DNA of 64,000 bases, from assembly GCA_026390695.1 (NCBI GenBank), contig JAPLFL010000108.1, positions 1-64,000 of the forward strand, given 5' to 3'. The DNA is from Candidatus Kapaibacterium sp. GTDB lineage: Bacteria; Bacteroidota; Ignavibacteria; Kapaibacteriales; UBA2268. Numbering within the stretch: the first letter of the stretch is position 1; each line of letters begins with the position of its first letter. This document shows positions 1 through 64,000 of this stretch, one piece after another. The notes beneath the pieces are model-generated. The model made no database searches. It had not been told where the DNA came from and saw nothing but the letters and a program-made list of their open reading frames with translations. A program made the translations under genes and the position numbers.

Positions 1-83
1 AATTTTATTTTTACCAAAAACTAAATTAATCAATTTTTGGTTAAGCCTGCTTTTCAAACATACAAACTCAAAAGCCTCATTTC

Positions 84-155
84 TGTCATTCCTGCGAATG
101 CAGGAATCCCCTAAAGTGGCACTGGAAGGAGATTCCTGCATACACAGGAATGACA
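84..155. repeat. REP-like palindrome, copy 1
   Basis: The left arm begins tgtcattcctgcgaatgcag. The right arm ends caggaatgaca and is its reverse complement with about two mismatches in 25 bases; a ~25-base loop separates them. The same palindrome recurs near 44423-44492 and 59988-60058, so this is a dispersed family. REP elements of this kind are usually mobilised in trans by a RAYT-type Y1 transposase; none lies in the window. Confidence 0.85.
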
Positions 156-189
156 TTTTTGTTAAATATGTGGCTTTTGAGACAGGCTC

Positions 190-405
190 TTTATGGAAAA
201 ATCTTTATAAAAATGGCTTTATGACGCTTTTGAATGGCTTTATGACGCTTTTGAATTACTTTATGAGGCTTTTGAATGGCTTTATGACGCTTTTAAATCA
301 GCCGGAGAGTTCCATAAACCCATTCAAAAGCTCCATAAACCCATTCAAAAGTTCCATAAACTCATTCAAAAGCTCCATAAAGCACTTCAAAAGCTTATAA
401 ACCCC
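190..405. repeat. Head-to-head 21-bp tandem array (locus 1)
   Basis: About four 21-bp units of the type ggctttatgacgcttttgaa (plus one base) are followed, after a short centre (tcagccggagag), by about four or five units of the type agctccataaacccattcaa (plus one base). The second type is close to the reverse complement of the first, so the locus is a large imperfect inverted repeat. The 21-bp register continues through the centre. Units share TTTTGAAT and CTTTAT-like cores with the array at 15086-15790. Confidence 0.85.
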
Positions 406-538
406 AAAAACAAGTTAAATCAACCAAAAAATGTTATATAATTCAAAGTGCAAAATTATGGAAAGGGAATGAAAATCCAAAAAACCTTATTCCATTTCTT
501 CTTCAACCTAAGTAGAAAATGAATACCCGTTAGACCCA

Positions 539-582
539 AACCTTATTAGCTTATTCAGCAATTCAAATAAACTAATAAGGTT
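539..582. other. Perfect 11-bp hairpin downstream of the lipoprotein gene
   Basis: aaccttattag at 539-549 pairs with ctaataaggtt at 572-582 across a 22-base loop. It lies 38 bases past the stop of the minus-strand lipoprotein gene. There is no T-tract, so an intrinsic terminator is doubtful; an RNA-stabilising hairpin or repeat remnant is equally possible. Confidence 0.4.
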
Positions 583-619
583 AAAATGTGTGGGGGATTA
601 GATGTGTGTTGGATTGCTT

Positions 620-1060
620 TTACTTCTTTTCCCTTGCCGGTCTCTGTGAACAATTATAATAATCTCCATAAGAGTCGATTTTCCAGTTACCATCTTCTTT
701 GGAAAACTCAATAACAAGTTGAATGTGATTCTCTTTGTCTTTAATATAGAAATAAACTATTTCCCATTCCTTTTCTTTTGCAACTACTGTTTCTGTTTGT
801 GATTCTATAGTTATCGCTTTGCGATTCGGGAAATATTCATTAATTAATTTGATAAATACTTCGATTCTTCCATCATCAGAATATAAATGAAATTTACTCT
901 TAACTATATAATTGGTATCTTTAGCGAAAAATCTTAAAGTATCTGGATTATTTATAATAGCATTTACAATTCTTGCATTAATAGTCATATCGTTTTCTTT
1001 AAGTAGTGAGCAACTATTAATCGAAATGATAAAGAGTAAAGCTATAAAAGTATTTTTCAT
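620..1060 (-). CDS. Putative lipoprotein of unknown function
   Basis: A 146-residue protein. The N-terminus has a lysine, a hydrophobic stretch and a lipobox-like SINSC ending at Cys17, which predicts export and lipid attachment to a membrane. The mature part alternates charged and aromatic residues (for example EWEIVYFYIKD and GNWKIDSYGDYY), compatible with a small mixed alpha/beta fold such as NTF2-like lipoproteins, but I do not recognise a family. It lies 36 bases downstream of the aminotransferase gene on the same strand and is probably cotranscribed. A hairpin follows its stop. Confidence 0.65.
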   Translation of the reverse strand: MKNTFIALLFIISINSCSLLKENDMTINARIVNAIINNPDTLRFFAKDTNYIVKSKFHLYSDDGRIEVFIKLINEYFPNRKAITIESQTETVVAKEKEWEIVYFYIKDKENHIQLVIEFSKEDGNWKIDSYGDYYNCSQRPAREKK

Positions 1061-1096
1061 TTCATTGTTTCTCTCTCGTCCTCAATTTTATCTGAC

Positions 1097-2254
1097 CTAA
1101 ACCAAATTCATTAAATTTTCTATTCCTTTCTTTATCGTTTCATCATTTTTGGCGAAACAGAAGCGGAGTATCGTTTTGCCTTCTTCGGATTTCCCGTAAA
1201 ATACTGATGGGGGAATGATTGCAAGTTTGTTGTTCTCGACCAATTTCATGGCGCAATCCATGTCATCTTGGTATTTATTTGCGGGAATATCTGCCATGAG
1301 GAAATATGAACCGGCGGGCTTGTGTGGCTTGAAATCGGTTTTTATAAGTAAATCATTGATCAAATCGCGCTTCTTGAGGTACATTGCTTGGAAATCGGGT
1401 AAATAATCATCTAATCTTCCGAAGGCCGTTGCTACTGCATGTTGAGCAGGGGTATTCACCGCAAAGACTGTCCATTGATGTATTTTCCTAATGGATTCCG
1501 TTAAAGTTTTCGAGGCAATTGTGAAGCCTATCTTCCATCCGGTCATGCTGAAAGTCTTTCCGGCAGAGGAAATAGTGATTGTTCGGTCAGCCATACAGGG
1601 TACTGTGGCAATCGGAATGTGTCGCGCGTCATCAAAAGTGATGAATTCATAAACCTCGTCGCTCATCACGAGGAAATCATGCTTTATAGCAAGTTTGGCG
1701 ATAAATTCCAGCTCTTCCAAGGAATAAACTTTGCCGGTAGGGTTGTGCGGACTGTTGATGATCAGGAGTTTGGTTTTATCGGACACCAGCGCTTCCAATT
1801 CGTTAAAATCGAATGAAAAGTCCGGCTTGCTCAGGGTAACATATTTTGGGATTCCGCCGCATAAGATTGTGTCCAACTGATGAGCATCATAAAATGGTTC
1901 GAACATGATTACTTCATCACCGGGACTCACAAAGGCTTTGATTGTGGAATAAATCGCTTCGGTGGCTCCGGCAGTGATCGTTACGTTATCATCAGGGTTC
2001 CAGTCAAGATCATAGAATTTTTTGTGATAATCGCAAACGGCGCGACGTAAAGAGAGAATTCCGGGTGAAGGTGCATATTGATTTTTTCCACTTTTCATTG
2101 CCGCAAAAGCCTCTTCCATGAGCCAAAGTGGGCCATCGAAATCGGGAAAACCTTGTCCCAGATTCACGGCATCATGTTTTAAAGCAAGTTTACTCATAAC
2201 CGAAAAGATAGAATCCGGCATATTGTTCAATAATTTGTTTTCGTAATGGTTCAT
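1097..2254 (-). CDS. Class I/II pyridoxal-phosphate aminotransferase (YbdL/kynurenine aminotransferase-like)
   Basis: A 385-residue fold-type I aminotransferase, the usual length for the family. It transfers an amino group between an amino acid and a 2-oxo acid in the cytosol using PLP. Visible motifs are NLGQGFPDFDGP near residue 31, the phosphate/carboxylate loop SPHNPTGK (168-175, Asn171), SDEVYE (198-203) with the ring-nitrogen Asp199, and SSAGKTFSMTGWKIGF with the PLP-binding Lys233. The GQGFPDF signature fits the YbdL / kynurenine-oxoglutarate transaminase group (methionine or aromatic substrates) better than aspartate aminotransferase; the substrate is inferred. The gene precedes the lipoprotein gene. 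Confidence 0.88.
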   Translation of the reverse strand: MNHYENKLLNNMPDSIFSVMSKLALKHDAVNLGQGFPDFDGPLWLMEEAFAAMKSGKNQYAPSPGILSLRRAVCDYHKKFYDLDWNPDDNVTITAGATEAIYSTIKAFVSPGDEVIMFEPFYDAHQLDTILCGGIPKYVTLSKPDFSFDFNELEALVSDKTKLLIINSPHNPTGKVYSLEELEFIAKLAIKHDFLVMSDEVYEFITFDDARHIPIATVPCMADRTITISSAGKTFSMTGWKIGFTIASKTLTESIRKIHQWTVFAVNTPAQHAVATAFGRLDDYLPDFQAMYLKKRDLINDLLIKTDFKPHKPAGSYFLMADIPANKYQDDMDCAMKLVENNKLAIIPPSVFYGKSEEGKTILRFCFAKNDETIKKGIENLMNLV

Positions 2255-2315
2255 ATTGGTAGCACTCGAATTTTAAAATTAGAAACAGACGAAAGAAAGT
2301 TCATTAGATTTTATT

Positions 2316-2559
2316 AATGCAAAATGCAAAATGTAGAATGCAAAATGCAAAATGCAAAATGTAAAATGCAGAATGCAGAATGCAAAATGCAAAATGCAAA
2401 ATGCAAAATGCAGAATGCAAAATGCAAAATGCAGAATGCAGAATGCAAAATGCAAAATGCAAAATGCAAAATGCAGAATGCAGAATGCAAAATGCAAAAT
2501 GCAGAATGCAGAATGCAAAATGCAAAATGCAGAATGTAAAATGCAGAATGCAAAATGTT
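2316..2559. repeat. Heptanucleotide tandem array AATGCAA/AATGCAG, about 35 copies
   Basis: About 244 bases of uninterrupted 7-bp repeats: AATGCAA and AATGCAG units are mixed, with a few AATGTAA/AATGTAG variants. Because 7 is not a multiple of three but the array lacks stops, frames on both strands stay open; these are artefacts. It lies 60 bases upstream of the aminotransferase start. The mix of two variants suggests growth by slippage or unequal exchange of multi-unit blocks. Confidence 0.97.
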
Positions 2560-2589
2560 GGAATTAGCTTTTCGTGGGATTTGATTTAT

Positions 2590-2694
2590 CCCAGATTTTT
2601 CTACATTCTATAACAGGGGGTATTGGAGATTTAAATAAGTTCCTTATTTGTGTATCATATTTCAATTACGTCAAATCTTAATGATGAATCTGGT
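2590..2694 (+). mobile_element. MITE-like element, copy A (degenerate, ~105 bp)
   Basis: The left end is CCCAGATTTTTCTACATT and the right end AATGATGAATCTGG(T), imperfect inverted termini matching the other copies. The internal part (gggagatttaa-type segment, then atttcaattacgtcaaatc) aligns with 8828-8890 and with the reverse strand of 15585-15640. The flanks tttat (2585-2589) and tttat (2695-2699) look like a 5-bp target duplication. The GC-rich centre present in the other copies is shortened. Confidence 0.7.
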
Positions 2695-2732
2695 TTTATT
2701 AAATTCACGCTATTTTCATAAATTTACAAATT

Positions 2733-2756
2733 CCTAACTTATAACTCCTAACTCTC
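2733..2756. repeat. Short heptamer array at the stop of the receiver-kinase gene
   Basis: Three 7-bp units (cctaact, tataact, cctaact) run into the stop codon of the minus-strand gene ending at 2755. Read on the gene strand the units are GAGTTAG, GAGTTAT and AAGTTAG. The same family, six units long, abuts the stop of the TldD-like gene at 44600. Confidence 0.7.
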
Positions 2757-3957
2757 AAAGTCTCGCCGGAATGGTAAAGTTAAAGGTTGAACCTTTACCT
2801 AACTTGCTTTCAACCCAAATATTGCCTTTATTAATTTCTACGAACTCCCTACATAAAATAAGTCCTAAGCCTGTACCGGCTTCGTTGTTTGTTCCACTTG
2901 TAGAACGTGAAGTACCAATTTTAAATAAATTATCAAGAGTTTCACTATCAATGCCTAATCCATTATCCTGCACGCTTATCTCATAAACCTTACGTAATGG
3001 ATTTAGAAGGGTTGAGATAATAATTTCACCTTTTTCTTTTGTAAATTTAATTGAATTAGTAATCAGATTTCTAAGAACTGTTGAAATCATATTGTAATCG
3101 CAATAAACCATTGAATATTTGTTTATATCGGTAATAATTTGTATTTGTTTTTTATCTGCATATTCTTTCATAATTGAAAGGTTATCGAGTACAAGCTCAT
3201 TTAAATCAAATATATCAGGTTCAAAGTTTATTTTTCCTGTTTGAGTGCGAGCCCACTGAAGTAAATTTTCTAAGAGAGAAGAAATATTTTTACTTGTCAG
3301 ATGAATTTTATTAAGATTATCTTTTATTTCTTCGGTTTCGAAGTTTTCGAAATATTTTATTAAAGATTCCAAACCTAAATTTATCGCAAGAACTGGATTT
3401 TTAAGATCGTGGCTGATGATTGAGAAAAATTTATCTTTAGTTGTGTTAGCTTGTTCTAATTGTATATTATTATCGGCTAATTCCTCAAGGACATTGGCTA
3501 ATGTTTTATTAAGAGTAACGAGCTCAAGTTCACGGGCTTTTCTTTTATCAATTTCATTTTTAAGACTTAAAGCGGATCGAACTCGAAGGTTGAGATCAAT
3601 TTCATTTGGTGGTTTAACTATATAATCAATAGCTCCGGCGGTGAAGGCTGCGGATAAATCTTTTAAATCTTCGCTTGAAGATATTATAATTATTGGAATA
3701 TCATAAAGAGATGGGAAGGATTTTATTATTTGAGTAGCTTTGATTCCTGTGATTTTCGGCATTTTTATATCCATTAAAATCAGATCTATGTTATTCTGAT
3801 GATTTTCTACAAACTCAAGGTTTTCATTGATACCTAATATTTTCAATCCTTCTATTGCTGATTCAGCCATTACGACATCTTTAAAACCATCGGACACAAG
3901 TAATTGTCTTAATCCGAACCGTTGAGTAAAAGAATCATCAATAATTAAAATATTCAT
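2755..3957 (-). CDS. Response regulator-histidine kinase fusion (REC-HisKA-HATPase)
   Basis: A 400-residue cytosolic protein without membrane segments. Residues 1-130 are a receiver domain with acidic pair Asp7/Asp8, phospho-acceptor Asp63 (LILMDIKMP) and Lys115. A coiled linker (about 133-175) leads to a dimerisation domain with His183 (FFSIISHDLKNP), then an ATPase domain with N-box NSIKFTKEKG, a DNGLGI box and a GTGLGL box. This layout suggests a kinase controlled by phosphorylation of its own receiver. It starts three bases after the hybrid kinase gene, with AAAGGAAA upstream of the ATG, so it is very probably cotranscribed. A partner output regulator is not visible in the window. Confidence 0.9.
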   Translation of the reverse strand: MNILIIDDSFTQRFGLRQLLVSDGFKDVVMAESAIEGLKILGINENLEFVENHQNNIDLILMDIKMPKITGIKATQIIKSFPSLYDIPIIIISSSEDLKDLSAAFTAGAIDYIVKPPNEIDLNLRVRSALSLKNEIDKRKARELELVTLNKTLANVLEELADNNIQLEQANTTKDKFFSIISHDLKNPVLAINLGLESLIKYFENFETEEIKDNLNKIHLTSKNISSLLENLLQWARTQTGKINFEPDIFDLNELVLDNLSIMKEYADKKQIQIITDINKYSMVYCDYNMISTVLRNLITNSIKFTKEKGEIIISTLLNPLRKVYEISVQDNGLGIDSETLDNLFKIGTSRSTSGTNNEAGTGLGLILCREFVEINKGNIWVESKLGKGSTFNFTIPARL

Positions 3958-3960
3958 CGT

Positions 3961-6324
3961 TTATTTTCCTTTTAGTTTAGATGTTAGTGCATTGAAAGTT
4001 CCATCAAAAACTATATCTAACTGAGCATTTTTATCAGATAATGTATCAAAATCGGAATTTTTGCTGGCTATTTCAATTTCAGCGCATAATTTTCTCATCA
4101 TTTTTGCACCAACATAACCACTTGATCCTTTTAGTGAATGAGCGTATTCACAGATATCGAAAAAGTTTTTGTGTTCAAAAGAGGTTTTAATATTTTCAAT
4201 TAGAACTTTAGATTCATCGAGATATATTTCTATGAGTTTTTCGGGTTCATCATATCTTATGAGTTTCTGGAATTCTCTTTCATCAATATAATCTATAATA
4301 TTCATTTCGGAGGAAATCTCTAAGTATTTTGTATTGCTTTTTAAATGCTTTACTTTATTTATAATACTGATCATTCCGTCGATATCCACGGGTTTGTTGA
4401 CGAAATCATCCATACCTGCGGCAATACATCTTTCTCGTGTACCACGGAGTGCATTTGCAGTCATTGCAATTATGTAAGGTTGCGTATTCATCTTAGCTCT
4501 AATTTGTTTTGTTGCATCAATACCGTCCAAATGTGGCATGTGCAAATCCATAAAGATAAGATCAAACTTTTTTCTTTGAATATATTCTATCGCCTCAAAG
4601 CCGTTGGAAGCAATTTCAGGATGATACCCAAGATGGACTAAAATTTGTTTTGCAACATTTTGATTTACCAAATTATCTTCCACAATTAATATTTCGAGTG
4701 GAGTAATGATTTCGGTCTTAGCATTTAATTCCTCTATTTTTTTCGATTCAAACTCATTGGTAAGTGTTGCAAACTCCAATAATGAACTATAGAGAATTGA
4801 AGCTTTAATCGGTTTGTTAATGATAATTGTTTCTTTGGTTTTTGAAGAACTGGTATTCAATGTATTGCATACAATAAAGATTGGCATTTTATCAAAATTA
4901 GCCCTTTTACGTATTTCTTCGGATAATTTATAACCATCAAATTCGGGGAAATACATATCCACAATAGCAAAATCAAAATGTTCACCTTTCTCTATCAGAT
5001 CCAATGCAACTGAAGGTGAGCTTATTGCAACAGGATTCATTTTCCATGTTACCAATAATTTAATGAGAATAAGCAGATCGCTGACATTATTGTCGATAAT
5101 CAGAATATTTTTATTGACTAATAGGTCAGAATATTGATCCTGAATATTTAGCATCAATTCAGGAATTAATTCGGCACTTATTGTGAAATTAAATATAGAG
5201 CCAGCACCTATTCCACTTGATTCAACCCATATTTCACCTCCCATCATCTCAACAAGATGTTTACTTATGACTAAACCTAAACCTGAACCACCGTATTTTC
5301 TTGTTGTAGAAGCATCAACTTGTGAAAAGGATTTGAAAAGTTTATTCATATCTTCATTAGATATGCCAATCCCGGTATCGGAGACCTCGAATTTAACTTT
5401 AATTTTATTTGAGTTTTCACTATCAATATATTCAAGTTTAATTGAGAGTTTAACCTGACCTTTTTCAGTAAATTTTATTCCATTACTCAATAGATTGTTC
5501 AGAACTTGCTTTAATCTTGTCAAATCACCTTTGATCATTCTTGGCACTTGATCATCGTAAATCACTCCAATATCAAGATGCTTTGCTGTTGCATTTTTGG
5601 CAACCATATCCAAAACACTTTCCACACATTCAAAAAGATCAAACGGATGATTATCTAATTCCATTCGACCGGATTCGATTTTTGAGAAATCAAGAATATC
5701 ATTAATGATATTTAAAAGTAAATCTCCGCTACTAATTATTGTTTCAAGATATGTTCTCTGAACAGATGTTATTTCTGTATTCAGTATCAATCCGGTAAGC
5801 CCGATAACTGCATTGAGTGGAGTGCGGATTTCGTGACTCATTGTGGCTAAAAATGAACTTTTAGCAATGTTAGCTGTTTCAGCTTTATCCAAAGCCTCTC
5901 TAAGTTCGGTTGTTTTTTGTTCAACGATATTCTCTAATCTTGTTTGAACTTCAATATTTCTTTTCTCTTTCTCTTTCTCTTGCACCAATAATCTTATTTC
6001 GCTAATTGTAGTATTGACCAAATATACTAAAACATCAAGCGGATCACCACGATAATCTCTTTCAACCTCAACATCGAAATTTCCGGCTGCTACTTGCATT
6101 AACACATTTGATATGAGATCTATTGCATTATTCAAACGAGTTTGATTCGTTTTTAGCTCTTCAAAAACCCTATCTAACTCTTCAGCTACGGTGTTGAATG
6201 AAAATGCTATTGTATCATCATCATCCTGTGAAAAATTTCTTTCCATTCGATAGGATAGTTCCCCGCTGACAAGACGTTGAAACCCATCAATCAAGGCTAA
6301 TGGTTGTTTGTAGATACTTTTCAT
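3961..6324 (-). CDS. Cytosolic hybrid histidine kinase (HAMP-like, HisKA, HATPase, two receivers, HPt)
   Basis: In the longer 796-residue frame (ATG at 6351), residues 20-125 are HAMP-like repeats without membrane helices. HisKA His173 (TMSHEIRTPLNAVIGL) and ATPase boxes (DTGIGI, GSGLGLVISK) follow. Receiver 1 has Asp465 (IVDMYFPEFDG), receiver 2 has Asp602 (FMDLHMPHLDG) and Lys653, and the HPt domain has His738 (AHSLKGSSG). All relay steps are thus present in one chain. I choose the start at 6324: its ATG overlaps the TGA of the upstream STAS-like gene as ATGA and gives 787 residues. Soluble hybrid kinases usually take input from partners; the two STAS-like proteins encoded just upstream are candidates. 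Confidence 0.9.
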   Translation of the reverse strand: MKSIYKQPLALIDGFQRLVSGELSYRMERNFSQDDDDTIAFSFNTVAEELDRVFEELKTNQTRLNNAIDLISNVLMQVAAGNFDVEVERDYRGDPLDVLVYLVNTTISEIRLLVQEKEKEKRNIEVQTRLENIVEQKTTELREALDKAETANIAKSSFLATMSHEIRTPLNAVIGLTGLILNTEITSVQRTYLETIISSGDLLLNIINDILDFSKIESGRMELDNHPFDLFECVESVLDMVAKNATAKHLDIGVIYDDQVPRMIKGDLTRLKQVLNNLLSNGIKFTEKGQVKLSIKLEYIDSENSNKIKVKFEVSDTGIGISNEDMNKLFKSFSQVDASTTRKYGGSGLGLVISKHLVEMMGGEIWVESSGIGAGSIFNFTISAELIPELMLNIQDQYSDLLVNKNILIIDNNVSDLLILIKLLVTWKMNPVAISSPSVALDLIEKGEHFDFAIVDMYFPEFDGYKLSEEIRKRANFDKMPIFIVCNTLNTSSSKTKETIIINKPIKASILYSSLLEFATLTNEFESKKIEELNAKTEIITPLEILIVEDNLVNQNVAKQILVHLGYHPEIASNGFEAIEYIQRKKFDLIFMDLHMPHLDGIDATKQIRAKMNTQPYIIAMTANALRGTRERCIAAGMDDFVNKPVDIDGMISIINKVKHLKSNTKYLEISSEMNIIDYIDEREFQKLIRYDEPEKLIEIYLDESKVLIENIKTSFEHKNFFDICEYAHSLKGSSGYVGAKMMRKLCAEIEIASKNSDFDTLSDKNAQLDIVFDGTFNALTSKLKGK

Positions 6325-6740
6325 TTTGTTTTGATTATTGAATGGCACCAATTTATAGCTTGTTCAAAATTTGCAAACATCTTAGTCGGAACTTTTGGCT
6401 TGGAAATTCCTAAAAAAACTGAAGCAACCGCTCTTCCGAAATTCGTTCCTCCGACAAGAGCATAAGCTAATTGAACTTCAGGATCGGGCAATTCGCGATA
6501 AATAGCTCTGGCAGCACTTGTTTGTTGAACAATATTGTCCATGAAAATAATTATTGCAGCACTTTTTCCTTCTTTTCTCAAAAAATCTAACTGGATATTG
6601 ACACTCTGGGTTGCAGTATTTTCATCATCTGTACATTTGGAGAATGGTACTATCGATAATATTGATTCTTCAATAATAAAAAATTCCGCATTATCAGATT
6701 GACCGAATTTTTCCCAGTTACTCGTTTCAACTATCATCAT
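6321..6740 (-). CDS. STAS/SpoIIAA-like small regulatory protein, paralogue 2
   Basis: A 139-residue soluble protein. The central part QLDFLRKEGKSAAIIIFMD and the C-terminal part FGRAVASVFLGISKPKVPTK followed by FANFEQAINW resemble the SpoIIAA/STAS-like family in which a variable N-terminal strand precedes a conserved RxxxxFFLxxxKPxxP motif (the DUF7793 group, from memory). Such proteins act as non-enzymatic partners in signalling. It is a clear paralogue of the gene at 6737-7144 (shared PDP/TDP, LA-LV, SKPK-P). Its ATG overlaps the upstream TGA, with AAGGAG six bases upstream, so translation is coupled and probably efficient. The family call is moderately sure; the ligand is unknown. Confidence 0.65.
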   Translation of the reverse strand: MMIVETSNWEKFGQSDNAEFFIIEESILSIVPFSKCTDDENTATQSVNIQLDFLRKEGKSAAIIIFMDNIVQQTSAARAIYRELPDPEVQLAYALVGGTNFGRAVASVFLGISKPKVPTKMFANFEQAINWCHSIIKTK

Positions 6741-7144
6741 TTCTCCTTGTTAGCTGTCTCTAAAACAACAATACCACTCTCTACTGAGTTTACGATTGTT
6801 AATGGAATTTTCGGTTTTGAAAGTCCGACAAAAAAACTCGCAATAGCTCGTGACAGCGGATTATTCACTACTAAGGCTATTCCAAAGAATAAATCAGGAT
6901 CTGTGCGGTCGGAATAAATTTTTCTGGCATCGGCATCTTGGGATAATAAATTATTTAAAATAACTACAAGACCACACTTTCTCTCAAGTTTATTAGCAAA
7001 GTCCAGTTGGAAGTCCATATTTATATTCGCAGCTTTCGCATTATCTTTATAACCCTGAACTGGTGATACTATCAAGATATTATCGCTATGAACGAAATAT
7101 TCTGTATTTTCACTTTCTCCGATTTTTTTAAATTTTTTTGTCAT
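6737..7144 (-). CDS. STAS/SpoIIAA-like small regulatory protein, paralogue 1
   Basis: A 135-residue soluble protein and first gene of the four-gene signalling operon. It shares with its neighbour the N-terminal pattern FKKIGESENTEYFVHSD / WEKFGQSDNAEFFIIEE, the central NMDFQLDFANK block and the C-terminal SRAIASFFVGLSKPKIPLT block. These resemble SpoIIAA/STAS-like regulators. No catalytic residues, signal peptide or membrane segment is visible. The tandem duplication followed by divergence suggests that the two copies bind different partners, or form a heterodimer, in front of the kinases; this is inference. Confidence 0.63.
   Translation of the reverse strand: MTKKFKKIGESENTEYFVHSDNILIVSPVQGYKDNAKAANINMDFQLDFANKLERKCGLVVILNNLLSQDADARKIYSDRTDPDLFFGIALVVNNPLSRAIASFFVGLSKPKIPLTIVNSVESGIVVLETANKEK
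6742..6747 (-). promoter_or_regulatory. Strong Shine-Dalgarno AAGGAG inside the upstream gene
   Basis: On the minus strand AACAAGGAGAA precedes the ATGATG at 6740. It lies within the last codons of the upstream STAS-like gene and supports translational coupling. It is one of the clearest ribosome-binding sites in a window where most genes have weak ones. Confidence 0.6.
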
Positions 7145-7347
7145 GCTCTGGTATATTTAATCTTTTTTAATTAATGAACATATTATAATGGAACTCATTC
7201 ATACAAATATAAGAAGATTCTAACAAATACAAAAGATAATAATAAATTCAATAAAATATTTACTTTTTCTTCCTTTCATTAAACCTTCATAATACTTTTT
7301 ATGTCTATTATTCAAATATTTTTATTCAGTTTTGAAAAGTAACGAAA
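7145..7347. promoter_or_regulatory. Divergent intergenic region between the signalling operon and a secreted protein
   Basis: 203 AT-rich bases between two divergent start codons, so promoters in both directions must lie here. I could not assign a convincing Bacteroidota-type -33/-7 pair on either strand. No hairpin or operator palindrome stands out. Confidence 0.4.
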
Positions 7348-8298
7348 ATGTACAAACTAAAAATAAAATTCTCAATCAGTGCATTAATGATTTTATTAAT
7401 TTCAATAAATTCTCACGCTCAGACAAGTCCGAAAGAGCTATTTCAGGAACTAAGGACTCAATTAAATAATTACAAGACCAATAATATTATTCCAAGTCTA
7501 AGCAAATGGAAAAATCAGTTGGATAATGCCATGGCTAAGGATGACCTCACTAAATTAAATGAGCTTAGATCACAAGCCACAGCCTTGCGTGAACGAATTA
7601 AATCGGAAGCTAAGGAAATGAATAAAAATTCAGATCCTGAACAAAAAAAAGAGAACATGAAAGGTATCTGGAAACAAAACACAGAGCAGTTCAAAGCATT
7701 AGCAGAACAACTCAAGCCAATTGCAGTCAAATATAAATCCACATTGGAAGATATTGGTACTTTTGCAAAACCAAATGCAGAAACTTGGAAAAATGAGATA
7801 AAATCTATTGTCGAATCGTGGAAAAATTCTCATTCTGATGAACTCAAACAAATTATGGACAAACCCGGTGCAAAAGAGAAATTAGAAAACTTTAAACAAA
7901 AAATGAACTTTTTGCAGAATTTTAAAAAGAAAGCCGTTGTCGCACGGTTCATGCTCTGGGACGGTAAAGATATTAATTTTGATGAGGTACAAAATTCCGA
8001 ATCGAATGACTTGCCTGAAAATCCGCTTAATAAATCCATGATAACAGCTTTGCAAAATTATCCTAATCCTTTTGCTGATAAAACCACGATTGCTTTTCAT
8101 AATCCAATTGTGCAGCAGCTTACTGTTACAGTTATTGATGATGAAGGCAAGACTGTTGCTAAGGTTCATGACGGAAAACTTGCTGCAGGTGATATAACTC
8201 TGACTTTTGAAGCAAAAAATCTTGTGACAGGATCATACCTTTATAAAATTAAATCATCAGAATGGACTAAGACCGGATTGATGAATGTGCGGAAATAA
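7348..8298 (+). CDS. Secreted helical protein with T9SS sorting domain
   Basis: 316 residues. The N-terminus (LKIKFSISALMILLISINSH) is a Sec signal peptide, probably cut after AQ or before TSPKE. Residues about 25-215 are charged and probably alpha-helical (many Lys/Glu, heptad-like runs such as FKALAEQLKPIAVKYKSTL). Residues about 235-316 form a type A T9SS sorting domain: it opens with LQNYPNPFADKTTIAF and ends with GSYLYKIKSSEW and a short Arg-Lys tail. Such proteins cross the outer membrane by T9SS and are anchored or released. The helical body matches no family I know. Two AATGGTT-type heptamers begin at the stop codon. Confidence 0.8.
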   Translation: MYKLKIKFSISALMILLISINSHAQTSPKELFQELRTQLNNYKTNNIIPSLSKWKNQLDNAMAKDDLTKLNELRSQATALRERIKSEAKEMNKNSDPEQKKENMKGIWKQNTEQFKALAEQLKPIAVKYKSTLEDIGTFAKPNAETWKNEIKSIVESWKNSHSDELKQIMDKPGAKEKLENFKQKMNFLQNFKKKAVVARFMLWDGKDINFDEVQNSESNDLPENPLNKSMITALQNYPNPFADKTTIAFHNPIVQQLTVTVIDDEGKTVAKVHDGKLAAGDITLTFEAKNLVTGSYLYKIKSSEWTKTGLMNVRK

Positions 8299-8310
8299 TG
8301 GTTAATGGTA
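8296..8310. repeat. Two-unit heptamer AATGGTT/AATGGTA at a stop codon
   Basis: Starting inside the TAA stop of the secreted-protein gene, AATGGTT is followed by AATGGTA. Two units alone could be chance, but the same heptamer occurs right after the stops at 14722, 46519 (minus strand) and 59643. Confidence 0.4.
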
Positions 8311-8527
8311 TTTTCTTCCTACTTTAACCGTCGTTTGTAATAAGTGAGCTTCTACTCCAGCAGGCAATTCTAAGGCTCTTCACACTACTTTACTAATTAC
8401 AGGCACCTATAACCACTCCTTGGAAACTAACAATTATACACTAATATTGACTTTAATAGAATTTAATTGATAAAACTCAGTTAAACCTTATTTTTTGACA
8501 AAAACATCTAATCAAACTTATTTTTTG

Positions 8528-8589
8528 GTAGAACAGACATTCCTGTCTGTTTGTTTTTAAATATGCTCAGACAAGGATGTCTAAGCTAC
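8528..8589. repeat. Imperfect palindrome (62 bp)
   Basis: gtagaacagacattcctgtc on the left pairs with cagacaaggatgtctaagc and tac on the right; about 17 of 22 positions match. The inner part cagacattcctgtctg is itself a palindrome. It resembles widespread bacterial interspersed palindromes. Only one copy was seen here. Confidence 0.55.
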
Positions 8590-8768
8590 TGACTTGCATA
8601 AGTTAGCTGTAATTTGTAAGCAAAATTTTTCATGGAAACTTAGTAGAAAGTATTATAAATAACGCAATTCATACAGACCAATAAACCATTTTCCAAAATT
8701 CACTTCCTTGAGGAAGGGTTAGGGAAGGTGTTGGTTTAGAGAAATGAACATGAAATATTTTGGTTAAA

Positions 8769-8894
8769 CCCAGATATTTCATTAGACAATTGAAATTTCC
8801 CTTCACCCGCAAAAGAGGGGTAGGGGAGATTTAAGCAAGTTCATTAATTGCATATAAAATTTCAATTGCGTTAAATCTTAATGAAAAAGCTGGG
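8769..8894 (+). mobile_element. MITE-like element, copy B (126 bp) with 5-bp target duplication
   Basis: The left end is CCCAGATATTTCATTA and the right end TAATGAAAAAGCTGGG, imperfect inverted termini. The flanks are ttaaa (8764-8768) and ttaaa (8895-8899). The interior holds the GC-rich hairpin cccttcacccgcaaaagagg and then the segment shared with copies A and C (ggagatttaagcaagttc, atttcaattgcgttaaatc). There is no coding capacity, so any movement would need a transposase from elsewhere. Confidence 0.8.
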
Positions 8895-8896
8895 TT

Positions 8897-8930
8897 AAAA
8901 AAAAATCCCCTCCTTTTTTGGGGAGGGGAT
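8897..8930 (-). terminator. Rho-independent terminator of the 1,332-residue T9SS gene
   Basis: On the minus strand a G/C-rich stem (atcccctcc / ggaggggat, 8906-8930) with a short loop is followed by nine T (8897-8905). It sits 24 bases past the stop codon of the gene ending at 8954. The T-tract overlaps the right flank of the MITE-like copy B. Confidence 0.9.
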
Positions 8931-8953
8931 AATTTATCTGAATTAATCAAATA

Positions 8954-11900
8954 TTATTTGACTAAAATCATCTTTCTGGTTGCTGAGAAATTACCTGCAT
9001 CCATCTTGCAATAGTAAACACCACTTGTTAAGTTAAATAAAGCAGGGCTGAAAGTGATTTCATGAACTCCTTCAGTTTTTGCACTATTCATTAACAGTGC
9101 AACTTCATTTCCTAAAACGTCAAGTACTGTTACTTTAACATTGGTCGATTTTAACAAATTGAATGTAATTTTGGTACTTTCTTCGAATGGGTTAGGAGTA
9201 TTCTCACCCAATACGAATACATCATTTGTAGGCTCGGTTACATTTAATTGATTATAATATGAAATTGTAACAATCGCCGCATTAGAACTTGTTGTTCCGC
9301 AACCATCAGTTACATTGCAAACATAGCTACCTGCATCGGTTGATACAACTGCTGCTATACTGTATGTAGAATTTGTTGCTCCACTTATCGGTGCTGCATC
9401 TTTTGTCCATTGATATGTCAAATTTGCGCTGCCTGTGGCTGTAACTGACAGATTCAATGTCTTACCCGTAGCAACTGCTATTGTGGCAGAAGGTTGAGTT
9501 GTAAGAACAGGTTTGGTATCGAGAGTAAGTAAGGCAACCGATGAGCGTTTGATTTTTTGATTATCAACGGTAATATCAACAAAATACTGACCTGCACTTG
9601 CTCCGGTAGGTGCAATTACAGTTAATTGATTTGTTTTTGAGCCTGTATAAAATGCGCCGTCAGACAATTTATTATTATTAAAATACCATTGATATGTCAG
9701 AGTGGTACCACCTACAGGAACAGCAGTCACTGCGAAATTGAGGTTTGTTCCCTGACAGCCGGTAAGATTTGCAGGTTGAGTTGTAATATTTATATCTGCC
9801 GGTTTTGCAATCGAAACTTTGATTGATGAATCTTGGCCGCAGGCGCCTTTTACTACAACATAATATTTAAATGTCAAATCAATGTCAGTCACTCCGGTAA
9901 TTGTCATATAATCGGACTTGGAGCCAGCTACGAAGTTATTGTCAACCATCGGATATATTTTATTTTGTGCATCAACTTTATACCATTGAATGCTTAGTGG
10001 AATCTTTGGATTTACGCGCCAGTCGTCAATTACCTGAGCACCAACCTGGAACGAGGCAGTTTGACCAATATCGGCAATTGCTGTGATAGGTTGATTTGTA
10101 ACGGCAGTTGATCTTGAAATATAAATCGGAGCATCATCGGAATAAATGTCAACTATACCACGGCAGTCAGTAATTGTCATTCTGCAGCGATAGACTCCTG
10201 AATTTGTATGTGTTGCATTTTGTAACCAGAATGAATTATCCTGAGCTGTATTGTTTTCTGTTAGAGATATGTCCACTCCATCTTTTTGCCAATGATAGGC
10301 ATTGGTAATACCGTTTCCTTTTACGACTAAGAAAGTTTGATCGCCTTTGCAGAGGTTAATCGAAGATGGTTGCCTTGTAATTTGATATAATGCATAGACA
10401 GTCATTGATATGGAGTTAGTAATTGTAGTTGAAGGTACACAGCTAATGCTACCATTCATCAGACAGCGGTACATACCGGTTTCGGTACCTTGAACATTTG
10501 TCATCACCAAAACTTGGGATTGAGAAGGATATTTAGATACTGAATTCCAGTTTAATCCGCCATCTGTACTTTTTTGCCATTGATAACTTACAATTGTTCC
10601 ATTGACAAGTGAGGTAAAGGAAAGTGAAGAACCTGTGCAGACGTAGCTTGGTGTTGGGTTACTGCAAGATATGACTAAATTAGTTAATGGGTCAGCTACG
10701 CTTACGTTGGAAACAGAGGATGTAATCGTTGCCGGTCCGCAATTGCCGGGGCCAAATATCTGGCAGCGATAATTACCGGTTGCCGCACTGGCAGGAGCCA
10801 AAGTTATAGAAAGGTTAGCAGTTGTTTGACCCACAATGTTTTGATAGGTACCTGAACCAGCAGGATTTTCTTTTTGCCATTGGTAGCTGTTAATAGTACC
10901 AGCAGCAACGAGATTCAAATTAAGAATTCCGAGATTGGAACAAACTGTACTGTTAGCTGGAGGAGGAGTGGTTATAGAAATCGCAGTTTCAATATTCAGT
11001 GCTTTCGTAAGAGTTGATACCGAATCTCCAGCAAACTTAGCTCTTGCATAAAAATTTCCAGCATTAGATTGTGCCAGGGGGTTCATAATATATGAATTAT
11101 TTGCCTGGCCATTTACTAATGTTCCATTTTGATACCATGAGAATATAGGACTTGTTGTAATACTGCGGGCAATGCCATCCTGGAAAATACTTACAGAAGC
11201 ATTGAAATTCATTGTAAAGTTTGAACCAGTACAGTAGGTGGTTGCAACTGGGTTGAATGTCAATGGAGTTGATATAGCTAAATTACTTGTACGTACCTCA
11301 TCGGCACCTTTGAAAGTGACGAAAGTAGAACCTGAACCGGGAGCAACTCTACGCAGTTCACCGTCATTATCTCTGCCGTCCCAAACTCCTGATGGAGTAA
11401 TTGGAGTACACATAAAATTAAGATCTGTTAAATTCGATCCTTGTATGTGTAGGTTATCATCTGCAATAAAAGCTGGAGCCGAACTAATGGTTGAATTTCC
11501 TTCAAAAGATGAACCTACTGCTGTTTTCCATGAGGAAAATCCAGTTGCATCGAAAGTATAAAATGTACCGCCATTGTTTGCCATTCTTGCATAAGAAGAA
11601 GTATTGTAATAAATATTGCCATCAAGACTGGTAAAAGGGTTGTTTGATGAAGCTGTAAATGCAGTAGGACAATAGAAAATATAATCATAAATTGTTCCAC
11701 CGGAATTATTCGTTATATTATTTCTAAAGATATTGTTTCTGCAGTCAATATTATAAAACTGACTATTTGCATAATTATTCAAATTATTCACAATACATGA
11801 TGAATAACTACCATTAACGGCTCCTGATGCCAGATACATATTAATCGTATTGTGATAAATTCTAACATCATTACCAATCCAAAGATTAATTCCTATACCA

Positions 11901-12952
11901 AAAGATGATGTTGAAGATATGTCAAAAATATAATTATTTGATATTGTACAATTATAATCGGTATATGATGAACCTGTTGATGTATTAAATTCCTGAACCA
12001 TAATACCTTGGCAATATGAAGCATAAGAATTTCTAATAAAATGAATTTTATTTTTATCAATCCATCCGCCGGAAGGGACATAAGTACCTTGACCTTGACC
12101 ACCTGAATAATCAGCGTAAAGCATTATTCCACGTACACTGGCTCCAACGGAATTGGGATTACAGATTCCAACTACTTCATTTTTTTGAATTATAAAATTT
12201 GTTGTTCCAAACATAACGATACCACGAACACCAATACCATCGGTTGAATAACTTGCTTGATTACCGATAATACTATTTGTAATTGAAACAGCATTTCCCA
12301 ACTGGCATTGGATACCAATTAATGATCTTTTAATCTGGCAATTATTTATGGTACTGGATGTCATACGATCCATTAAGATACCTATTGAACCAACTGTCCC
12401 TGCTCCAAGACCATTACAATAGCTTATTACATTCTTGATTACTACATTTGAACCACTATAAGCAGAGATAACACCACCGCTGGTATAAGTATTAGGTTGC
12501 ACAATCATGAAGTTAGAATTATAAGCACTTGTAGAAATTGCGGAATTGTTGAATGTTAAATCTTGAGTTGTCCCACCCACAGTCATGGAGCCATCAATAG
12601 TTACATTGCTGGCACCATTGAGAAAAATAATTGCGCTACCGTGAGCTGCACTGATAGTCCAGGCATTGGTAGGTTTGATTGTAACCGAAGTCCAGTTTGC
12701 TGGCAATGTGGATCCGCTGTTAAGCTGTGCCATAGCTGTTTCTGTGACATTGTTTGTTATTGAAATAGTAATGTTCCCTGTGTAAGTACCTGCATTAATA
12801 GCTGCTGTAGCCAGTTGTAGGGTAGCATAGGTTCCAGGCACTGTTATTGTTGTTTGTGAATATGCACTATACGTGAAAAAAGCTATAATTATCGGTATGA
12901 TAATCGTGGCTTTCAGTGCATGATAGAAGGAAAACATGGTAAATTTTTTCAT
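8954..12952 (-). CDS. Large secreted beta-helix/Ig-like protein with T9SS sorting domain
   Basis: 1,332 residues. After a signal peptide (HALKATIIIPIIIAFFTYSA, ending YSQ near residue 32) comes a region to about residue 520 rich in Asn and in short parallel beta-helix turns (INNCQIKRSLIGIQ, ISNNYIFDIS, YHNTINMY). From about 560 to 1230 there are at least six Ig-like repeats recognisable by YQWQK/YQWYF/YQWTK and GxYRC/GSYVC motifs. The end (from LGENTPNPFEESTKITF) is a type A T9SS sorting domain. This is the pattern of surface or extracellular adhesion or matrix proteins; the ligand is unknown. It is transcribed alone, with a strong terminator. Confidence 0.88.
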   Translation of the reverse strand: MKKFTMFSFYHALKATIIIPIIIAFFTYSAYSQTTITVPGTYATLQLATAAINAGTYTGNITISITNNVTETAMAQLNSGSTLPANWTSVTIKPTNAWTISAAHGSAIIFLNGASNVTIDGSMTVGGTTQDLTFNNSAISTSAYNSNFMIVQPNTYTSGGVISAYSGSNVVIKNVISYCNGLGAGTVGSIGILMDRMTSSTINNCQIKRSLIGIQCQLGNAVSITNSIIGNQASYSTDGIGVRGIVMFGTTNFIIQKNEVVGICNPNSVGASVRGIMLYADYSGGQGQGTYVPSGGWIDKNKIHFIRNSYASYCQGIMVQEFNTSTGSSYTDYNCTISNNYIFDISSTSSFGIGINLWIGNDVRIYHNTINMYLASGAVNGSYSSCIVNNLNNYANSQFYNIDCRNNIFRNNITNNSGGTIYDYIFYCPTAFTASSNNPFTSLDGNIYYNTSSYARMANNGGTFYTFDATGFSSWKTAVGSSFEGNSTISSAPAFIADDNLHIQGSNLTDLNFMCTPITPSGVWDGRDNDGELRRVAPGSGSTFVTFKGADEVRTSNLAISTPLTFNPVATTYCTGSNFTMNFNASVSIFQDGIARSITTSPIFSWYQNGTLVNGQANNSYIMNPLAQSNAGNFYARAKFAGDSVSTLTKALNIETAISITTPPPANSTVCSNLGILNLNLVAAGTINSYQWQKENPAGSGTYQNIVGQTTANLSITLAPASAATGNYRCQIFGPGNCGPATITSSVSNVSVADPLTNLVISCSNPTPSYVCTGSSLSFTSLVNGTIVSYQWQKSTDGGLNWNSVSKYPSQSQVLVMTNVQGTETGMYRCLMNGSISCVPSTTITNSISMTVYALYQITRQPSSINLCKGDQTFLVVKGNGITNAYHWQKDGVDISLTENNTAQDNSFWLQNATHTNSGVYRCRMTITDCRGIVDIYSDDAPIYISRSTAVTNQPITAIADIGQTASFQVGAQVIDDWRVNPKIPLSIQWYKVDAQNKIYPMVDNNFVAGSKSDYMTITGVTDIDLTFKYYVVVKGACGQDSSIKVSIAKPADINITTQPANLTGCQGTNLNFAVTAVPVGGTTLTYQWYFNNNKLSDGAFYTGSKTNQLTVIAPTGASAGQYFVDITVDNQKIKRSSVALLTLDTKPVLTTQPSATIAVATGKTLNLSVTATGSANLTYQWTKDAAPISGATNSTYSIAAVVSTDAGSYVCNVTDGCGTTSSNAAIVTISYYNQLNVTEPTNDVFVLGENTPNPFEESTKITFNLLKSTNVKVTVLDVLGNEVALLMNSAKTEGVHEITFSPALFNLTSGVYYCKMDAGNFSATRKMILVK

Positions 12953-13329
12953 AATATCCCCTTAATAAAAAAAATAAAAATTATTTGGCTTAGTAAATTT
13001 GATTCCGGAGAAAGAGTAACCACGAATAGATAGTATCCGTGGGCTTTTAGGAATATAATTTTGTGCTTTATACATCATAATAAAAACAATTAAAAGAGCA
13101 AAAAGTTACAAAATATCAAACAAAAATCATCAAAATATCTTAACAATATCTTATCATACAAATATAACTATTTTTACACAAAATACAATCAAGTTTTAGG
13201 CATGACTTAATTATTAAATTCAATTTCCGGATTTAATATTCTTGCTCAATAAAACTTAAAGAGTTAATTTAGAAGTTTATGTAATTATCTATTAATGAAC
13301 TTTTTCATGTTATATTAAAGGAAAATCAA
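12953..13329. promoter_or_regulatory. Divergent intergenic region upstream of fumarase and the beta-helix protein
   Basis: 377 AT-rich bases that must hold promoters for both directions. A hairpin ccacgaata/tatccgtgg (13020-13042, one mismatch) could form in the 5' leader of the minus-strand gene. AAAGGAAAA lies just before the fumarase ATG. No riboswitch or coding potential was recognised. Confidence 0.45.
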
Positions 13330-14724
13330 ATGACAACTCGTATTGAAAAAGATTCGATGGGCGATATTGAAGTTCCAACGAATGTTTATTATGGCGCCCA
13401 ATCGGCGCGTTCACTCATTCATTTTGAAATTGGCTGGGAAAAAATGCCACGTGAAGTTATCTGGGCAATGGGAACTCTTAAGAAAGCCTGTGCCTTGGCC
13501 AATGTTGAGCTTGGTGTTTTGGCTAAAGAAAAATGTGATTTAATCGTAGCCGCTGCTGATGAGGTTATCGAAGGAAAACTCGATTCTCATTTCCCGCTTT
13601 CTATCTGGCAGACCGGATCTGGTACTCAATCAAATATGAATACCAATGAAGTTATCTCTAATCGTGCAATTGAAATTGCAGGTGGAATTATGGGTAGCAA
13701 AAAGCCTGTTCATCCAAATGATGATGTGAATAAATCGCAAAGTTCCAATGATACTTTCCCAACCGCTATGCATATTGCAGCCGCTGCTGATCTTACTCAT
13801 CGCCTTTTACCCGCAGTTAAAGAATTACGCAATACCCTTGCAAAAAAGTCAGATGATTTTAAAGATATTATCAAAGTTGGTCGTACACATTTGATGGATG
13901 CAGTTCCAATGACTCTGGGACAAGAGTTTTCCGGATATGTTCACCAATTGGATAAAGGTATAGCACGAATAGAAATGGTCTTGCCGCATCTTTTTGAGCT
14001 TGCTATCGGTGGAACGGCTGTAGGAACCGGACTTAATGCGCATCCCAAATTTGCAGATACTACTGCTGCTAAGGTTGCCGAGCTCACAGGATTAGCTTTT
14101 GTCAGTGCTCCGAATAAATTTGAATCGCTTGCTGCACACGACGCTCTTGTTTTTGCTCACGGTGCATTAAAGACCTTAGCTGCATCGCTTATGAAATTTG
14201 CTAATGATATTCGTTGGCTTGCCTCCGGCCCTCGTTGTGGAATAGGGGAGATAGCTATTCCTGAAAATGAACCCGGCTCCTCAATTATGCCCGGTAAGGT
14301 TAATCCTACTCAAAGCGAGGCAATGACTATGGTTGCTGTTCAGGTTTTCGGAAATGATGCGACAATTAATTTTGCCGGTGGATCAGGTAATTTTGAGCTT
14401 AATGTTTATAAACCGGTAATTATTTATAATTTCCTTCAGAGTGTACGTTTGCTCAGTGACACCTGCCGTATGTATAATGAGCACTGTGCTATAGGTATTG
14501 AGCCAATTAGAGAGAAAATTGATTATTATGTTAAAAATACATTAATGCTCGTCACTTCGCTTAATCCTCATATTGGTTATGATAATGCTGCCAAAATTGC
14601 CAAACATGCGCATCATAGTGGCTCAACGCTGAAAGAAGCGGCTATTGAACTTGGTATTCTAAGCTCAGAGAAATTTGACGAAATAGTTCGTCCTGAAATG
14701 ATGCTTGGGCCGAATCTTGAATAA
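13330..14724 (+). CDS. fumC: Class II fumarate hydratase
   Basis: 464 residues, the family's standard length. It interconverts fumarate and malate in the TCA cycle; class II enzymes are homotetramers that need no iron-sulfur cluster. Visible motifs are [33 protein letters not shown], the [10 protein letters not shown] block with the conserved His, and the signature loop [11 protein letters not shown] (from residue 316) with the catalytic serine Ser317 or Ser318. AAAGGAAAATCAA precedes the ATG. The gene stands alone and ends in a strong terminator. Related aspartase or argininosuccinate lyase is excluded by overall motif match, and I am confident in the fumarase call. Confidence 0.96.
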
Positions 14725-14757
14725 TTGTTAATTATCAATGGTGAATGATTAATGTTG
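14723..14757. repeat. Heptamer array abutting the fumarase stop codon
   Basis: Starting inside the TAA stop there are five 7-bp units: aattgtt, aattatc, aatggtg, aatgatt, aatgttg. The spacing is exact though units vary. It lies between the stop codon and the terminator. Confidence 0.65.
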
Positions 14758-14762
14758 GAAGA

Positions 14763-14791
14763 AGTCTCAGTCAATTGATTGGGACTTTTTT
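14763..14791 (+). terminator. Rho-independent terminator of fumC
   Basis: A 10-bp stem (agtctcagtc / gattgggact, with two G-T pairs), loop AATT, then TTTTTT. It is placed 39 bases after the fumarase stop codon. Confidence 0.85.
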
Positions 14792-15085
14792 CTTGTATTA
14801 AATACTAATTTGCATTCAATCGTATAAAATATTTTTAAATTCTTATTTAACTGTTTCTCAGATTGTTTGAAAATTGGAAAAATCTCAGATTTGTACTTCG
14901 GAGATATTTAACAATCTTGATTACCTTTTGGAACCGTATCCTTCATATCGCTTCAGGATGGAATTACTTTATATTTCAATTTTCTTTGATTTAACATATT
15001 AAAAATTAACTTATTTCATCTCAATTTTTTTCTTATCTCCATTTTGATCATGTTTATTGATTTAATGAAATATATTATTATATAT

Positions 15086-15352
15086 TAGAAAGCTCTTATT
15101 GCTTCAATGAGTAGTCTTATAATATATTTGAAAGCTCTTATTAGTTCTATGAGTAGTCTTATAATATATTTGAAAGCTCTTATTGGTTCTATGAGTAGTC
15201 TTATAATATATTTGAAAGCTCTTATTGCTTCAATGAGTAGTCTTATTATATATTTGAAAGCTCTTATTGCTTCAATGAGTAGTCTTATAATATATTTGAA
15301 AGCTCTTATTAGTTCTATGAGTAGTCTTATAATATATTTGAAAGCTCTTATT
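15086..15352. repeat. 42-bp tandem array, left arm of locus 2
   Basis: Six full units and one partial unit of 42 bp, each starting gaaagctcttattg (15088, 15130, 15172, 15214, 15256, 15298, 15340) and containing agtcttataatatatt. Units are near identical; variation is confined to attgcttca / attagttct / attggttct. The 42-mer can be read as two diverged 21-mers. This arm is the inverted partner of the 21-bp units that follow. Confidence 0.93.
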
Positions 15353-15359
15353 GGCATTA

Positions 15360-15790
15360 TGAATAACTTCAAAACATCAATAAGAGTATTCAAAACATCA
15401 ATAAGAGTATTCAAAACATCAATAAGAGTATTCAAAACATTAATAAGAGTATTCAAAACATTAATAAGAGTATTCAAAACATCAATAAGAGTCTTCAAAA
15501 CATCAATAAGAGTCTTCAAAACATCAATAAGATACTTCTGACTATCAATAAGTCATTTCAGAGCATTAATCCCAAATATTTCATTAAGATTTAACGTAAT
15601 TGAAATATTATATGCTAATAAAGAGCTTTCTTAAATCTCCCCTGCCCTCTTTTGCGGGTGAGGGGAATTTAGTTAAATCCCATTTTGAAAAAGGGGGTAG
15701 GGGGATTTTCTCTTGCCTAATGAAATATTTGGGTTAATAATACTTTTCAAGGTATTCATAAGGTTCTTCAAAATATCCATAATACATTGT
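15360..15790. repeat. 21-bp tandem array, right arm of locus 2, interrupted by a MITE-like element
   Basis: Units of the type ttcaaaacatcaataagagt (plus one base) repeat at exactly 21 bp from about 15368 to 15551. A partial unit ttcagagcattaat follows, then the MITE-like insertion (15571-15733). After it the array resumes with aatactt, ttcaaggtattcataagg and ttcaaaatatccataatac. If the insertion and one TTAAT are removed, every unit is 21 bp again. The reverse complement of this arm resembles the left arm's ctcttattg core. Confidence 0.9.
15571..15733 (-). mobile_element. MITE-like element, copy C (163 bp), inserted in the 21-bp array
   Basis: The left terminus CCCAAATATTTCATTA (15571-15586) and right terminus TAATGAAATATTTGGG (15718-15733) are perfect 16-bp inverted repeats. 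The flanks are TTAAT (15566-15570) and TTAAT (15734-15738). The interior, read on the minus strand, holds aatccccctacccccttttt, cacccgcaaaagagggcag and the segment shared with copies A and B. It has no open frame of note. Confidence 0.9.
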
Positions 15791-15810
15791 GATCATTTTT
15801 ATATAAAAAA

Positions 15811-15840
15811 AAAGCCTCCGTCTTTCGACAGAGGCTTTTT
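15811..15840. terminator. Bidirectional rho-independent terminator
   Basis: The stem agcctccgtc / gacagaggct (one mismatch) with loop TTTC lies at 15813-15836. On the minus strand it is followed by a run of nine T; on the plus strand by TTTTTATTTT. It lies about 20 bases past the stop of the minus-strand T9SS gene. Confidence 0.92.
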
Positions 15841-15859
15841 ATTTTATCGATTCGTTTTA

Positions 15860-18800
15860 TTAACGAATAATTGACAATTTAATTGCTGCGGTTGCATCGT
15901 CAGTTTTTACTTTGAAGATGTAAGTACCGCTGGATACTTTGTTACCATTTTGATCTTTGCCATCCCATTCGAATTGATGTGCGCCTTTAGTTTGAACATT
16001 TGCGTCAATAGATTTGATAACATTACCGAATAAATCGATAACATCAACATTAACGAATTGATCAAGTGGAAGGACTACATTTACGACTGTGATAGAATTG
16101 TCAGAAACAGGGTTTGCTGATTGAAGTTCAACTAAAAGATTAGCAACCTGATCCATAGTCTTGGTTAATTCATCTTTAAGCGGGCAACTTTGGGTTCCAT
16201 CTGCTGCAACTTCAACAAGACGATATTGATAAGTTGTTCCATATTGAACTTTGGTATCGGTATAATTGTAGTTATTAGCTACAGCAGAATTACCATGACC
16301 AGCAACGAAGGAAAGTGTATTCCATTTTTCTTCACCACTTAATCTTCTTTCAACATAGAAACCTTTGCAGTTTTCTTCTTGTGCTGTTTCCCAGAAGAGA
16401 TCAATACCGCTGTTGCGAACAACACCATCAAATGATGTTACTTTAACAGCTTCAATAAAATCGCAAGTCTGGTAAGCATCTTCGATTTTGCCATAAGAGC
16501 GTGGGCCAAGATATGGGTGAATCATAGGGATCCAAGTACCTCTGGAAGCTGTTAGGGTATAACCGTCAACATAAGTTGTACCAGCATGGTTTAAGTGAGC
16601 ATAAGCTGGGTTACCTGAGGATGGCATGAACTGATACCATGTACCGGAACCTTTAGTATTCTCAAAGCAGAACAAGTTATTATTGAGTGAAGAGGTAGGA
16701 TCAGAAGGATTAATTCTGCGGAAGTTCTTCTCAATCATCATTGAATAACCGCTTTGACCTAAAACGTAAGTATTAGGATCATAATAATAGTTAGTAGTTC
16801 TCATACCCATGTTGTTTTGTGAAGCACCTAATTCAATACCGGTTTCACCTAATTGTGCTAATGCAATCCAATATGTTCCTGCATTAAGAATTAGTGGTTG
16901 TTTTGAAGGCATCAAATAAGTTACATAAGCATCGAAAATACCGTTCTGGCCACCCTTGGAATCATCAACACCTCTTTGACGATAGAGCTGAGAATTAGGG
17001 ATTAATTGACCTGGCTGAACATTACCCTGATCTTGATAAGTTCCAACTGAAACGTCATCAGGAGCTTGGTTTTTCTTACCGTATAATGCTTGATATCCAT
17101 AAATAGTATCAGCAGCTAAAAGTTGGAATTTCATTGCAAATTGTCCGGAACCGTCACCACCGGTTGTACCGAATTCATAGTCTTTTATCCAAGGTGGTGA
17201 TGCAAATGGTACGTTTGATCCCATACCACCGATTTGATAACCAGATAAGTTTAAGCCACGACCATAGATAATCTGTCCGTCATTAAATGGCGATGTAAAT
17301 GTAGGAACATCGTTTTGTGGGTTAGATACCGGATCGTATGCAAAATAATTACCGAAGTTCAAAGTAACTTCTGAATAAGTAGTATCGTTCTTAGCTTCAA
17401 GATCCATACCAGGAATTTCAAGATAGCTTAACATAGTGTATGTGCCGGGGCCGGAAGCTCTTGCATTCCATGATGGCATGTGTACTATTGTTTCTAAGTT
17501 TGGCTGTAAAGTTGATGGAGTTTCTGTACGGCAATAAACTGCTTGTGGTCTGTTTGGATTACCAAGTGAATCTTTAAATTGATTCCATTGGCTCATAATT
17601 TCGTCGGCTTTGCCTTTGAAAATTCTAACGTGAACCATAAATGTTGCTCCAGTAAGAGCTGTATTATTGCTTATACGAACGGTAACAGGTATTTGAGTTG
17701 CCTGTGAAGCAGGAGCCATTGTATATGGCCAAAGAATATCCACGGAAGTTACTTCAAGGTCAGTTACTTCAGCAGGGTAAAGCAATTTTACGTTATCCAC
17801 GTAGAAATCGTCAAAGTCATCAGGAATACATGTTGAGCATTTCAAATCTTTCTTTGCTTGAACATTTACTCTGAATCGGAAGTTCTTAGCACCTTGTTTG
17901 CTGGATTTAATAACAGTATCAGGAACTGGAATGAAGCCTTTAACATAAGTATAGTCAATACCTTCATCATAGTTATTCGGACGGTATCCGTTTTTAACAG
18001 TAGTTGTTGGTGCGGCTAATGAAGAGTCTTTATCAGTTTCCAAATAACCTCTGAAATATCCGTTTGATCCCCATAAAGCGTAATCAGGAACATTTGTATA
18101 TGCTGCACGTCCGCCGCGACCTGGATGGTTGCGCCATCTGGCTGTTGGAATATTACATATATATTGAACACCGTCTGGGCTTGGCTGTGCATATTCAACA
18201 TCAATTTCATCACCTGTGCCGGAAGCAGCCTGAGCCGGATTCCAACGGGTAAGAGGATTTGTGTTCATCATAGTTCTTGGTTCGGGAGCAATCAATGATT
18301 GATCGCACCATCCACGTGGCCATTGATCTGCTTTGGCTGCACGTTGGAAGGAAATTGAAAGAACTGAGTTATATCTTGGCACTGGATTAAGCAAGTTAAT
18401 CGGGAATGAACGTATCTGGTCTCCACCTGGGGATCCGGCAGGTTCATTGCTATATAAGTCAACTCTGTTCATGTGGATGACAGGTGATCTTACTACATAA
18501 TAGTTAGCTTTTGTAAGTGTATCAAAATTCTTTGCAATATATTCGCCGCGTGGAGCAAGTGGATGTTTTGAAACTTCATCACCGCTTAAAACGTCAGCGT
18601 CAATATTTACCCATTTTAATACTGAAGGCATTGCAACACCTTCGACATAATGGAACTCAGTTACATCATCATTGAAGTCATTGAGTCTTTTCATTACGAA
18701 CAAACGCACACTGGTTGTGTCATCGAATGGCCATTGGCTACCGAGACCATCACCAGTTGTTGGATTTGTAGGATCAGCAATAATATATGAACGTAAGCGA

Positions 18801-20674
18801 CCAATTTGATTTTCAACAAATTCATTTGGCTCGAATGGTGGGAAATAAACCTGAACGAAGCCATATGGTGGAACGCCATTAATTGGTCTTCCATTAGCCA
18901 TCCAAGGGTTGATTGCTGTTTCACCGCTTTGTACTCTTGGAGCATAATTTGTTGCGGTATAGTTTCCTGAAGCTTTTACTACAGTTGAATAACGTACTTT
19001 AATTGCAGGATCGCCTGAGCAATTCTGTAATGAATCATAGCAAGTTGCAAGGCATAAAGAATCAATCGAAACTAAACGGTTATAAACGATTCTCTGATTT
19101 GCAAGATTGACGATTCTGAATCTGGCTCTGAACTTCAAGTTCTGAGGTGTAAAGTTTACACCGTTTGGACCTTGAATCTGATTTGTTAAATTTTGGAGAA
19201 GAGCAACCGGTTGAATTGCACCGATTCTTGATTCACCGGCTAACAATTCATAATCAGGTACTGATGTCGTAGGAACGATTACTGAGAATTGCATATCGGC
19301 GTTTGGATCTTGTTGTCTGACTCTGTACTGGATGTCAACAACGCGGACAGGGTTTTTCCATTGTTTGAATCTTACTGCTAAGTATTCGTGAGGAATACCT
19401 GCTGCTGTTGTCTGCCAGTAAGTATAATAATGTGTGTATTGCTGATATTCTGCATACCATGGGGTGACTGGTCCGCCAACTTCACCATAATTGGTATGAC
19501 GGGCAAAACCACGAACACCGGCTGTGGTATTGTAACGATAGACGATTCTTGCGGGAACGCCACGGCCACCAACAACTGCAGCACCTTCGAATGCTTCATA
19601 AATGATAATTACACTTGAATCTTTACCATCTAAAATAACCTGTGCTTTTGCACTGGTGTAATTACTTTCACCGAGACGTGCATCAACAGGAGCGTTATAA
19701 GATCCATAAGGAGTTGAAAGTGTTCCCTTTATCATATAATTGACAAAGTAAATAAGAATTTTATTATTTGTAGAAAATCTTCTGTAATAGACTTTTCCAA
19801 AATCATTGATCTGTCTTGTTGTCGGGTAGTATTGTGATAATAATCCGTCTGCCCAGAAAGGTGCAATGACAGCGGCTCCGTTAGGTAATGCCTGTAAACC
19901 GTTACCGTTGGCAGGAGACCTGATTCCACCAGTTGGATTGGAAAATTCCTGATTACCGTTTATAGTATAAACATAACCAAAGTTATCAGCATTACCATCG
20001 GATATTCCGTTGCCAGAACGACCACCACGGATGAACCAGTCCATACTCATTGGGTCGTAGCAATCGGTATTACCGGGAGGTATTGATCTTACACCACCGT
20101 TATACAAGTATCTTCTGTTAGTCAATGCTATCAAACCATTTGTAGAAACATAGAATGAATCATACGAAATACCATTAAAATAAAATTTGAAGTTTAATGG
20201 CATTGGGCCTGCAAAAGCATTGTCAGTTGAATCCGTTGCGTTGATGTCACCGTCACTGAAAAAGTTACGGCCACCGGTCGGATAGTAAGGATTACGGAAG
20301 AATCTCAACCCTTCGTCTGGATTACTTGGCCAATATGATGCAGGGACCATTCTTGGGCCTTGATAAATTCTTTTCCAATAAGCTGTTTCTTCTAAGGTGT
20401 CAAGGACAGTAGAACTTGCTTTCCAGAAATCTGGTGCATCGTCATCACTGTCAACATAATAATAACCTGTAGAAATAGCAGGTTGTGAAGCATACGGATT
20501 ACTAGTCTCCGTAAATGGGGCAGGATAAGTTGTATTACCCCCAAGTGGAGCAGCAGGATCAACTAATGCGCTTTTACGCAGTAGTTCATTGCTGTTTTTG
20601 TCCCCATTGCCGGCAAAAGCCACCGACCCTAGCATAGCTATGGTTAAAGCAATGAGTAAAAAGTACTTTTTCAT
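15860..20674 (-). CDS. Very large secreted protein with FlgD-Ig-type T9SS sorting domain
   Basis: An open frame runs to 20722, but I place the start at 20674, where MKKYFLLIALTIAMLGSVAF is a clean signal peptide and GGAG lies seven bases upstream; this gives about 1,604 residues. The body is rich in Asn, Gly, Pro and aromatic residues and probably all-beta. Near the C-terminus there is a fibronectin-III-like segment (IDLFWETAQEENCKGFYVER to YQYRLVEVAADGTQ). The last ~85 residues resemble a FlgD-Ig fold (VDVIDLFGNVIKSI, FEWDGKDQNGNKVSSGTYIF), used as a T9SS sorting domain. Function is unknown; a surface structural role is plausible. A strong terminator follows. Confidence 0.85.
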   Translation of the reverse strand: MKKYFLLIALTIAMLGSVAFAGNGDKNSNELLRKSALVDPAAPLGGNTTYPAPFTETSNPYASQPAISTGYYYVDSDDDAPDFWKASSTVLDTLEETAYWKRIYQGPRMVPASYWPSNPDEGLRFFRNPYYPTGGRNFFSDGDINATDSTDNAFAGPMPLNFKFYFNGISYDSFYVSTNGLIALTNRRYLYNGGVRSIPPGNTDCYDPMSMDWFIRGGRSGNGISDGNADNFGYVYTINGNQEFSNPTGGIRSPANGNGLQALPNGAAVIAPFWADGLLSQYYPTTRQINDFGKVYYRRFSTNNKILIYFVNYMIKGTLSTPYGSYNAPVDARLGESNYTSAKAQVILDGKDSSVIIIYEAFEGAAVVGGRGVPARIVYRYNTTAGVRGFARHTNYGEVGGPVTPWYAEYQQYTHYYTYWQTTAAGIPHEYLAVRFKQWKNPVRVVDIQYRVRQQDPNADMQFSVIVPTTSVPDYELLAGESRIGAIQPVALLQNLTNQIQGPNGVNFTPQNLKFRARFRIVNLANQRIVYNRLVSIDSLCLATCYDSLQNCSGDPAIKVRYSTVVKASGNYTATNYAPRVQSGETAINPWMANGRPINGVPPYGFVQVYFPPFEPNEFVENQIGRLRSYIIADPTNPTTGDGLGSQWPFDDTTSVRLFVMKRLNDFNDDVTEFHYVEGVAMPSVLKWVNIDADVLSGDEVSKHPLAPRGEYIAKNFDTLTKANYYVVRSPVIHMNRVDLYSNEPAGSPGGDQIRSFPINLLNPVPRYNSVLSISFQRAAKADQWPRGWCDQSLIAPEPRTMMNTNPLTRWNPAQAASGTGDEIDVEYAQPSPDGVQYICNIPTARWRNHPGRGGRAAYTNVPDYALWGSNGYFRGYLETDKDSSLAAPTTTVKNGYRPNNYDEGIDYTYVKGFIPVPDTVIKSSKQGAKNFRFRVNVQAKKDLKCSTCIPDDFDDFYVDNVKLLYPAEVTDLEVTSVDILWPYTMAPASQATQIPVTVRISNNTALTGATFMVHVRIFKGKADEIMSQWNQFKDSLGNPNRPQAVYCRTETPSTLQPNLETIVHMPSWNARASGPGTYTMLSYLEIPGMDLEAKNDTTYSEVTLNFGNYFAYDPVSNPQNDVPTFTSPFNDGQIIYGRGLNLSGYQIGGMGSNVPFASPPWIKDYEFGTTGGDGSGQFAMKFQLLAADTIYGYQALYGKKNQAPDDVSVGTYQDQGNVQPGQLIPNSQLYRQRGVDDSKGGQNGIFDAYVTYLMPSKQPLILNAGTYWIALAQLGETGIELGASQNNMGMRTTNYYYDPNTYVLGQSGYSMMIEKNFRRINPSDPTSSLNNNLFCFENTKGSGTWYQFMPSSGNPAYAHLNHAGTTYVDGYTLTASRGTWIPMIHPYLGPRSYGKIEDAYQTCDFIEAVKVTSFDGVVRNSGIDLFWETAQEENCKGFYVERRLSGEEKWNTLSFVAGHGNSAVANNYNYTDTKVQYGTTYQYRLVEVAADGTQSCPLKDELTKTMDQVANLLVELQSANPVSDNSITVVNVVLPLDQFVNVDVIDLFGNVIKSIDANVQTKGAHQFEWDGKDQNGNKVSSGTYIFKVKTDDATAAIKLSIIR

Positions 20675-20718
20675 TAAAAACTCCGATAAATAGTGGAACA
20701 AAAAAAAATTTATAAAAT

Positions 20719-22407
20719 TCAACGTTTAAATCTCCATCCTTTTTCCTCGAATTCAAAAATCCAGCCGACAATCTTTCCTTCATCCATTGTTTCAAAATTC
20801 TCCCAATAGTCTTTATTGTAACTATGTCTTGAACTTGTCTCAAAGTCAGGAACAGTTTGTGCATCTGCAATAATCTTGCCTAAAATTTCTTTCCATTTTT
20901 GGAAATTAGTTTTTCTGAGATCAAGCCAGGCAGAATAGCACCAATTTTCGATATTCTCTGCATTTATTTCAAGTAATTCTCCCTTATTAACAGGGATTTT
21001 TACTTCTTTTCCTCTTAAATATGTTTTTCCATCTTTTAATAGTATGACTAATCCTATGGAAACTGCTTCTGATCTTAGTTGCTTATCATTGATGATGATA
21101 ATTTCGGCTTGTTCAGCCAACTGATCAGCACTATAATTAAAAATATTTTTCATAGATCCGATGATTCTTCGGATCAGATGCGCTTCATACAATAATTTTG
21201 AAAGTCTCGGCGGCCCTAATAGTTCAAAAGCTATACTGTTGCAGTTGTTCTGGTTTTCAAGTGATCTGAGTTTCTTTAAGGCAACATTTTGAAGTAATCC
21301 GCCTCTGTAGCTTGGTCCCAAAGTGCTACTATCTAATCCTTGAATAATATCATGTCCGCTGTTTCCTCCCAAAATCTCAAATACGGCATTGTCAGCAATT
21401 TCTTCGGGTGTTACAATCTCCATTTGTCCAAGTGAGCTTATTGCCTGAAATTCTGCTGCTGAAAATATTCCATTTTCTCCGGTATCAATAAAAACTGACT
21501 TTAAATCAGTGCCCAGTTCATCTATTCCTGCCGGATCATCAAAATTAAATATTCCCGAAAGTTGTCTTGCTGCTTCAGGAGCCATATCATATAGTTTAAT
21601 TGGCTTGCCTGATCTATTGACTGTCCCGTATTCAATTTTCTTCCATGCTATAGCGGCTGTAGGCTTTATTTCCTTAACTATCGGGCCATTGGGTGTGCGA
21701 GCCATCAGAAAAAGTAAAAGTGACATTGCACCACCTACTGCGGCTTTAGCAAGTAACACACGTGAAGGTTTTTCTTCACTATGAGTATATGGAATATTCA
21801 ATCCCATTCCACCTGTTCCGCTGGTCCCTATTTTCAAAAACATAGATGCAGAGCCATCAATCAAGCCACGATAATAAATCTGAATATGTCTGATCAGCTG
21901 AGGAATATAATCGCTAACGAGCATCAGTTCAACCGTTTCATTGCTTGTAGTGCCGTGATTAATTTCGTTGATGAGCTTAGCAGAACTTGTGTAAATATCC
22001 TGATAAGCTATTCCTGTGGCCGTGTTTATACAATCAATCACTATATTTGGCTTATACTTTGTAAGAAGTCTGTATAGTTCACTGGATTTAAGAATATCTT
22101 CATTAAGTTCTCCGAAAATATCAGATATAACTATTTTTCTTTTGTTCTCATCAGAAATAACTGAGTTCCAGTGCTCGTTTCGCCAATCAGTCCGTGAAAA
22201 TATATTTCCCCATTCTGCAATAAACATTCCAGGATTATAATCACAGTATTCTTGACGTAGCTGCTGTACAGCTTCTTCGGCTTCAGATTTTTTTAAGGAA
22301 GTTACTATCAATTGTGAAGGATTATGTTCGATTAATTTATGGCAAATAGCTGAGCCAACCAAGCCCCAGCCGCCTAAAATTAAAATTCGAGATCCTTTAA
22401 TATTCAT
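20719..22407 (-). CDS. SDR-family NAD(P)-binding protein with long C-terminal extension
   Basis: 562 residues. The N-terminus RILILGGWGLVGSAICHKL is a Rossmann dinucleotide-binding motif (GGxGxxG type). Further blocks typical of extended short-chain dehydrogenases include IVIDCINTATGIAYQDIY near residue 135 and LKIGTSGTGGMGLNIPYTHS near 200. About 330 residues follow the Rossmann part, much longer than ordinary epimerases (300-350 in total), so this is not a standard sugar epimerase; the substrate is unknown. It is cytosolic. It lies 44 bases upstream of the large T9SS gene on the same strand and may share its transcript. Confidence 0.7.
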   Translation of the reverse strand: MNIKGSRILILGGWGLVGSAICHKLIEHNPSQLIVTSLKKSEAEEAVQQLRQEYCDYNPGMFIAEWGNIFSRTDWRNEHWNSVISDENKRKIVISDIFGELNEDILKSSELYRLLTKYKPNIVIDCINTATGIAYQDIYTSSAKLINEINHGTTSNETVELMLVSDYIPQLIRHIQIYYRGLIDGSASMFLKIGTSGTGGMGLNIPYTHSEEKPSRVLLAKAAVGGAMSLLLFLMARTPNGPIVKEIKPTAAIAWKKIEYGTVNRSGKPIKLYDMAPEAARQLSGIFNFDDPAGIDELGTDLKSVFIDTGENGIFSAAEFQAISSLGQMEIVTPEEIADNAVFEILGGNSGHDIIQGLDSSTLGPSYRGGLLQNVALKKLRSLENQNNCNSIAFELLGPPRLSKLLYEAHLIRRIIGSMKNIFNYSADQLAEQAEIIIINDKQLRSEAVSIGLVILLKDGKTYLRGKEVKIPVNKGELLEINAENIENWCYSAWLDLRKTNFQKWKEILGKIIADAQTVPDFETSSRHSYNKDYWENFETMDEGKIVGWIFEFEEKGWRFKR

Positions 22408-22960
22408 TATTTATATATTTAATTATAATTCTTACTAACTTTTCATTACAAAACTTTACAAAATACTAATAAAACTTGTATTTGCCAAAGAAAATTCACA
22501 AATGTTATTAACAATCTTATATATATCTGATTTTTTTGAATTCGATAAATTTTCAAAGAACTTTCGGTTTTTATCCGATTTTACACTTTTTTGAAGATGT
22601 GTATCTTTCTTTACTACAATGACACAAAAAAAGCAATTTCATCTCCAAAATTTTAAAAAAAAATTGAATAAACTTTTCAACAAATTCATATTTCTTCAAA
22701 TACACATAAAAGTTCTCATAGTGTCGGTTATTAATAACTGCATGAAATAATAAATAATTACAAACAATTGAAACTAAAAATAAATTCATATTAGTGATGA
22801 AAATAATTATAAAAATTTACATTGAAAAGTATGTGAAAGGGCTAAATTGTATAATCTCTTAAAATGCAATGGAATAAGTCGATAAATTATTGAGAGAGTA
22901 AAATTAAAAATATGAAAATCTTTTAATGATACATTCACCAAAAATCTTTTATTTTTTTAT
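22408..22960. other. 553-base AT-rich gap with nothing recognised
   Basis: Strongly AT-rich. A 72-codon minus-strand frame at 22571-22789 has Phe/Leu/Lys-biased composition, no ribosome-binding site and no recognisable motif, so I do not call it. No terminator hairpin, tRNA or repeat was found. Promoters of the SDR gene probably lie next to 22408. Confidence 0.5.
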
Positions 22961-23272
22961 TTAATATTCAATTTGAGTATGTAGAGCTATTTCTTCGAGA
23001 ACAGAGCTAACCGCCAGACATTCTGCGATTTCTCCTTCAAAAACGCAGACCTTCCCGTTTTTATGAGCCTCCAGCATTAAATTATTTGCATGTTGAGTTG
23101 AACAATTAATAGCTTTGATAATTTGTGAAACAACCTCATCAAATGAATGCCAGTCGTCATTAAAAAGAATTACCCTAACCGGAAATGTTGTAGTTATACC
23201 CGATAGTTCATCAATAATGGGTTCTTCTAAGGTTTCAGTCGATTGTAATTTTATAGCAATATCTTCAATCAT
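22961..23272 (-). CDS. clpS: ATP-dependent Clp protease adaptor ClpS
   Basis: 103 residues. The core VRVILFNDDWHSFDEVVSQI, HANNLMLEAHKNGKVCVFEG and AECLAVSSVLEEI matches the ClpS fold, including the N/D pair and the His of the N-degron pocket. ClpS delivers N-end-rule substrates to the ClpA or ClpC ATPase in the cytosol. The ~25-residue N-terminal extension is the flexible part that inserts into the Clp ATPase. It is followed by the gap at 22408 and preceded by the helicase gene, 127 bases away. Confidence 0.92.
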   Translation of the reverse strand: MIEDIAIKLQSTETLEEPIIDELSGITTTFPVRVILFNDDWHSFDEVVSQIIKAINCSTQHANNLMLEAHKNGKVCVFEGEIAECLAVSSVLEEIALHTQIEY

Positions 23273-23399
23273 TTTATTTCATTTTTGTGAGTAAACTATT
23301 TGAACATTAAATTTGAAATTTCATAACTCAAAAATAATAAAAAGATTAATATGTAGAAAAAATCAATATCTGTTACGATTTAAAAAATGTTGAATAAAT

Positions 23400-25679
23400 C
23401 TATTTTATTTTTTCCAATTTAGCGTATTGAAGCATTAATTTCTTTTTTCCCAAGCCCTGAAAATTTACAATTGCTTGAATGTTGGTTCTGGAGCCAGCCA
23501 GAGAGATGACCTTACCCTCTCCGAACAAATTATGACGTACTTTGTCTCCCGGTTTCAATTCTTCCTCATCCTGAATTTGAGAATATTCAAAATTAGGTTT
23601 CCCAACATGTAAATCATCAAATTGCGGAATATTTGAATTGTCTCTTTTTGGCACCATGTTACCGGTAAAAGAGTTTATGGGTGGAGAAAATTGCTGCTGC
23701 GGCAGTATTGTTGAACTACTGCTACTAAAAAGAGTGCTTGGGATGTTGTTTAGAAATTTCGATTTCATTTGTCTGTTTATTTCCCCAAAACGCATTCTGG
23801 AAGCCGCATACGTCAAATAAAGGTCTTTCTCTGCACGTGTTATTCCAACATAAAATAAGCGTCGCTCCTCTTCTTCTTCTTCAATATTTGTTTCTGTTCT
23901 TGATAATGGGAATAAACCCGCTTCCAGTCCGCATATAAATACATTTGGAAACTCAAGTCCCTTAGCTGAATGCAATGTCATTAATGTAACACGGTTTTGG
24001 CTTGTATCTTTCTCATCAATATCAGTGATAAGTGAGATCTGCTGTACGTAATCAGACAATGTAGGATTATCAGTATTGGCATAGTATCTTGTTAAATCAC
24101 TTATCAGCTGGCTGATATTACGAACTCTTTCCTGAGCATCATCCGTATCCATTTCTGAGTAGAACTGCACTAATCCTGTTTCTTCAAGATATTGACGAAT
24201 GAATATATCTGAATTTTCATCTTTAATTATTTGGGAATATTTTAATATTAAATTAGAAAATTTAGAAGCAGATAATTTGAAACGTGGCTGTAGTTCTTGT
24301 ATCTCATCAGCTCTTGAAAATGCTTGAAATAATGGAATAGAATGTTGATTGGCAAATTCCCGTACTTTTTCAATAGTAGTTTTACCGATACCACGTGGAG
24401 GCTCATTGAGAGCCCTAATACAAGATTCATCATCATTTGGATTAATGAGCAATTTCATATAAGAAACGGTGTCTTTTATTTCCTTTCGTTTATAAAAAGA
24501 AATACCTCCGATAATTATATAAGGTATATTTTTTGCACGAAATGAATTTTCAAAAAGAAGAGATTGCGCATTAGTCCTATATAAAACGGCTACATTTGAA
24601 TAATTTTGCCCCAAGCTAATTTTTTGAGAAATTATTTTGCTAACGTATTCGGCTTCATCTCTGTCATCATTTAATTGTTTCAAAGTGATTTTGTTACCTT
24701 CATCATTTTCGGTCCAGAGTTTTTTTGGAATTTGTCCTTTATTCATTCTGATCACCGCATCAGCAGCACTTAATATGGTTTTAGTAGAACGATAATTTTG
24801 TTCAAGACGTACTAAATGGGCATTAGGATAATCTTTTTGAAAATCAAGAATATTTCGTATCTCAGCACCCCGCCAGCGATAAATGCTTTGAGCATCATCT
24901 CCGACAACACAAATATTCTTGTGTTGAGCAGAAAAATAATTTAATGAAAGATATTGGCTTCTGTTTGTGTCCTGATATTCATCAACGAGAATATATTGAA
25001 ATCGGTTTTGGTAGTAATCAAGCATTTCTCCAGATGATTTCAGGAGATTAATCATGTTAAGCAGCAAATCATCAAAATCCATTGCATTGCACTGAACGAG
25101 CTTCTTGTCAAATTCCTGATAAACTCGTGCAGCAATTCTATCAACTGGTGAACTTGCTTTGCTTGCGAATTCCTGCCAACCGATCATTCGATTTTTTGCA
25201 TACGAAATTCTTGATTGAACCGCTTGGGGAGTGACTTGATCCTTTGTAATATTCAAATCTTTAAGAATTGATTTAATTGTACTCTGTGAATCATCAGTAT
25301 CATAGATTGAAAAGTCACTTGTATAGCCAATCTTATCTGCATTTTGCCTGAGAAGTCTGGCATATATAGAATGGAAAGTTCCGGCATAAATAGCAGCAGC
25401 AGCCTCCGGAGAGACCAATTTGGCAATTCTTTGCTTCATTTCTTTTGCAGCTTTATTAGTAAAAGTTAGAGCAAGAATCTGACCTGGCAGAGCTCCCTGC
25501 TGAATCATGTATGCAATTCTATAAGTTAAAACTCTTGTTTTACCGCTACCAGCGCCAGCTATAATGAGCAATGGTCCTTCAGTAGATGTTACAGCTTCAA
25601 GTTGCTTTGAATTCAGACCTTTTAATAAATCGGATTTCTCCGATTTATTTGATGTATCGGGATGTAATTTAAGAGGCAT
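23400..25679 (-). CDS. pcrA: UvrD/PcrA-type DNA helicase
   Basis: 759 residues, a typical superfamily 1A length. Motif Q is LNSKQLEAV (22-30), Walker A AGAGSGKT (41-48), Walker B ILVDEYQDTN, motif III GDDAQSIYRWRGAE, motif IV EQNYRSTKTIL, motif V TLMTLHSAKGLEF and motif VI RRLFYVGITRAEKDLYL. These 3'-5' helicases unwind DNA in nucleotide-excision and mismatch repair and remove RecA or stalled polymerase. The C-terminus has the basic, beta-rich tail (KPGDKVRHNLFGEGKVISLA) of PcrA, a likely RNA-polymerase contact. It is 10 bases downstream of purA and probably cotranscribed. Confidence 0.95.
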   Translation of the reverse strand: MPLKLHPDTSNKSEKSDLLKGLNSKQLEAVTSTEGPLLIIAGAGSGKTRVLTYRIAYMIQQGALPGQILALTFTNKAAKEMKQRIAKLVSPEAAAAIYAGTFHSIYARLLRQNADKIGYTSDFSIYDTDDSQSTIKSILKDLNITKDQVTPQAVQSRISYAKNRMIGWQEFASKASSPVDRIAARVYQEFDKKLVQCNAMDFDDLLLNMINLLKSSGEMLDYYQNRFQYILVDEYQDTNRSQYLSLNYFSAQHKNICVVGDDAQSIYRWRGAEIRNILDFQKDYPNAHLVRLEQNYRSTKTILSAADAVIRMNKGQIPKKLWTENDEGNKITLKQLNDDRDEAEYVSKIISQKISLGQNYSNVAVLYRTNAQSLLFENSFRAKNIPYIIIGGISFYKRKEIKDTVSYMKLLINPNDDESCIRALNEPPRGIGKTTIEKVREFANQHSIPLFQAFSRADEIQELQPRFKLSASKFSNLILKYSQIIKDENSDIFIRQYLEETGLVQFYSEMDTDDAQERVRNISQLISDLTRYYANTDNPTLSDYVQQISLITDIDEKDTSQNRVTLMTLHSAKGLEFPNVFICGLEAGLFPLSRTETNIEEEEEERRLFYVGITRAEKDLYLTYAASRMRFGEINRQMKSKFLNNIPSTLFSSSSSTILPQQQFSPPINSFTGNMVPKRDNSNIPQFDDLHVGKPNFEYSQIQDEEELKPGDKVRHNLFGEGKVISLAGSRTNIQAIVNFQGLGKKKLMLQYAKLEKIK

Positions 25680-25689
25680 TGTAAATATT

Positions 25690-26964
<1,275 letters not shown>

Positions 26965-27083
26965 TTATTTACCTTTGTAATAATCAAAATATAATTATAG
27001 ACATTGAACAAACCAACAAAAATAAGGATTATTTTTATTAATATTTGCTTTAAAAACAGAATGTTAATATCTATTTAGATTGA

Positions 27084-29138
27084 TTATTTTTTAATTGATA
27101 TTCTCGCATCTACTGCAACTATCATGTCTTTTGTTGCCATAAGTGGATTGATATCCATTTCTTCAATTTCTGGTGCTGCAGCGACAAGAGCAGACATCGA
27201 CACTATTATATCAGCAAACGCGGAAATATTAATTCCATCTTTTCCACGATAGCCTTCTAATAATTTAACAGATTTTAAGTTTTTGATCATTTTAAGGGCT
27301 TCGGTATGAGTAACAGGAGCCAGAGCGGTTTGAACGTCTTCTAATATTTCAATAAACACTCCACCCAACCCAAATAAAATCAAATGACCATAATTAGATT
27401 CCCGCTTTACTCCTATGTAAAGTTCTATTCCACTGCTCATAAACTGAATCAGAACCGATTTCACACCCTGAATTGAGATTAATTTATCGTAAGCGGCTTC
27501 TGCTTCATCTTGATTTTTAACATTAAGAATTACACCACCGACTTCGGTTTTATGAACATGTCCGATTGCTTTCATGGCTACTGGATAGCCTATCTGATAA
27601 GAAAATTCTATTGTTTCTCCTTTTGTTTCAGCAATCATCTCTTTAACTCTTGGGATTTCGACTGCATCCAAAAGTTTTTGAACAATATCTGGTCTTTGGT
27701 AGCCATCAGAGCAGGCATCTATAATCTCTCGAATATCCTCCAAATCATAATTATTCGTAATATCTGCTGCTGGTGCTGGCGGTGGAGTTGTATATACTTT
27801 AGCAAGTGCATTCCCGAAACAAACTTCATCAGGAAAGTTGATTCTGCCACGTGAAATAAAATTCTCAACAGCTCCTCGAACTTGCACAATTGAAGGCAAA
27901 ACAGCAAATATCGGTTTTTTTGAAGACGACATTTTTCTATGTAGAACATCATAGACAGGCTCTATATCTATTAGACCAGGTGTTCCGAAAATCACTGCAG
28001 ATCCGTCGATATTATCAAATTGATTATCTACATAATCAAGGATTTGTTCTAATTGCTCTGCAGTTCCCGTTGCAAGAAAATCAATTGGATTTGAAACGGA
28101 GGATCCGTAATAAAGATGCTGTAAAAGCTCAGTAGCTGCTTCACCTTCGATTTTCGGGGTTTGCATCCCGTTTTTATTTAAAGAGTCAGTGAGAAGCACT
28201 CCAGGGCCACCGGCATGGGTAATCACTGCGATTCTTCTGTCTTTCAATTCTTTGTGCAATAAAATACCAGATACATAAACAAGTTCTTCTCGGCTATAGC
28301 AGCGAATAATTCCAGCTTTCTGAAAAAGTGCACTGACTGCTGAATCAGAACTTGCTAATGCTCCTGTATGAGATGAAGCCGCTCTTGAGCCTGCCTCAGT
28401 TACACCCGCTTTGATAGCTGCAATTTTACAGCCTTTATTGATCAAAGATCTGCAACAATCAAGAAATTTCTTAGGGTTAGAAATTTTTTCAAGATACATG
28501 ATTTTAACTTTTGCACTTTCACCCTGAATATAAGAGTGATCCCAGTGTTCAAGCACTTCTTCAACTCCTATTTGAGCACTGTTTCCAACAGAAAAAACAC
28601 TTGAAAATGGTACACCCATCATTATGGCATTTTCTATAATAAATACTGCCATAGCGCCACTTCCAGTAACAAAATCACATCCCTGATTCTCAAGTTTTGG
28701 AATTGGTCCTGCAAAAACTCCGTTATAACTGTTCGTCAAAACTCCTATGCAATTTGGCCCAATAAGATTAGCTTCTGCTGAATTGGCAATATCAAGTATT
28801 TCCTGCTCAAGTTTATATCCCTCTTCTCCAAGTTCGCTAAACCCGGCTGAAAGCACTATAAAAGCCTTAGTTCCACAATTAGCAAGTTGCTTCATTATTG
28901 CCGGTACATATTTGCATGAAATAGCTATTATAGCTAATTCAGTATGAGGAAGTTCCTCAGTTAAATGATAAGAATGGAAGCCTTGAACAATATCTTCTTT
29001 TGGATTCACTACGTAAATATCGCCATGAAAGCCACCGTTGATAATATTGAAAAGAGCTTTACCACCGATTTTAGTAATATCATTGGAAGCACCGATTATT
29101 GATATACTTTTTGGGTTTAATAATTGATTAACAAACAT
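27084..29138 (-). CDS. ADP-forming acyl/acetyl-CoA synthetase, fused alpha-beta subunits
   Basis: About 684 residues from the ATG at 29138; a TTG further upstream at 29162 overlaps the neighbouring gene and is less likely. The N-terminal CoA-binding domain begins LLNPKSISIIGASNDITKIG. The SSHTGALASSD segment carries the phospho-histidine of the succinyl-CoA-ligase-like domain. The C-terminal third is an ATP-grasp domain (IGYPVAMKAIGHVHKTEVGG, LFGLGGVFIEILEDVQTALA, EIEEMDINPLM). Such enzymes make ATP from acyl-CoA, ADP and phosphate, or run in reverse, and are common in organisms that ferment to acetate. The acyl specificity cannot be read from the sequence. Confidence 0.88.
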   Translation of the reverse strand: MFVNQLLNPKSISIIGASNDITKIGGKALFNIINGGFHGDIYVVNPKEDIVQGFHSYHLTEELPHTELAIIAISCKYVPAIMKQLANCGTKAFIVLSAGFSELGEEGYKLEQEILDIANSAEANLIGPNCIGVLTNSYNGVFAGPIPKLENQGCDFVTGSGAMAVFIIENAIMMGVPFSSVFSVGNSAQIGVEEVLEHWDHSYIQGESAKVKIMYLEKISNPKKFLDCCRSLINKGCKIAAIKAGVTEAGSRAASSHTGALASSDSAVSALFQKAGIIRCYSREELVYVSGILLHKELKDRRIAVITHAGGPGVLLTDSLNKNGMQTPKIEGEAATELLQHLYYGSSVSNPIDFLATGTAEQLEQILDYVDNQFDNIDGSAVIFGTPGLIDIEPVYDVLHRKMSSSKKPIFAVLPSIVQVRGAVENFISRGRINFPDEVCFGNALAKVYTTPPPAPAADITNNYDLEDIREIIDACSDGYQRPDIVQKLLDAVEIPRVKEMIAETKGETIEFSYQIGYPVAMKAIGHVHKTEVGGVILNVKNQDEAEAAYDKLISIQGVKSVLIQFMSSGIELYIGVKRESNYGHLILFGLGGVFIEILEDVQTALAPVTHTEALKMIKNLKSVKLLEGYRGKDGINISAFADIIVSMSALVAAAPEIEEMDINPLMATKDMIVAVDARISIKK

Positions 29139-29142
29139 TGTT

Positions 29143-31053
29143 TTATTTTCTATAATTCTCAAGTTGTTTTAAAATTTCCGGATTGATTTTCACACCGAAT
29201 ATTCTTAGTTTATCTGCTGCCTTGGCTGCTTCTGGGTAATCAATATCAACCGTCCAATGAAATCGGAATAAATTATCCCATGCTTCCACGTTTGAAGGAT
29301 CAAGAAAAACGGCTTTATTCCACAATAGTAGAGCAGTTTCATTATTTTTCCTGCTAAAATATTCTGAACCGACTGTTAGGAAGAAATTGGTAAGTACTTG
29401 TTTATTTTTTTTATACCTCAAAAAAGAATCTGCGTATTTACTGAGTGAATCATACTTCTTTTGATTAATAAAAACATGAAGCAAAGAAAAATACATATCA
29501 TCAGTAAATTTGCCACGAATTATCATATTTTGAAGAATACTCTCAGCCAGTGCATCTTTCCCATTATATTCCAGTGCAGAAATTAAATATGGATAAGCAA
29601 TCAAATAGTTTGAATCAAGCTGAATGGCTCTCGTTAAGTAGGTTTCAGCATTCTTATACTGTTTATGTTCTAAATAAAAGTTCCCTAAATTCATCGGATA
29701 TTTTGAGTACAAAGGACTGCAATCAATGCTAAGTTTCAACTCATTTTCAGCTTTAGAGAATTCCTTACTTTTTTGATAGATCTTTGAAAGTAAATAATGA
29801 AATTTGGCTTTCTGTGGGCTTCTTGAAACTGCATTCTCATAAAAGTTTCTTGAGTTGGAATACGAACCCGAAAAATATATGGTTAAAAGGAGAAAAACTG
29901 CAACTATGGCTGCAAAAACAATATAGGTTTTTTTAATATATTTTAAGAAAAAATCTTCCGGGAAAAGCTGCCACAGTATAATTAAAAGCCCAAAAGAAGG
30001 TACATAAGCCCGGCATTCAAGATACTCGTTCCATTCATGTACATCAGGTGTAGTGACGAGCATTCCTGGTAATGTCAGAACGAGAAACCAGATAATTCCA
30101 AAAACAATTAATTTTATATTTCTGTTCTTTTTGAAATATATAAATATTGCCAAAAGTAATATTAAAATTAATCCTGAAATTGTAGAATAGAGGCTGTAAG
30201 TGGGAAGAACAGACAAATTTACAGGTAAGAAAAATTTAGAAATAAATTCAGGTATTGTTCTTATATTATCTAATAAATAAAAACCTTCGGAATAAGCCTT
30301 TTTCCCTAAGTTTGCGTTCATTCTAAGAAAATACCAAAATAATATGGATGTCACGTAACCAGCTCCCAGTGCCATAATATCTTTTTGCTTATATTTCTCC
30401 TTTTTCAAAAGTAATATGTATGAAAATGAAATAATAATAAAAATTATTGCAGTTTCCTTTGATAAAATTGCAAGCAGATAAAAGAGAATATGTAATGGAT
30501 AATATATGGCTTTAGCCCTATCTTCCGAGGTTATTAGACATAAAGCAGAAGAAAATAAAAATATACCATAAATGATATCATTTCGTCCTACTATCCATCC
30601 GACTGCATTGATAATTAGCGGATGAACAGTAAATAGTGCCCCTAAAAGCAGAGCCGCACTATTCTTCTTTGTAAATATTTTTAATAAAAGTAATACAAGA
30701 ATACTTGAAATTATGTGAAGAATCAGGTTAGTTATATGGTAAGAGATAGGATGCTGGCCGCTGATCTGTGCATCTAATAAAAATGATAAATTAACAATTG
30801 GGCGATAGTAATTAGAATTCATGTAGCCAGAAAATATCTGTTCGTCAAAATGTTCAACAGAACTGAATTTTGAAAATTCTTTTTGTATTATTTCAAAGTC
30901 GTCACAATAAACCAACCCAAATTTTATAGTCTGACCGTAGGCTATCAGAGCCAAGATCAAGATTATAAGCACAGAATATTTTTCGAGAAAATTTATATAT
31001 TTCTGAAAAGATACTTTAGGTTTTACAGATCTATTTGATATTTTATTTTTCAT
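29143..31053 (-). CDS. Multi-pass membrane protein with C-terminal TPRs (TMTC/PMT-like)
   Basis: 636 residues. About ten hydrophobic helices span residues 30-410. The first loop has the acidic pair YCDDFEII and the next TNLILHIISSILVLLLLKIF and HPLIINAVGWIVGRNDI, which match the HPxxxxxVxWxxGRxD signature of TMTC-type membrane proteins; eukaryotic TMTCs are protein O-mannosyltransferases of GT-C fold. Residues about 415-636 are TPRs (NLGNFYLEHKQYKNAETYL, ALLLWNKAVFLDPSNVEAW). Bacterial members are mostly uncharacterised; a glycosyltransferase or envelope-assembly role is inference. The acyl-CoA synthetase gene follows five bases downstream. Confidence 0.75.
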   Translation of the reverse strand: MKNKISNRSVKPKVSFQKYINFLEKYSVLIILILALIAYGQTIKFGLVYCDDFEIIQKEFSKFSSVEHFDEQIFSGYMNSNYYRPIVNLSFLLDAQISGQHPISYHITNLILHIISSILVLLLLKIFTKKNSAALLLGALFTVHPLIINAVGWIVGRNDIIYGIFLFSSALCLITSEDRAKAIYYPLHILFYLLAILSKETAIIFIIISFSYILLLKKEKYKQKDIMALGAGYVTSILFWYFLRMNANLGKKAYSEGFYLLDNIRTIPEFISKFFLPVNLSVLPTYSLYSTISGLILILLLAIFIYFKKNRNIKLIVFGIIWFLVLTLPGMLVTTPDVHEWNEYLECRAYVPSFGLLIILWQLFPEDFFLKYIKKTYIVFAAIVAVFLLLTIYFSGSYSNSRNFYENAVSRSPQKAKFHYLLSKIYQKSKEFSKAENELKLSIDCSPLYSKYPMNLGNFYLEHKQYKNAETYLTRAIQLDSNYLIAYPYLISALEYNGKDALAESILQNMIIRGKFTDDMYFSLLHVFINQKKYDSLSKYADSFLRYKKNKQVLTNFFLTVGSEYFSRKNNETALLLWNKAVFLDPSNVEAWDNLFRFHWTVDIDYPEAAKAADKLRIFGVKINPEILKQLENYRK

Positions 31054-31062
31054 TTAAAAATT

Positions 31063-32628
31063 TTACAATGGAATATTACCATGTTTTTTTGGAGGATTTT
31101 TATCAACTTTATTTGCAAGTAAATTAAATGCCTCAATCAGTCGTGGTCGCGTATATTTTGGCTCAATAACATCATCGATATAACCATAAGAAGCAGCAAT
31201 ATATGGATTAGCAAATTTCTCTTCAAACTTACTGATTAATTCAGATTCTTTGGCAACCGGGTCAGGTGCGGTGTCAATCTCTTTTTTAAAAATAATTTCA
31301 ACTGCCCCTTTAGCTCCCATGACTGCAAGTTCAGCACTTGGCCAGGCAAAATTCAGATCGCCACGGACATGCTTACTATTCATAACATCATAAGCACCAC
31401 CATAAGCTTTTCGTGTAATTACAGTGATTTTGGGAACAGTGGCTTCGCAATAGGCATAAAGTAACTTTGCACCATTTGAAATTATTCCTCCCCATTCCTG
31501 TTCAGCACCGGGTAAAAATCCGGGAACGTCTTCCAGAGTGAGGATCGGTATATTGAAAGCATCACAAAAGCGAATAAATCTTGCAGCTTTACGAGAAGAG
31601 TTAATATCTAAAACACCTGCTAACACTGCAGGTTGATTGGCAATTATTCCTATTGAGCGTCCACCCAGCCGAGCAAATCCAACAATAATGTTTTGTGCCC
31701 AATCTTTATGTACTTCCAAAAAGTCGGCATCATCAATGATTTTACGAATCACATCATGCATATCATAAGGCTGGTTCGGATTTAAAGGAATTATATAATT
31801 CAATTCTTCATCAATTCTATCACAAGGATCATCTGTTGCGAGATACGGAGGATCATCCACATTATTTGCAGGTAAAAATGATAATAATTTTCTGGCAATT
31901 TTTATTGCTTCAAGATCATTTTCTGCATTGAAATGAGAAACTCCGCTCTTTGAAGAATGAGTATCAGAGCCACCGAGTTCTTCGGATGTCAAATCTTCGT
32001 GTGTTACTGTTTTTACAACTTTCGGTCCGGTAACAAACATGTATGAAGTATGCTTTACCATGATTATAAAATCTGTGATTGCCGGTGAATAAACTGCTCC
32101 TCCTGCACATGGCCCCATTACAATCGAAATCTGAGGAACCACTCCTGATGCAAGTGTATTCCTTAAAAAAATATCAGCATAAGCGCCTAATGAGATAACT
32201 CCCTCTTGGACACGTGCTCCACCGGAATCATTCAATCCGATTACAGGGCATCCGTTCTTCATTGCCATATCCATTATTTTACAGATTTTTCGCCCATGTT
32301 CGGCAGCCAGACTGCCTCCGAGAACTGTGAAGTCTTGTGAAAAGAGAAATACTTTTTGTTTGTCAATCTCAGCAAATCCTGTTACAACTCCATCACCGAG
32401 ATATACTTCTTTATCAAGTCCGAATTCATTTGAATGATGGTGTGCCAGTGCGTCTGTTTCACGAAATGTATTATGATCAACTAACAAATCAATTCTTTCT
32501 CTTGCTGTTAATTTTCCTTTTGCATGTTGAGAATCAATCCTTTTCTGTCCGCCACCTGAGCGAGCTTTTTCCATTAATTCATACATTCGATGAATTTTTT
32601 TATCAATTAGTTCCTTCTGATTATTCAT
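31063..32628 (-). CDS. Biotin-dependent acyl-CoA carboxylase, carboxyltransferase (beta) subunit
   Basis: 521 residues, standard for propionyl-CoA carboxylase beta or methylmalonyl-CoA decarboxylase alpha. The enzyme moves carboxyl from carboxybiotin to an acyl-CoA. Motifs: [15 protein letters not shown] near residue 38, [12 protein letters not shown] near 105, the oxyanion-hole block [10 protein letters not shown] and [13 protein letters not shown], and the second crotonase half with [12 protein letters not shown] and [12 protein letters not shown]. The biotin carboxylase and biotin-carrier subunits are not in the window, so the partner must lie elsewhere. The gene sits 10 bases upstream of the TMTC-like gene and 25 bases after ispD. 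Propionyl-CoA is the likeliest substrate. Confidence 0.9.
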
Positions 32629-32653
32629 AGTTTTCTGTTTATTTGTTAATAAT

Positions 32654-33340
32654 TTATTTAATTCTCATCATAAGCTCAGCTAAAGCCAAGTCCGATTTAT
32701 CTGTGATTTTAATATTATTTTGTTCGCCTTCAATTATTTTAACAAAGTGCCCATAATGCTCAATCAGTGCGGCATCATCAGTTCCGTAATATTGATTATT
32801 CATTGAGGATTGATATGCGACATGCAATAATTCCTGCCAAAAACCCTGCGGAGTCTGAACTAATCTGATAAATTCACGATCGAGAGTTTGAGTAACAAAT
32901 TCTTGAATATTTGAAAGCTTAATTGTTTCCTTTGGCTTTATAGCAGGTATAGCAGCGCCATGAGTAATTGTATTCTCAATTACTCGGTCAATTAAATTAT
33001 TTGAAAAAAAAGGACGAACGGCATCATGAATTAATACAATATCAGACTTTTTAACTATTTCGGAATTTATAGCATTAAATACTGAATCTTGTCTCTCAAT
33101 GCCATTACTTGTAATTTCCTTTAGTTTTGTAATTTTAAACTCCTGACACAAATCAATTAAATATTCCTTCCAATCGTCAGATATTGAAACAACGATTGAA
33201 TCTATCTTTTCGTGATTTTGAAATTTTTCTAATATATGTAATAAAATTGGCTTTGAGTTGAGTTCAAGGAACTGTTTTGGTCTATCAGCACCCATTCTTT
33301 TTCCTGACCCACCTGCCGGAATTACTGCGCAACAATTCAT
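32654..33340 (-). CDS. ispD: 2-C-methyl-D-erythritol 4-phosphate cytidylyltransferase
   Basis: 228 residues, the usual size. It couples MEP with CTP to CDP-ME in the non-mevalonate isoprenoid pathway. The N-terminal nucleotide-binding motif [18 protein letters not shown] (8-25), [10 protein letters not shown] near residue 105 (metal/MEP site), RLVQTPQGF near 160 and [11 protein letters not shown] near 187 are all intact. It lies 11 bases downstream of the mechanosensitive channel gene and 25 bases upstream of the carboxylase gene in one minus-strand operon. Confidence 0.95.
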
Positions 33341-33351
33341 TTTTTTCCTAA

Positions 33352-34428
33352 CTAAAGCTTTTCTTGAATATTTGTATTAATCGTTATATCTCGTTTCGGA
33401 TATGGCAACTCAATTCCCAATTTTTGAAATTCTTCATAAATCCGAATGTTTAACTCATGTATGACAAGCCCTCTGAGAGATGGTTCTTTCACCCAACACA
33501 ACAATTCTAAAAAGATTCCATTTTCAGATAATTGTCTCACTCTGATGTGCGGTGTTTTTTCAATCACAATATATTCATTCTCCCTGGCTAATCGGACAAG
33601 TAAACTTTCAACGAACTTTATATCACTACCATAAGCAATAGTTAGAGGGATTCTTGTCCTGAAATGAGGATAGGGCTGACTTTCATTGATGATTTTCGTA
33701 TTTGAAATAATTGAATTTGGAATTGAAACCATAATGTCGTCACGAGTTTTAATTCGTGTACTGCGAACTCCAATTTCGATCACTTCACCGCGTTCTCTGT
33801 TATCGAGGGTAATATAATCACCAACTTTATATGGATTATCGACAAAAATTGAAATGCCACCAAAGAAATTTGAAATTGTATCTTTAGCAGCAAAAGCTAC
33901 GGCTACTGATGCTATACCGGCTGATGCCACAATTGGAGTAACATCAATCTTCCATATCCAACATATTACAATTGATGCAGCAATTATAAATACAAGTTTT
34001 GATATATTATGATATAAATTTAAAACTTGCTTGCTCAAGCCAGTATAGCCCGCAATGTTGGAAATATAATTTCTGATTACAATTGAAGTAACTCGAATAA
34101 TTGCAAATAATCCTGATAAAATACAGAGTGAGAGGAGGGAATTATTGATATGGCTTAAATAGATGGACTGAAGCCGAAGATCGGATATTGAGTAATAAAC
34201 AGAAGAAATAAAGAAGATAATTAAAATAGGCATCCTGAGCGCTTCCAGAACAAGATCATCGAAAAGAATTCGAGTTCTACTCGCAAGCCTCATTAATACA
34301 TATTTGTAGAATAAGTTTAATATAATAGCACCGATAAAAAAAATAAGCACTGACAGCATTGAATTGTAATATGGATTGGCTATTAGATTAATCATAAATA
34401 AATGTATAATTTCAAGATTTACAGACAA
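33352..34428 (-). CDS. MscS-family mechanosensitive ion channel
   Basis: 358 residues. Four hydrophobic segments lie between residues 10 and 180; the last is the pore-lining helix rich in Gly and Ala (IASVAVAFAAKDTISNFFGG). It leads into the MscS beta domain (IFVDNPYKVGDYITLDNRERGEVIEIGVRSTRIKT, given here only as the general region 200-235) and a C-terminal alpha/beta domain. Such channels release solutes on osmotic downshift. It is the first gene of the minus-strand operon and diverges from the methyltransferase gene across about 155 bases. Confidence 0.9.
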   Translation of the reverse strand: MSVNLEIIHLFMINLIANPYYNSMLSVLIFFIGAIILNLFYKYVLMRLASRTRILFDDLVLEALRMPILIIFFISSVYYSISDLRLQSIYLSHINNSLLSLCILSGLFAIIRVTSIVIRNYISNIAGYTGLSKQVLNLYHNISKLVFIIAASIVICWIWKIDVTPIVASAGIASVAVAFAAKDTISNFFGGISIFVDNPYKVGDYITLDNRERGEVIEIGVRSTRIKTRDDIMVSIPNSIISNTKIINESQPYPHFRTRIPLTIAYGSDIKFVESLLVRLARENEYIVIEKTPHIRVRQLSENGIFLELLCWVKEPSLRGLVIHELNIRIYEEFQKLGIELPYPKRDITINTNIQEKL

Positions 34429-34583
34429 TTAAAAATACGATAATTTTAAATGTTGGCAAAAACCTTCTATTGATCTTATGTGTGGAACACAGTTTTATTA
34501 TGTGAATTAAGAAATTCAAGTATTATTATGATTTATTTCCAACAAGATCGCTACTTTTACGTCAATACTTAATTTGCTTATTT

Positions 34584-35333
34584 ATGACTTGGGTCGATAG
34601 AAATTTATTTGACGGTGAACACTATTTAGGAAAACCTGCAGAATTTTCTGATAAAATTATCTCAAGAAGACTTGAAATTCTTGATGAAATTGATAATTTT
34701 TACGGAACTGATTTGAACATGATAGAAATTGGCTGTGGATATGGTGCTTCCATGATACTGTCAAATGATAAATTTAATTCATGCCTTGGAATCGAAGTTT
34801 TTCCTGAGCATCAAATTACATTTGAGCAGTTAAAAGAAAAATATCAAGCTAAGAATTGCACAATACTGATTGATGATATATCAAAAATTGAAATTACAGA
34901 GCAGTTCGATAGATTGATTAGTTTTGAAGTTGTCGAGCATCTGCCAGACGAGGATTATGTGCAATACTTTAATCAAGTTTTAAAAAAGAACGGTTTGGCT
35001 GCAATATCTGTTCCGAATAAATGGTGGATATTTGAGACACATGGTGCGAAGTTGCCGCTATTGCCATGGAACAGAGTGCCGTTTTTTTCATGGCTTCCCA
35101 GTTTTGTTCATGAACGCTTTGCAAATGCACGTATTTATACTTGCAAACGAATTGAAAATCTTCTCAAAAGATATAATTTTGATATTATTAAGACATACTA
35201 TATCACTGCTCCTATGGACGTTTTAAAGGAAGGAAGGTTAAAAAAAATTCTTTTAAAATATATTTTTAATTCCAATACAACTAACAATCCTTTCAAATCA
35301 ACCGCTATACTTGTTATAGCACGGAAGAAGTAA
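34584..35333 (+). CDS. Class I SAM-dependent methyltransferase
   Basis: 249 residues, cytosolic. Motif I is MIEIGCGYGASMIL near residue 46, followed by the acidic residue at the end of strand 2 (LGIEVFPEHQ) and motif IV-like FDRLISFEVVEHLPDEDYVQ near 108. LISFEVVEHL is typical of the Methyltransf_11/23 group, which act on small molecules, lipids or sugars. No target-specific domain is visible, so the substrate is unknown. It is two bases upstream of obg and probably cotranscribed. Confidence 0.85.
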   Translation: MTWVDRNLFDGEHYLGKPAEFSDKIISRRLEILDEIDNFYGTDLNMIEIGCGYGASMILSNDKFNSCLGIEVFPEHQITFEQLKEKYQAKNCTILIDDISKIEITEQFDRLISFEVVEHLPDEDYVQYFNQVLKKNGLAAISVPNKWWIFETHGAKLPLLPWNRVPFFSWLPSFVHERFANARIYTCKRIENLLKRYNFDIIKTYYITAPMDVLKEGRLKKILLKYIFNSNTTNNPFKSTAILVIARKK

Positions 35334-35335
35334 AT

Positions 35336-36337
35336 ATGAAATTCATTGATTCAGCAACGATATACGTAAAAGCAGGCGATGGTGGCTCTGGTCACATTAG
35401 TTTCCGTAGAGAAAAATTTGTTCCCAAGGGTGGACCAGATGGTGGAAATGGGGGGAATGGCGGAAATATTATTGTTCAAGCTGTACCAAACCTAAATACA
35501 CTTCTTGATTTCAGATATAACCGAAAATATTTTGCTCAAAATGGTCAGAAAGGTGCTAAAAGTAACTGTAGTGGTAAGTATGGTGATGATATGATAATTA
35601 ACGTTCCTTGCGGTACTTTAATATTTAATTCCGATTCAGGTGATCTGGTAGCCGATTTGGTTGAAAATAATTCACGGTTTATAGTTGCAAAAGGTGGCAA
35701 AGGTGGACGTGGTAATACTGAATTTGCTACTGCGATAAATCGTACACCGAGAAACTGCGACCCCGGCATCCCGGGCGAAGAATTTAATATTACACTTGAA
35801 CTGAAATTATTAGCTGATGTTGGAATCGTTGGTTTGCCAAATGTTGGGAAATCAACATTAATATCAGTGATCTCCGCAGCTAAACCAAAGATTGCTGATT
35901 ATCACTTTACTACATTAATCCCTAATCTTGGAATCGTAAAAATTGCTGAAAATAAATCTTATGTTGTTGCCGATATTCCCGGACTTATTGAGGGTGCATC
36001 CCTTGGGAAAGGGCTTGGATTCCAGTTTTTACGGCATGTAGAAAGATCAAAATCATTGGTATTTTTGATTGATGCAATGTCGCCTGATCCCAAAAAAGAT
36101 TATATGACTTTATTGAAAGAACTGAAGAAATATAATCCCGAAATGTCAAAAAAGAAACGTATCCTTTGTTTCTCAAAAACAGATGCAGTAGGAGAGGATG
36201 TTAAAGCCAAATTAAAGAAAATTAAATTAGCTCAAAAAGATATACCAATCTTCCTGATCTCGGCTGTCAGTGGAGAAAAGATCGAAGAACTAAAAATAGA
36301 AATGTGGAACAAATTACAAACTGAAATTATTTCTTAA
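35336..36337 (+). CDS. obg: Obg-family ribosome-associated GTPase
   Basis: 333 residues. The glycine-rich Obg fold occupies residues 1-157 (VPKGGPDGGNGGNGGNIIVQ). The G domain has G1 GLPNVGKST (about 165-173), G2 around TTLIPNLGIV, G3 DIPGLIEG, G4 near CFSKTDA and G5 ISAVSG. Obg binds the 50S subunit and links ribosome assembly to growth and ppGpp. There is no C-terminal OCT domain, as in many Bacteroidota and Gram-negative members. Its last 11 bases overlap the 3' end of the convergent TPR gene, so transcripts from both sides are complementary there. Confidence 0.96.
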   Translation: MKFIDSATIYVKAGDGGSGHISFRREKFVPKGGPDGGNGGNGGNIIVQAVPNLNTLLDFRYNRKYFAQNGQKGAKSNCSGKYGDDMIINVPCGTLIFNSDSGDLVADLVENNSRFIVAKGGKGGRGNTEFATAINRTPRNCDPGIPGEEFNITLELKLLADVGIVGLPNVGKSTLISVISAAKPKIADYHFTTLIPNLGIVKIAENKSYVVADIPGLIEGASLGKGLGFQFLRHVERSKSLVFLIDAMSPDPKKDYMTLLKELKKYNPEMSKKKRILCFSKTDAVGEDVKAKLKKIKLAQKDIPIFLISAVSGEKIEELKIEMWNKLQTEIIS

Positions 36338-38105
36338 GATTTTCCAGTTGTTCTTTAACTTTTGGAATATATTTAACAAACTGACTTTCTTTGTCAGAAT
36401 ATTTCATAAACATCTCAAGATCGGCTATGGCTTGCTTTTTATTTGAAAGTTCAGCATTAGACATGCCTCTGATCAAATAAGCTCCGGGCGACTTATTATC
36501 AATTTTCAAAGCATCGGTGCAATCTTCTATGGCTTTTGCAAAATTCTGTAAATTATAATGCAAAAGTCCAAGATTAAACAGTGCAGGAGCGAAATCCGGT
36601 TTTATGCTTAATGATGTGTTCAAATCTTCCAAGACTTTATCGTTTTTACCTAAAACTGAAAATGAAATTGCTCGGTTGAAGAAAAATTCATGATTCTTCG
36701 GATTAATTCGTATTGCTTTGTCAAGATCATTGACAGCCTTTTCAAATTGACTCAGAGCCATAAAAGATAAAGAACGATTGAAATAAAAATCCTCTTGATT
36801 GTTATCCATTTCTATTGCTTTTGAAAGATCAGAAACTGATTGCTCAAAATTTCGGATTTTATAATAAGCTAAACCACGATTGTTGATAGCTTTGGTAAAT
36901 TTTGGATTAATTTTTATTGCAGCGCTGAAATCCTCGATTGCGGCATTTAATGAGTCAATCACTGAATTGGCAAGTCCACGGCGGAAAAATGCTTCGCCAC
37001 TGCCCGGATTTTCTATTATAGCTTTAGAATAGTCATCAATTGCCAGTTTCATATTCTTGAGTTCCCAATAGCAAGTTGCTCTGTTAAAATAGACATCTTT
37101 CATGCTTTTATCGAGTTTCAGTGCCTTTGTAAAGGCATCCACAGCCTCATTATATTTCTTCATATCCATCGAAACAATGCCAATATTATAGAGCACCTCC
37201 ACATTATTTGGAGTAAGCTGAGAAACTTTCTGATAGTCGGCAATAGCTTCGGGTAATTTTGTAAGTTTATAATAACAATTGGCTCTGCTATTATATGCAG
37301 CAACAGAGAGCGATTTATCATTTAAACATTTTGTGTAATCACTGATAGCCTCTTTGATCTTGTTTTCACTAAAATATGCGAAAGCTCTGTTATAATAAGC
37401 ATCAATTTGATTAGGTTCAAGTTTGAGAGATTCATTATAATCGGCTATAGCTGCGGTATAATTTTTTAATTTAATATAATTATTGGCTCTGAGCGAATAT
37501 GCTTTTGCAAACGTAGGGTTGATTTTTATAGATTGATTGTAATCTGTTAATGCGTCTTCGAATTTACCGAGATTAAATAATGTATTGGCGCGGTTGTAAT
37601 GGGTTTCGGCATTATCTGGTTGAAGATCTATCGCATGGTTGAAATCAGCCAATGCTTCGGGATATTTCCCGCTGTCAAAATAAACCATACCGCGGTTGTT
37701 TAGTCCTTTGCTGCCATTAGCCGCGAATTGTATGGCTTTTGAAAAATACTTGATTGCCGAGTCAAACTGCTTTTGATAATAGTATAAAACACCGATATTA
37801 TTGTATGAATCATCGTGTTTTGGATTGTAAGTGATAGATTTATTGTAATCGGATAATGCCAGCTCTGATTTCCCAAGCTTCAGATAAATATTACCTCTTT
37901 TGTAATAAGCAGCACCAAATGCGGGGTCTTCCTTTATTGAATTGCTGAAATATATTATGGCGGAATCAGTTTTTTTAGGGTCACATTTTGTTCCTAAATT
38001 ATAAAAATTAACAGCCTTTTCTGAATTACTGGCTGGTAATTCAGCCGCAGATGCAAATTTCACAAAAAATAACGATGCAATAATTATAAGAAAAAATGGT
38101 TTCAT
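36327..38105 (-). CDS. Secreted tetratricopeptide-repeat protein
   Basis: 592 residues with an N-terminal signal peptide (FFLIIIASLFFVKFASA). The rest is about 16 TPR units of 34 residues (for example AYYKRGNIYLKLGKSELALS and AKAYSLRANNYIKLKNYTAAI), nearly without gaps. This makes a long superhelical scaffold in the periplasm. The repeats are close to the TPR consensus and fairly uniform. No other domain is present, so the partner is unknown. It converges on obg with an 11-base overlap and lies nine bases downstream of the OsmC gene. Confidence 0.85.
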   Translation of the reverse strand: MKPFFLIIIASLFFVKFASAAELPASNSEKAVNFYNLGTKCDPKKTDSAIIYFSNSIKEDPAFGAAYYKRGNIYLKLGKSELALSDYNKSITYNPKHDDSYNNIGVLYYYQKQFDSAIKYFSKAIQFAANGSKGLNNRGMVYFDSGKYPEALADFNHAIDLQPDNAETHYNRANTLFNLGKFEDALTDYNQSIKINPTFAKAYSLRANNYIKLKNYTAAIADYNESLKLEPNQIDAYYNRAFAYFSENKIKEAISDYTKCLNDKSLSVAAYNSRANCYYKLTKLPEAIADYQKVSQLTPNNVEVLYNIGIVSMDMKKYNEAVDAFTKALKLDKSMKDVYFNRATCYWELKNMKLAIDDYSKAIIENPGSGEAFFRRGLANSVIDSLNAAIEDFSAAIKINPKFTKAINNRGLAYYKIRNFEQSVSDLSKAIEMDNNQEDFYFNRSLSFMALSQFEKAVNDLDKAIRINPKNHEFFFNRAISFSVLGKNDKVLEDLNTSLSIKPDFAPALFNLGLLHYNLQNFAKAIEDCTDALKIDNKSPGAYLIRGMSNAELSNKKQAIADLEMFMKYSDKESQFVKYIPKVKEQLENLKK

Positions 38106-38113
38106 TAAGTTTT

Positions 38114-38530
38114 TTACTCCTTTTCAGCTACAAAAAATTTTGTTATCAATTCAATATTTGGATTTATACTATGTGCGACAGGACAGGTTCTAATGACCTT
38201 TTCAAATTTGGAAACATCAGTAGGATTCAAATGATCAGGGAAATATATTTCGACAATTAACCTGCCAATCCTTCTCGGCGTATCAGGAGCCATTTCTTTG
38301 AATACCTTTACTTTTGAATTGCGAATATCAATATTCAGTGTTCTGGCTGCAATACCGATAGTTGTGAGGTAACAGGCTCCAAAAGAGCCTGCAATCATAT
38401 CAGTCGGAGATATAAACTCAGCCAGTCCTTGATTATCAGCAGGTGCATCCGTTTTGAAAGACGACCCAGATGGAACATGTTTGATCTCACAGCGAAGATC
38501 ACCAAGATATTCAATATTTATTTCGACCAT
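38114..38530 (-). CDS. OsmC/Ohr-family thiol peroxidase-like protein
   Basis: 138 residues, standard length. The two redox cysteines are Cys53 (SFGACYLTTIGIAAR) and Cys116 (VIRTCPVAHSI), which form the peroxide-reducing pair. The proteins are cytosolic dimers that reduce organic peroxides. The sequence resembles the OsmC subgroup more than Ohr, but substrate preference cannot be read directly. It lies 35 bases downstream of ruvC. Confidence 0.88.
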   Translation of the reverse strand: MVEINIEYLGDLRCEIKHVPSGSSFKTDAPADNQGLAEFISPTDMIAGSFGACYLTTIGIAARTLNIDIRNSKVKVFKEMAPDTPRRIGRLIVEIYFPDHLNPTDVSKFEKVIRTCPVAHSINPNIELITKFFVAEKE

Positions 38531-38565
38531 TTTAATCCTAATTAAATTGATTTTAACGAACTTAT

Positions 38566-39123
38566 TTAATTATTATTTTTATTTACCTGAACTATCCGAT
38601 GGGGATTTTTGTTTATGAAATCTTCCCAATTTGTTACTTTTGTAATGTTCTCGTTTGATCTGAAACTATGACACAGTGCTGTTGCAAGTGCATCGGTCGC
38701 ATCGAAAAATTCAGGAGTCTCGGATATTTTCAAAATTGACTTCACCATAAACATCACTTGTTCTTTGCTCGCATTTCCACGACCGGTTACGGATTTTTTA
38801 ATTTCCCGAGGGCTATATTCAACAATCTCGGATTTCGCCGTTAAAGCGGCAATGATTGCGGCTGAACGGGCATGAGACAACTTGATTAATGATTGAATAT
38901 TTTTTCCAAAGAACAATGATTCAAAGGCAGCAAAATCAGGTTTATTAGTTTCGACAATTCGCTTGAGTCGCTCGAAGATGTCAAGTAACCTTAGATTAAA
39001 ATTCTCATTTTTTTTCTTTGGTTGAATCACTCCATATTCAACAAGCCTAAGAACAGACTTCTGCTTTTCAATCACTCCATACCCACAAACTACTGATCCA
39101 GGGTCAATCCCGATTATGATCAT
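38566..39123 (-). CDS. ruvC: Holliday-junction resolvase RuvC
   Basis: 185 residues, cytosolic, RNase H-like fold. The four acidic catalytic residues are visible: Asp7 (IGIDPGS), Glu68 (FESLFFGKN), and Asp141 and Asp144 (FFDATDALATALCH). The KSVTGRGNASKEQV segment is the conserved DNA-binding helix. It cuts Holliday junctions made by RuvAB during recombination repair. The ~30-residue tail after the catalytic core is slightly long. It opens the ruvC-osmC-TPR run on the minus strand; ruvA and ruvB are not in the window. Confidence 0.95.
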   Translation of the reverse strand: MIIIGIDPGSVVCGYGVIEKQKSVLRLVEYGVIQPKKKNENFNLRLLDIFERLKRIVETNKPDFAAFESLFFGKNIQSLIKLSHARSAAIIAALTAKSEIVEYSPREIKKSVTGRGNASKEQVMFMVKSILKISETPEFFDATDALATALCHSFRSNENITKVTNWEDFINKNPHRIVQVNKNNN

Positions 39124-39300
39124 TACATTTCTTATTAAAAATTCTAAAAACCTCAGCTAATTTTCAAAAATACATATTTTATTTATTTTTTTTGGCAAGA
39201 TATAAACTTAAAATCAAATTCATAAGTTTTTTTTACTGCAAAGTGAAAAATTTAAAAATTTTCTTACTAATTTTGTCGTTTTCAAAATAAGGATAATTAA

Positions 39301-39507
39301 ATGCCCGATATAAAAACAAGAAGTACTAATCCGCTTGATTATGAAATTCTCATACGAAAAAGAGGGGATAGTGAATATTCATCGTATTGTCCACAGCTTA
39401 TGAAGATGTTCGGTGGCACTGCACATGTTGAAGTACATGATAAAATGAAAGAATATATTGATTCGTATATTCAAATGATTTCATCCGAAACAGAAAATGA
39501 ATCATAA
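39301..39507 (+). CDS. Small HicB-like protein
   Basis: 68 residues. DYEILIRKRGDSEYSSYCPQL followed by AHVEVHDKMKEYIDSYIQM resembles the beta-beta-beta-alpha core of HicB-type proteins (xxYxAxCPELxG... then a helix), though the usual G-C-x-S stretch is altered to MKMFGGTA. HicB proteins are antitoxins, but there is no HicA toxin next to it, so an antitoxin role is not supported; similar orphan HicB-like folds are common. AAGGA lies eight bases before the ATG, and the 3' end overlaps the CPBP protease start by 11 bases, which suggests coupled translation. Confidence 0.6.
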   Translation: MPDIKTRSTNPLDYEILIRKRGDSEYSSYCPQLMKMFGGTAHVEVHDKMKEYIDSYIQMISSETENES

Positions 39508-40411
39508 TTCTTATGATTTCAGAGCATTAATTGAGTCTATTTTAATTAGTCCGGTACGCAGAATACTAATATTTTTAGTCTTAAGCTTCTCAATCTTAGC
39601 TTCTATTGCCAGCACCGGACTATTTTTCATTTTCCCTGTCCTTGGTATTAATTTCCCTGCATATCCTGATTTAATTTATCCGGTTACCACTATAATTGTT
39701 TCATTGCTGATTGAAAGCCTCAGAAAAGGCAGTAAATGGCAGCTATTTGGGTTTAATTTTGATAAAATTGCACTCAAACATATAATTTATGGCTTAGTGA
39801 TTACATGTTCAGGATTTTTGGTCATTATTTTAACTGCATTAGCAGCAGGGGCGACGATAAAGGTAGAATGCAATATCGTACCTGCTCAGTTATTTTCAAT
39901 TTTATATTTGCAATTAATTGTATGCTTTTTTGAGGAATCTTTTTTCCGTGGAATAATTTTGCAATCACTTAGGGATAAGATTGGTTTTTTGTCTGCCGCT
40001 GTTATAAGTTCAGGATTATTTGCCGCAGCCCATCTTGCTAATCCATATTTATCATTTATGGGAATAATAAATATTTTTTTTGCTGGTATTTTGTTTGCTG
40101 TGATGTATTTCCACACTCAATCGCTATGGTTGCCAGTATCATTCCATTTCTTCTGGAATACGGGAGTAACCGAGCTTTTAGGCATGCCCGTTTCAGGATT
40201 TCAAATGCAATCACAATTAATAGAAATAAATTTTAATCAGTCAAATTTTGTAACAAATATTCTTTTTGGTAATTATTTTGGCATTGAAGAAGGGCTTCTA
40301 TGCACATTTATACTTTTGTTTTCAATATATATTACTCTGAAATTCACTTGCCCATCACCATATATCAGCTCTGGAATTTTCAAGAGAAATTATTTTGAAT
40401 CGTCAATATAA
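39497..40411 (+). CDS. CPBP-family intramembrane metalloprotease
   Basis: 304 residues with about eight hydrophobic helices. The catalytic motifs of the CPBP (CAAX protease and bacteriocin-processing) family are present: FFEESFFRGIIL near residue 150, FAAAHLANP near 180 and SFHFFWNTG near 217. Members cleave proteins or peptides within the membrane; the substrate is unknown. It overlaps the small HicB-like gene by 11 bases (ATGAATCATAA), so the two are probably coexpressed. Confidence 0.85.
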   Translation: MNHNSYDFRALIESILISPVRRILIFLVLSFSILASIASTGLFFIFPVLGINFPAYPDLIYPVTTIIVSLLIESLRKGSKWQLFGFNFDKIALKHIIYGLVITCSGFLVIILTALAAGATIKVECNIVPAQLFSILYLQLIVCFFEESFFRGIILQSLRDKIGFLSAAVISSGLFAAAHLANPYLSFMGIINIFFAGILFAVMYFHTQSLWLPVSFHFFWNTGVTELLGMPVSGFQMQSQLIEINFNQSNFVTNILFGNYFGIEEGLLCTFILLFSIYITLKFTCPSPYISSGIFKRNYFESSI

Positions 40412-40480
40412 TGAATAAATTCACATCATTCATTTGTTTTAAGTGTATATTGAATAAGTAATGAATTAATTTAAATTAAA

Positions 40481-41647
40481 ATGAAGAAAACTTTTTATCT
40501 TGTCTTATTAATATTCATATTCCAAGTTAGCGCTTCACACAGTCTGAAGGCTCAGTGGGCGATAATGTACACCGATGCAGATTCACTTGTTATACTTGGA
40601 GCAAAATATGTCTATAATCTTCAGTTTATCGAAGCCTCATATTGTTTTAATCGTGTTCAGCAGCTTTATCCCGGTCATCCTGTCGGATATTTTATGGATG
40701 CAATGGTTGACTGGTGGAAAATTAATCTCAATCAGGATGACACTCAATTTGACAAAGTATATTTAAAAAAAATTGATAAAGTTCTTGATGTCTGTCAAAA
40801 AATATTAGATACAAACGCTAAAGATTTGAATGCACTGTTTTTTAAGGGTGGTGCGCTCGGTTACAGAGGACGTTTCCATGCAATACGTAAAAACTGGCTC
40901 TCAACTGCATCTGATGGTAAAGATGGCTTAAATATTTTAATTGAGTGTTTGAAAAAAGCACCGAGTAATCCTGATATTATGCTCGGAACAGGCATCTACA
41001 GCTATTTTGCAGCTAAATTACCAGAAGATTTCCCCTTGCTTAAACCTCTGATGGTTTTCCTTCCTGCCGGTGATAAAAAGCTTGGGATTCTTGAGTTGGA
41101 GTCATCTGCCAAATATGCCCGTTATACAGGCACAGAAGCCAAAGTTGTACTTCAGCAAATATATTATCAATTCGAATATGATTATTATAAAGCCCTTTTA
41201 ATATCAGAAGATTTATACAAGCAATTTCCGAATAATCCTTATTTTAAAAAATATTTAGCCCGCTGCTACAGTGCTAATGGTCGGGCTGCTGAGGCTGAAA
41301 TTCTTTGGCGGGATATATTAAAAAGCTATATGGAGAAGAAATTTGGACACACGATGACCGTTGCAAGAGAAGCCTTGTATTACATCGGTAGAAATTTAAT
41401 GATGAAAAATGATTTAGATAATGCCTTAAAATACTTCTACAAGTGCGATGAAGCTTGTCGTGAGCTTGATAAATCAGAAATATCCGGGTTTATGGTGAAA
41501 CTGAATTTATATGTCGGAAATATTTATGATTTGCAGAAAAAACGTGATCTGGCAAATGCACAATATAATAAAGTGCTGCAGATGCGTGATTTCGACGGTT
41601 CGCATTATCAGGCAAAATTTTGGCTATCCCGTGCATATGGTCAATAA
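40481..41647 (+). CDS. Exported TPR-like protein of unknown function
   Basis: 388 residues. A signal peptide (TFYLVLLIFIFQVSASHSLK) ends near KAQ. The rest consists of degenerate TPR helices (YNLQFIEASYCFNRVQQLYP, LYKQFPNNPYFKKYLARCYS, LYVGNIYDLQKKRDLANAQY). The central region with GGALGYRGRF and GTGIYSYFAAKLPEDFPLLK resembles uncharacterised Bacteroidota TPR proteins seen next to envelope genes. No enzyme motif is present. It is upstream of the NamZ-type gene by 60 bases. Confidence 0.72.
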   Translation: MKKTFYLVLLIFIFQVSASHSLKAQWAIMYTDADSLVILGAKYVYNLQFIEASYCFNRVQQLYPGHPVGYFMDAMVDWWKINLNQDDTQFDKVYLKKIDKVLDVCQKILDTNAKDLNALFFKGGALGYRGRFHAIRKNWLSTASDGKDGLNILIECLKKAPSNPDIMLGTGIYSYFAAKLPEDFPLLKPLMVFLPAGDKKLGILELESSAKYARYTGTEAKVVLQQIYYQFEYDYYKALLISEDLYKQFPNNPYFKKYLARCYSANGRAAEAEILWRDILKSYMEKKFGHTMTVAREALYYIGRNLMMKNDLDNALKYFYKCDEACRELDKSEISGFMVKLNLYVGNIYDLQKKRDLANAQYNKVLQMRDFDGSHYQAKFWLSRAYGQ

Positions 41648-41707
41648 ATTCGGCATAATTTCTGCTTAGAATTTTATCAAAACCGTTTGAAATTTTGAAA
41701 GATCAAA

Positions 41708-42952
41708 TTGAAAATAATAAAGTGGATTTTGATAAATACTCTTCTGAGTTTTAACCTGCTTGCTAAATCCGAGATAACATTGCCCGGAATTGATGTTTTG
41801 CGGGCTAATAATTTTGAGCAGCTTCGCGGCAAGAATGTTGGACTATTAACTAATTATACAGGTAGAACTTCTGACGGTATATCGACTGTCGAAGTTTTTA
41901 ACTCCCAAAAAGTATTTGATTTTGAATGTTTATTTGTTCCGGAACATGGCTTTTATAGCGCTATTCCAGCCGGAGCCACAGTGCCTGATGATATTGTTTG
42001 CGGTAAAAAGTGCTATTCACTTTATAATAAATCCAAGAAACCAGCAAAAGATATTATCTCAAAATTAAATGTAATCGTAATTGATATTCAGGATATAGGT
42101 ATCCGCTCCTATACTTATATTTCCACAGTTTTGAAAACTATGGAAGTTGCTGCCGATAATAAGATTAAAGTGTTAATTTTAGATCGTCCAAACCCGCTCG
42201 GTGGCGATATTATTGATGGAAATACAGTGGAGCAAGGCCTGGAATCTTTTGTAGGAATCGCACCTATTGCATATATTCATGGATGTACTATCGGTGAGCT
42301 TGCTCTGATGATAAACGGAGAAGGATGGCTAAATAAAAAATCCAGAATTTCAAAAAAATGCGATCTTGAATTAATTAAGATGATGAACTGGAATCGTGAA
42401 ATGAGATGGGAGGACACTGGACTTCAATGGTATCCGACATCCCCGCATATTCCTACGGTAGATGCAGCTCGCGGAGCCGCATTTATGGGGCTATTCGGGG
42501 AACTTGGCGTGATTAGTATCGGAATTGGTACAACATCCCCTTTCCAATATATTGGTAATACTTCCATGACTTTCGATGATTTGAAGGAATTATCCGATAA
42601 TGTTGAAATATCAGGAATTGATTTGGTCAAAACCCGCTACAGACCTTTTTATGGAATGTATAACGGTAAAGATTGCAATGGTTATTTATTAAAATTTAAA
42701 AAAAATAAAGACTTTAAGCCATTTTCCGAAGGAATTGAGTTCTTTTATCGTATTTTTAATAAATATCCCGATTTAATCGAAGAAAAAAATATAAACGATA
42801 AATCAAAAAATATGTTCCGTAAAGTTTCCGGTTCATCGCTACTGCTCAGTGCTTTGGCTAAAAGAGACAATCTTGATAACATCAGGGAATTAAGCAATCA
42901 CGGATTGGAAAATTATATTAAAATCAGAGCTAAATATTTGCAATATGAATAA
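41708..42952 (+). CDS. namZ: NamZ-type exo-beta-N-acetylmuramidase (DUF1343)
   Basis: 414 residues with a TTG start at 41708; no in-frame ATG fits the signal peptide (IIKWILINTLLSFNLLAKS). The body matches the DUF1343 family: GKNVGLLTNYTGR near residue 40, VPEHGFYSAIPAG near 78, VIDIQDIGIRSYTYISTV near 123, LDRPNPLGGD near 157 and WYPTSPHIPT near 241. The characterised member NamZ releases N-acetylmuramic acid from the non-reducing end of peptidoglycan fragments (GH171), so cell-wall recycling or scavenging is the likely role. Secretion is implied by the signal peptide. The gene overlaps the barrel gene by eight bases. Confidence 0.85.
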   Translation: MKIIKWILINTLLSFNLLAKSEITLPGIDVLRANNFEQLRGKNVGLLTNYTGRTSDGISTVEVFNSQKVFDFECLFVPEHGFYSAIPAGATVPDDIVCGKKCYSLYNKSKKPAKDIISKLNVIVIDIQDIGIRSYTYISTVLKTMEVAADNKIKVLILDRPNPLGGDIIDGNTVEQGLESFVGIAPIAYIHGCTIGELALMINGEGWLNKKSRISKKCDLELIKMMNWNREMRWEDTGLQWYPTSPHIPTVDAARGAAFMGLFGELGVISIGIGTTSPFQYIGNTSMTFDDLKELSDNVEISGIDLVKTRYRPFYGMYNGKDCNGYLLKFKKNKDFKPFSEGIEFFYRIFNKYPDLIEEKNINDKSKNMFRKVSGSSLLLSALAKRDNLDNIRELSNHGLENYIKIRAKYLQYE

Positions 42953-44243
42953 ACTTATTAGATTAAAATCATTAATTATACTTGCATTTCTTCACGTAAT
43001 TGCAATCAATTGCTTTGCTGATGATATATCTTCTCAAACTTATGATTTTCATTTAAAAGGTAATTTTATCTGGCGTTCAGAGCTGGATGCACGTGATTTT
43101 TCAACTAATACATATCCTCTTACTTCAAGTGTGTTTCGGGTGGCAGCCGGTGTGGAAAAAACAGTATGGGATAATTTCACTTTTTGTACTATTGCTCAGG
43201 ATAATTGGCAGGCAGGGGATAGTGGCAGGTCAAATTTGCATATTCAACAGGCTTATATAGATATTAGTTATTTGTTAAGAACAAATATTTCGTTTAAAGT
43301 CGGACGATTTGAACAAAAATATGGTTTGGGAAACTTCGTTTCATCGTCAGATTGGATGATTAATCCTAATTATTTCGATGGTTTTATCCTTAATTATAAA
43401 CACGAAAAATATTTCATTGATGCTTTTTTATTCGATCAGCATTATGCCAATAAATACACTGAAATTCCAGTTCCAAATGATTATTTTAGACCGGCATTAG
43501 CTTCAAATGATGCTTCCATGCTTGGACTTTGGTATGGACATGATGATTTTGAGGGCAATCTTACAAACGCATTTATAACTTATGAATATGATCTTTCCAA
43601 AAACTCAGGAAATAAACCGAAACTTCAAAGACTAAGTTGCGGAGCCGATTATCTTATGAAAATCGACGACTTTTCACTTCAAACTAATTTAACATTACAA
43701 ATAGGGCAGAGTAGCCGTTTGATTAATAATCTTCCTTTATCAGCTTATGATGCAGGTTTGAGTGCGCAATACAATTATTGGTACTTCAAATTTATTGCAG
43801 GTGCAGAGATTATGTCCGGTAATAAAGTTACAGATAGCAGTGCTGATCATGCCTTTATTGCTGTTTATCGCGATAAACATTTATTCAATGGCAAAATGGG
43901 TTACTTTGCATCACAGGCAAATATTGAATACCTCGGTTTACAAGATTATTATTTTTCTTTGAGAATAGAACCACTGGGAAGTAAAGTAACCGGATACATT
44001 GATTTACATCAATTTTTAGCATATAAACCCTTAACTTTATCAAGCGGAGGCTTATCCAATATATTCGGTCAGGAACTTGATATTGCTGTTAAATATAATT
44101 TCAGTCAGGATGCAAAACTAGAACTTGGCTCATCGGTTTTTAATCCAAAATGCACAATGAAAGAGCTTTGGAAGGACTGCGCCGGAAAAATTCGGGCTGA
44201 TGTTTCGTATTGGTTTTATATAGCAATGTCGTATAAATTCTAA
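42945..44243 (+). CDS. Outer-membrane beta-barrel, porin-like
   Basis: 432 residues with a signal peptide (LIILAFLHVIAINCF ending FAD). From residue 30 to the end there are alternating amphipathic strands (DFHLKGNFIWRSELDARDF, NISFKVGRFEQKYGLGNF, GYIDLHQFLAYKPL), and the protein ends in YWFYIAMSYKF with the C-terminal Phe used for BAM assembly. KVGRFEQKYG and the overall pattern resemble alginate-export-type porins, but the solute is unknown. Its ATG overlaps the namZ stop (ATGAATAA), suggesting that uptake of sugar or muropeptide products may be linked to NamZ activity. Confidence 0.75.
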   Translation: MNKLIRLKSLIILAFLHVIAINCFADDISSQTYDFHLKGNFIWRSELDARDFSTNTYPLTSSVFRVAAGVEKTVWDNFTFCTIAQDNWQAGDSGRSNLHIQQAYIDISYLLRTNISFKVGRFEQKYGLGNFVSSSDWMINPNYFDGFILNYKHEKYFIDAFLFDQHYANKYTEIPVPNDYFRPALASNDASMLGLWYGHDDFEGNLTNAFITYEYDLSKNSGNKPKLQRLSCGADYLMKIDDFSLQTNLTLQIGQSSRLINNLPLSAYDAGLSAQYNYWYFKFIAGAEIMSGNKVTDSSADHAFIAVYRDKHLFNGKMGYFASQANIEYLGLQDYYFSLRIEPLGSKVTGYIDLHQFLAYKPLTLSSGGLSNIFGQELDIAVKYNFSQDAKLELGSSVFNPKCTMKELWKDCAGKIRADVSYWFYIAMSYKF

Positions 44244-44380
44244 TATCGTTACGATTTGAAAATAAAGGAGTTAGGGCGTATATTCCAAAAGAACTTCAAT
44301 AGATTTTTCTTTTTGTAACAATGCAGGAGCTTGTTAAAAGTATAATAATAATATCATTTCCTTAATGAATTAGGAATTAT

Positions 44381-44534
44381 TGTCATTCCCGCGCATGAGA
44401 TTGTGTGAAAACTACCTTTTCTTGTCATTCCTGCGAATGCAGGAATCCCCATTTATGGCAATTAGGAGATTCCTGCATTCGCAGGAATGACAGCAATAAA
44501 GAGTTTTTACACAGTCTCATACGCAGGAATGACA
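44381..44534. repeat. Composite REP-like palindrome, copy 2
   Basis: The outer arms tgtcattcccgcgcatgag (44381-) and ctcatacgcaggaatgaca (ending 44534) enclose gtgtgaaaac / gttttTacac-type inner arms and then the compact palindrome 44423-44492 (tgtcattcctgcgaatgcag / ctgcattcgcaggaatgaca). It is therefore nested three deep. It lies in the 356-base gap between the barrel gene and the convergent TldD-like gene; the part 44244-44380 shows nothing else. Confidence 0.88.
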
Positions 44535-44555
44535 GGCCTTCAAGTAGGAAACGAT

Positions 44556-44597
44556 ATAACTCCCAACTCATAACTTATAATTCCTAACTCATAACTA
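44556..44597. repeat. Six-unit heptamer array abutting the TldD-like gene stop
   Basis: Exact 7-bp spacing: ataactc, ccaactc, ataactt, ataattc, ctaactc, ataacta. On the gene (minus) strand these are GAGTTAT-type units. They begin two bases past the stop of the gene ending at 44600, the same placement as the array at 2733-2756. Confidence 0.85.
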
Positions 44598-44599
44598 AT

Positions 44600-46357
44600 C
44601 TAAGGCCTTGCCAAAATCGGAGGTTTTGGGAAATTATCTTCAATAGATTTGATTTCCAGGTCCTCAAATAAAATATCAGGACAAATAACCGAAGAAGCTA
44701 TATAATGCAATCCACCGGTAATATATGGCGAAATAACAGAGCTGGCAAGCAAGTTTAGAGCGTAATTAGAATTAGAGACAAATAATATATCTTTAAAAGA
44801 CTGAGCATTCATTCCATTAGCAATTAAACCAACTATTGGCTCCTCATGACCATCAGGGAAAACTTTAAAGGCTTGAGTTAGTAATAATTTATTCTCCATA
44901 TTAAAAAAAGAAAAATTATTCGCAAGAATCTTAAGAAGAGATGTAAAGAGAACATTCTGATTAATAACTCGTTTAACTACAATACCATAAGGCAATTCAC
45001 GGTCTTTGCAAAGTTTCATCATTTTCTCGCGGATATCCTTAGCTGATAATTTATGAGTTTCATCAGAGTTAAGTAAAATGTTAGAAAACATTGCCGCTCC
45101 ACCACGTTTGTGCCCATTATCATAATGAACACGTTTTGTGGGGATACGTTCGGACAGCAATGATTTTAGAAAACCATTTTCAACTAATGTAACATCCGAT
45201 GGTTTTAAACCATCGTCGTCAATAAAATAATTTCCAATTAGAATAGTTCTGTTATAATTTTCAAGTGATGGTTTATCAGAGACCGATAAAAACTCAGGTA
45301 GAACACGTCCTCCGATTTTAGATTGAAAAGCCATATTACGTTCTGTTTCTGACATGCCGTTCTCAGTCATTTGCTGGCGCTGAGTAATAAGGTTGGGTGC
45401 AAAAAGTTGAGCAAAAGACTCTGCCGCAGCCTGTCCTTCGAAAATAACAGGGCCGGAATAAGATTCATCAAGCCGAGAAGCATTTTTCATTAATTTTATA
45501 TTCTCTGCCAAGTTTTTAGCTGCTTGAACAAGGGAATCCTGCGAAGGAAGCTGATTTGTAAGTTTAGAATAAAAGGTATAAAAATCTGAAACCGGTAATC
45601 CATCAGAAGATTGAGTACTGGCAACATATTCGATACCGGTAAAAACATCATTTTTTATATATTCGGCACCTTCGCTATTAACATAATAAATTTTCTGAGG
45701 TATATATTCAAAGCCACAGGAGGATACATTAACTTCAGGATAATCGGCAAAAACAGCAGAAATCTTTTTGATTATAGGCTCAACCTGAGAACATGCGAAT
45801 GGAGCTAAAGCATAAGTATCGGTAGATTTATCGGAGTTAATTTTCATAAAATCCTGAGTAGTATCCCGAACTATTCTGTTTTTAAGAGCGGATTCCTTCT
45901 TAGAGAAAGATTCTGCAACTTGTTTATATGCAGCGTCGGTTGCAAGCCATAGTTCGCGACGTAAGGTCTTATAATCCAGTTCATAAGGGACAGCACGATT
46001 TTTGAATAGTTCCTCATCATCGCCACTTCCAAAGAAGCTCATGCCGAAATCGAAGAAATTTGAATTGTCGAATTTGTAATCACCAACACGAATTGATACT
46101 GTTATTTTTGCAGAATAAGAGCTGTCTGATTCGGTTAAACTACCAAGAGTTGCTTTAACAGAATATGACCGGTGTAAAGTGAGAGTATATTCAATAAAAT
46201 ATGGTTTCTGCAGTTTATCTACTTTAAGATCGGCAATATTGCGGCGCAATTCTTCGCGCATAGCACGCATATATTCTTCGTTTGCAAAAGTATTAGAGTT
46301 AAAAATAAAAGAGAATAATATTATGGAAATTGTGCTCAGAATTATATTTTTTTTCAC
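44600..46357 (-). CDS. Exported TldD/PmbA-like (peptidase U62) protein
   Basis: 585 residues. The signal peptide (IILSTISIILFSFIFNSNTF, ending FAN) is unusual since TldD/PmbA are cytosolic. The N-terminal half (residues 30-300) resembles the TldD/PmbA first domain. GPVIFEGQAAAESFAQLFAP near residue 300 aligns with the start of the TldD second domain, but no HExxxH zinc site is visible there, as in PmbA-type subunits. KRVHYDNGHKRGGAAMFSN and VVKRVINQN match later family blocks. TldD/PmbA pairs degrade unfolded peptides; this solitary, exported, probably metal-site-free copy may have another role. Confidence 0.75.
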   Translation of the reverse strand: MKKNIILSTISIILFSFIFNSNTFANEEYMRAMREELRRNIADLKVDKLQKPYFIEYTLTLHRSYSVKATLGSLTESDSSYSAKITVSIRVGDYKFDNSNFFDFGMSFFGSGDDEELFKNRAVPYELDYKTLRRELWLATDAAYKQVAESFSKKESALKNRIVRDTTQDFMKINSDKSTDTYALAPFACSQVEPIIKKISAVFADYPEVNVSSCGFEYIPQKIYYVNSEGAEYIKNDVFTGIEYVASTQSSDGLPVSDFYTFYSKLTNQLPSQDSLVQAAKNLAENIKLMKNASRLDESYSGPVIFEGQAAAESFAQLFAPNLITQRQQMTENGMSETERNMAFQSKIGGRVLPEFLSVSDKPSLENYNRTILIGNYFIDDDGLKPSDVTLVENGFLKSLLSERIPTKRVHYDNGHKRGGAAMFSNILLNSDETHKLSAKDIREKMMKLCKDRELPYGIVVKRVINQNVLFTSLLKILANNFSFFNMENKLLLTQAFKVFPDGHEEPIVGLIANGMNAQSFKDILFVSNSNYALNLLASSVISPYITGGLHYIASSVICPDILFEDLEIKSIEDNFPKPPILARP

Positions 46358-46416
46358 ATTTTACTTTCAATATACTAAAAGAAAATATTGACGAGCAAAT
46401 CATCTATAAATTGTAG

Positions 46417-46442
46417 CAAATCATAATGAAAAATCTGGGTTT
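46417..46442. repeat. Possible solo end of the MITE-like family
   Basis: aaatcataatgaaaaatctg followed by ggttt matches the right end of the MITE-like copies (AAATCTTAATGA...CTGGGTT). No left end lies nearby, so it is a fragment or a chance match. Confidence 0.35.
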
Positions 46443-46492
46443 AATTAATCATTAATTTTTCTTAGGCAGTAATTAAAAATTAATAGGCACAT

Positions 46493-46520
46493 ATTAATTA
46501 ACCATTAACCATTAAAATTT
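46493..46520. repeat. Heptamer array at the stop of the vWA-OmpA-SPOR gene
   Basis: Units attaatt, aaccatt, aaccatt, aaaattt run up to the stop codon of the minus-strand gene. On the gene strand they are AATGGTT-type units, as after the stops at 8296, 14722 and 59643. Confidence 0.6.
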
Positions 46521-48387
46521 ACTCTACCTTCAAGTTCGCTTTAAATTTCTTAGCTAACATTTTAGCAGATTTATCGGCTTCTGTGGCTGATTTATAGCCC
46601 CAAAGTTTAACTCTGTAGGACATTGTTTCGTCAAATCCGAATCGCTCGTAATAGGCATTGGCACCGCGTTTTTCCCATTTTTCAACAATCTTCTGAGCCA
46701 AATCCTCACTCGGAGCTTGTTCAGCAATAATCTCAAAAGGAAATGATTTCGCTTCAAGCCAGCGAATTTCGGCTCTTCGGTTATAAAATTCTTGCCAAGG
46801 TATATTCCTAAAGAAATAAATCGGACTATTTGCACCCTCCGAGCGCACTTTTATTTGTTCCGGTTTCACACCGTATTGAATTAGCATATTAAAAATAGAT
46901 CCGCTTCTCAGAGATGCAATTTCTATATTTTCTTCGGAAGATCCTTCAATAGAGCTATGCCCGATGACTTCGAGTGTCAAGTCAGGATTATCCTGAAGAA
47001 TCTGAGAAAGAAGTTTAATATTATCGAAATAATCATGGTCAATGTTTGAGCTATTGGCACTGAATGAGGCAATAGCCTGATGTGGGGAGTAAAATAGATG
47101 AAGATTCTTTGCGAAAAGATAATAATCTTTGATGATCTTGGATTCAGATTCAAAGCCAAGTTCGAGTTTATTCAATTCACATATCAGATCCGAATCAATC
47201 TGACTTTCAATTTCATAATAAAAGTTCTGTGAGTAAATAATTTCAGTAACTATACCTTCAATATCTTTTAAATTTTCATTAAAGAGGTGATAGAAACGCC
47301 CTCCGCTTGCTGATGCCACCTGTCTCAATTCATTTGTATTGATTGCAGATCCCACACCAATGATATAAACAGGTATTCCCGATTTTTTTGAAATTTCTAC
47401 AACATCTTCAGCTTTATATACAATTGATGAATTTTCGGCACTGAATGCGACTATTATACATGCTCCCGGTTCTTTCTTTGAGGAGCGGGACATTTCGTAT
47501 ATTGAAAGAAAAGCAGATTTCCAAAGCCCGCATAACCCCGATGCAGGAGGAATTTCAATCTTTTTAAAATCTGAAATAATTTTTTCTGTTTTCTGCAATG
47601 TATCAATTAGATTCAAATTCTGATTAAAATATGAAAATTGTAATTTCGATGAAGGATTCATTTTTTGAACTGCATTTTTCAAATACATTAATGATGCTTC
47701 ATTTCCCGTTGATGGAGCCGAATTATCAAGCATCAGTGCTACGTTGCAACTTGTTTCCGATAAAACGGATTGTTTGAAATTAATGATTTTAAGAGCGTGA
47801 TGACCCGATTGGCAATCAATATTCAAATTAAGATGATTAGTGCTATTCAGCCCTGAGAGAAAATTACCGTTTTCATCCAAAAAAGCACTGCGAATTTTTA
47901 ATTTCCCTTGGGTTTGATCGTAACTTGATTGTAAAATTTTTGTGTTATTAAGTTTATCCCATTCACCTTTTGAATCAAGCCCGGCAAAAAAGTCAGACTT
48001 GGTGTCAAACTGCTTTAATTCTATCGGTCTTGTAGAGCTTGGCCCCTTGGTTGGCGCCTGAGTTGTCTGATTATTAACTACCTCAATTTGCCATGTTAAA
48101 ATAATAGTGTCATTATCGGAGTTATAAATATAAAATTTATAGTTGGTAGTGCGTCTGGGAGCGAAATAGAAGCTATCAACCGGAGAGAACCTTTTAACAA
48201 TATCATCGATTCTAACACCCTTTGCATTTGAAAAATCCCAACGCATATCTGCAGCATCACCTTTTTTTATTTTGGAATATCCCTCAAAGGAATTAACTTT
48301 AATCGTATTCTTTGAAAATAAATTTATACTAAAAATAAAAAACAAAATTAAGATTGCTTTTAATTCGGTGCTGATCAGTGTTTTCAT
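46519..48387 (-). CDS. Exported vWA-OmpA-SPOR envelope protein
   Basis: 622 residues. A signal peptide (LKAILILFFIFSINLFS) is followed by a beta-rich segment to about 205. A von Willebrand A-like domain comes next (NVALMLDNSAPSTGNEASLM, a partly degenerate metal site, then ACIIVAFSAENS and IPVYIIGVGS). An OmpA-like peptidoglycan-binding domain (LTLEVIGHSSIEGSSEENI, IASLRSGSIFNMLIQYGV, NRRAEIRW) and a C-terminal SPOR domain (YRVKLWGYKSATEADKSAKM) follow. OmpA and SPOR domains both bind peptidoglycan, SPOR preferring denuded septal glycan. A periplasmic scaffold linking the outer membrane and division site is plausible. Confidence 0.82.
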   Translation of the reverse strand: MKTLISTELKAILILFFIFSINLFSKNTIKVNSFEGYSKIKKGDAADMRWDFSNAKGVRIDDIVKRFSPVDSFYFAPRRTTNYKFYIYNSDNDTIILTWQIEVVNNQTTQAPTKGPSSTRPIELKQFDTKSDFFAGLDSKGEWDKLNNTKILQSSYDQTQGKLKIRSAFLDENGNFLSGLNSTNHLNLNIDCQSGHHALKIINFKQSVLSETSCNVALMLDNSAPSTGNEASLMYLKNAVQKMNPSSKLQFSYFNQNLNLIDTLQKTEKIISDFKKIEIPPASGLCGLWKSAFLSIYEMSRSSKKEPGACIIVAFSAENSSIVYKAEDVVEISKKSGIPVYIIGVGSAINTNELRQVASASGGRFYHLFNENLKDIEGIVTEIIYSQNFYYEIESQIDSDLICELNKLELGFESESKIIKDYYLFAKNLHLFYSPHQAIASFSANSSNIDHDYFDNIKLLSQILQDNPDLTLEVIGHSSIEGSSEENIEIASLRSGSIFNMLIQYGVKPEQIKVRSEGANSPIYFFRNIPWQEFYNRRAEIRWLEAKSFPFEIIAEQAPSEDLAQKIVEKWEKRGANAYYERFGFDETMSYRVKLWGYKSATEADKSAKMLAKKFKANLKVE

Positions 48388-48472
48388 ACTTTTGCTTTTC
48401 TAAATTTCTAATTCAATTCCAAAAAAATTACTTAACAATTAAACAAAATAACTCAATTTTTATTATCGTCAA

Positions 48473-49798
48473 TTATTTCGAAAAAATGAAGCCTCCGTTA
48501 GTATTGACATTAATTTTAACAGTATCTCCGGGAAAGTATTCGCCTTCTAAAATTTTTGATGCTAATTGGTCTGTAATATGTTTCTGAATTGCTCTCTTGA
48601 CAGGTCTGGCGCCAAACTGAGGATCGAACCCAATTTGAGCAAGCCATTCGACAGCATCCTGGCTTATTGAGAATTTAAGATTTTTATCAGATAATTTTTT
48701 TTTCAATTTTTCAAGTTGCAGGTTTGTAATTTGAATAATTTCACTTTTCAAAAGTGGCTTGAATAGTACAATGTCATCGATTCTATTGAGAAATTCCGGT
48801 CGGAGAGTTTTTCTAAGTAAGGCAGTGATTCTAACTCTCATTTCACGAATGATAGCATCCCGATTCTCGTCATTAATATCTGCAAGTTTCTCCTGAAGCA
48901 GTTCAGCTCCGATGTTGGAGGTCATTATAATTATGGTATTTTTAAAATTAACAGTTCTTCCCTTGCCGTCAGTTAATCTACCATCATCCAAGACTTGCAG
49001 TAGCACGTTGATTACATCGCTATGTGCCTTTTCGATTTCATCAAGTAAAATAACAGAATATGGCCGCACACGAACGGCTTCCGTAAGTTGTCCGCCACTT
49101 TCATAGCCAATATAACCGGGAGGAGCACCTATTAATCTTGATACGGAGAATTTTTCCATATATTCGCTCATATCAATTCTAATCAAAGCGTTTTCGTTAT
49201 CAAATAGAAATTCTGCTAAGGCACGGGCTAATTCGGTTTTTCCAATACCGGTAGAACCGATAAAAATAAAAGAGCCCATGGGTTTGGCAGCGTCTTGCAA
49301 ACCGGCTCTTGATCGGCGGATAGCATTTGAAACAGCGGAAACAGCCTGCGTCTGATTAACCAATCTATCGTGGATACGATCTTCCATTTTAAGCAACTTT
49401 GATCTTTCCGATTCCAGCATTTTACTAACAGGAATACCTGTCCATTTTGCAACGATTTCGGCAATATCTTCAGCGTCAACCTCTTCTTTTAATAATTTTC
49501 CATCCTTTTGTATATCATTTAATTTATCATTTGCACCTGAAATTGCTTTTTGAAGGTCTGGAATAGAGCCATAGCGCAATTCGGCTACTTTCCCAAGTTC
49601 GCCTTTTCGTTCAAGGTCTTCTGCTAAATGTTTAAATTCCTCGATCTTGGCTTTACTTGAGCGGATCAAATGAATTACAGATTTTTCCCGTATCCAGCGT
49701 TTTTCAAGAGCTGCTCTTTTTAATTTTAATTCGTTGATCTCTGAATCAATTTCTTCCAGATTTGTACGAACTGATTGATTTATAGTATCATCTAACAT
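48473..49798 (-). CDS. clpB: ClpB-like disaggregase lacking the N-terminal half
   Basis: 441 residues. It begins inside the ClpB middle coiled coil (KRAALEKRWIREKSVIHLI, then GELGKVAELRYGSIPDLQK) and continues as a complete second AAA+ module: Walker A GSTGIGKT (181-188), pore loop GYIG (228-231), Walker B VILLDEIEKA (249-258), RTVNFKNTIIIMTSN and a C-domain ending FGARPVKRAIQKHITDQL. Full ClpB has about 860 residues; the N-domain, first AAA+ module and part of the coiled coil are missing. The 89 bases upstream are AT-rich with an in-frame stop, so no remnant of the missing half is seen. It may be a pseudogene fragment, an independent NBD2-only ATPase, or an assembly join. Confidence 0.85.
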   Translation of the reverse strand: MLDDTINQSVRTNLEEIDSEINELKLKRAALEKRWIREKSVIHLIRSSKAKIEEFKHLAEDLERKGELGKVAELRYGSIPDLQKAISGANDKLNDIQKDGKLLKEEVDAEDIAEIVAKWTGIPVSKMLESERSKLLKMEDRIHDRLVNQTQAVSAVSNAIRRSRAGLQDAAKPMGSFIFIGSTGIGKTELARALAEFLFDNENALIRIDMSEYMEKFSVSRLIGAPPGYIGYESGGQLTEAVRVRPYSVILLDEIEKAHSDVINVLLQVLDDGRLTDGKGRTVNFKNTIIIMTSNIGAELLQEKLADINDENRDAIIREMRVRITALLRKTLRPEFLNRIDDIVLFKPLLKSEIIQITNLQLEKLKKKLSDKNLKFSISQDAVEWLAQIGFDPQFGARPVKRAIQKHITDQLASKILEGEYFPGDTVKINVNTNGGFIFSK

Positions 49799-49887
49799 TA
49801 TTTTTATTTTGTATAAAGGTATGAAATATAGATTATTTATATGATTGTGTTTTAAATTATTATATATTATTTATAATTCTTTACTCA

Positions 49888-51648
49888 TTAATGCGCAACT
49901 ATCAATTTCTTTGTCAGAGACTGTGTCGCTGTGCTTAATGTATAGAAATATACTCCAGATGTGAGCTTCTCAGAATTGTATTTAAAAGTAAATGATCCAG
50001 CATCTTTGATTACAGTGCTATAGCGGCTAACTGGCTCTCCATAAGAATTAAAAATTGTAAGGCTAATCAATCCGTTTTCAATTGTGCCAAAATCAATTTC
50101 AAAATTATCTGTAACCGGATTGGGACTGCTTTGCTTGAGATATAAAATTTTTTCGGTATTAATAAAGCGTGGATTAGGATTCATGCAAACTGAGTTTGAA
50201 TCAAGGCAAAATCTTCCATTTCCAATGCTGACCTTAACTCCGGGGCAGAATGAATCAGGATTATAAGCAATAATATCCGTGCAAAATGAATCTCCTAATA
50301 CAGCCATGAATTCAAGCCATACATCCGGCGAATTAATATAAAGAGTGGTATCAATTATCTCAAAACCTGAAGAATCAGATCGGGAGCCTTTGTAATTTCT
50401 TGGAACTAATAAACTTTTATTATATTTCAATTTTGTATGGAAAGTTGTATAAACACAAGTCGATAAATCGCTTTGAGAGCTAATTTTGAGTGGTAATCGG
50501 ATAATGTCACCAGGTTTGCCACGCATGGTATCAGTTAAACTAACTGCAATATCAATCGGATTATCTGTTATTGTTATTTCAGTAGAATTAGTGCAGTTCT
50601 GCTGATTTAGAATCAAGCTGTATCTGCCGCTTTTCCCGATTTTAATTTTTTGAGAATTACTAATGAAATCCCAGTTGTTTGTAGAAGTATTAAATTTTGA
50701 CCATGAGTAAATCCCGCCATCAGGGCTACCTTTAAGTTCAAGAGAATCACAAGGACAAAGTTTTACTCCATTTAAAGCGCTGATTATTGGCACTGGCAGC
50801 GGATCAACTATGACTTTAACGGAATCATTAACCTTACAACCCATTGAATCGGTAATTGTCAGATAATAAGTCATATCCTTGTTACCAGAAAATTCAGGGG
50901 AAGCAATATTGTAACTATCAAGAAACTGTTTTGGAGCCCAGTCGTATGTGTAGGGTGGAAATCCTTTTGCAGGCATAGCGCCAAAGCTAATTTTATCTCC
51001 GTTACAAATTCTAACGTTATTTAATTTCGGCAAACTAAGGTCACAGACTTGCTTTAAGGAAATATCGTCAATTGCAAAATCATTTCCTATTGAGTCAACA
51101 TTAATATCAGTAATTTCAATCGTTACACTTGTTCCAGCACCATTAGTCCAGACTTGAGAATATTCTTCCCATGAACAAGTTTTTGCACTGGCTAATGCAG
51201 GTGGAGATATTTGAATACCATTGAACTTTGTGGTAAAAATAGGAGGTTGAGATTTATAAGCATTTTGATGCCAAAAAGAAAATTGATAATCTCTAAATGG
51301 GATTAAATTCTGAACCGTTTGTTTCCATAAAAGTTTTACTACAATTTTTTCACCATTTACAATCATCATGGAATCTTTACCCGTACCATGGCCGGTACAT
51401 GAGTCCTGAGCAAATTCAAAGCGACTCTTTGTGTTTGAATAAATCGTATAATAACCTTCATTAAGATAAGCACCTGAGATAAAAATATAATCACTTGTAA
51501 AAAACTTATTACCTTGTTTAAAATCTCCGTTTATTATCAATTCGTTTCCAATTATTGTGGAAATTTTTTGATTTGAATTGATCTCACAAAAAAGATTATT
51601 TATTAGGAAAAAACCTATAAATATTTGTAGTAAAAAGAGTCTTAACAT
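49888..51648 (-). CDS. Secreted adhesin-like protein with T9SS sorting domain
   Basis: 586 residues with a signal peptide (FLLQIFIGFFLINNLFC). The first ~190 residues look like a carbohydrate-binding or jelly-roll domain (NELIINGDFKQGNKFF, YQFSFWHQNAYKSQPPIF, DFAIDDISLKQVC). A PKD/SprB-like repeat region follows (PPYTYDWAPKQFLDS, YYLTITDSMGCKVNDSVKV, YSWSKFN). A segment near 375-425 (GDIIRLPLKISSQSDLSTC) resembles a cohesin-type fold. The end, from LKQSSPNPVTDNFEIDF, is a type A T9SS sorting domain. It is probably a cell-surface protein. It diverges from miaA across fewer than 100 bases. Confidence 0.82.
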   Translation of the reverse strand: MLRLFLLQIFIGFFLINNLFCEINSNQKISTIIGNELIINGDFKQGNKFFTSDYIFISGAYLNEGYYTIYSNTKSRFEFAQDSCTGHGTGKDSMMIVNGEKIVVKLLWKQTVQNLIPFRDYQFSFWHQNAYKSQPPIFTTKFNGIQISPPALASAKTCSWEEYSQVWTNGAGTSVTIEITDINVDSIGNDFAIDDISLKQVCDLSLPKLNNVRICNGDKISFGAMPAKGFPPYTYDWAPKQFLDSYNIASPEFSGNKDMTYYLTITDSMGCKVNDSVKVIVDPLPVPIISALNGVKLCPCDSLELKGSPDGGIYSWSKFNTSTNNWDFISNSQKIKIGKSGRYSLILNQQNCTNSTEITITDNPIDIAVSLTDTMRGKPGDIIRLPLKISSQSDLSTCVYTTFHTKLKYNKSLLVPRNYKGSRSDSSGFEIIDTTLYINSPDVWLEFMAVLGDSFCTDIIAYNPDSFCPGVKVSIGNGRFCLDSNSVCMNPNPRFINTEKILYLKQSSPNPVTDNFEIDFGTIENGLISLTIFNSYGEPVSRYSTVIKDAGSFTFKYNSEKLTSGVYFYTLSTATQSLTKKLIVAH

Positions 51649-51738
51649 ATTTAACTTTACAATTTTATATCAATTTACAAAAATATATTATTTCAGTTAA
51701 TGGAAAAAGCATTATTTTCGCTAATTAAATTATTTATT

Positions 51739-52671
51739 ATGAAAAGAGCTATTGTTATCGCGGGACCGACTGCTTCAGGTAAGACTGAGGTATCTTTGCA
51801 ATTGGCCAAGCTCTTACCAGTTGAAATTATTTCAGCGGATTCAAGACAAATATATAAAATGATGGATATTGGAACAGCAAAGCCAAGTGTAGTTGAACTT
51901 AATCAGGCACGGCATCATTTTATTGATATCTTAAATCCTGATCAATCCTATTCAGCGGGTAAGTTCGCCGTAGATGCTAAAAGTATAAGTAGGGAAATTT
52001 TTCAGCGAGGGAAAATTCCTTTAATTGTCGGTGGATCAGGATTATATATCAAGGCACTCTGTGAGGGTTTTTCGGAAAGTCCGGTTATATCGGAAAATAA
52101 ATTATTGGCAGAACGTCAAAAATTATCTGAAGAATTATCAAGCAGAGGGATAGAAGCCATATACGATGAATTATTTCAGGTAGATCCCGTTTCTTCCAAA
52201 AAATATTCCGATAAAAATCCGCGTAGAATATTGCGTGCTCTCGAATATTATCGTGCAAGCGGATTAATCTTTTCCGAATCATTTGATTCTCCGCTTCAGA
52301 AGCCAGATTTTGAAACAATATATTTCGGGATTCTTATGGACAGAAATACATTGTATGATAGAATAAATTTAAGAACCGAAAATATGTGGAATAGCGGTCT
52401 GATTGCCGAAACTCAACGACTTCTTGATTTAGGTTATTCTTCAGAGAATAATTCTTTAAATACTGTCGGCTATAAAGAATGTATCGAATTTATTAAATCA
52501 GATATTGCTGAAACCGATGCAATTGAAAAAATTAAAAAGAATACAAGACACTATGCTAAGAGGCAGCTAACCTGGTTTAACAGACAATTAACCATGAATT
52601 GGCTCCAAGGAACTTCTTCGGTAATTGCAAAAAAAATTGCTAATTTTGCAGGATTAGAACTGATTAATTGA
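51739..52671 (+). CDS. miaA: tRNA dimethylallyltransferase
   Basis: 310 residues from the ATG at 51739; an ATG at 51700 adds 13 residues that the family lacks, so I prefer 51739. MiaA adds the isopentenyl group to A37 of tRNAs reading UNN codons. The Walker A GPTASGKTEVSLQ, the DSRQIYKMMDIGTAKP switch region, VGGSGLYIKAL (P-loop-adjacent), NPRRILRALEYY and RHYAKRQLTWFNRQ are intact. The isoprenoid donor DMAPP comes from the pathway containing IspD, encoded at 32654. It is upstream of dacB by 13 bases. Confidence 0.95.
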   Translation: MKRAIVIAGPTASGKTEVSLQLAKLLPVEIISADSRQIYKMMDIGTAKPSVVELNQARHHFIDILNPDQSYSAGKFAVDAKSISREIFQRGKIPLIVGGSGLYIKALCEGFSESPVISENKLLAERQKLSEELSSRGIEAIYDELFQVDPVSSKKYSDKNPRRILRALEYYRASGLIFSESFDSPLQKPDFETIYFGILMDRNTLYDRINLRTENMWNSGLIAETQRLLDLGYSSENNSLNTVGYKECIEFIKSDIAETDAIEKIKKNTRHYAKRQLTWFNRQLTMNWLQGTSSVIAKKIANFAGLELIN

Positions 52672-52684
52672 TAAAACAAATACT

Positions 52685-54373
52685 ATGATAATTTTAAAGA
52701 ACTTCCTTATATTTTGCTTTCTAATTGTATTTCAAATCTCTTCGTTTAGCCAAAATACACAATCTCAAAATTCCAACACAACTAAAAACCTCACCCAAAG
52801 CAATGATCAAGATGTAATTGAGAAATTTCAAAAAGGATTTTCATCTATTTTATCAAATAAAGGTATTAAAAATTCTAAATTCGGACTTGCAGTTTATTCA
52901 TTAGATAAGAGCCAATATTACTTCCGGAAAAATTCTGACATGTTATTAACACCTGCCTCCACAACCAAACTTTTTACATCTTTTGGAGCATTAATCGGAT
53001 TGGGAGATGATTTTCAGATTAGAACCACTGTTCAAGCTAATGCAAAGCCCGAAAATGGCATATTAAATTCTGATATTTATCTGGTTGGAAGGGGAGATCC
53101 AGTGCTTTCAACCAATGATATTGAAGTATTAGCTGATCAAATTCAAAATTCTGGCATTAAAGAAATTCGCGGGAATGTATATGCAGATATTTCTTTTTTT
53201 GATGGTATTAGCGATAGACAGATCTATAGCGGTGATAGAGATAGGGTTCAAAATATTCCACCTATAACAGTTTTGAATATTGATGCAAACACGGTAACAG
53301 TTCTTGTAACGGCTGGATCAAAGCCAGGTTCGGCGGTGAATGTTCAAATTATACCTCCATCCGATGTATATACGAAAATAATAAATGCTAAAGTTAGCGG
53401 AGCCAGAACCGAGGCTGTTCAACCCAAAAAAAGTAAATTAAAAGTTAGCAGCAAAAAGATAATTCCAATAAAAAATAAACATAAGAAATTTAAAAAACAT
53501 GTTTCGGTCGATTATCAAAATGAAGATTATTTGAATCGTTACGGTGACTCTCCTTCCAAAAAGAAGAGAGCTAAACGGCAAAAAATAAAAAGTACTATTG
53601 CGATCAGTCAAAAAGCAGATGCAAGTGGAAAAATTTCATTTATTATATCTGGAAGTTTAGCTCCTAACCGCAGCTATTCATCTTCATTTCAAATCAAGAG
53701 ACCGGAATTAGTTGCTGCAGGAGTCCTTAAAAATCGTCTTATGTCAGGTGGAGTGAAAATTAAAGGTGATGTTGCAGTTAAAAAGAATATTGATACTGCT
53801 AAAGCAATGACTATTGCGGAATTTGCTCGTCCTATTCGTGACTTATTATTCAGGGTAAATAAGCATAGTGATAATTATATGGCAGAACAGGTTTTTAAAA
53901 TAGTAGGTGCCAGCAGCGGTAATAAATCGGATAATGCTGAGGGAGCACGTTCTTTAATATTTAGTACTTTACAGAAACATGAAATAAATTGCGAAGATTG
54001 TGAGTTGAATGACGGTAGTGGCTTATCTCGGAGAAATAAAGTAACACCTGAAATAATGGTCTCATTGCTAAAGGTATTTTATCAATCTCCGCATTTTAAA
54101 GATTTTGATACAACTCTTTCAATTGCCGGTATAGACGGCACTTTGCAGCGAAGAATGCAGGGTACATCTGCTTTTCGGAATTTACACGGTAAAACCGGTA
54201 CATTAGCTAATGTCAGTGCCTTGGCAGGTTTTGTGAGTTCAAAAGATAATGAGAAGTTTGCATTTTCTTTTATTTTTAACGGTCCGAATATTCATTTTTA
54301 TAAAAATCTTGAAAATGAATTAGCATCCTATATTGCTGAGTTTACATCGAAGTTAAAAACAAATGATAATTAA
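52685..54373 (+). CDS. dacB: PBP4-type D-Ala-D-Ala carboxypeptidase (peptidase S13)
   Basis: 562 residues with a signal peptide (NFLIFCFLIVFQISSFSQ). The three catalytic motifs are intact: SxxK at Ser92-Lys95 (PASTTKLF), SDN at 395-397 and KTG at 503-505. These periplasmic enzymes trim or cross-link-hydrolyse peptidoglycan peptides. Residues about 245-300 form a strongly basic insertion with runs of Lys (KKSKLKVSSKK, NKHKKFKKH, KKKRAKRQKI) that ordinary PBP4 lacks or has shorter; it may bind teichoic-acid-like or nucleic polyanions or glycan, but this is inference. It overlaps the ABC permease gene by 11 bases. Confidence 0.92.
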   Translation: MIILKNFLIFCFLIVFQISSFSQNTQSQNSNTTKNLTQSNDQDVIEKFQKGFSSILSNKGIKNSKFGLAVYSLDKSQYYFRKNSDMLLTPASTTKLFTSFGALIGLGDDFQIRTTVQANAKPENGILNSDIYLVGRGDPVLSTNDIEVLADQIQNSGIKEIRGNVYADISFFDGISDRQIYSGDRDRVQNIPPITVLNIDANTVTVLVTAGSKPGSAVNVQIIPPSDVYTKIINAKVSGARTEAVQPKKSKLKVSSKKIIPIKNKHKKFKKHVSVDYQNEDYLNRYGDSPSKKKRAKRQKIKSTIAISQKADASGKISFIISGSLAPNRSYSSSFQIKRPELVAAGVLKNRLMSGGVKIKGDVAVKKNIDTAKAMTIAEFARPIRDLLFRVNKHSDNYMAEQVFKIVGASSGNKSDNAEGARSLIFSTLQKHEINCEDCELNDGSGLSRRNKVTPEIMVSLLKVFYQSPHFKDFDTTLSIAGIDGTLQRRMQGTSAFRNLHGKTGTLANVSALAGFVSSKDNEKFAFSFIFNGPNIHFYKNLENELASYIAEFTSKLKTNDN

Positions 54374-55178
54374 AAAAATAATTGTTTATATTATATTGTT
54401 TATAGCTGCAGCCAGTATGGTATTCCCTATGTTTTGGATGCTTTTATTGTCATTTAAAAGTTTCCCTGAAAAATATTCAGGACTTTATGAAATAATCAAG
54501 GCTCCTTTTACAAGTTCTAATTATATTGAAACTTTGAATTCTGACTCGTTTGGTTTATATTTCATAAATTCGATTATAGTTGCCTTGGCAGTTACAATAG
54601 GTAATCTAATATTTTGTTTTTTTACAGGTTATGCTTTAGCTCGCCGAGATTTCAGAGGAAAATCTTTATTAATCGCAACAATATTAGGAGTAATGATTAT
54701 TCCATCTCATGTTATTATGATTCCACTATATAGACTGATGGTAGCTTTTGACTGGATTAACAGTTATTTCGCGTTAATAGTACCATGGTTAGTTACTCCG
54801 TTTGGTATTTTTTTGATCCGTCAGTTTATATTAACTCTGCCAAAAGAAATTGAGGAGGCTGCACGAATTGATGGAGCAGGGCAATGGAAGATTTTATTTA
54901 AAATTGTAGCGCCATTATCAAAGCCTGCGTTGACGGTTTTGGCAATTTATATTTTCCTAACAAATTGGAATTCTTTCCTTTTCCCATTTTTGTTCACTAA
55001 TGAGTCTGATATAAGAACCTTGGCTGTCGGATTAACCTTCTATTTGGGTAAACAATCAATAGATTGGGGACACCTAATGGCAGGTGCATCAATATCGGCA
55101 ATTCCAATTTTGATTTTATTTGTGATTTTTCAGAAGAAAATAATTCAGGGATTAACTTCCGGTGCTTTGAAAGAATAA
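54363..55178 (+). CDS. Carbohydrate-type ABC transporter permease (MalG-like), solitary
   Basis: 271 residues with six predicted membrane helices. The cytoplasmic EAA loop EEAARIDGAGQWKILFKIV near residue 160 docks the ATPase and is typical of CUT1 permeases such as MalG. N-terminal AASMVFPMFWMLLLSFK and the segment YFALIVPWLVTPFGIFLIRQ also fit. No partner permease, ATPase or binding protein is in the window. The gene overlaps dacB by 11 bases and precedes the GDP-fucose genes by 107 bases. The sugar cannot be inferred. Confidence 0.85.
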   Translation: MIIKKIIVYIILFIAAASMVFPMFWMLLLSFKSFPEKYSGLYEIIKAPFTSSNYIETLNSDSFGLYFINSIIVALAVTIGNLIFCFFTGYALARRDFRGKSLLIATILGVMIIPSHVIMIPLYRLMVAFDWINSYFALIVPWLVTPFGIFLIRQFILTLPKEIEEAARIDGAGQWKILFKIVAPLSKPALTVLAIYIFLTNWNSFLFPFLFTNESDIRTLAVGLTFYLGKQSIDWGHLMAGASISAIPILILFVIFQKKIIQGLTSGALKE

Positions 55179-55285
55179 ATAATATAATCTCATTATTTTT
55201 GTTTATGTAAAGTCCACCTTTCTTATTTTGTTTATGTTATTAAATTGAAAAGTTGTAAATTTGAATTTTTAGTTTTAAAGAAATT

Positions 55286-56434
55286 ATGATTAAAGCACTT
55301 ATTACAGGAATCACAGGGCAGGACGGATCATATTTAGCTGAGTTTTTATTAGCAAAAGGTTATGAAGTGCATGGAATTATCCGAAGGGCATCAACATTTA
55401 ATACTCAAAGACTTGACCACATTTACGCTGATAGACACGAGCAAAGTCATAGATTAAACTTGCATTACGGAGATTTATCCGATCCCGGAATATTAACCGA
55501 AACTATTTATAATATTCAACCCGATGAAATTTACCATCTCGGTGCTCAAAGCCATGTTCGGGTTTCATTTGACATGCCCGAATATACCGGTAATATCACA
55601 GGTATAGGTACTCTGAGAATTTTAGAAGCTATGCGCAGAAGTCAAATAAAAACAAAGTTCTATCAGGCATCATCTTCTGAATTATTTGGAGCTGCAAATC
55701 CTCCACAAAATGAATCTACTGCTTTTGTTCCGCAAAGTCCGTATGCCATTGCTAAATTATATGCATATTGGATGACTGTGAATTATAGAGAGGCTTATAA
55801 TTTATTTGCGAGTAACGGTATTTTATTCAACCATGAAAGCCCGCGAAGAGGTGAAACTTTTGTTACAAGAAAAATTACTCGTGCAGTGGTTCGAATTGTT
55901 CATGGAATGCAAAAAAAATTGTTTCTTGGTAATTTGGATTCAAAACGGGATTGGGGATTTGCACCCGAATATGTTGAAATGATGCATCTGATGCTGCAAC
56001 AGGATAAACCGGATGATTTTGTAGTTGGAACAGGTGAAAGTCATTCTGTAAGAGAATTTTTGGAAGCTTCATTGAATTATTGTGGTGTTGAAATAGTGTC
56101 GGAGGGCAGTGGCGTTGACGAAAAATGGTTTGTGAAAAGTGTTGATAAATTACAAAGTAATTTAAAAGTAGGTGATTGTATTGTCGAAATAGATCCGAAT
56201 TATTTTCGCCCCACTGAGGTTGATTTTTTACTTGCTGATATAAGCAAAGCAAAAAAAATATTAGATTGGGAGCCAAGAGTGAAGTTTAATGACCTTTTAA
56301 AAATAATGATTGATTATGACTTATTATCTATCGGAATTGTTCCTCCGAACGATGGAATTAATCAAGTTAGAAAATTAGGTTTTGATTGGAGTAATCATGA
56401 ATTTTTAAATTTTAAAACTTCTCAACATGAATAG
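55286..56434 (+). CDS. gmd: GDP-mannose 4,6-dehydratase
   Basis: 382 residues, the usual length. It converts GDP-mannose to GDP-4-keto-6-deoxymannose with tightly bound NADP. The Rossmann motif [20 protein letters not shown] opens the protein; SSSELFG and the catalytic YAIAK (Tyr153, Lys157) are present, and [18 protein letters not shown] is the characteristic nucleotide-sugar segment. It is followed 12 bases later by the Fcl gene, so the two steps to GDP-L-fucose are cotranscribed. Confidence 0.95.
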
Positions 56435-56446
56435 GAACTAAAAGCT

Positions 56447-57502
56447 GTGGATATAAGTTCAAAAATATATTTACCTGGCCATCTTGGTCTTGTAGGATCG
56501 GCAATTAACAGAACGCTCAGTAATAGAGGATATAATAATTTAATTCTCAAATCCATTGATGAGCTTGATTTAACCCGCCAAACCCAAACAGAAGAATTTT
56601 TAGGATATGAAAAGCCTGATTATGTTTTTCTTGCTGCGGCAAAAGTAGGTGGCATATTGGCTAATAGTAAATATCAAGCTGACTTTATTTATGAAAATTT
56701 ACAAATTGCATCTAATGTTATTCATGCTTCTTTCAAATCAGGGGTTAAGAAATTATTAAATTTAGGTTCGTCTTGTATTTATCCTAAATTTGCACCACAA
56801 CCAATGAAAGAAACTGATTTATTGACCGGTATCCTCGAACCTACAAATGAACCTTATGCCATAGCTAAAATAGCAGCTATTAAACTATGCAGGTATTTTA
56901 ATGAGCAATATGGAACTGATTATATATCAGTTATGCCTACAAATCTTTATGGCTTTAATGATAATTTTAACCTTGAAACATCGCATGTATTGCCAGCACT
57001 TATTAGAAAAATTGAATTAGCCAGACTATTAGCCACTGGAAAATACGATAATATTATTGAAGATATTAATAAACGCCCACTCGGTTATGGTATATTAATT
57101 AATGAATTTCAGGATATAAATTCAATTAAAAATACTTTCCTAAAAATTGGTATCAGTGCTGAGAAAGTTGAATTATGGGGAACTGGTAATGTTTACCGTG
57201 AATTTCTTCATGCCGATGACATGGCTGAAGCATGTGTATTTTTGATGGAGAATTATTCATACAAGGATTTAGGTGAATTTATTAATATTGGTTCCGGTAC
57301 CGACATCACCATTAAGGATTTAGCAATTAAAGTAAAAGAATTAATCGGTTATGACGGCGCTATTTCGTTTAACCCGTCCAATCCTGAAGGAACTCCCAAA
57401 AAATTATTAGATGTTTCAAAGTTATTTTCCTTAGGTTGGGAACCAAAAATTTCTCTTGGAGCAGGGCTTTCACAAGTAATAAATAATTATAGAAATGCGT
57501 AG
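56447..57502 (+). CDS. fcl: GDP-L-fucose synthase
   Basis: 351 residues with a GTG start; no in-frame ATG precedes the Rossmann motif LPGHLGLVGSAI. It epimerises and reduces GDP-4-keto-6-deoxymannose to GDP-L-fucose with NADPH. The catalytic set is visible: the SSCIYP block with conserved Ser and Cys, Tyr137 and Lys141 (YAIAK), and the ETSHVLPALIRK block with the conserved His. An extra ~35-residue segment after that block (GKYDNIIEDINKRPLGYGI, then NTFLKIGISAEK) is usual in Bacteroidota enzymes. The product feeds fucosylated surface polysaccharide or glycoprotein. Confidence 0.94.
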   Translation: MDISSKIYLPGHLGLVGSAINRTLSNRGYNNLILKSIDELDLTRQTQTEEFLGYEKPDYVFLAAAKVGGILANSKYQADFIYENLQIASNVIHASFKSGVKKLLNLGSSCIYPKFAPQPMKETDLLTGILEPTNEPYAIAKIAAIKLCRYFNEQYGTDYISVMPTNLYGFNDNFNLETSHVLPALIRKIELARLLATGKYDNIIEDINKRPLGYGILINEFQDINSIKNTFLKIGISAEKVELWGTGNVYREFLHADDMAEACVFLMENYSYKDLGEFINIGSGTDITIKDLAIKVKELIGYDGAISFNPSNPEGTPKKLLDVSKLFSLGWEPKISLGAGLSQVINNYRNA

Positions 57503-59645
57503 AAAAAAAATAAAAATTAATGTGATAAAATTTGATAATCCCGTTTTAATGAATTTGACTATTAAAATATCACATTTTTTTTTAATTGTGTTTATCAATG
57601 TTATTATATTTTTTACTGCATTAAAAGCAGAGCCATTAACATTATTCGATAAAAATAACAGATTTGGGGTCTATTCACATTACATTTTAAATTATAATGA
57701 TGTTTCGTTTCACAGTTTACCCGGCGTGCCGAGCTGCTGCCCAATGTTTGAAACCGGCAAAGGGAATGGTTATGCTCTTGGCGGATTGGTCGAATATCCT
57801 TTTTGGCAATATTTAAATGTTAGCTTAAGATTAGAATATAAGAATCTGAAAAATACATTGACCTCTGAAGAATCTTTGATTATTCGACTTGGGAATGACT
57901 CTGCCAAAGCTATAAGTGAACATAAAATTGAATCCGATATAAGTCTTTTTGGTATTCAACCTTACATTAATTTCATTGTTTTAGATCCGTTGAATATATT
58001 TATCGGACTTGACATGAGTTATAATCTTGGAATGAAATATCATCAAATAGAAACACTAATAAAACCAACTGATAAGGGCGTATTCCCCGAAACAGGAACC
58101 AGAACTCGATTTGATCAAAGCGGAGATGTTCAATCCGTCAAGACCATGCAATCAAGTATTTTTGTGGGAGCAAATTTACAAGTTCCCGTAAATTCAGAAA
58201 GAAACGTATTTATTGTTCCTGAAATAGTTTATGCTTATCCAAATGCAAGTATTTTTGACGTCGGTCACTGGAAGATTTCATCATTGCATTTGGGACTTGG
58301 TCTCCAATATCGTTATACACATAAAATTCCCGATACTCTCCATGAAGAACGGAAATCAATAAAAATTGATACTGTTACAGTAAAATCTAAAGGCATTGCT
58401 AAGTCATATTTTAAAAAAGGTATTGAAATTGTAAGAACCAGTGAAAAATATGAATCAAATAAAATTATCCATTTCTCTGATGTTTTTCAAACTGATACAA
58501 TATTTAAACTTACAGCTCCACAGGCAAGTATTAAAAATTTTACTCAACTGATAACACATGAAACTCAGATTATTACAGAGAGTTTTCCTTTGCTACCGGT
58601 AGTTTTTTTTGAGAAAGGTTCCTCTGAAATTCAACCATCATATACCAATTCTAAAAACTTTGATTTATCAAATTTAAGTAATCCGATAATGCTTCATGAT
58701 CTGTGTTTGAATGTCATAGCCGATAGACTTAAAAAAAATCCGGGAACAAAAATCAATATCCATGCTTTCATTGATCCTGAAACAGAGAAAGGGAATTGTG
58801 ATTTAGCAAATGATCGTTCAAATAACATAAAAAAATATCTGATTGAAAAATTTGGAATTGAAGATCAAAGAATTAATATTTTAAAAAATAAATCAAATTG
58901 TTCCCCCGACATTAAAACTTATACAAAATCAGAAGAAGGTTATTCGGAAAATCGAAGGGTTGAACTGAGTTCAGACGATTATAACATTACTGAACCTATT
59001 TTAGCAAATCATTATTCACAAGTAAAACTTCAGCCTGATTCAATTTTTATTCAACCTGAAGCAGAATTCCCTGCTTCTATTGAAAATTGGCAAATAACCC
59101 TTAAAGCAGGGAATTCGGTTATTGATACAAAAAATAGTAATAGTGATTCGAAATTTAATAAAAAACTTATTGAAAATGATCCGATTCTAAGTGAAGATGC
59201 TTTAAAAGCCGAACTTATAGTTACAGATTTTGAGAAACAAACTGCTTATGACAGCAAGTATATAAAAATTCAACATGATACATCAGAATTTATTATACTT
59301 CGTCTTTCACTTGTACTTTTTGATATTAGGAGTGATCAATTATCCGAATTTGATAAAAAAACAATTAAAACATTTGCCGAACAGTTTGATCCTGAAACAG
59401 AAATTCTTGTAAGCGGATACTCTGATAATTTGGGTAAAGACAATACCAATCTTAAATTATCCGAACGCAGAGCTAAACACACAGCAGAGTATCTTCAGAA
59501 AATAGTACCGAATTTAAATAATATAAAAATTGCCGGTTTTGCATCTAATCAATTTCCAGCCGGTATCAGTTCCTATCAAACTCCGGTTGAAAGATTTTTA
59601 GCTCGCACTGTTCAAATACAAGCAAAAAAAAGACTAAGAAAATGA
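57495..59645 (+). CDS. Outer-membrane barrel protein with two OmpA-like domains
   Basis: 716 residues. The ATG at 57495 overlaps the fcl stop by eight bases; an ATG at 57549 directly before the signal peptide (ISHFFLIVFINVIIFFTALK) is an alternative. Residues 45-275 show beta-barrel-like strands (RFGVYSHYILNYNDVSFHSL, YGLG-type turns, IPVPEIVYAY-like strands) and the motif GVPSCCPMFETGKG. An OmpA-like domain (VVFFEKGSSEIQ to ENRRVEL) and a second one at the C-terminus (SLVLFDIRSDQLSEFDKKTI, SERRAKHTAEYLQKIVP) follow, separated by an Ig-like region. OmpA domains tether the outer membrane to peptidoglycan. AATGATT-type heptamers follow the stop. Confidence 0.83.
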   Translation: MRRKKIKINVIKFDNPVLMNLTIKISHFFLIVFINVIIFFTALKAEPLTLFDKNNRFGVYSHYILNYNDVSFHSLPGVPSCCPMFETGKGNGYALGGLVEYPFWQYLNVSLRLEYKNLKNTLTSEESLIIRLGNDSAKAISEHKIESDISLFGIQPYINFIVLDPLNIFIGLDMSYNLGMKYHQIETLIKPTDKGVFPETGTRTRFDQSGDVQSVKTMQSSIFVGANLQVPVNSERNVFIVPEIVYAYPNASIFDVGHWKISSLHLGLGLQYRYTHKIPDTLHEERKSIKIDTVTVKSKGIAKSYFKKGIEIVRTSEKYESNKIIHFSDVFQTDTIFKLTAPQASIKNFTQLITHETQIITESFPLLPVVFFEKGSSEIQPSYTNSKNFDLSNLSNPIMLHDLCLNVIADRLKKNPGTKINIHAFIDPETEKGNCDLANDRSNNIKKYLIEKFGIEDQRINILKNKSNCSPDIKTYTKSEEGYSENRRVELSSDDYNITEPILANHYSQVKLQPDSIFIQPEAEFPASIENWQITLKAGNSVIDTKNSNSDSKFNKKLIENDPILSEDALKAELIVTDFEKQTAYDSKYIKIQHDTSEFIILRLSLVLFDIRSDQLSEFDKKTIKTFAEQFDPETEILVSGYSDNLGKDNTNLKLSERRAKHTAEYLQKIVPNLNNIKIAGFASNQFPAGISSYQTPVERFLARTVQIQAKKRLRK

Positions 59646-59678
59646 TTAATGGTAAATGATTAATTATTAATGATTTTT
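59644..59678. repeat. Heptamer array abutting the barrel-OmpA stop codon
   Basis: Units gattaat, ggtaaat, gattaat, tattaat, gattttt run from the TGA stop with exact 7-bp spacing. They match the heptamers after fumC and the vWA gene. Confidence 0.65.
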
Positions 59679-59732
59679 AAACCCTCGTTCGCATACTCCA
59701 GAAACGTGTGAAAGCAAAGAAATTCATGGGCT

Positions 59733-60133
59733 TGTCATTCCTTCGTATGAGTTTGTGTGAAAACTTCAATTTCTGTCATTCCTGCGAATGAGACTGTGTG
59801 AAAACTTCAATTTCTGTCATTCCTGCGAATGAGACTGTGTGAAAACTTCAATTTCTGTCATTCCTGCCAATGAGACTGTGTGAAAACGTCAATTTCTGTC
59901 ATTCCTGCGAATGAGACTGTGTGAAAACGTCAATTTCTGTCATTCCTGCGAATGAGACTGTGTGAAAACGTCGAAAACGTCAATTTCTGTCATTCCTGCG
60001 AATGCAGGAATCCCCTGATTGGCACTGGCACGGGATTCCTGCATGCGAGGGAATGACAATTCAGTATAAGTTGTAAGTTTTTACATAAGCTGAAGCGCAG
60101 TAATGACAGAATTTGAATATTTTCACACAGTCT
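59733..60133. repeat. 41-bp tandem array leading into composite REP-like palindrome, copy 3
   Basis: Starts of tgtcattcctgcga-type units lie at 59733, 59774, 59815, 59856, 59897 and 59938, exactly 41 bp apart; the next, at 59988, is 50 bp away because tcgaaaacg is duplicated. Each unit contains gactgtgtgaaaac. The last copy opens the compact palindrome 59988-60058, after which inverted partners follow (gtttttacat, gcgcagtaatgacag, tttcacacagtctc). It fills the gap between the OmpA gene and gcvT. There are no variable spacers, so it is not CRISPR. Confidence 0.93.
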
Positions 60134-60211
60134 CCAGAGCCTTAAAATAAGGAATAATTTATTCATGCAGCGGTTTGTGTAATATTAATATAACTTTATA
60201 ACTAATTACTA

Positions 60212-61297
60212 TCAAACAAACGGCAATTTTGCAACTTCGGCTATAAATCTCTTCCCGCGTGCTTCTATTTCTATTTGAGTACCCAATTTTTCGAAACCGG
60301 TCGTTAGGTACGCCATACCCATACCTTTATTTAAAATAGGGGAGATGTTTCCGCTCGTTACTTTGCCAATTTCAGTCTCGCCGCTGAAGATTTTATAATC
60401 ATGACGCGGAATGAATTTGGGTTCACTACATAAAAAGCCGACTAAACGTCTCTTCAATCCTTCAGCTTTTGCTGTTTGCATAGCTTCGGAACCGTTAAAT
60501 TTTCCTTTTGCAAATTTTGTAATCCAGCCCAGTCCAGCTTCTAATGGATGCGTCGTCTCATCAATATCATTTCCATATAAACAATAGCCTTTTTCAAGAC
60601 GAAGGGTATCGCGGCAACCCAATCCAACTGGTTCAATGCCAAAATCCTGACCAGAAGCAAAAATTTGCTCCCAAATATCACATGCTGTTGCTTCGTCGCA
60701 TTTCATATATAGCTCAAAGCCCAATTCTCCGGTATAGCCTGTTCGCGAAATTATCATATCCAGGCCAGCCATTTTACCTTCTGTGAAATTATAATATTCG
60801 ATTTGGGATAAATCAATTTCAGTGAGCTTTTGGAGAGTTTTAACTGAATCCGGCCCCTGAACAGCAAGAAGACTCACTTCATCACTAATATCGGTTAATT
60901 TTACGTCAAATCCTGCAGTATTAGCTGATAACCAGTTAAAATCCTTTTCCATGTTAGATGCATTGACAACTAACATAAAATATTCACCAAAACAATATAC
61001 TAACAAATCATCAACTATGCTTCCGTTTTCAAAGCACATCGAAGAATATTGAACTTTCCCGAAATTAAGTTTTGAGGCATCGTTGGTTGTAACTTTTTGA
61101 ACAAAAGCAAGCGCATCGGGGCCTGTTACAATAAATTCACCCATGTGTGTAACGTCAAACACACCTACTTTAGAACGGACTACGTGATGTTCGTGAATTA
61201 TACCGTTTGGATATTGGATAGGCATTTCATATCCGGCAAAAGGCACCATCTTAGCACCTAATTTCTTATGCAAATCATTAAAAGCTGTCTTTTTCAT
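60212..61297 (-). CDS. gcvT: Aminomethyltransferase (glycine cleavage T protein)
   Basis: 361 residues, standard length. It takes the aminomethyl group from lipoylated H protein and passes the methylene to tetrahydrofolate, releasing ammonia. VPFAGYEMPIQYP and VFDVTHMGEFIV at the start, ENGSIVDDLLVY with the catalytic Asp, LLAVQGPDSVKTLQKL, SRTGYTGELGFELYM, GLGCRDTLRLEKGYCLYGND and the C-terminal GKVTSGNISPILNKGMGMAY are all present. GAGAA lies before the ATG. No glycine riboswitch-like fold is visible in the 264 bases upstream, and gcvH and gcvP are not in the window. Confidence 0.96.
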   Translation of the reverse strand: MKKTAFNDLHKKLGAKMVPFAGYEMPIQYPNGIIHEHHVVRSKVGVFDVTHMGEFIVTGPDALAFVQKVTTNDASKLNFGKVQYSSMCFENGSIVDDLLVYCFGEYFMLVVNASNMEKDFNWLSANTAGFDVKLTDISDEVSLLAVQGPDSVKTLQKLTEIDLSQIEYYNFTEGKMAGLDMIISRTGYTGELGFELYMKCDEATACDIWEQIFASGQDFGIEPVGLGCRDTLRLEKGYCLYGNDIDETTHPLEAGLGWITKFAKGKFNGSEAMQTAKAEGLKRRLVGFLCSEPKFIPRHDYKIFSGETEIGKVTSGNISPILNKGMGMAYLTTGFEKLGTQIEIEARGKRFIAEVAKLPFV

Positions 61298-61561
61298 AAT
61301 GTTTTCTCTTAGATATTTTATTTTAAATTTATTAAATTAGTCAATTATTAATTACAAAAATAAGGAAAATTTGTGTATAAATTGGCAAAATTAATAGAAA
61401 CTGAGTTTATAATAAAATATATTTAATTTTTATTCGTTGAATATGAATAATAAAAAAGTGATTGATAATCATTATTTAAACTGAGAAAAATGGGTCAAAT
61501 TCAAGTTCTATTCCAAGCTTTATCAAAAGAATCGATGTTAAAATAAAAAAAATCTAATCAA

Positions 61562-64000
61562 ATGAAAATGCAATTGAGATTCAAACTAATAAATTTAATA
61601 GTAGTTTTTAATATCTTTAGCTGCATTTGCTGGGGGCAAACAGATATAAATCAAAAAGTCAGAGAATTAGTCTCTCAAATGACAATTCAGGAGAAGATCT
61701 CTTTAATGATGTCTGACAGCGATGGCGCAGTGTTAAGGTTGAACATACCGAAATATAGATGGCATAATGAATGTTTGCATGGAATAACCGGTCAGGATGT
61801 AACGAATTTTCCTCAATGTATAGGTTTAGGAGCGACTTTCAACGTACCTTTAATTGGTGAGATGGCTTCAGCTATTTCAGACGAAGCACGAGTATCTAAC
61901 AGGCAAGGTAAATTAGGACTAAATTATTGGGGTCCAAATTTGAATATTTTTCGCGATCCACGCTGGGGACGCGGACAAGAGTCTTATGGTGAAGATCCTT
62001 TCTTGATGTCTAAAATGGGTGTAGCATTTGTTCAAGGTATGCAAGGTGATGAAAGTAAACAATATCTAAAAACAGTCGTTTCTCCTAAGCATTTTATTGT
62101 ACATAGTGGCCCAGAACCACTAAGACATGTTTTTAGTGCAAAGGTAAGTCAAAGAGATTTTTATGAAACATATTCACCAGCTTTTAAAGCAGCTTTTGTT
62201 GAAGGGAAAGCCCATTCTCTGATGACTGCTTATACAGGGATTAATGGGATTGCCAATTCTTTAAACAAATGGTTATTGGATACTTTATTGAGGAAAGAAT
62301 GGGGATTCGATGGTTTTATTACAACAGATTGTGGTGCTATTAGTGATGCATATTGGGGATTAGGCAATGGAAATTCAGATGTTGATGCAACACGATTAGC
62401 GTTAGAAGCTGGATGTGATTTAGAATGCACTGGAGGTTCATTTCGCGATCATCTAAAAAATCAGATTGATAAAGGCATTTTAGCTGAATTTTATGTTGAT
62501 AGTTCAGTATCGAGACTTCTTCGATTTCGTTATAGACTTGGGCTTTTTGATGATCCAGGTACAGTCCCATACAATTCCATTCCTGATTCGATTGTCGATT
62601 GTCAAAAACATAAAGAGATGGCCATAAAAGTTGCTCAGGAAGCCATTGTTCTATTGAAAAATGACAAACATTTACTACCAATAAAAAGGGACTTAAAAAA
62701 GTATTTCGTAATCGGGCCTCTTGCTAATGTAATTTGGGAATATTTGTCAAGTTATGCTGGTGGACCATCAAATCCTCAAACTTTCCTTCAATATTTCAAA
62801 AAAAGTGTATCATCAAGTTCAACTGTTACCTACACAAAGGGATGTGAAATTTTAGGTTATTTTACAGAAGCGATGCCTAAAGATTTTATTCATACTGATT
62901 CCGGACAAATAGGTTTTATTGGTGAATATTTTAATAATAAGGACCTGAGTGGAAAACCAGATTTGATCAGAAATGATACGACCATTGATTTTAATTGGAA
63001 TATTAATTCTCCTGCACCTGGAATAAAAGCTGATTCTTTTTCTGTTCGTTGGACTGGTAATATTAAAGTTAATAAAACTGCTTTTTATTGTTTAAAAACT
63101 ATAGCCGATGATGGAGTTAGACTTTACATTGATTCCGCAAGGATAATCAATGATTGGATTGATCATAGCTCAACAGAACAAAATGGATTTGCACAGCTGG
63201 ATTCTGGAAAAAGTTATAAAATTAAACTCGAATATTATGATAATAAATTTTACACAAATGTTAGACTTGAATACGGAACAGAATCAATGGGGCAAGACTC
63301 TTTAGCTGATTTAACAAAAATAGCTAAAGAAAATGATGTTGTTATATATCTCGGTGGAATTTCTAACCAATATGAATCTGAAAATATTATGATTGATGTG
63401 CCTGGATTTTATGGTGGGGATAGAACAAATTTAGAATTATCATTAATTCAGTCAAATATTATAAAAGCTCTCTATGCAAGCGGGAAACCCGTAATTTTTG
63501 TAGTATTTAGTGGTGGAGGAATAGCTTTAAATTGGGAGAAAGAGAATATTCCTGCAATATTACAAGCATGGTATCCAGGGCAAGCAGGTGCAGAAGCTAT
63601 AACAAGCATTTTATTGGGAGATTGTAATCCTTCCGGTAAATTACCTATTACTTTTTATAGAAGTGTTAATGATTTGCCAGAATTTACAAATTATAGTATG
63701 GATCAACGTACTTATCGTTATTTTAATAAGGAAGTCCTGTTCCCTTTCGGTTATGGATTGAGTTATACAACGTTTGATTATTCCAAACTTACAATCCCGA
63801 AAAATCAAATAGATGTGTGTAAAACAGATTCGGTAATGATCAAATTTCAGATTTCAAATTCAGGTATGGTTTATGGAGGAGAAGTTGTACAACTTTATAT
63901 TAGAAGCTTGGATTCAAAATTTCCACAGCCAATTAAATCATTAAAAGGATTTAAAAAAATATTTTTAAGTGACGGAGAATCAAAACTTGATTCTATAATG
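61562..64000 (+). CDS. Exported GH3 glycosidase with PA14 domain, cut by window end
   Basis: 813 codons are open to the last base, so the 3' end is missing. The N-terminus has a signal peptide (FKLINLIVVFNIFSCICWGQ). The GH3 N-domain follows: HNECLHGIT near residue 66, RDPRWGRGQESYGEDPFL, SPKHFIVHSG, and nucleophile Asp256 in GFITTDCGAI. A PA14 domain (about 447-577, YFNNKDLSG, TIADDGVRLYID, DWIDHS) is inserted into the C-domain, which resumes at VVIYLGGISNQYESE, FPFGYGLSYT and a fibronectin-III-like part. HNECLHG and TTDCGA resemble beta-xylosidase/beta-glucosidase members acting on plant polysaccharide. The exact sugar is unknown. Confidence 0.92.
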   Translation, partial: MKMQLRFKLINLIVVFNIFSCICWGQTDINQKVRELVSQMTIQEKISLMMSDSDGAVLRLNIPKYRWHNECLHGITGQDVTNFPQCIGLGATFNVPLIGEMASAISDEARVSNRQGKLGLNYWGPNLNIFRDPRWGRGQESYGEDPFLMSKMGVAFVQGMQGDESKQYLKTVVSPKHFIVHSGPEPLRHVFSAKVSQRDFYETYSPAFKAAFVEGKAHSLMTAYTGINGIANSLNKWLLDTLLRKEWGFDGFITTDCGAISDAYWGLGNGNSDVDATRLALEAGCDLECTGGSFRDHLKNQIDKGILAEFYVDSSVSRLLRFRYRLGLFDDPGTVPYNSIPDSIVDCQKHKEMAIKVAQEAIVLLKNDKHLLPIKRDLKKYFVIGPLANVIWEYLSSYAGGPSNPQTFLQYFKKSVSSSSTVTYTKGCEILGYFTEAMPKDFIHTDSGQIGFIGEYFNNKDLSGKPDLIRNDTTIDFNWNINSPAPGIKADSFSVRWTGNIKVNKTAFYCLKTIADDGVRLYIDSARIINDWIDHSSTEQNGFAQLDSGKSYKIKLEYYDNKFYTNVRLEYGTESMGQDSLADLTKIAKENDVVIYLGGISNQYESENIMIDVPGFYGGDRTNLELSLIQSNIIKALYASGKPVIFVVFSGGGIALNWEKENIPAILQAWYPGQAGAEAITSILLGDCNPSGKLPITFYRSVNDLPEFTNYSMDQRTYRYFNKEVLFPFGYGLSYTTFDYSKLTIPKNQIDVCKTDSVMIKFQISNSGMVYGGEVVQLYIRSLDSKFPQPIKSLKGFKKIFLSDGESKLDSIM

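Follow-up and report, generated by a model that had tools for sequence, protein, structure and literature searches.

The locus analyzed here raises the question of whether a 163-bp sequence that breaks an array of 21-bp units arrived there by transposition and, if so, which enzyme moved it. It lies in a contig of Candidatus Kapaibacterium sp. (JAPLFL010000108.1 of assembly GCA_026390695.1), of which the stretch from position 1 to 64,000, hereafter the window, was analyzed.

Structure and Location of the Element

The following features were identified at the locus (TIR, terminal inverted repeat; TSD, target site duplication):

15368..15570, + strand: 21-bp array, left part, broken by the element
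15566..15570, unstranded: left TSD, TTAAT
15571..15733, unstranded: body of the element, 163 bp, non-coding, 4.3% divergence from the family consensus
15571..15586, + strand: left TIR, CCCAAATATTTCATTA, 16 nt
15630..15713, unstranded: internal G+C-rich hairpin module (CCCCT..GAGGGG / CCC..GGGGGTAGGGGG)
15718..15733, − strand: right TIR, TAATGAAATATTTGGG, 16 nt
15734..15738, unstranded: right TSD, TTAAT
15739..15786, + strand: 21-bp array, right part, degenerate, in register once 168 bp are removed

A repeat search of the window found the two 16-nt arms to be 100% complementary with a spacing of 131 nt, and the sequence at 15566–15738 bears out the original prediction of perfect 16-bp inverted ends with TTAAT on either side. 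The element contains no ORF of at least 100 aa in the ORF list and matched no Rfam family. It is located in the intergenic gap between a fumarase-type lyase gene (13330–14724, +) and a convergent gene for a very large protein with an FlgD_ig domain (15860–20722, −). TIRs, a TSD of mostly fixed length, a short body without a transposase gene, dispersed copies, and an empty site were all found, which are the features of a miniature inverted-repeat transposable element (MITE).

Dispersed Copies and Target Preference

When all 129 contigs of the genome (4.63 Mb) were searched with the 163 bp, 50 matches were obtained, about 13 of which are full length or nearly so; this is far beyond chance. Based on genome searches and fetched stretches, about twenty copies are flanked by TSDs. 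TIR ends with at most two mismatches occurred 70 times across the genome, versus 12 times for a reversed control pattern. The expectation that paired inverted ends would recur elsewhere in the genome was confirmed by many such pairs, each of which has its own 5-bp TSD.

Target sites were compared in 18 TIR-bounded copies with unrelated flanks (126–436 bp long), comprising 12 full-length copies and six internal-length variants of 126, 169, 213, 273, 348, and 436 bp; a thirteenth copy (L011), whose right end has decayed, was excluded from this count. Sixteen of the 18 copies have a perfect 5-bp TSD, and the other two show a single-base mismatch. All TSDs conform to WTWAW: in each of the 18 left flanks, the second base is T and the fourth is A. 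WTWAW accounts for 5.4% of pentamers in the flanking DNA. The copies diverge by 2.5–9% from the consensus and no two are identical, suggesting that activity was spread over time and was probably not very recent. Together with the lack of an intact IS1380 gene in the assembly (see below), this divergence suggests that the family is now probably inactive or nearly so.

The window itself holds three more members or remnants of the family:

8769..8894, unstranded: second member, 126 bp, TSD TTAAA/TTAAA, also between convergent genes
2590..2694, unstranded: decayed member, about 105 bp, TTTAT on both sides, ends read by eye
46424..46439, − strand: isolated family end, CCCAGATTTTTCATTA, without a visible partner

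The decayed member adjoins an array of AATGCAA-type heptamers (window 2316–2557, about 34 copies).

Array Phase and Empty Sites

As originally described, the element sits in the middle of a 21-bp unit, which it splits into 14 and 7 bases, and its excision together with one TTAAT yields TTCAGAGCATTAATAATACTT, in register with the units on both sides. The array rejoined after this 168-bp removal reads TTCAGAGCATTAATAATACTT and then TTCAAGGTATTCATAAGGTTC, both of which are recognizable 21-bp units; taking out the 163-bp element alone leaves a 5-base slip. The original prediction regarded such exact restoration of phase as nearly direct proof of transposition, which was giving it too much weight. 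The element and one TSD add up to 163 + 5 = 168 = 8 × 21 bp, and the two halves of the array share the same register even with the insert present (repeat spacing 210). Thus, phase distinguishes the removal of 168 bp from the removal of 163 bp, but not from the removal of nothing; it shows just that one TTAAT must leave with the element and by itself proves little. Because 168 is 8 × 21, proof of mobility must come from outside the array phase. As 163 bp is the norm of the family, this length match is a 1-in-21 coincidence.

The comparison of empty and filled sites suggested by the original prediction was possible within this genome, for copy L006. This copy interrupts a second dispersed repeat (GACGAGGACGTCTGTTCTACTTTGATTTATAGTAGCTTAG...), of which at least four empty copies are present in the genome. 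The joined flanks of L006 are 92–96% identical to four empty repeats over 119 bp across the junction, where the empty repeats have a single TTTAT and the filled site has two. This pair is stronger proof of mobility than the 21-bp array. The repeat that serves as the empty site is about 120 bp long, has inverted parts of the GACGAGGACGTCTGTTCTA/TAGAACAGACGTCCTCGTC type, and was located in the following stretches:

L059, 3561–3677
L003, 1228–1345
L005, 1758–1875
L006, 851–968

Another copy, L007, is nested in a roughly 79%-similar and older copy from its own family.

It could also be argued that the element never moved, and that part of the 21-bp array diverged and became a palindrome in place. 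The insert and TSD measure exactly 8 × 21 bp with the array register unbroken, and a GAAAGCTCTT(T)ATTAG motif is common to the 42-bp array and the element, as such an origin would have it. However, the 163-bp sequence is found at a dozen unrelated sites with individual TSDs, and empty counterparts are known for one filled site, leaving the length as just the coincidence noted above. The dispersed copies with TSDs already refute a non-mobile origin, to which we attach practically no credence. That the element is a MITE which transposed into an already existing 21-bp array is supported by its dispersed TSD-flanked copies and by the empty/filled pair within the genome.

A Candidate Mobilizer from the IS1380 Family

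The dispersed copies, their TSDs and preferred target, and the pairing of a filled site with empty ones in this genome are direct observations. We consider it highly probable that the element is a non-coding MITE mobilized in trans by an IS1380-family transposase and inserted at WTWAW with a 5-bp stagger. Such a transposase would recognize the 16-bp ends in trans and insert the MITE at WTWAW pentamers; gap filling at the putative 5-bp staggered cut would then duplicate the target pentamer and yield the TSD. At 15571, the MITE landed in the TTAAT of a 21-bp unit already present between the two convergent genes.

The role of IS1380 is suggested by the ends of its members. IS1380 genes in related genomes, as well as a decayed gene here, end in CCC[A/G]AATWATxCATTAG-like repeats. 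In genome G069, a gene assigned to IS1380 (NF033539, 219 bits vs a cut-off of 180) runs directly into CTAATGCATAATTCGGG, followed by ATTAA. A decayed IS1380 copy in G049 ends in CCCAAATTATGCATTAG, with unmatched flanks. Some 25 CCCAAATAATTCATTA ends are present in G015, most of them no more than about 230 bp from the end of a contig, the pattern that a collapsed multicopy IS would give. About eleven of the G015 ends (CCCAAATAATTCATTAG) have a C-terminal coding fragment on one side; where alignable, these fragments are 47–48% identical to the G069 protein. The sole IS1380-like gene found in the genome under study is a broken remnant on contig C32 (PF13701, 44.5 bits), with CCCAGATTAATCATTAG about 130 bp past the last PF13701 match. 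A scan of a collection of genome contigs with the G069 transposase matched only its own record.

The original prediction called for a transposase with matching terminal repeats. Similar ends were found next to IS1380-family genes, identical ones were not: the MITE ends share 12–15 of 16 bases with those adjacent to IS1380 or IS1380-like coding sequence in G069, G049, G015, and C32. No intact IS1380 with exactly the MITE ends was found in this assembly, and none with two matching ends and matching TSDs is assembled among the related copies, as the IS in G015 lacks its interior and the one in G049 has decayed. In a random control, a TIR-like end with at most four mismatches occurred by chance in about 3.5% of 180-bp stretches, which is an overestimate because the pool contains some MITEs. 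At this rate a single weak case is unconvincing, and several independent cases together make chance unlikely. Short subterminal MITE matches in G015:C10 and G007:C205 were rejected as IS ends and attributed to chance, one lying within a protein gene and the other having no end.

The 5-bp duplication also agrees with described IS1380 elements: IS1247 has 16/13-bp inverted repeats and a 5-bp direct repeat (PMC3281130), and ISEcp1 generates 5-bp duplications at A+T-rich targets (PMC2887853). The pathway of IS1380 has been described as unresolved (PMC9330008). Resemblance of the ends suggests that IS1380 is the likely mobilizer, with support that is good though incomplete.

A true MITE might also be moved by another IS family, for example by the intact IS5-family gene on contig C124 (338 aa, NF033581, 243 bits) or by an unassembled IS, and the assembly indeed contains no intact IS1380. 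Nevertheless, CCCAAATAATTCATTA-like ends are absent from the C124 and C31 stretches at up to three mismatches (including stretch L091, adjoining the C124 transposase gene), the inverted repeats around both look unlike the MITE ends, and several IS1380 genes in related genomes bear MITE-like ends. Mobilization by a family other than IS1380 is thus quite unlikely. The PF01609 search of this genome yielded one intact IS5-family gene and one broken gene, neither with matching ends, and a 494-aa IS1634-like gene of G051, whose family was judged by eye, was rejected for want of a matching end.

Intergenic Placement and a Possible Terminator Role

Among 16 copies whose context could be called from mechanically predicted ORFs, 10 lie between convergent ORFs, four between tandem and two between divergent ones, and none is inside an ORF. 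Selection against damage explains this intergenic placing. In addition to being mobile, the MITE could be retained because transcripts from convergent genes would be terminated at its G+C-rich hairpin. Besides the preference for convergent gaps, the predicted fold of the element (−57 kcal/mol, z = −5.5, strong on either strand with z about −5.5) and one terminator-like site within it are consistent with this role. On the other hand, a separate and better terminator is present at 15809–15840, convergent gaps are also the least harmful insertion sites, and the TIRs and palindromes alone account for the strong fold. Terminator function is a possible, candidate role, and we regard retention for this reason as unlikely.

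Relationship to Known Systems

The element is an ordinary, well-documented kind of genome parasite. Like other bacterial MITEs, the family is short, non-coding, dispersed, and intergenic, with perfect TIRs, fixed-length TSDs, and internal length variants. It differs in its sequence, which is new relative to the two sets searched: the plasmid collection gave no match at all, and 40 related genomes gave none of full length.

With the IS1380 family (IS1247, ISPme1, ISEcp1, and the G069 and G049 copies), it shares the 5-bp duplication, and the IS1380 ends of related genomes begin with CCC and resemble those of the MITE. In contrast to IS1380, the MITE has no transposase gene, its 16-bp ends show 1–4 mismatches to those of the IS, and the autonomous copy in this genome has decayed. 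Only two papers in the literature searched mention the IS1380 family alongside MITEs, and neither abstract describes IS1380 MITEs.

IS1380 transposases have been described as distant relatives of piggyBac, a superfamily that targets TTAA and usually has CCC at the start of its ends (PMC10140906). TTAA occupies positions 1–4 of the left TSD in 7 of the 18 MITE copies and positions 2–5 in four more; however, the MITE duplicates a 5-bp WTWAW rather than a 4-bp TTAA, and piggyBac is eukaryotic. The resemblance may serve as a lead, not a test. It is very doubtful that IS1380 transposases and their MITEs share with piggyBac a strict palindromic T.A-type target (WTWAW vs TTAA) and are capable of scarless excision; if they did and were, prokaryotic MITEs of IS1380 type would insert and leave seamlessly.

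As a bacterial MITE family with empty/filled site pairs in the same genome, the family is a clean example of its kind. For the Bacteroidetes/Chlorobi group, it would connect MITEs with ends of IS1380 type, and its WTWAW target rule is precise enough to be tested. The IS1380 link, this rule, the empty sites within the genome, and the correction of the phase argument are additions to the original prediction.

Interior Module and Related Elements in Other Genomes

The middle of the element consists of two G+C-rich palindromes. Similar palindromes without MITE ends occur in genomes G014 and G021, both from the same bacterial family, implying that the module is an independent repeat acquired by the MITE, or the reverse. 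In both genomes, free-standing hairpins of the AAATCCCCCCTACCCCC...GGGGGTAGGGGGGATTT type number in the dozens and often form inverted pairs (G014: L031, L035, L037, L039, L041, and L043; G021: L032, L036, and L042). One copy of the MITE, L013, has a 42-bp tandem duplication of part of the hairpin module.

Genomes G001, G015, and G051 each have elements of their own whose ends are sisters of the MITE ends (CCCAAATAATTCATTA, CCCAAATTATTCATTA), and some of those in G001 have 5-bp duplications (ATAAT/ATAAT and TTCAA/TTCAA). Such ends thus recur in the bacterial family, with differing interiors. G001 (L093–L107) is rich in elements with CCCAAATAATTCATTA and CCCAAATAATGCAATA ends; several are nested, some are near 142 bp, and their interiors differ from that of the window element.

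Two further arrays were observed in the window. The unit of a 42-bp array at 15075–15353 (GAAAGCTCTTATTAG) has a 15–16-base motif in common with the MITE interior (15621–15636, reverse strand GAAAGCTCTTTATTAG), and a 41-bp tandem array (TGTCATTCCTGCGAATGAGACTGTG...) at 59733–59969 has 5.8 copies with a 96% match.
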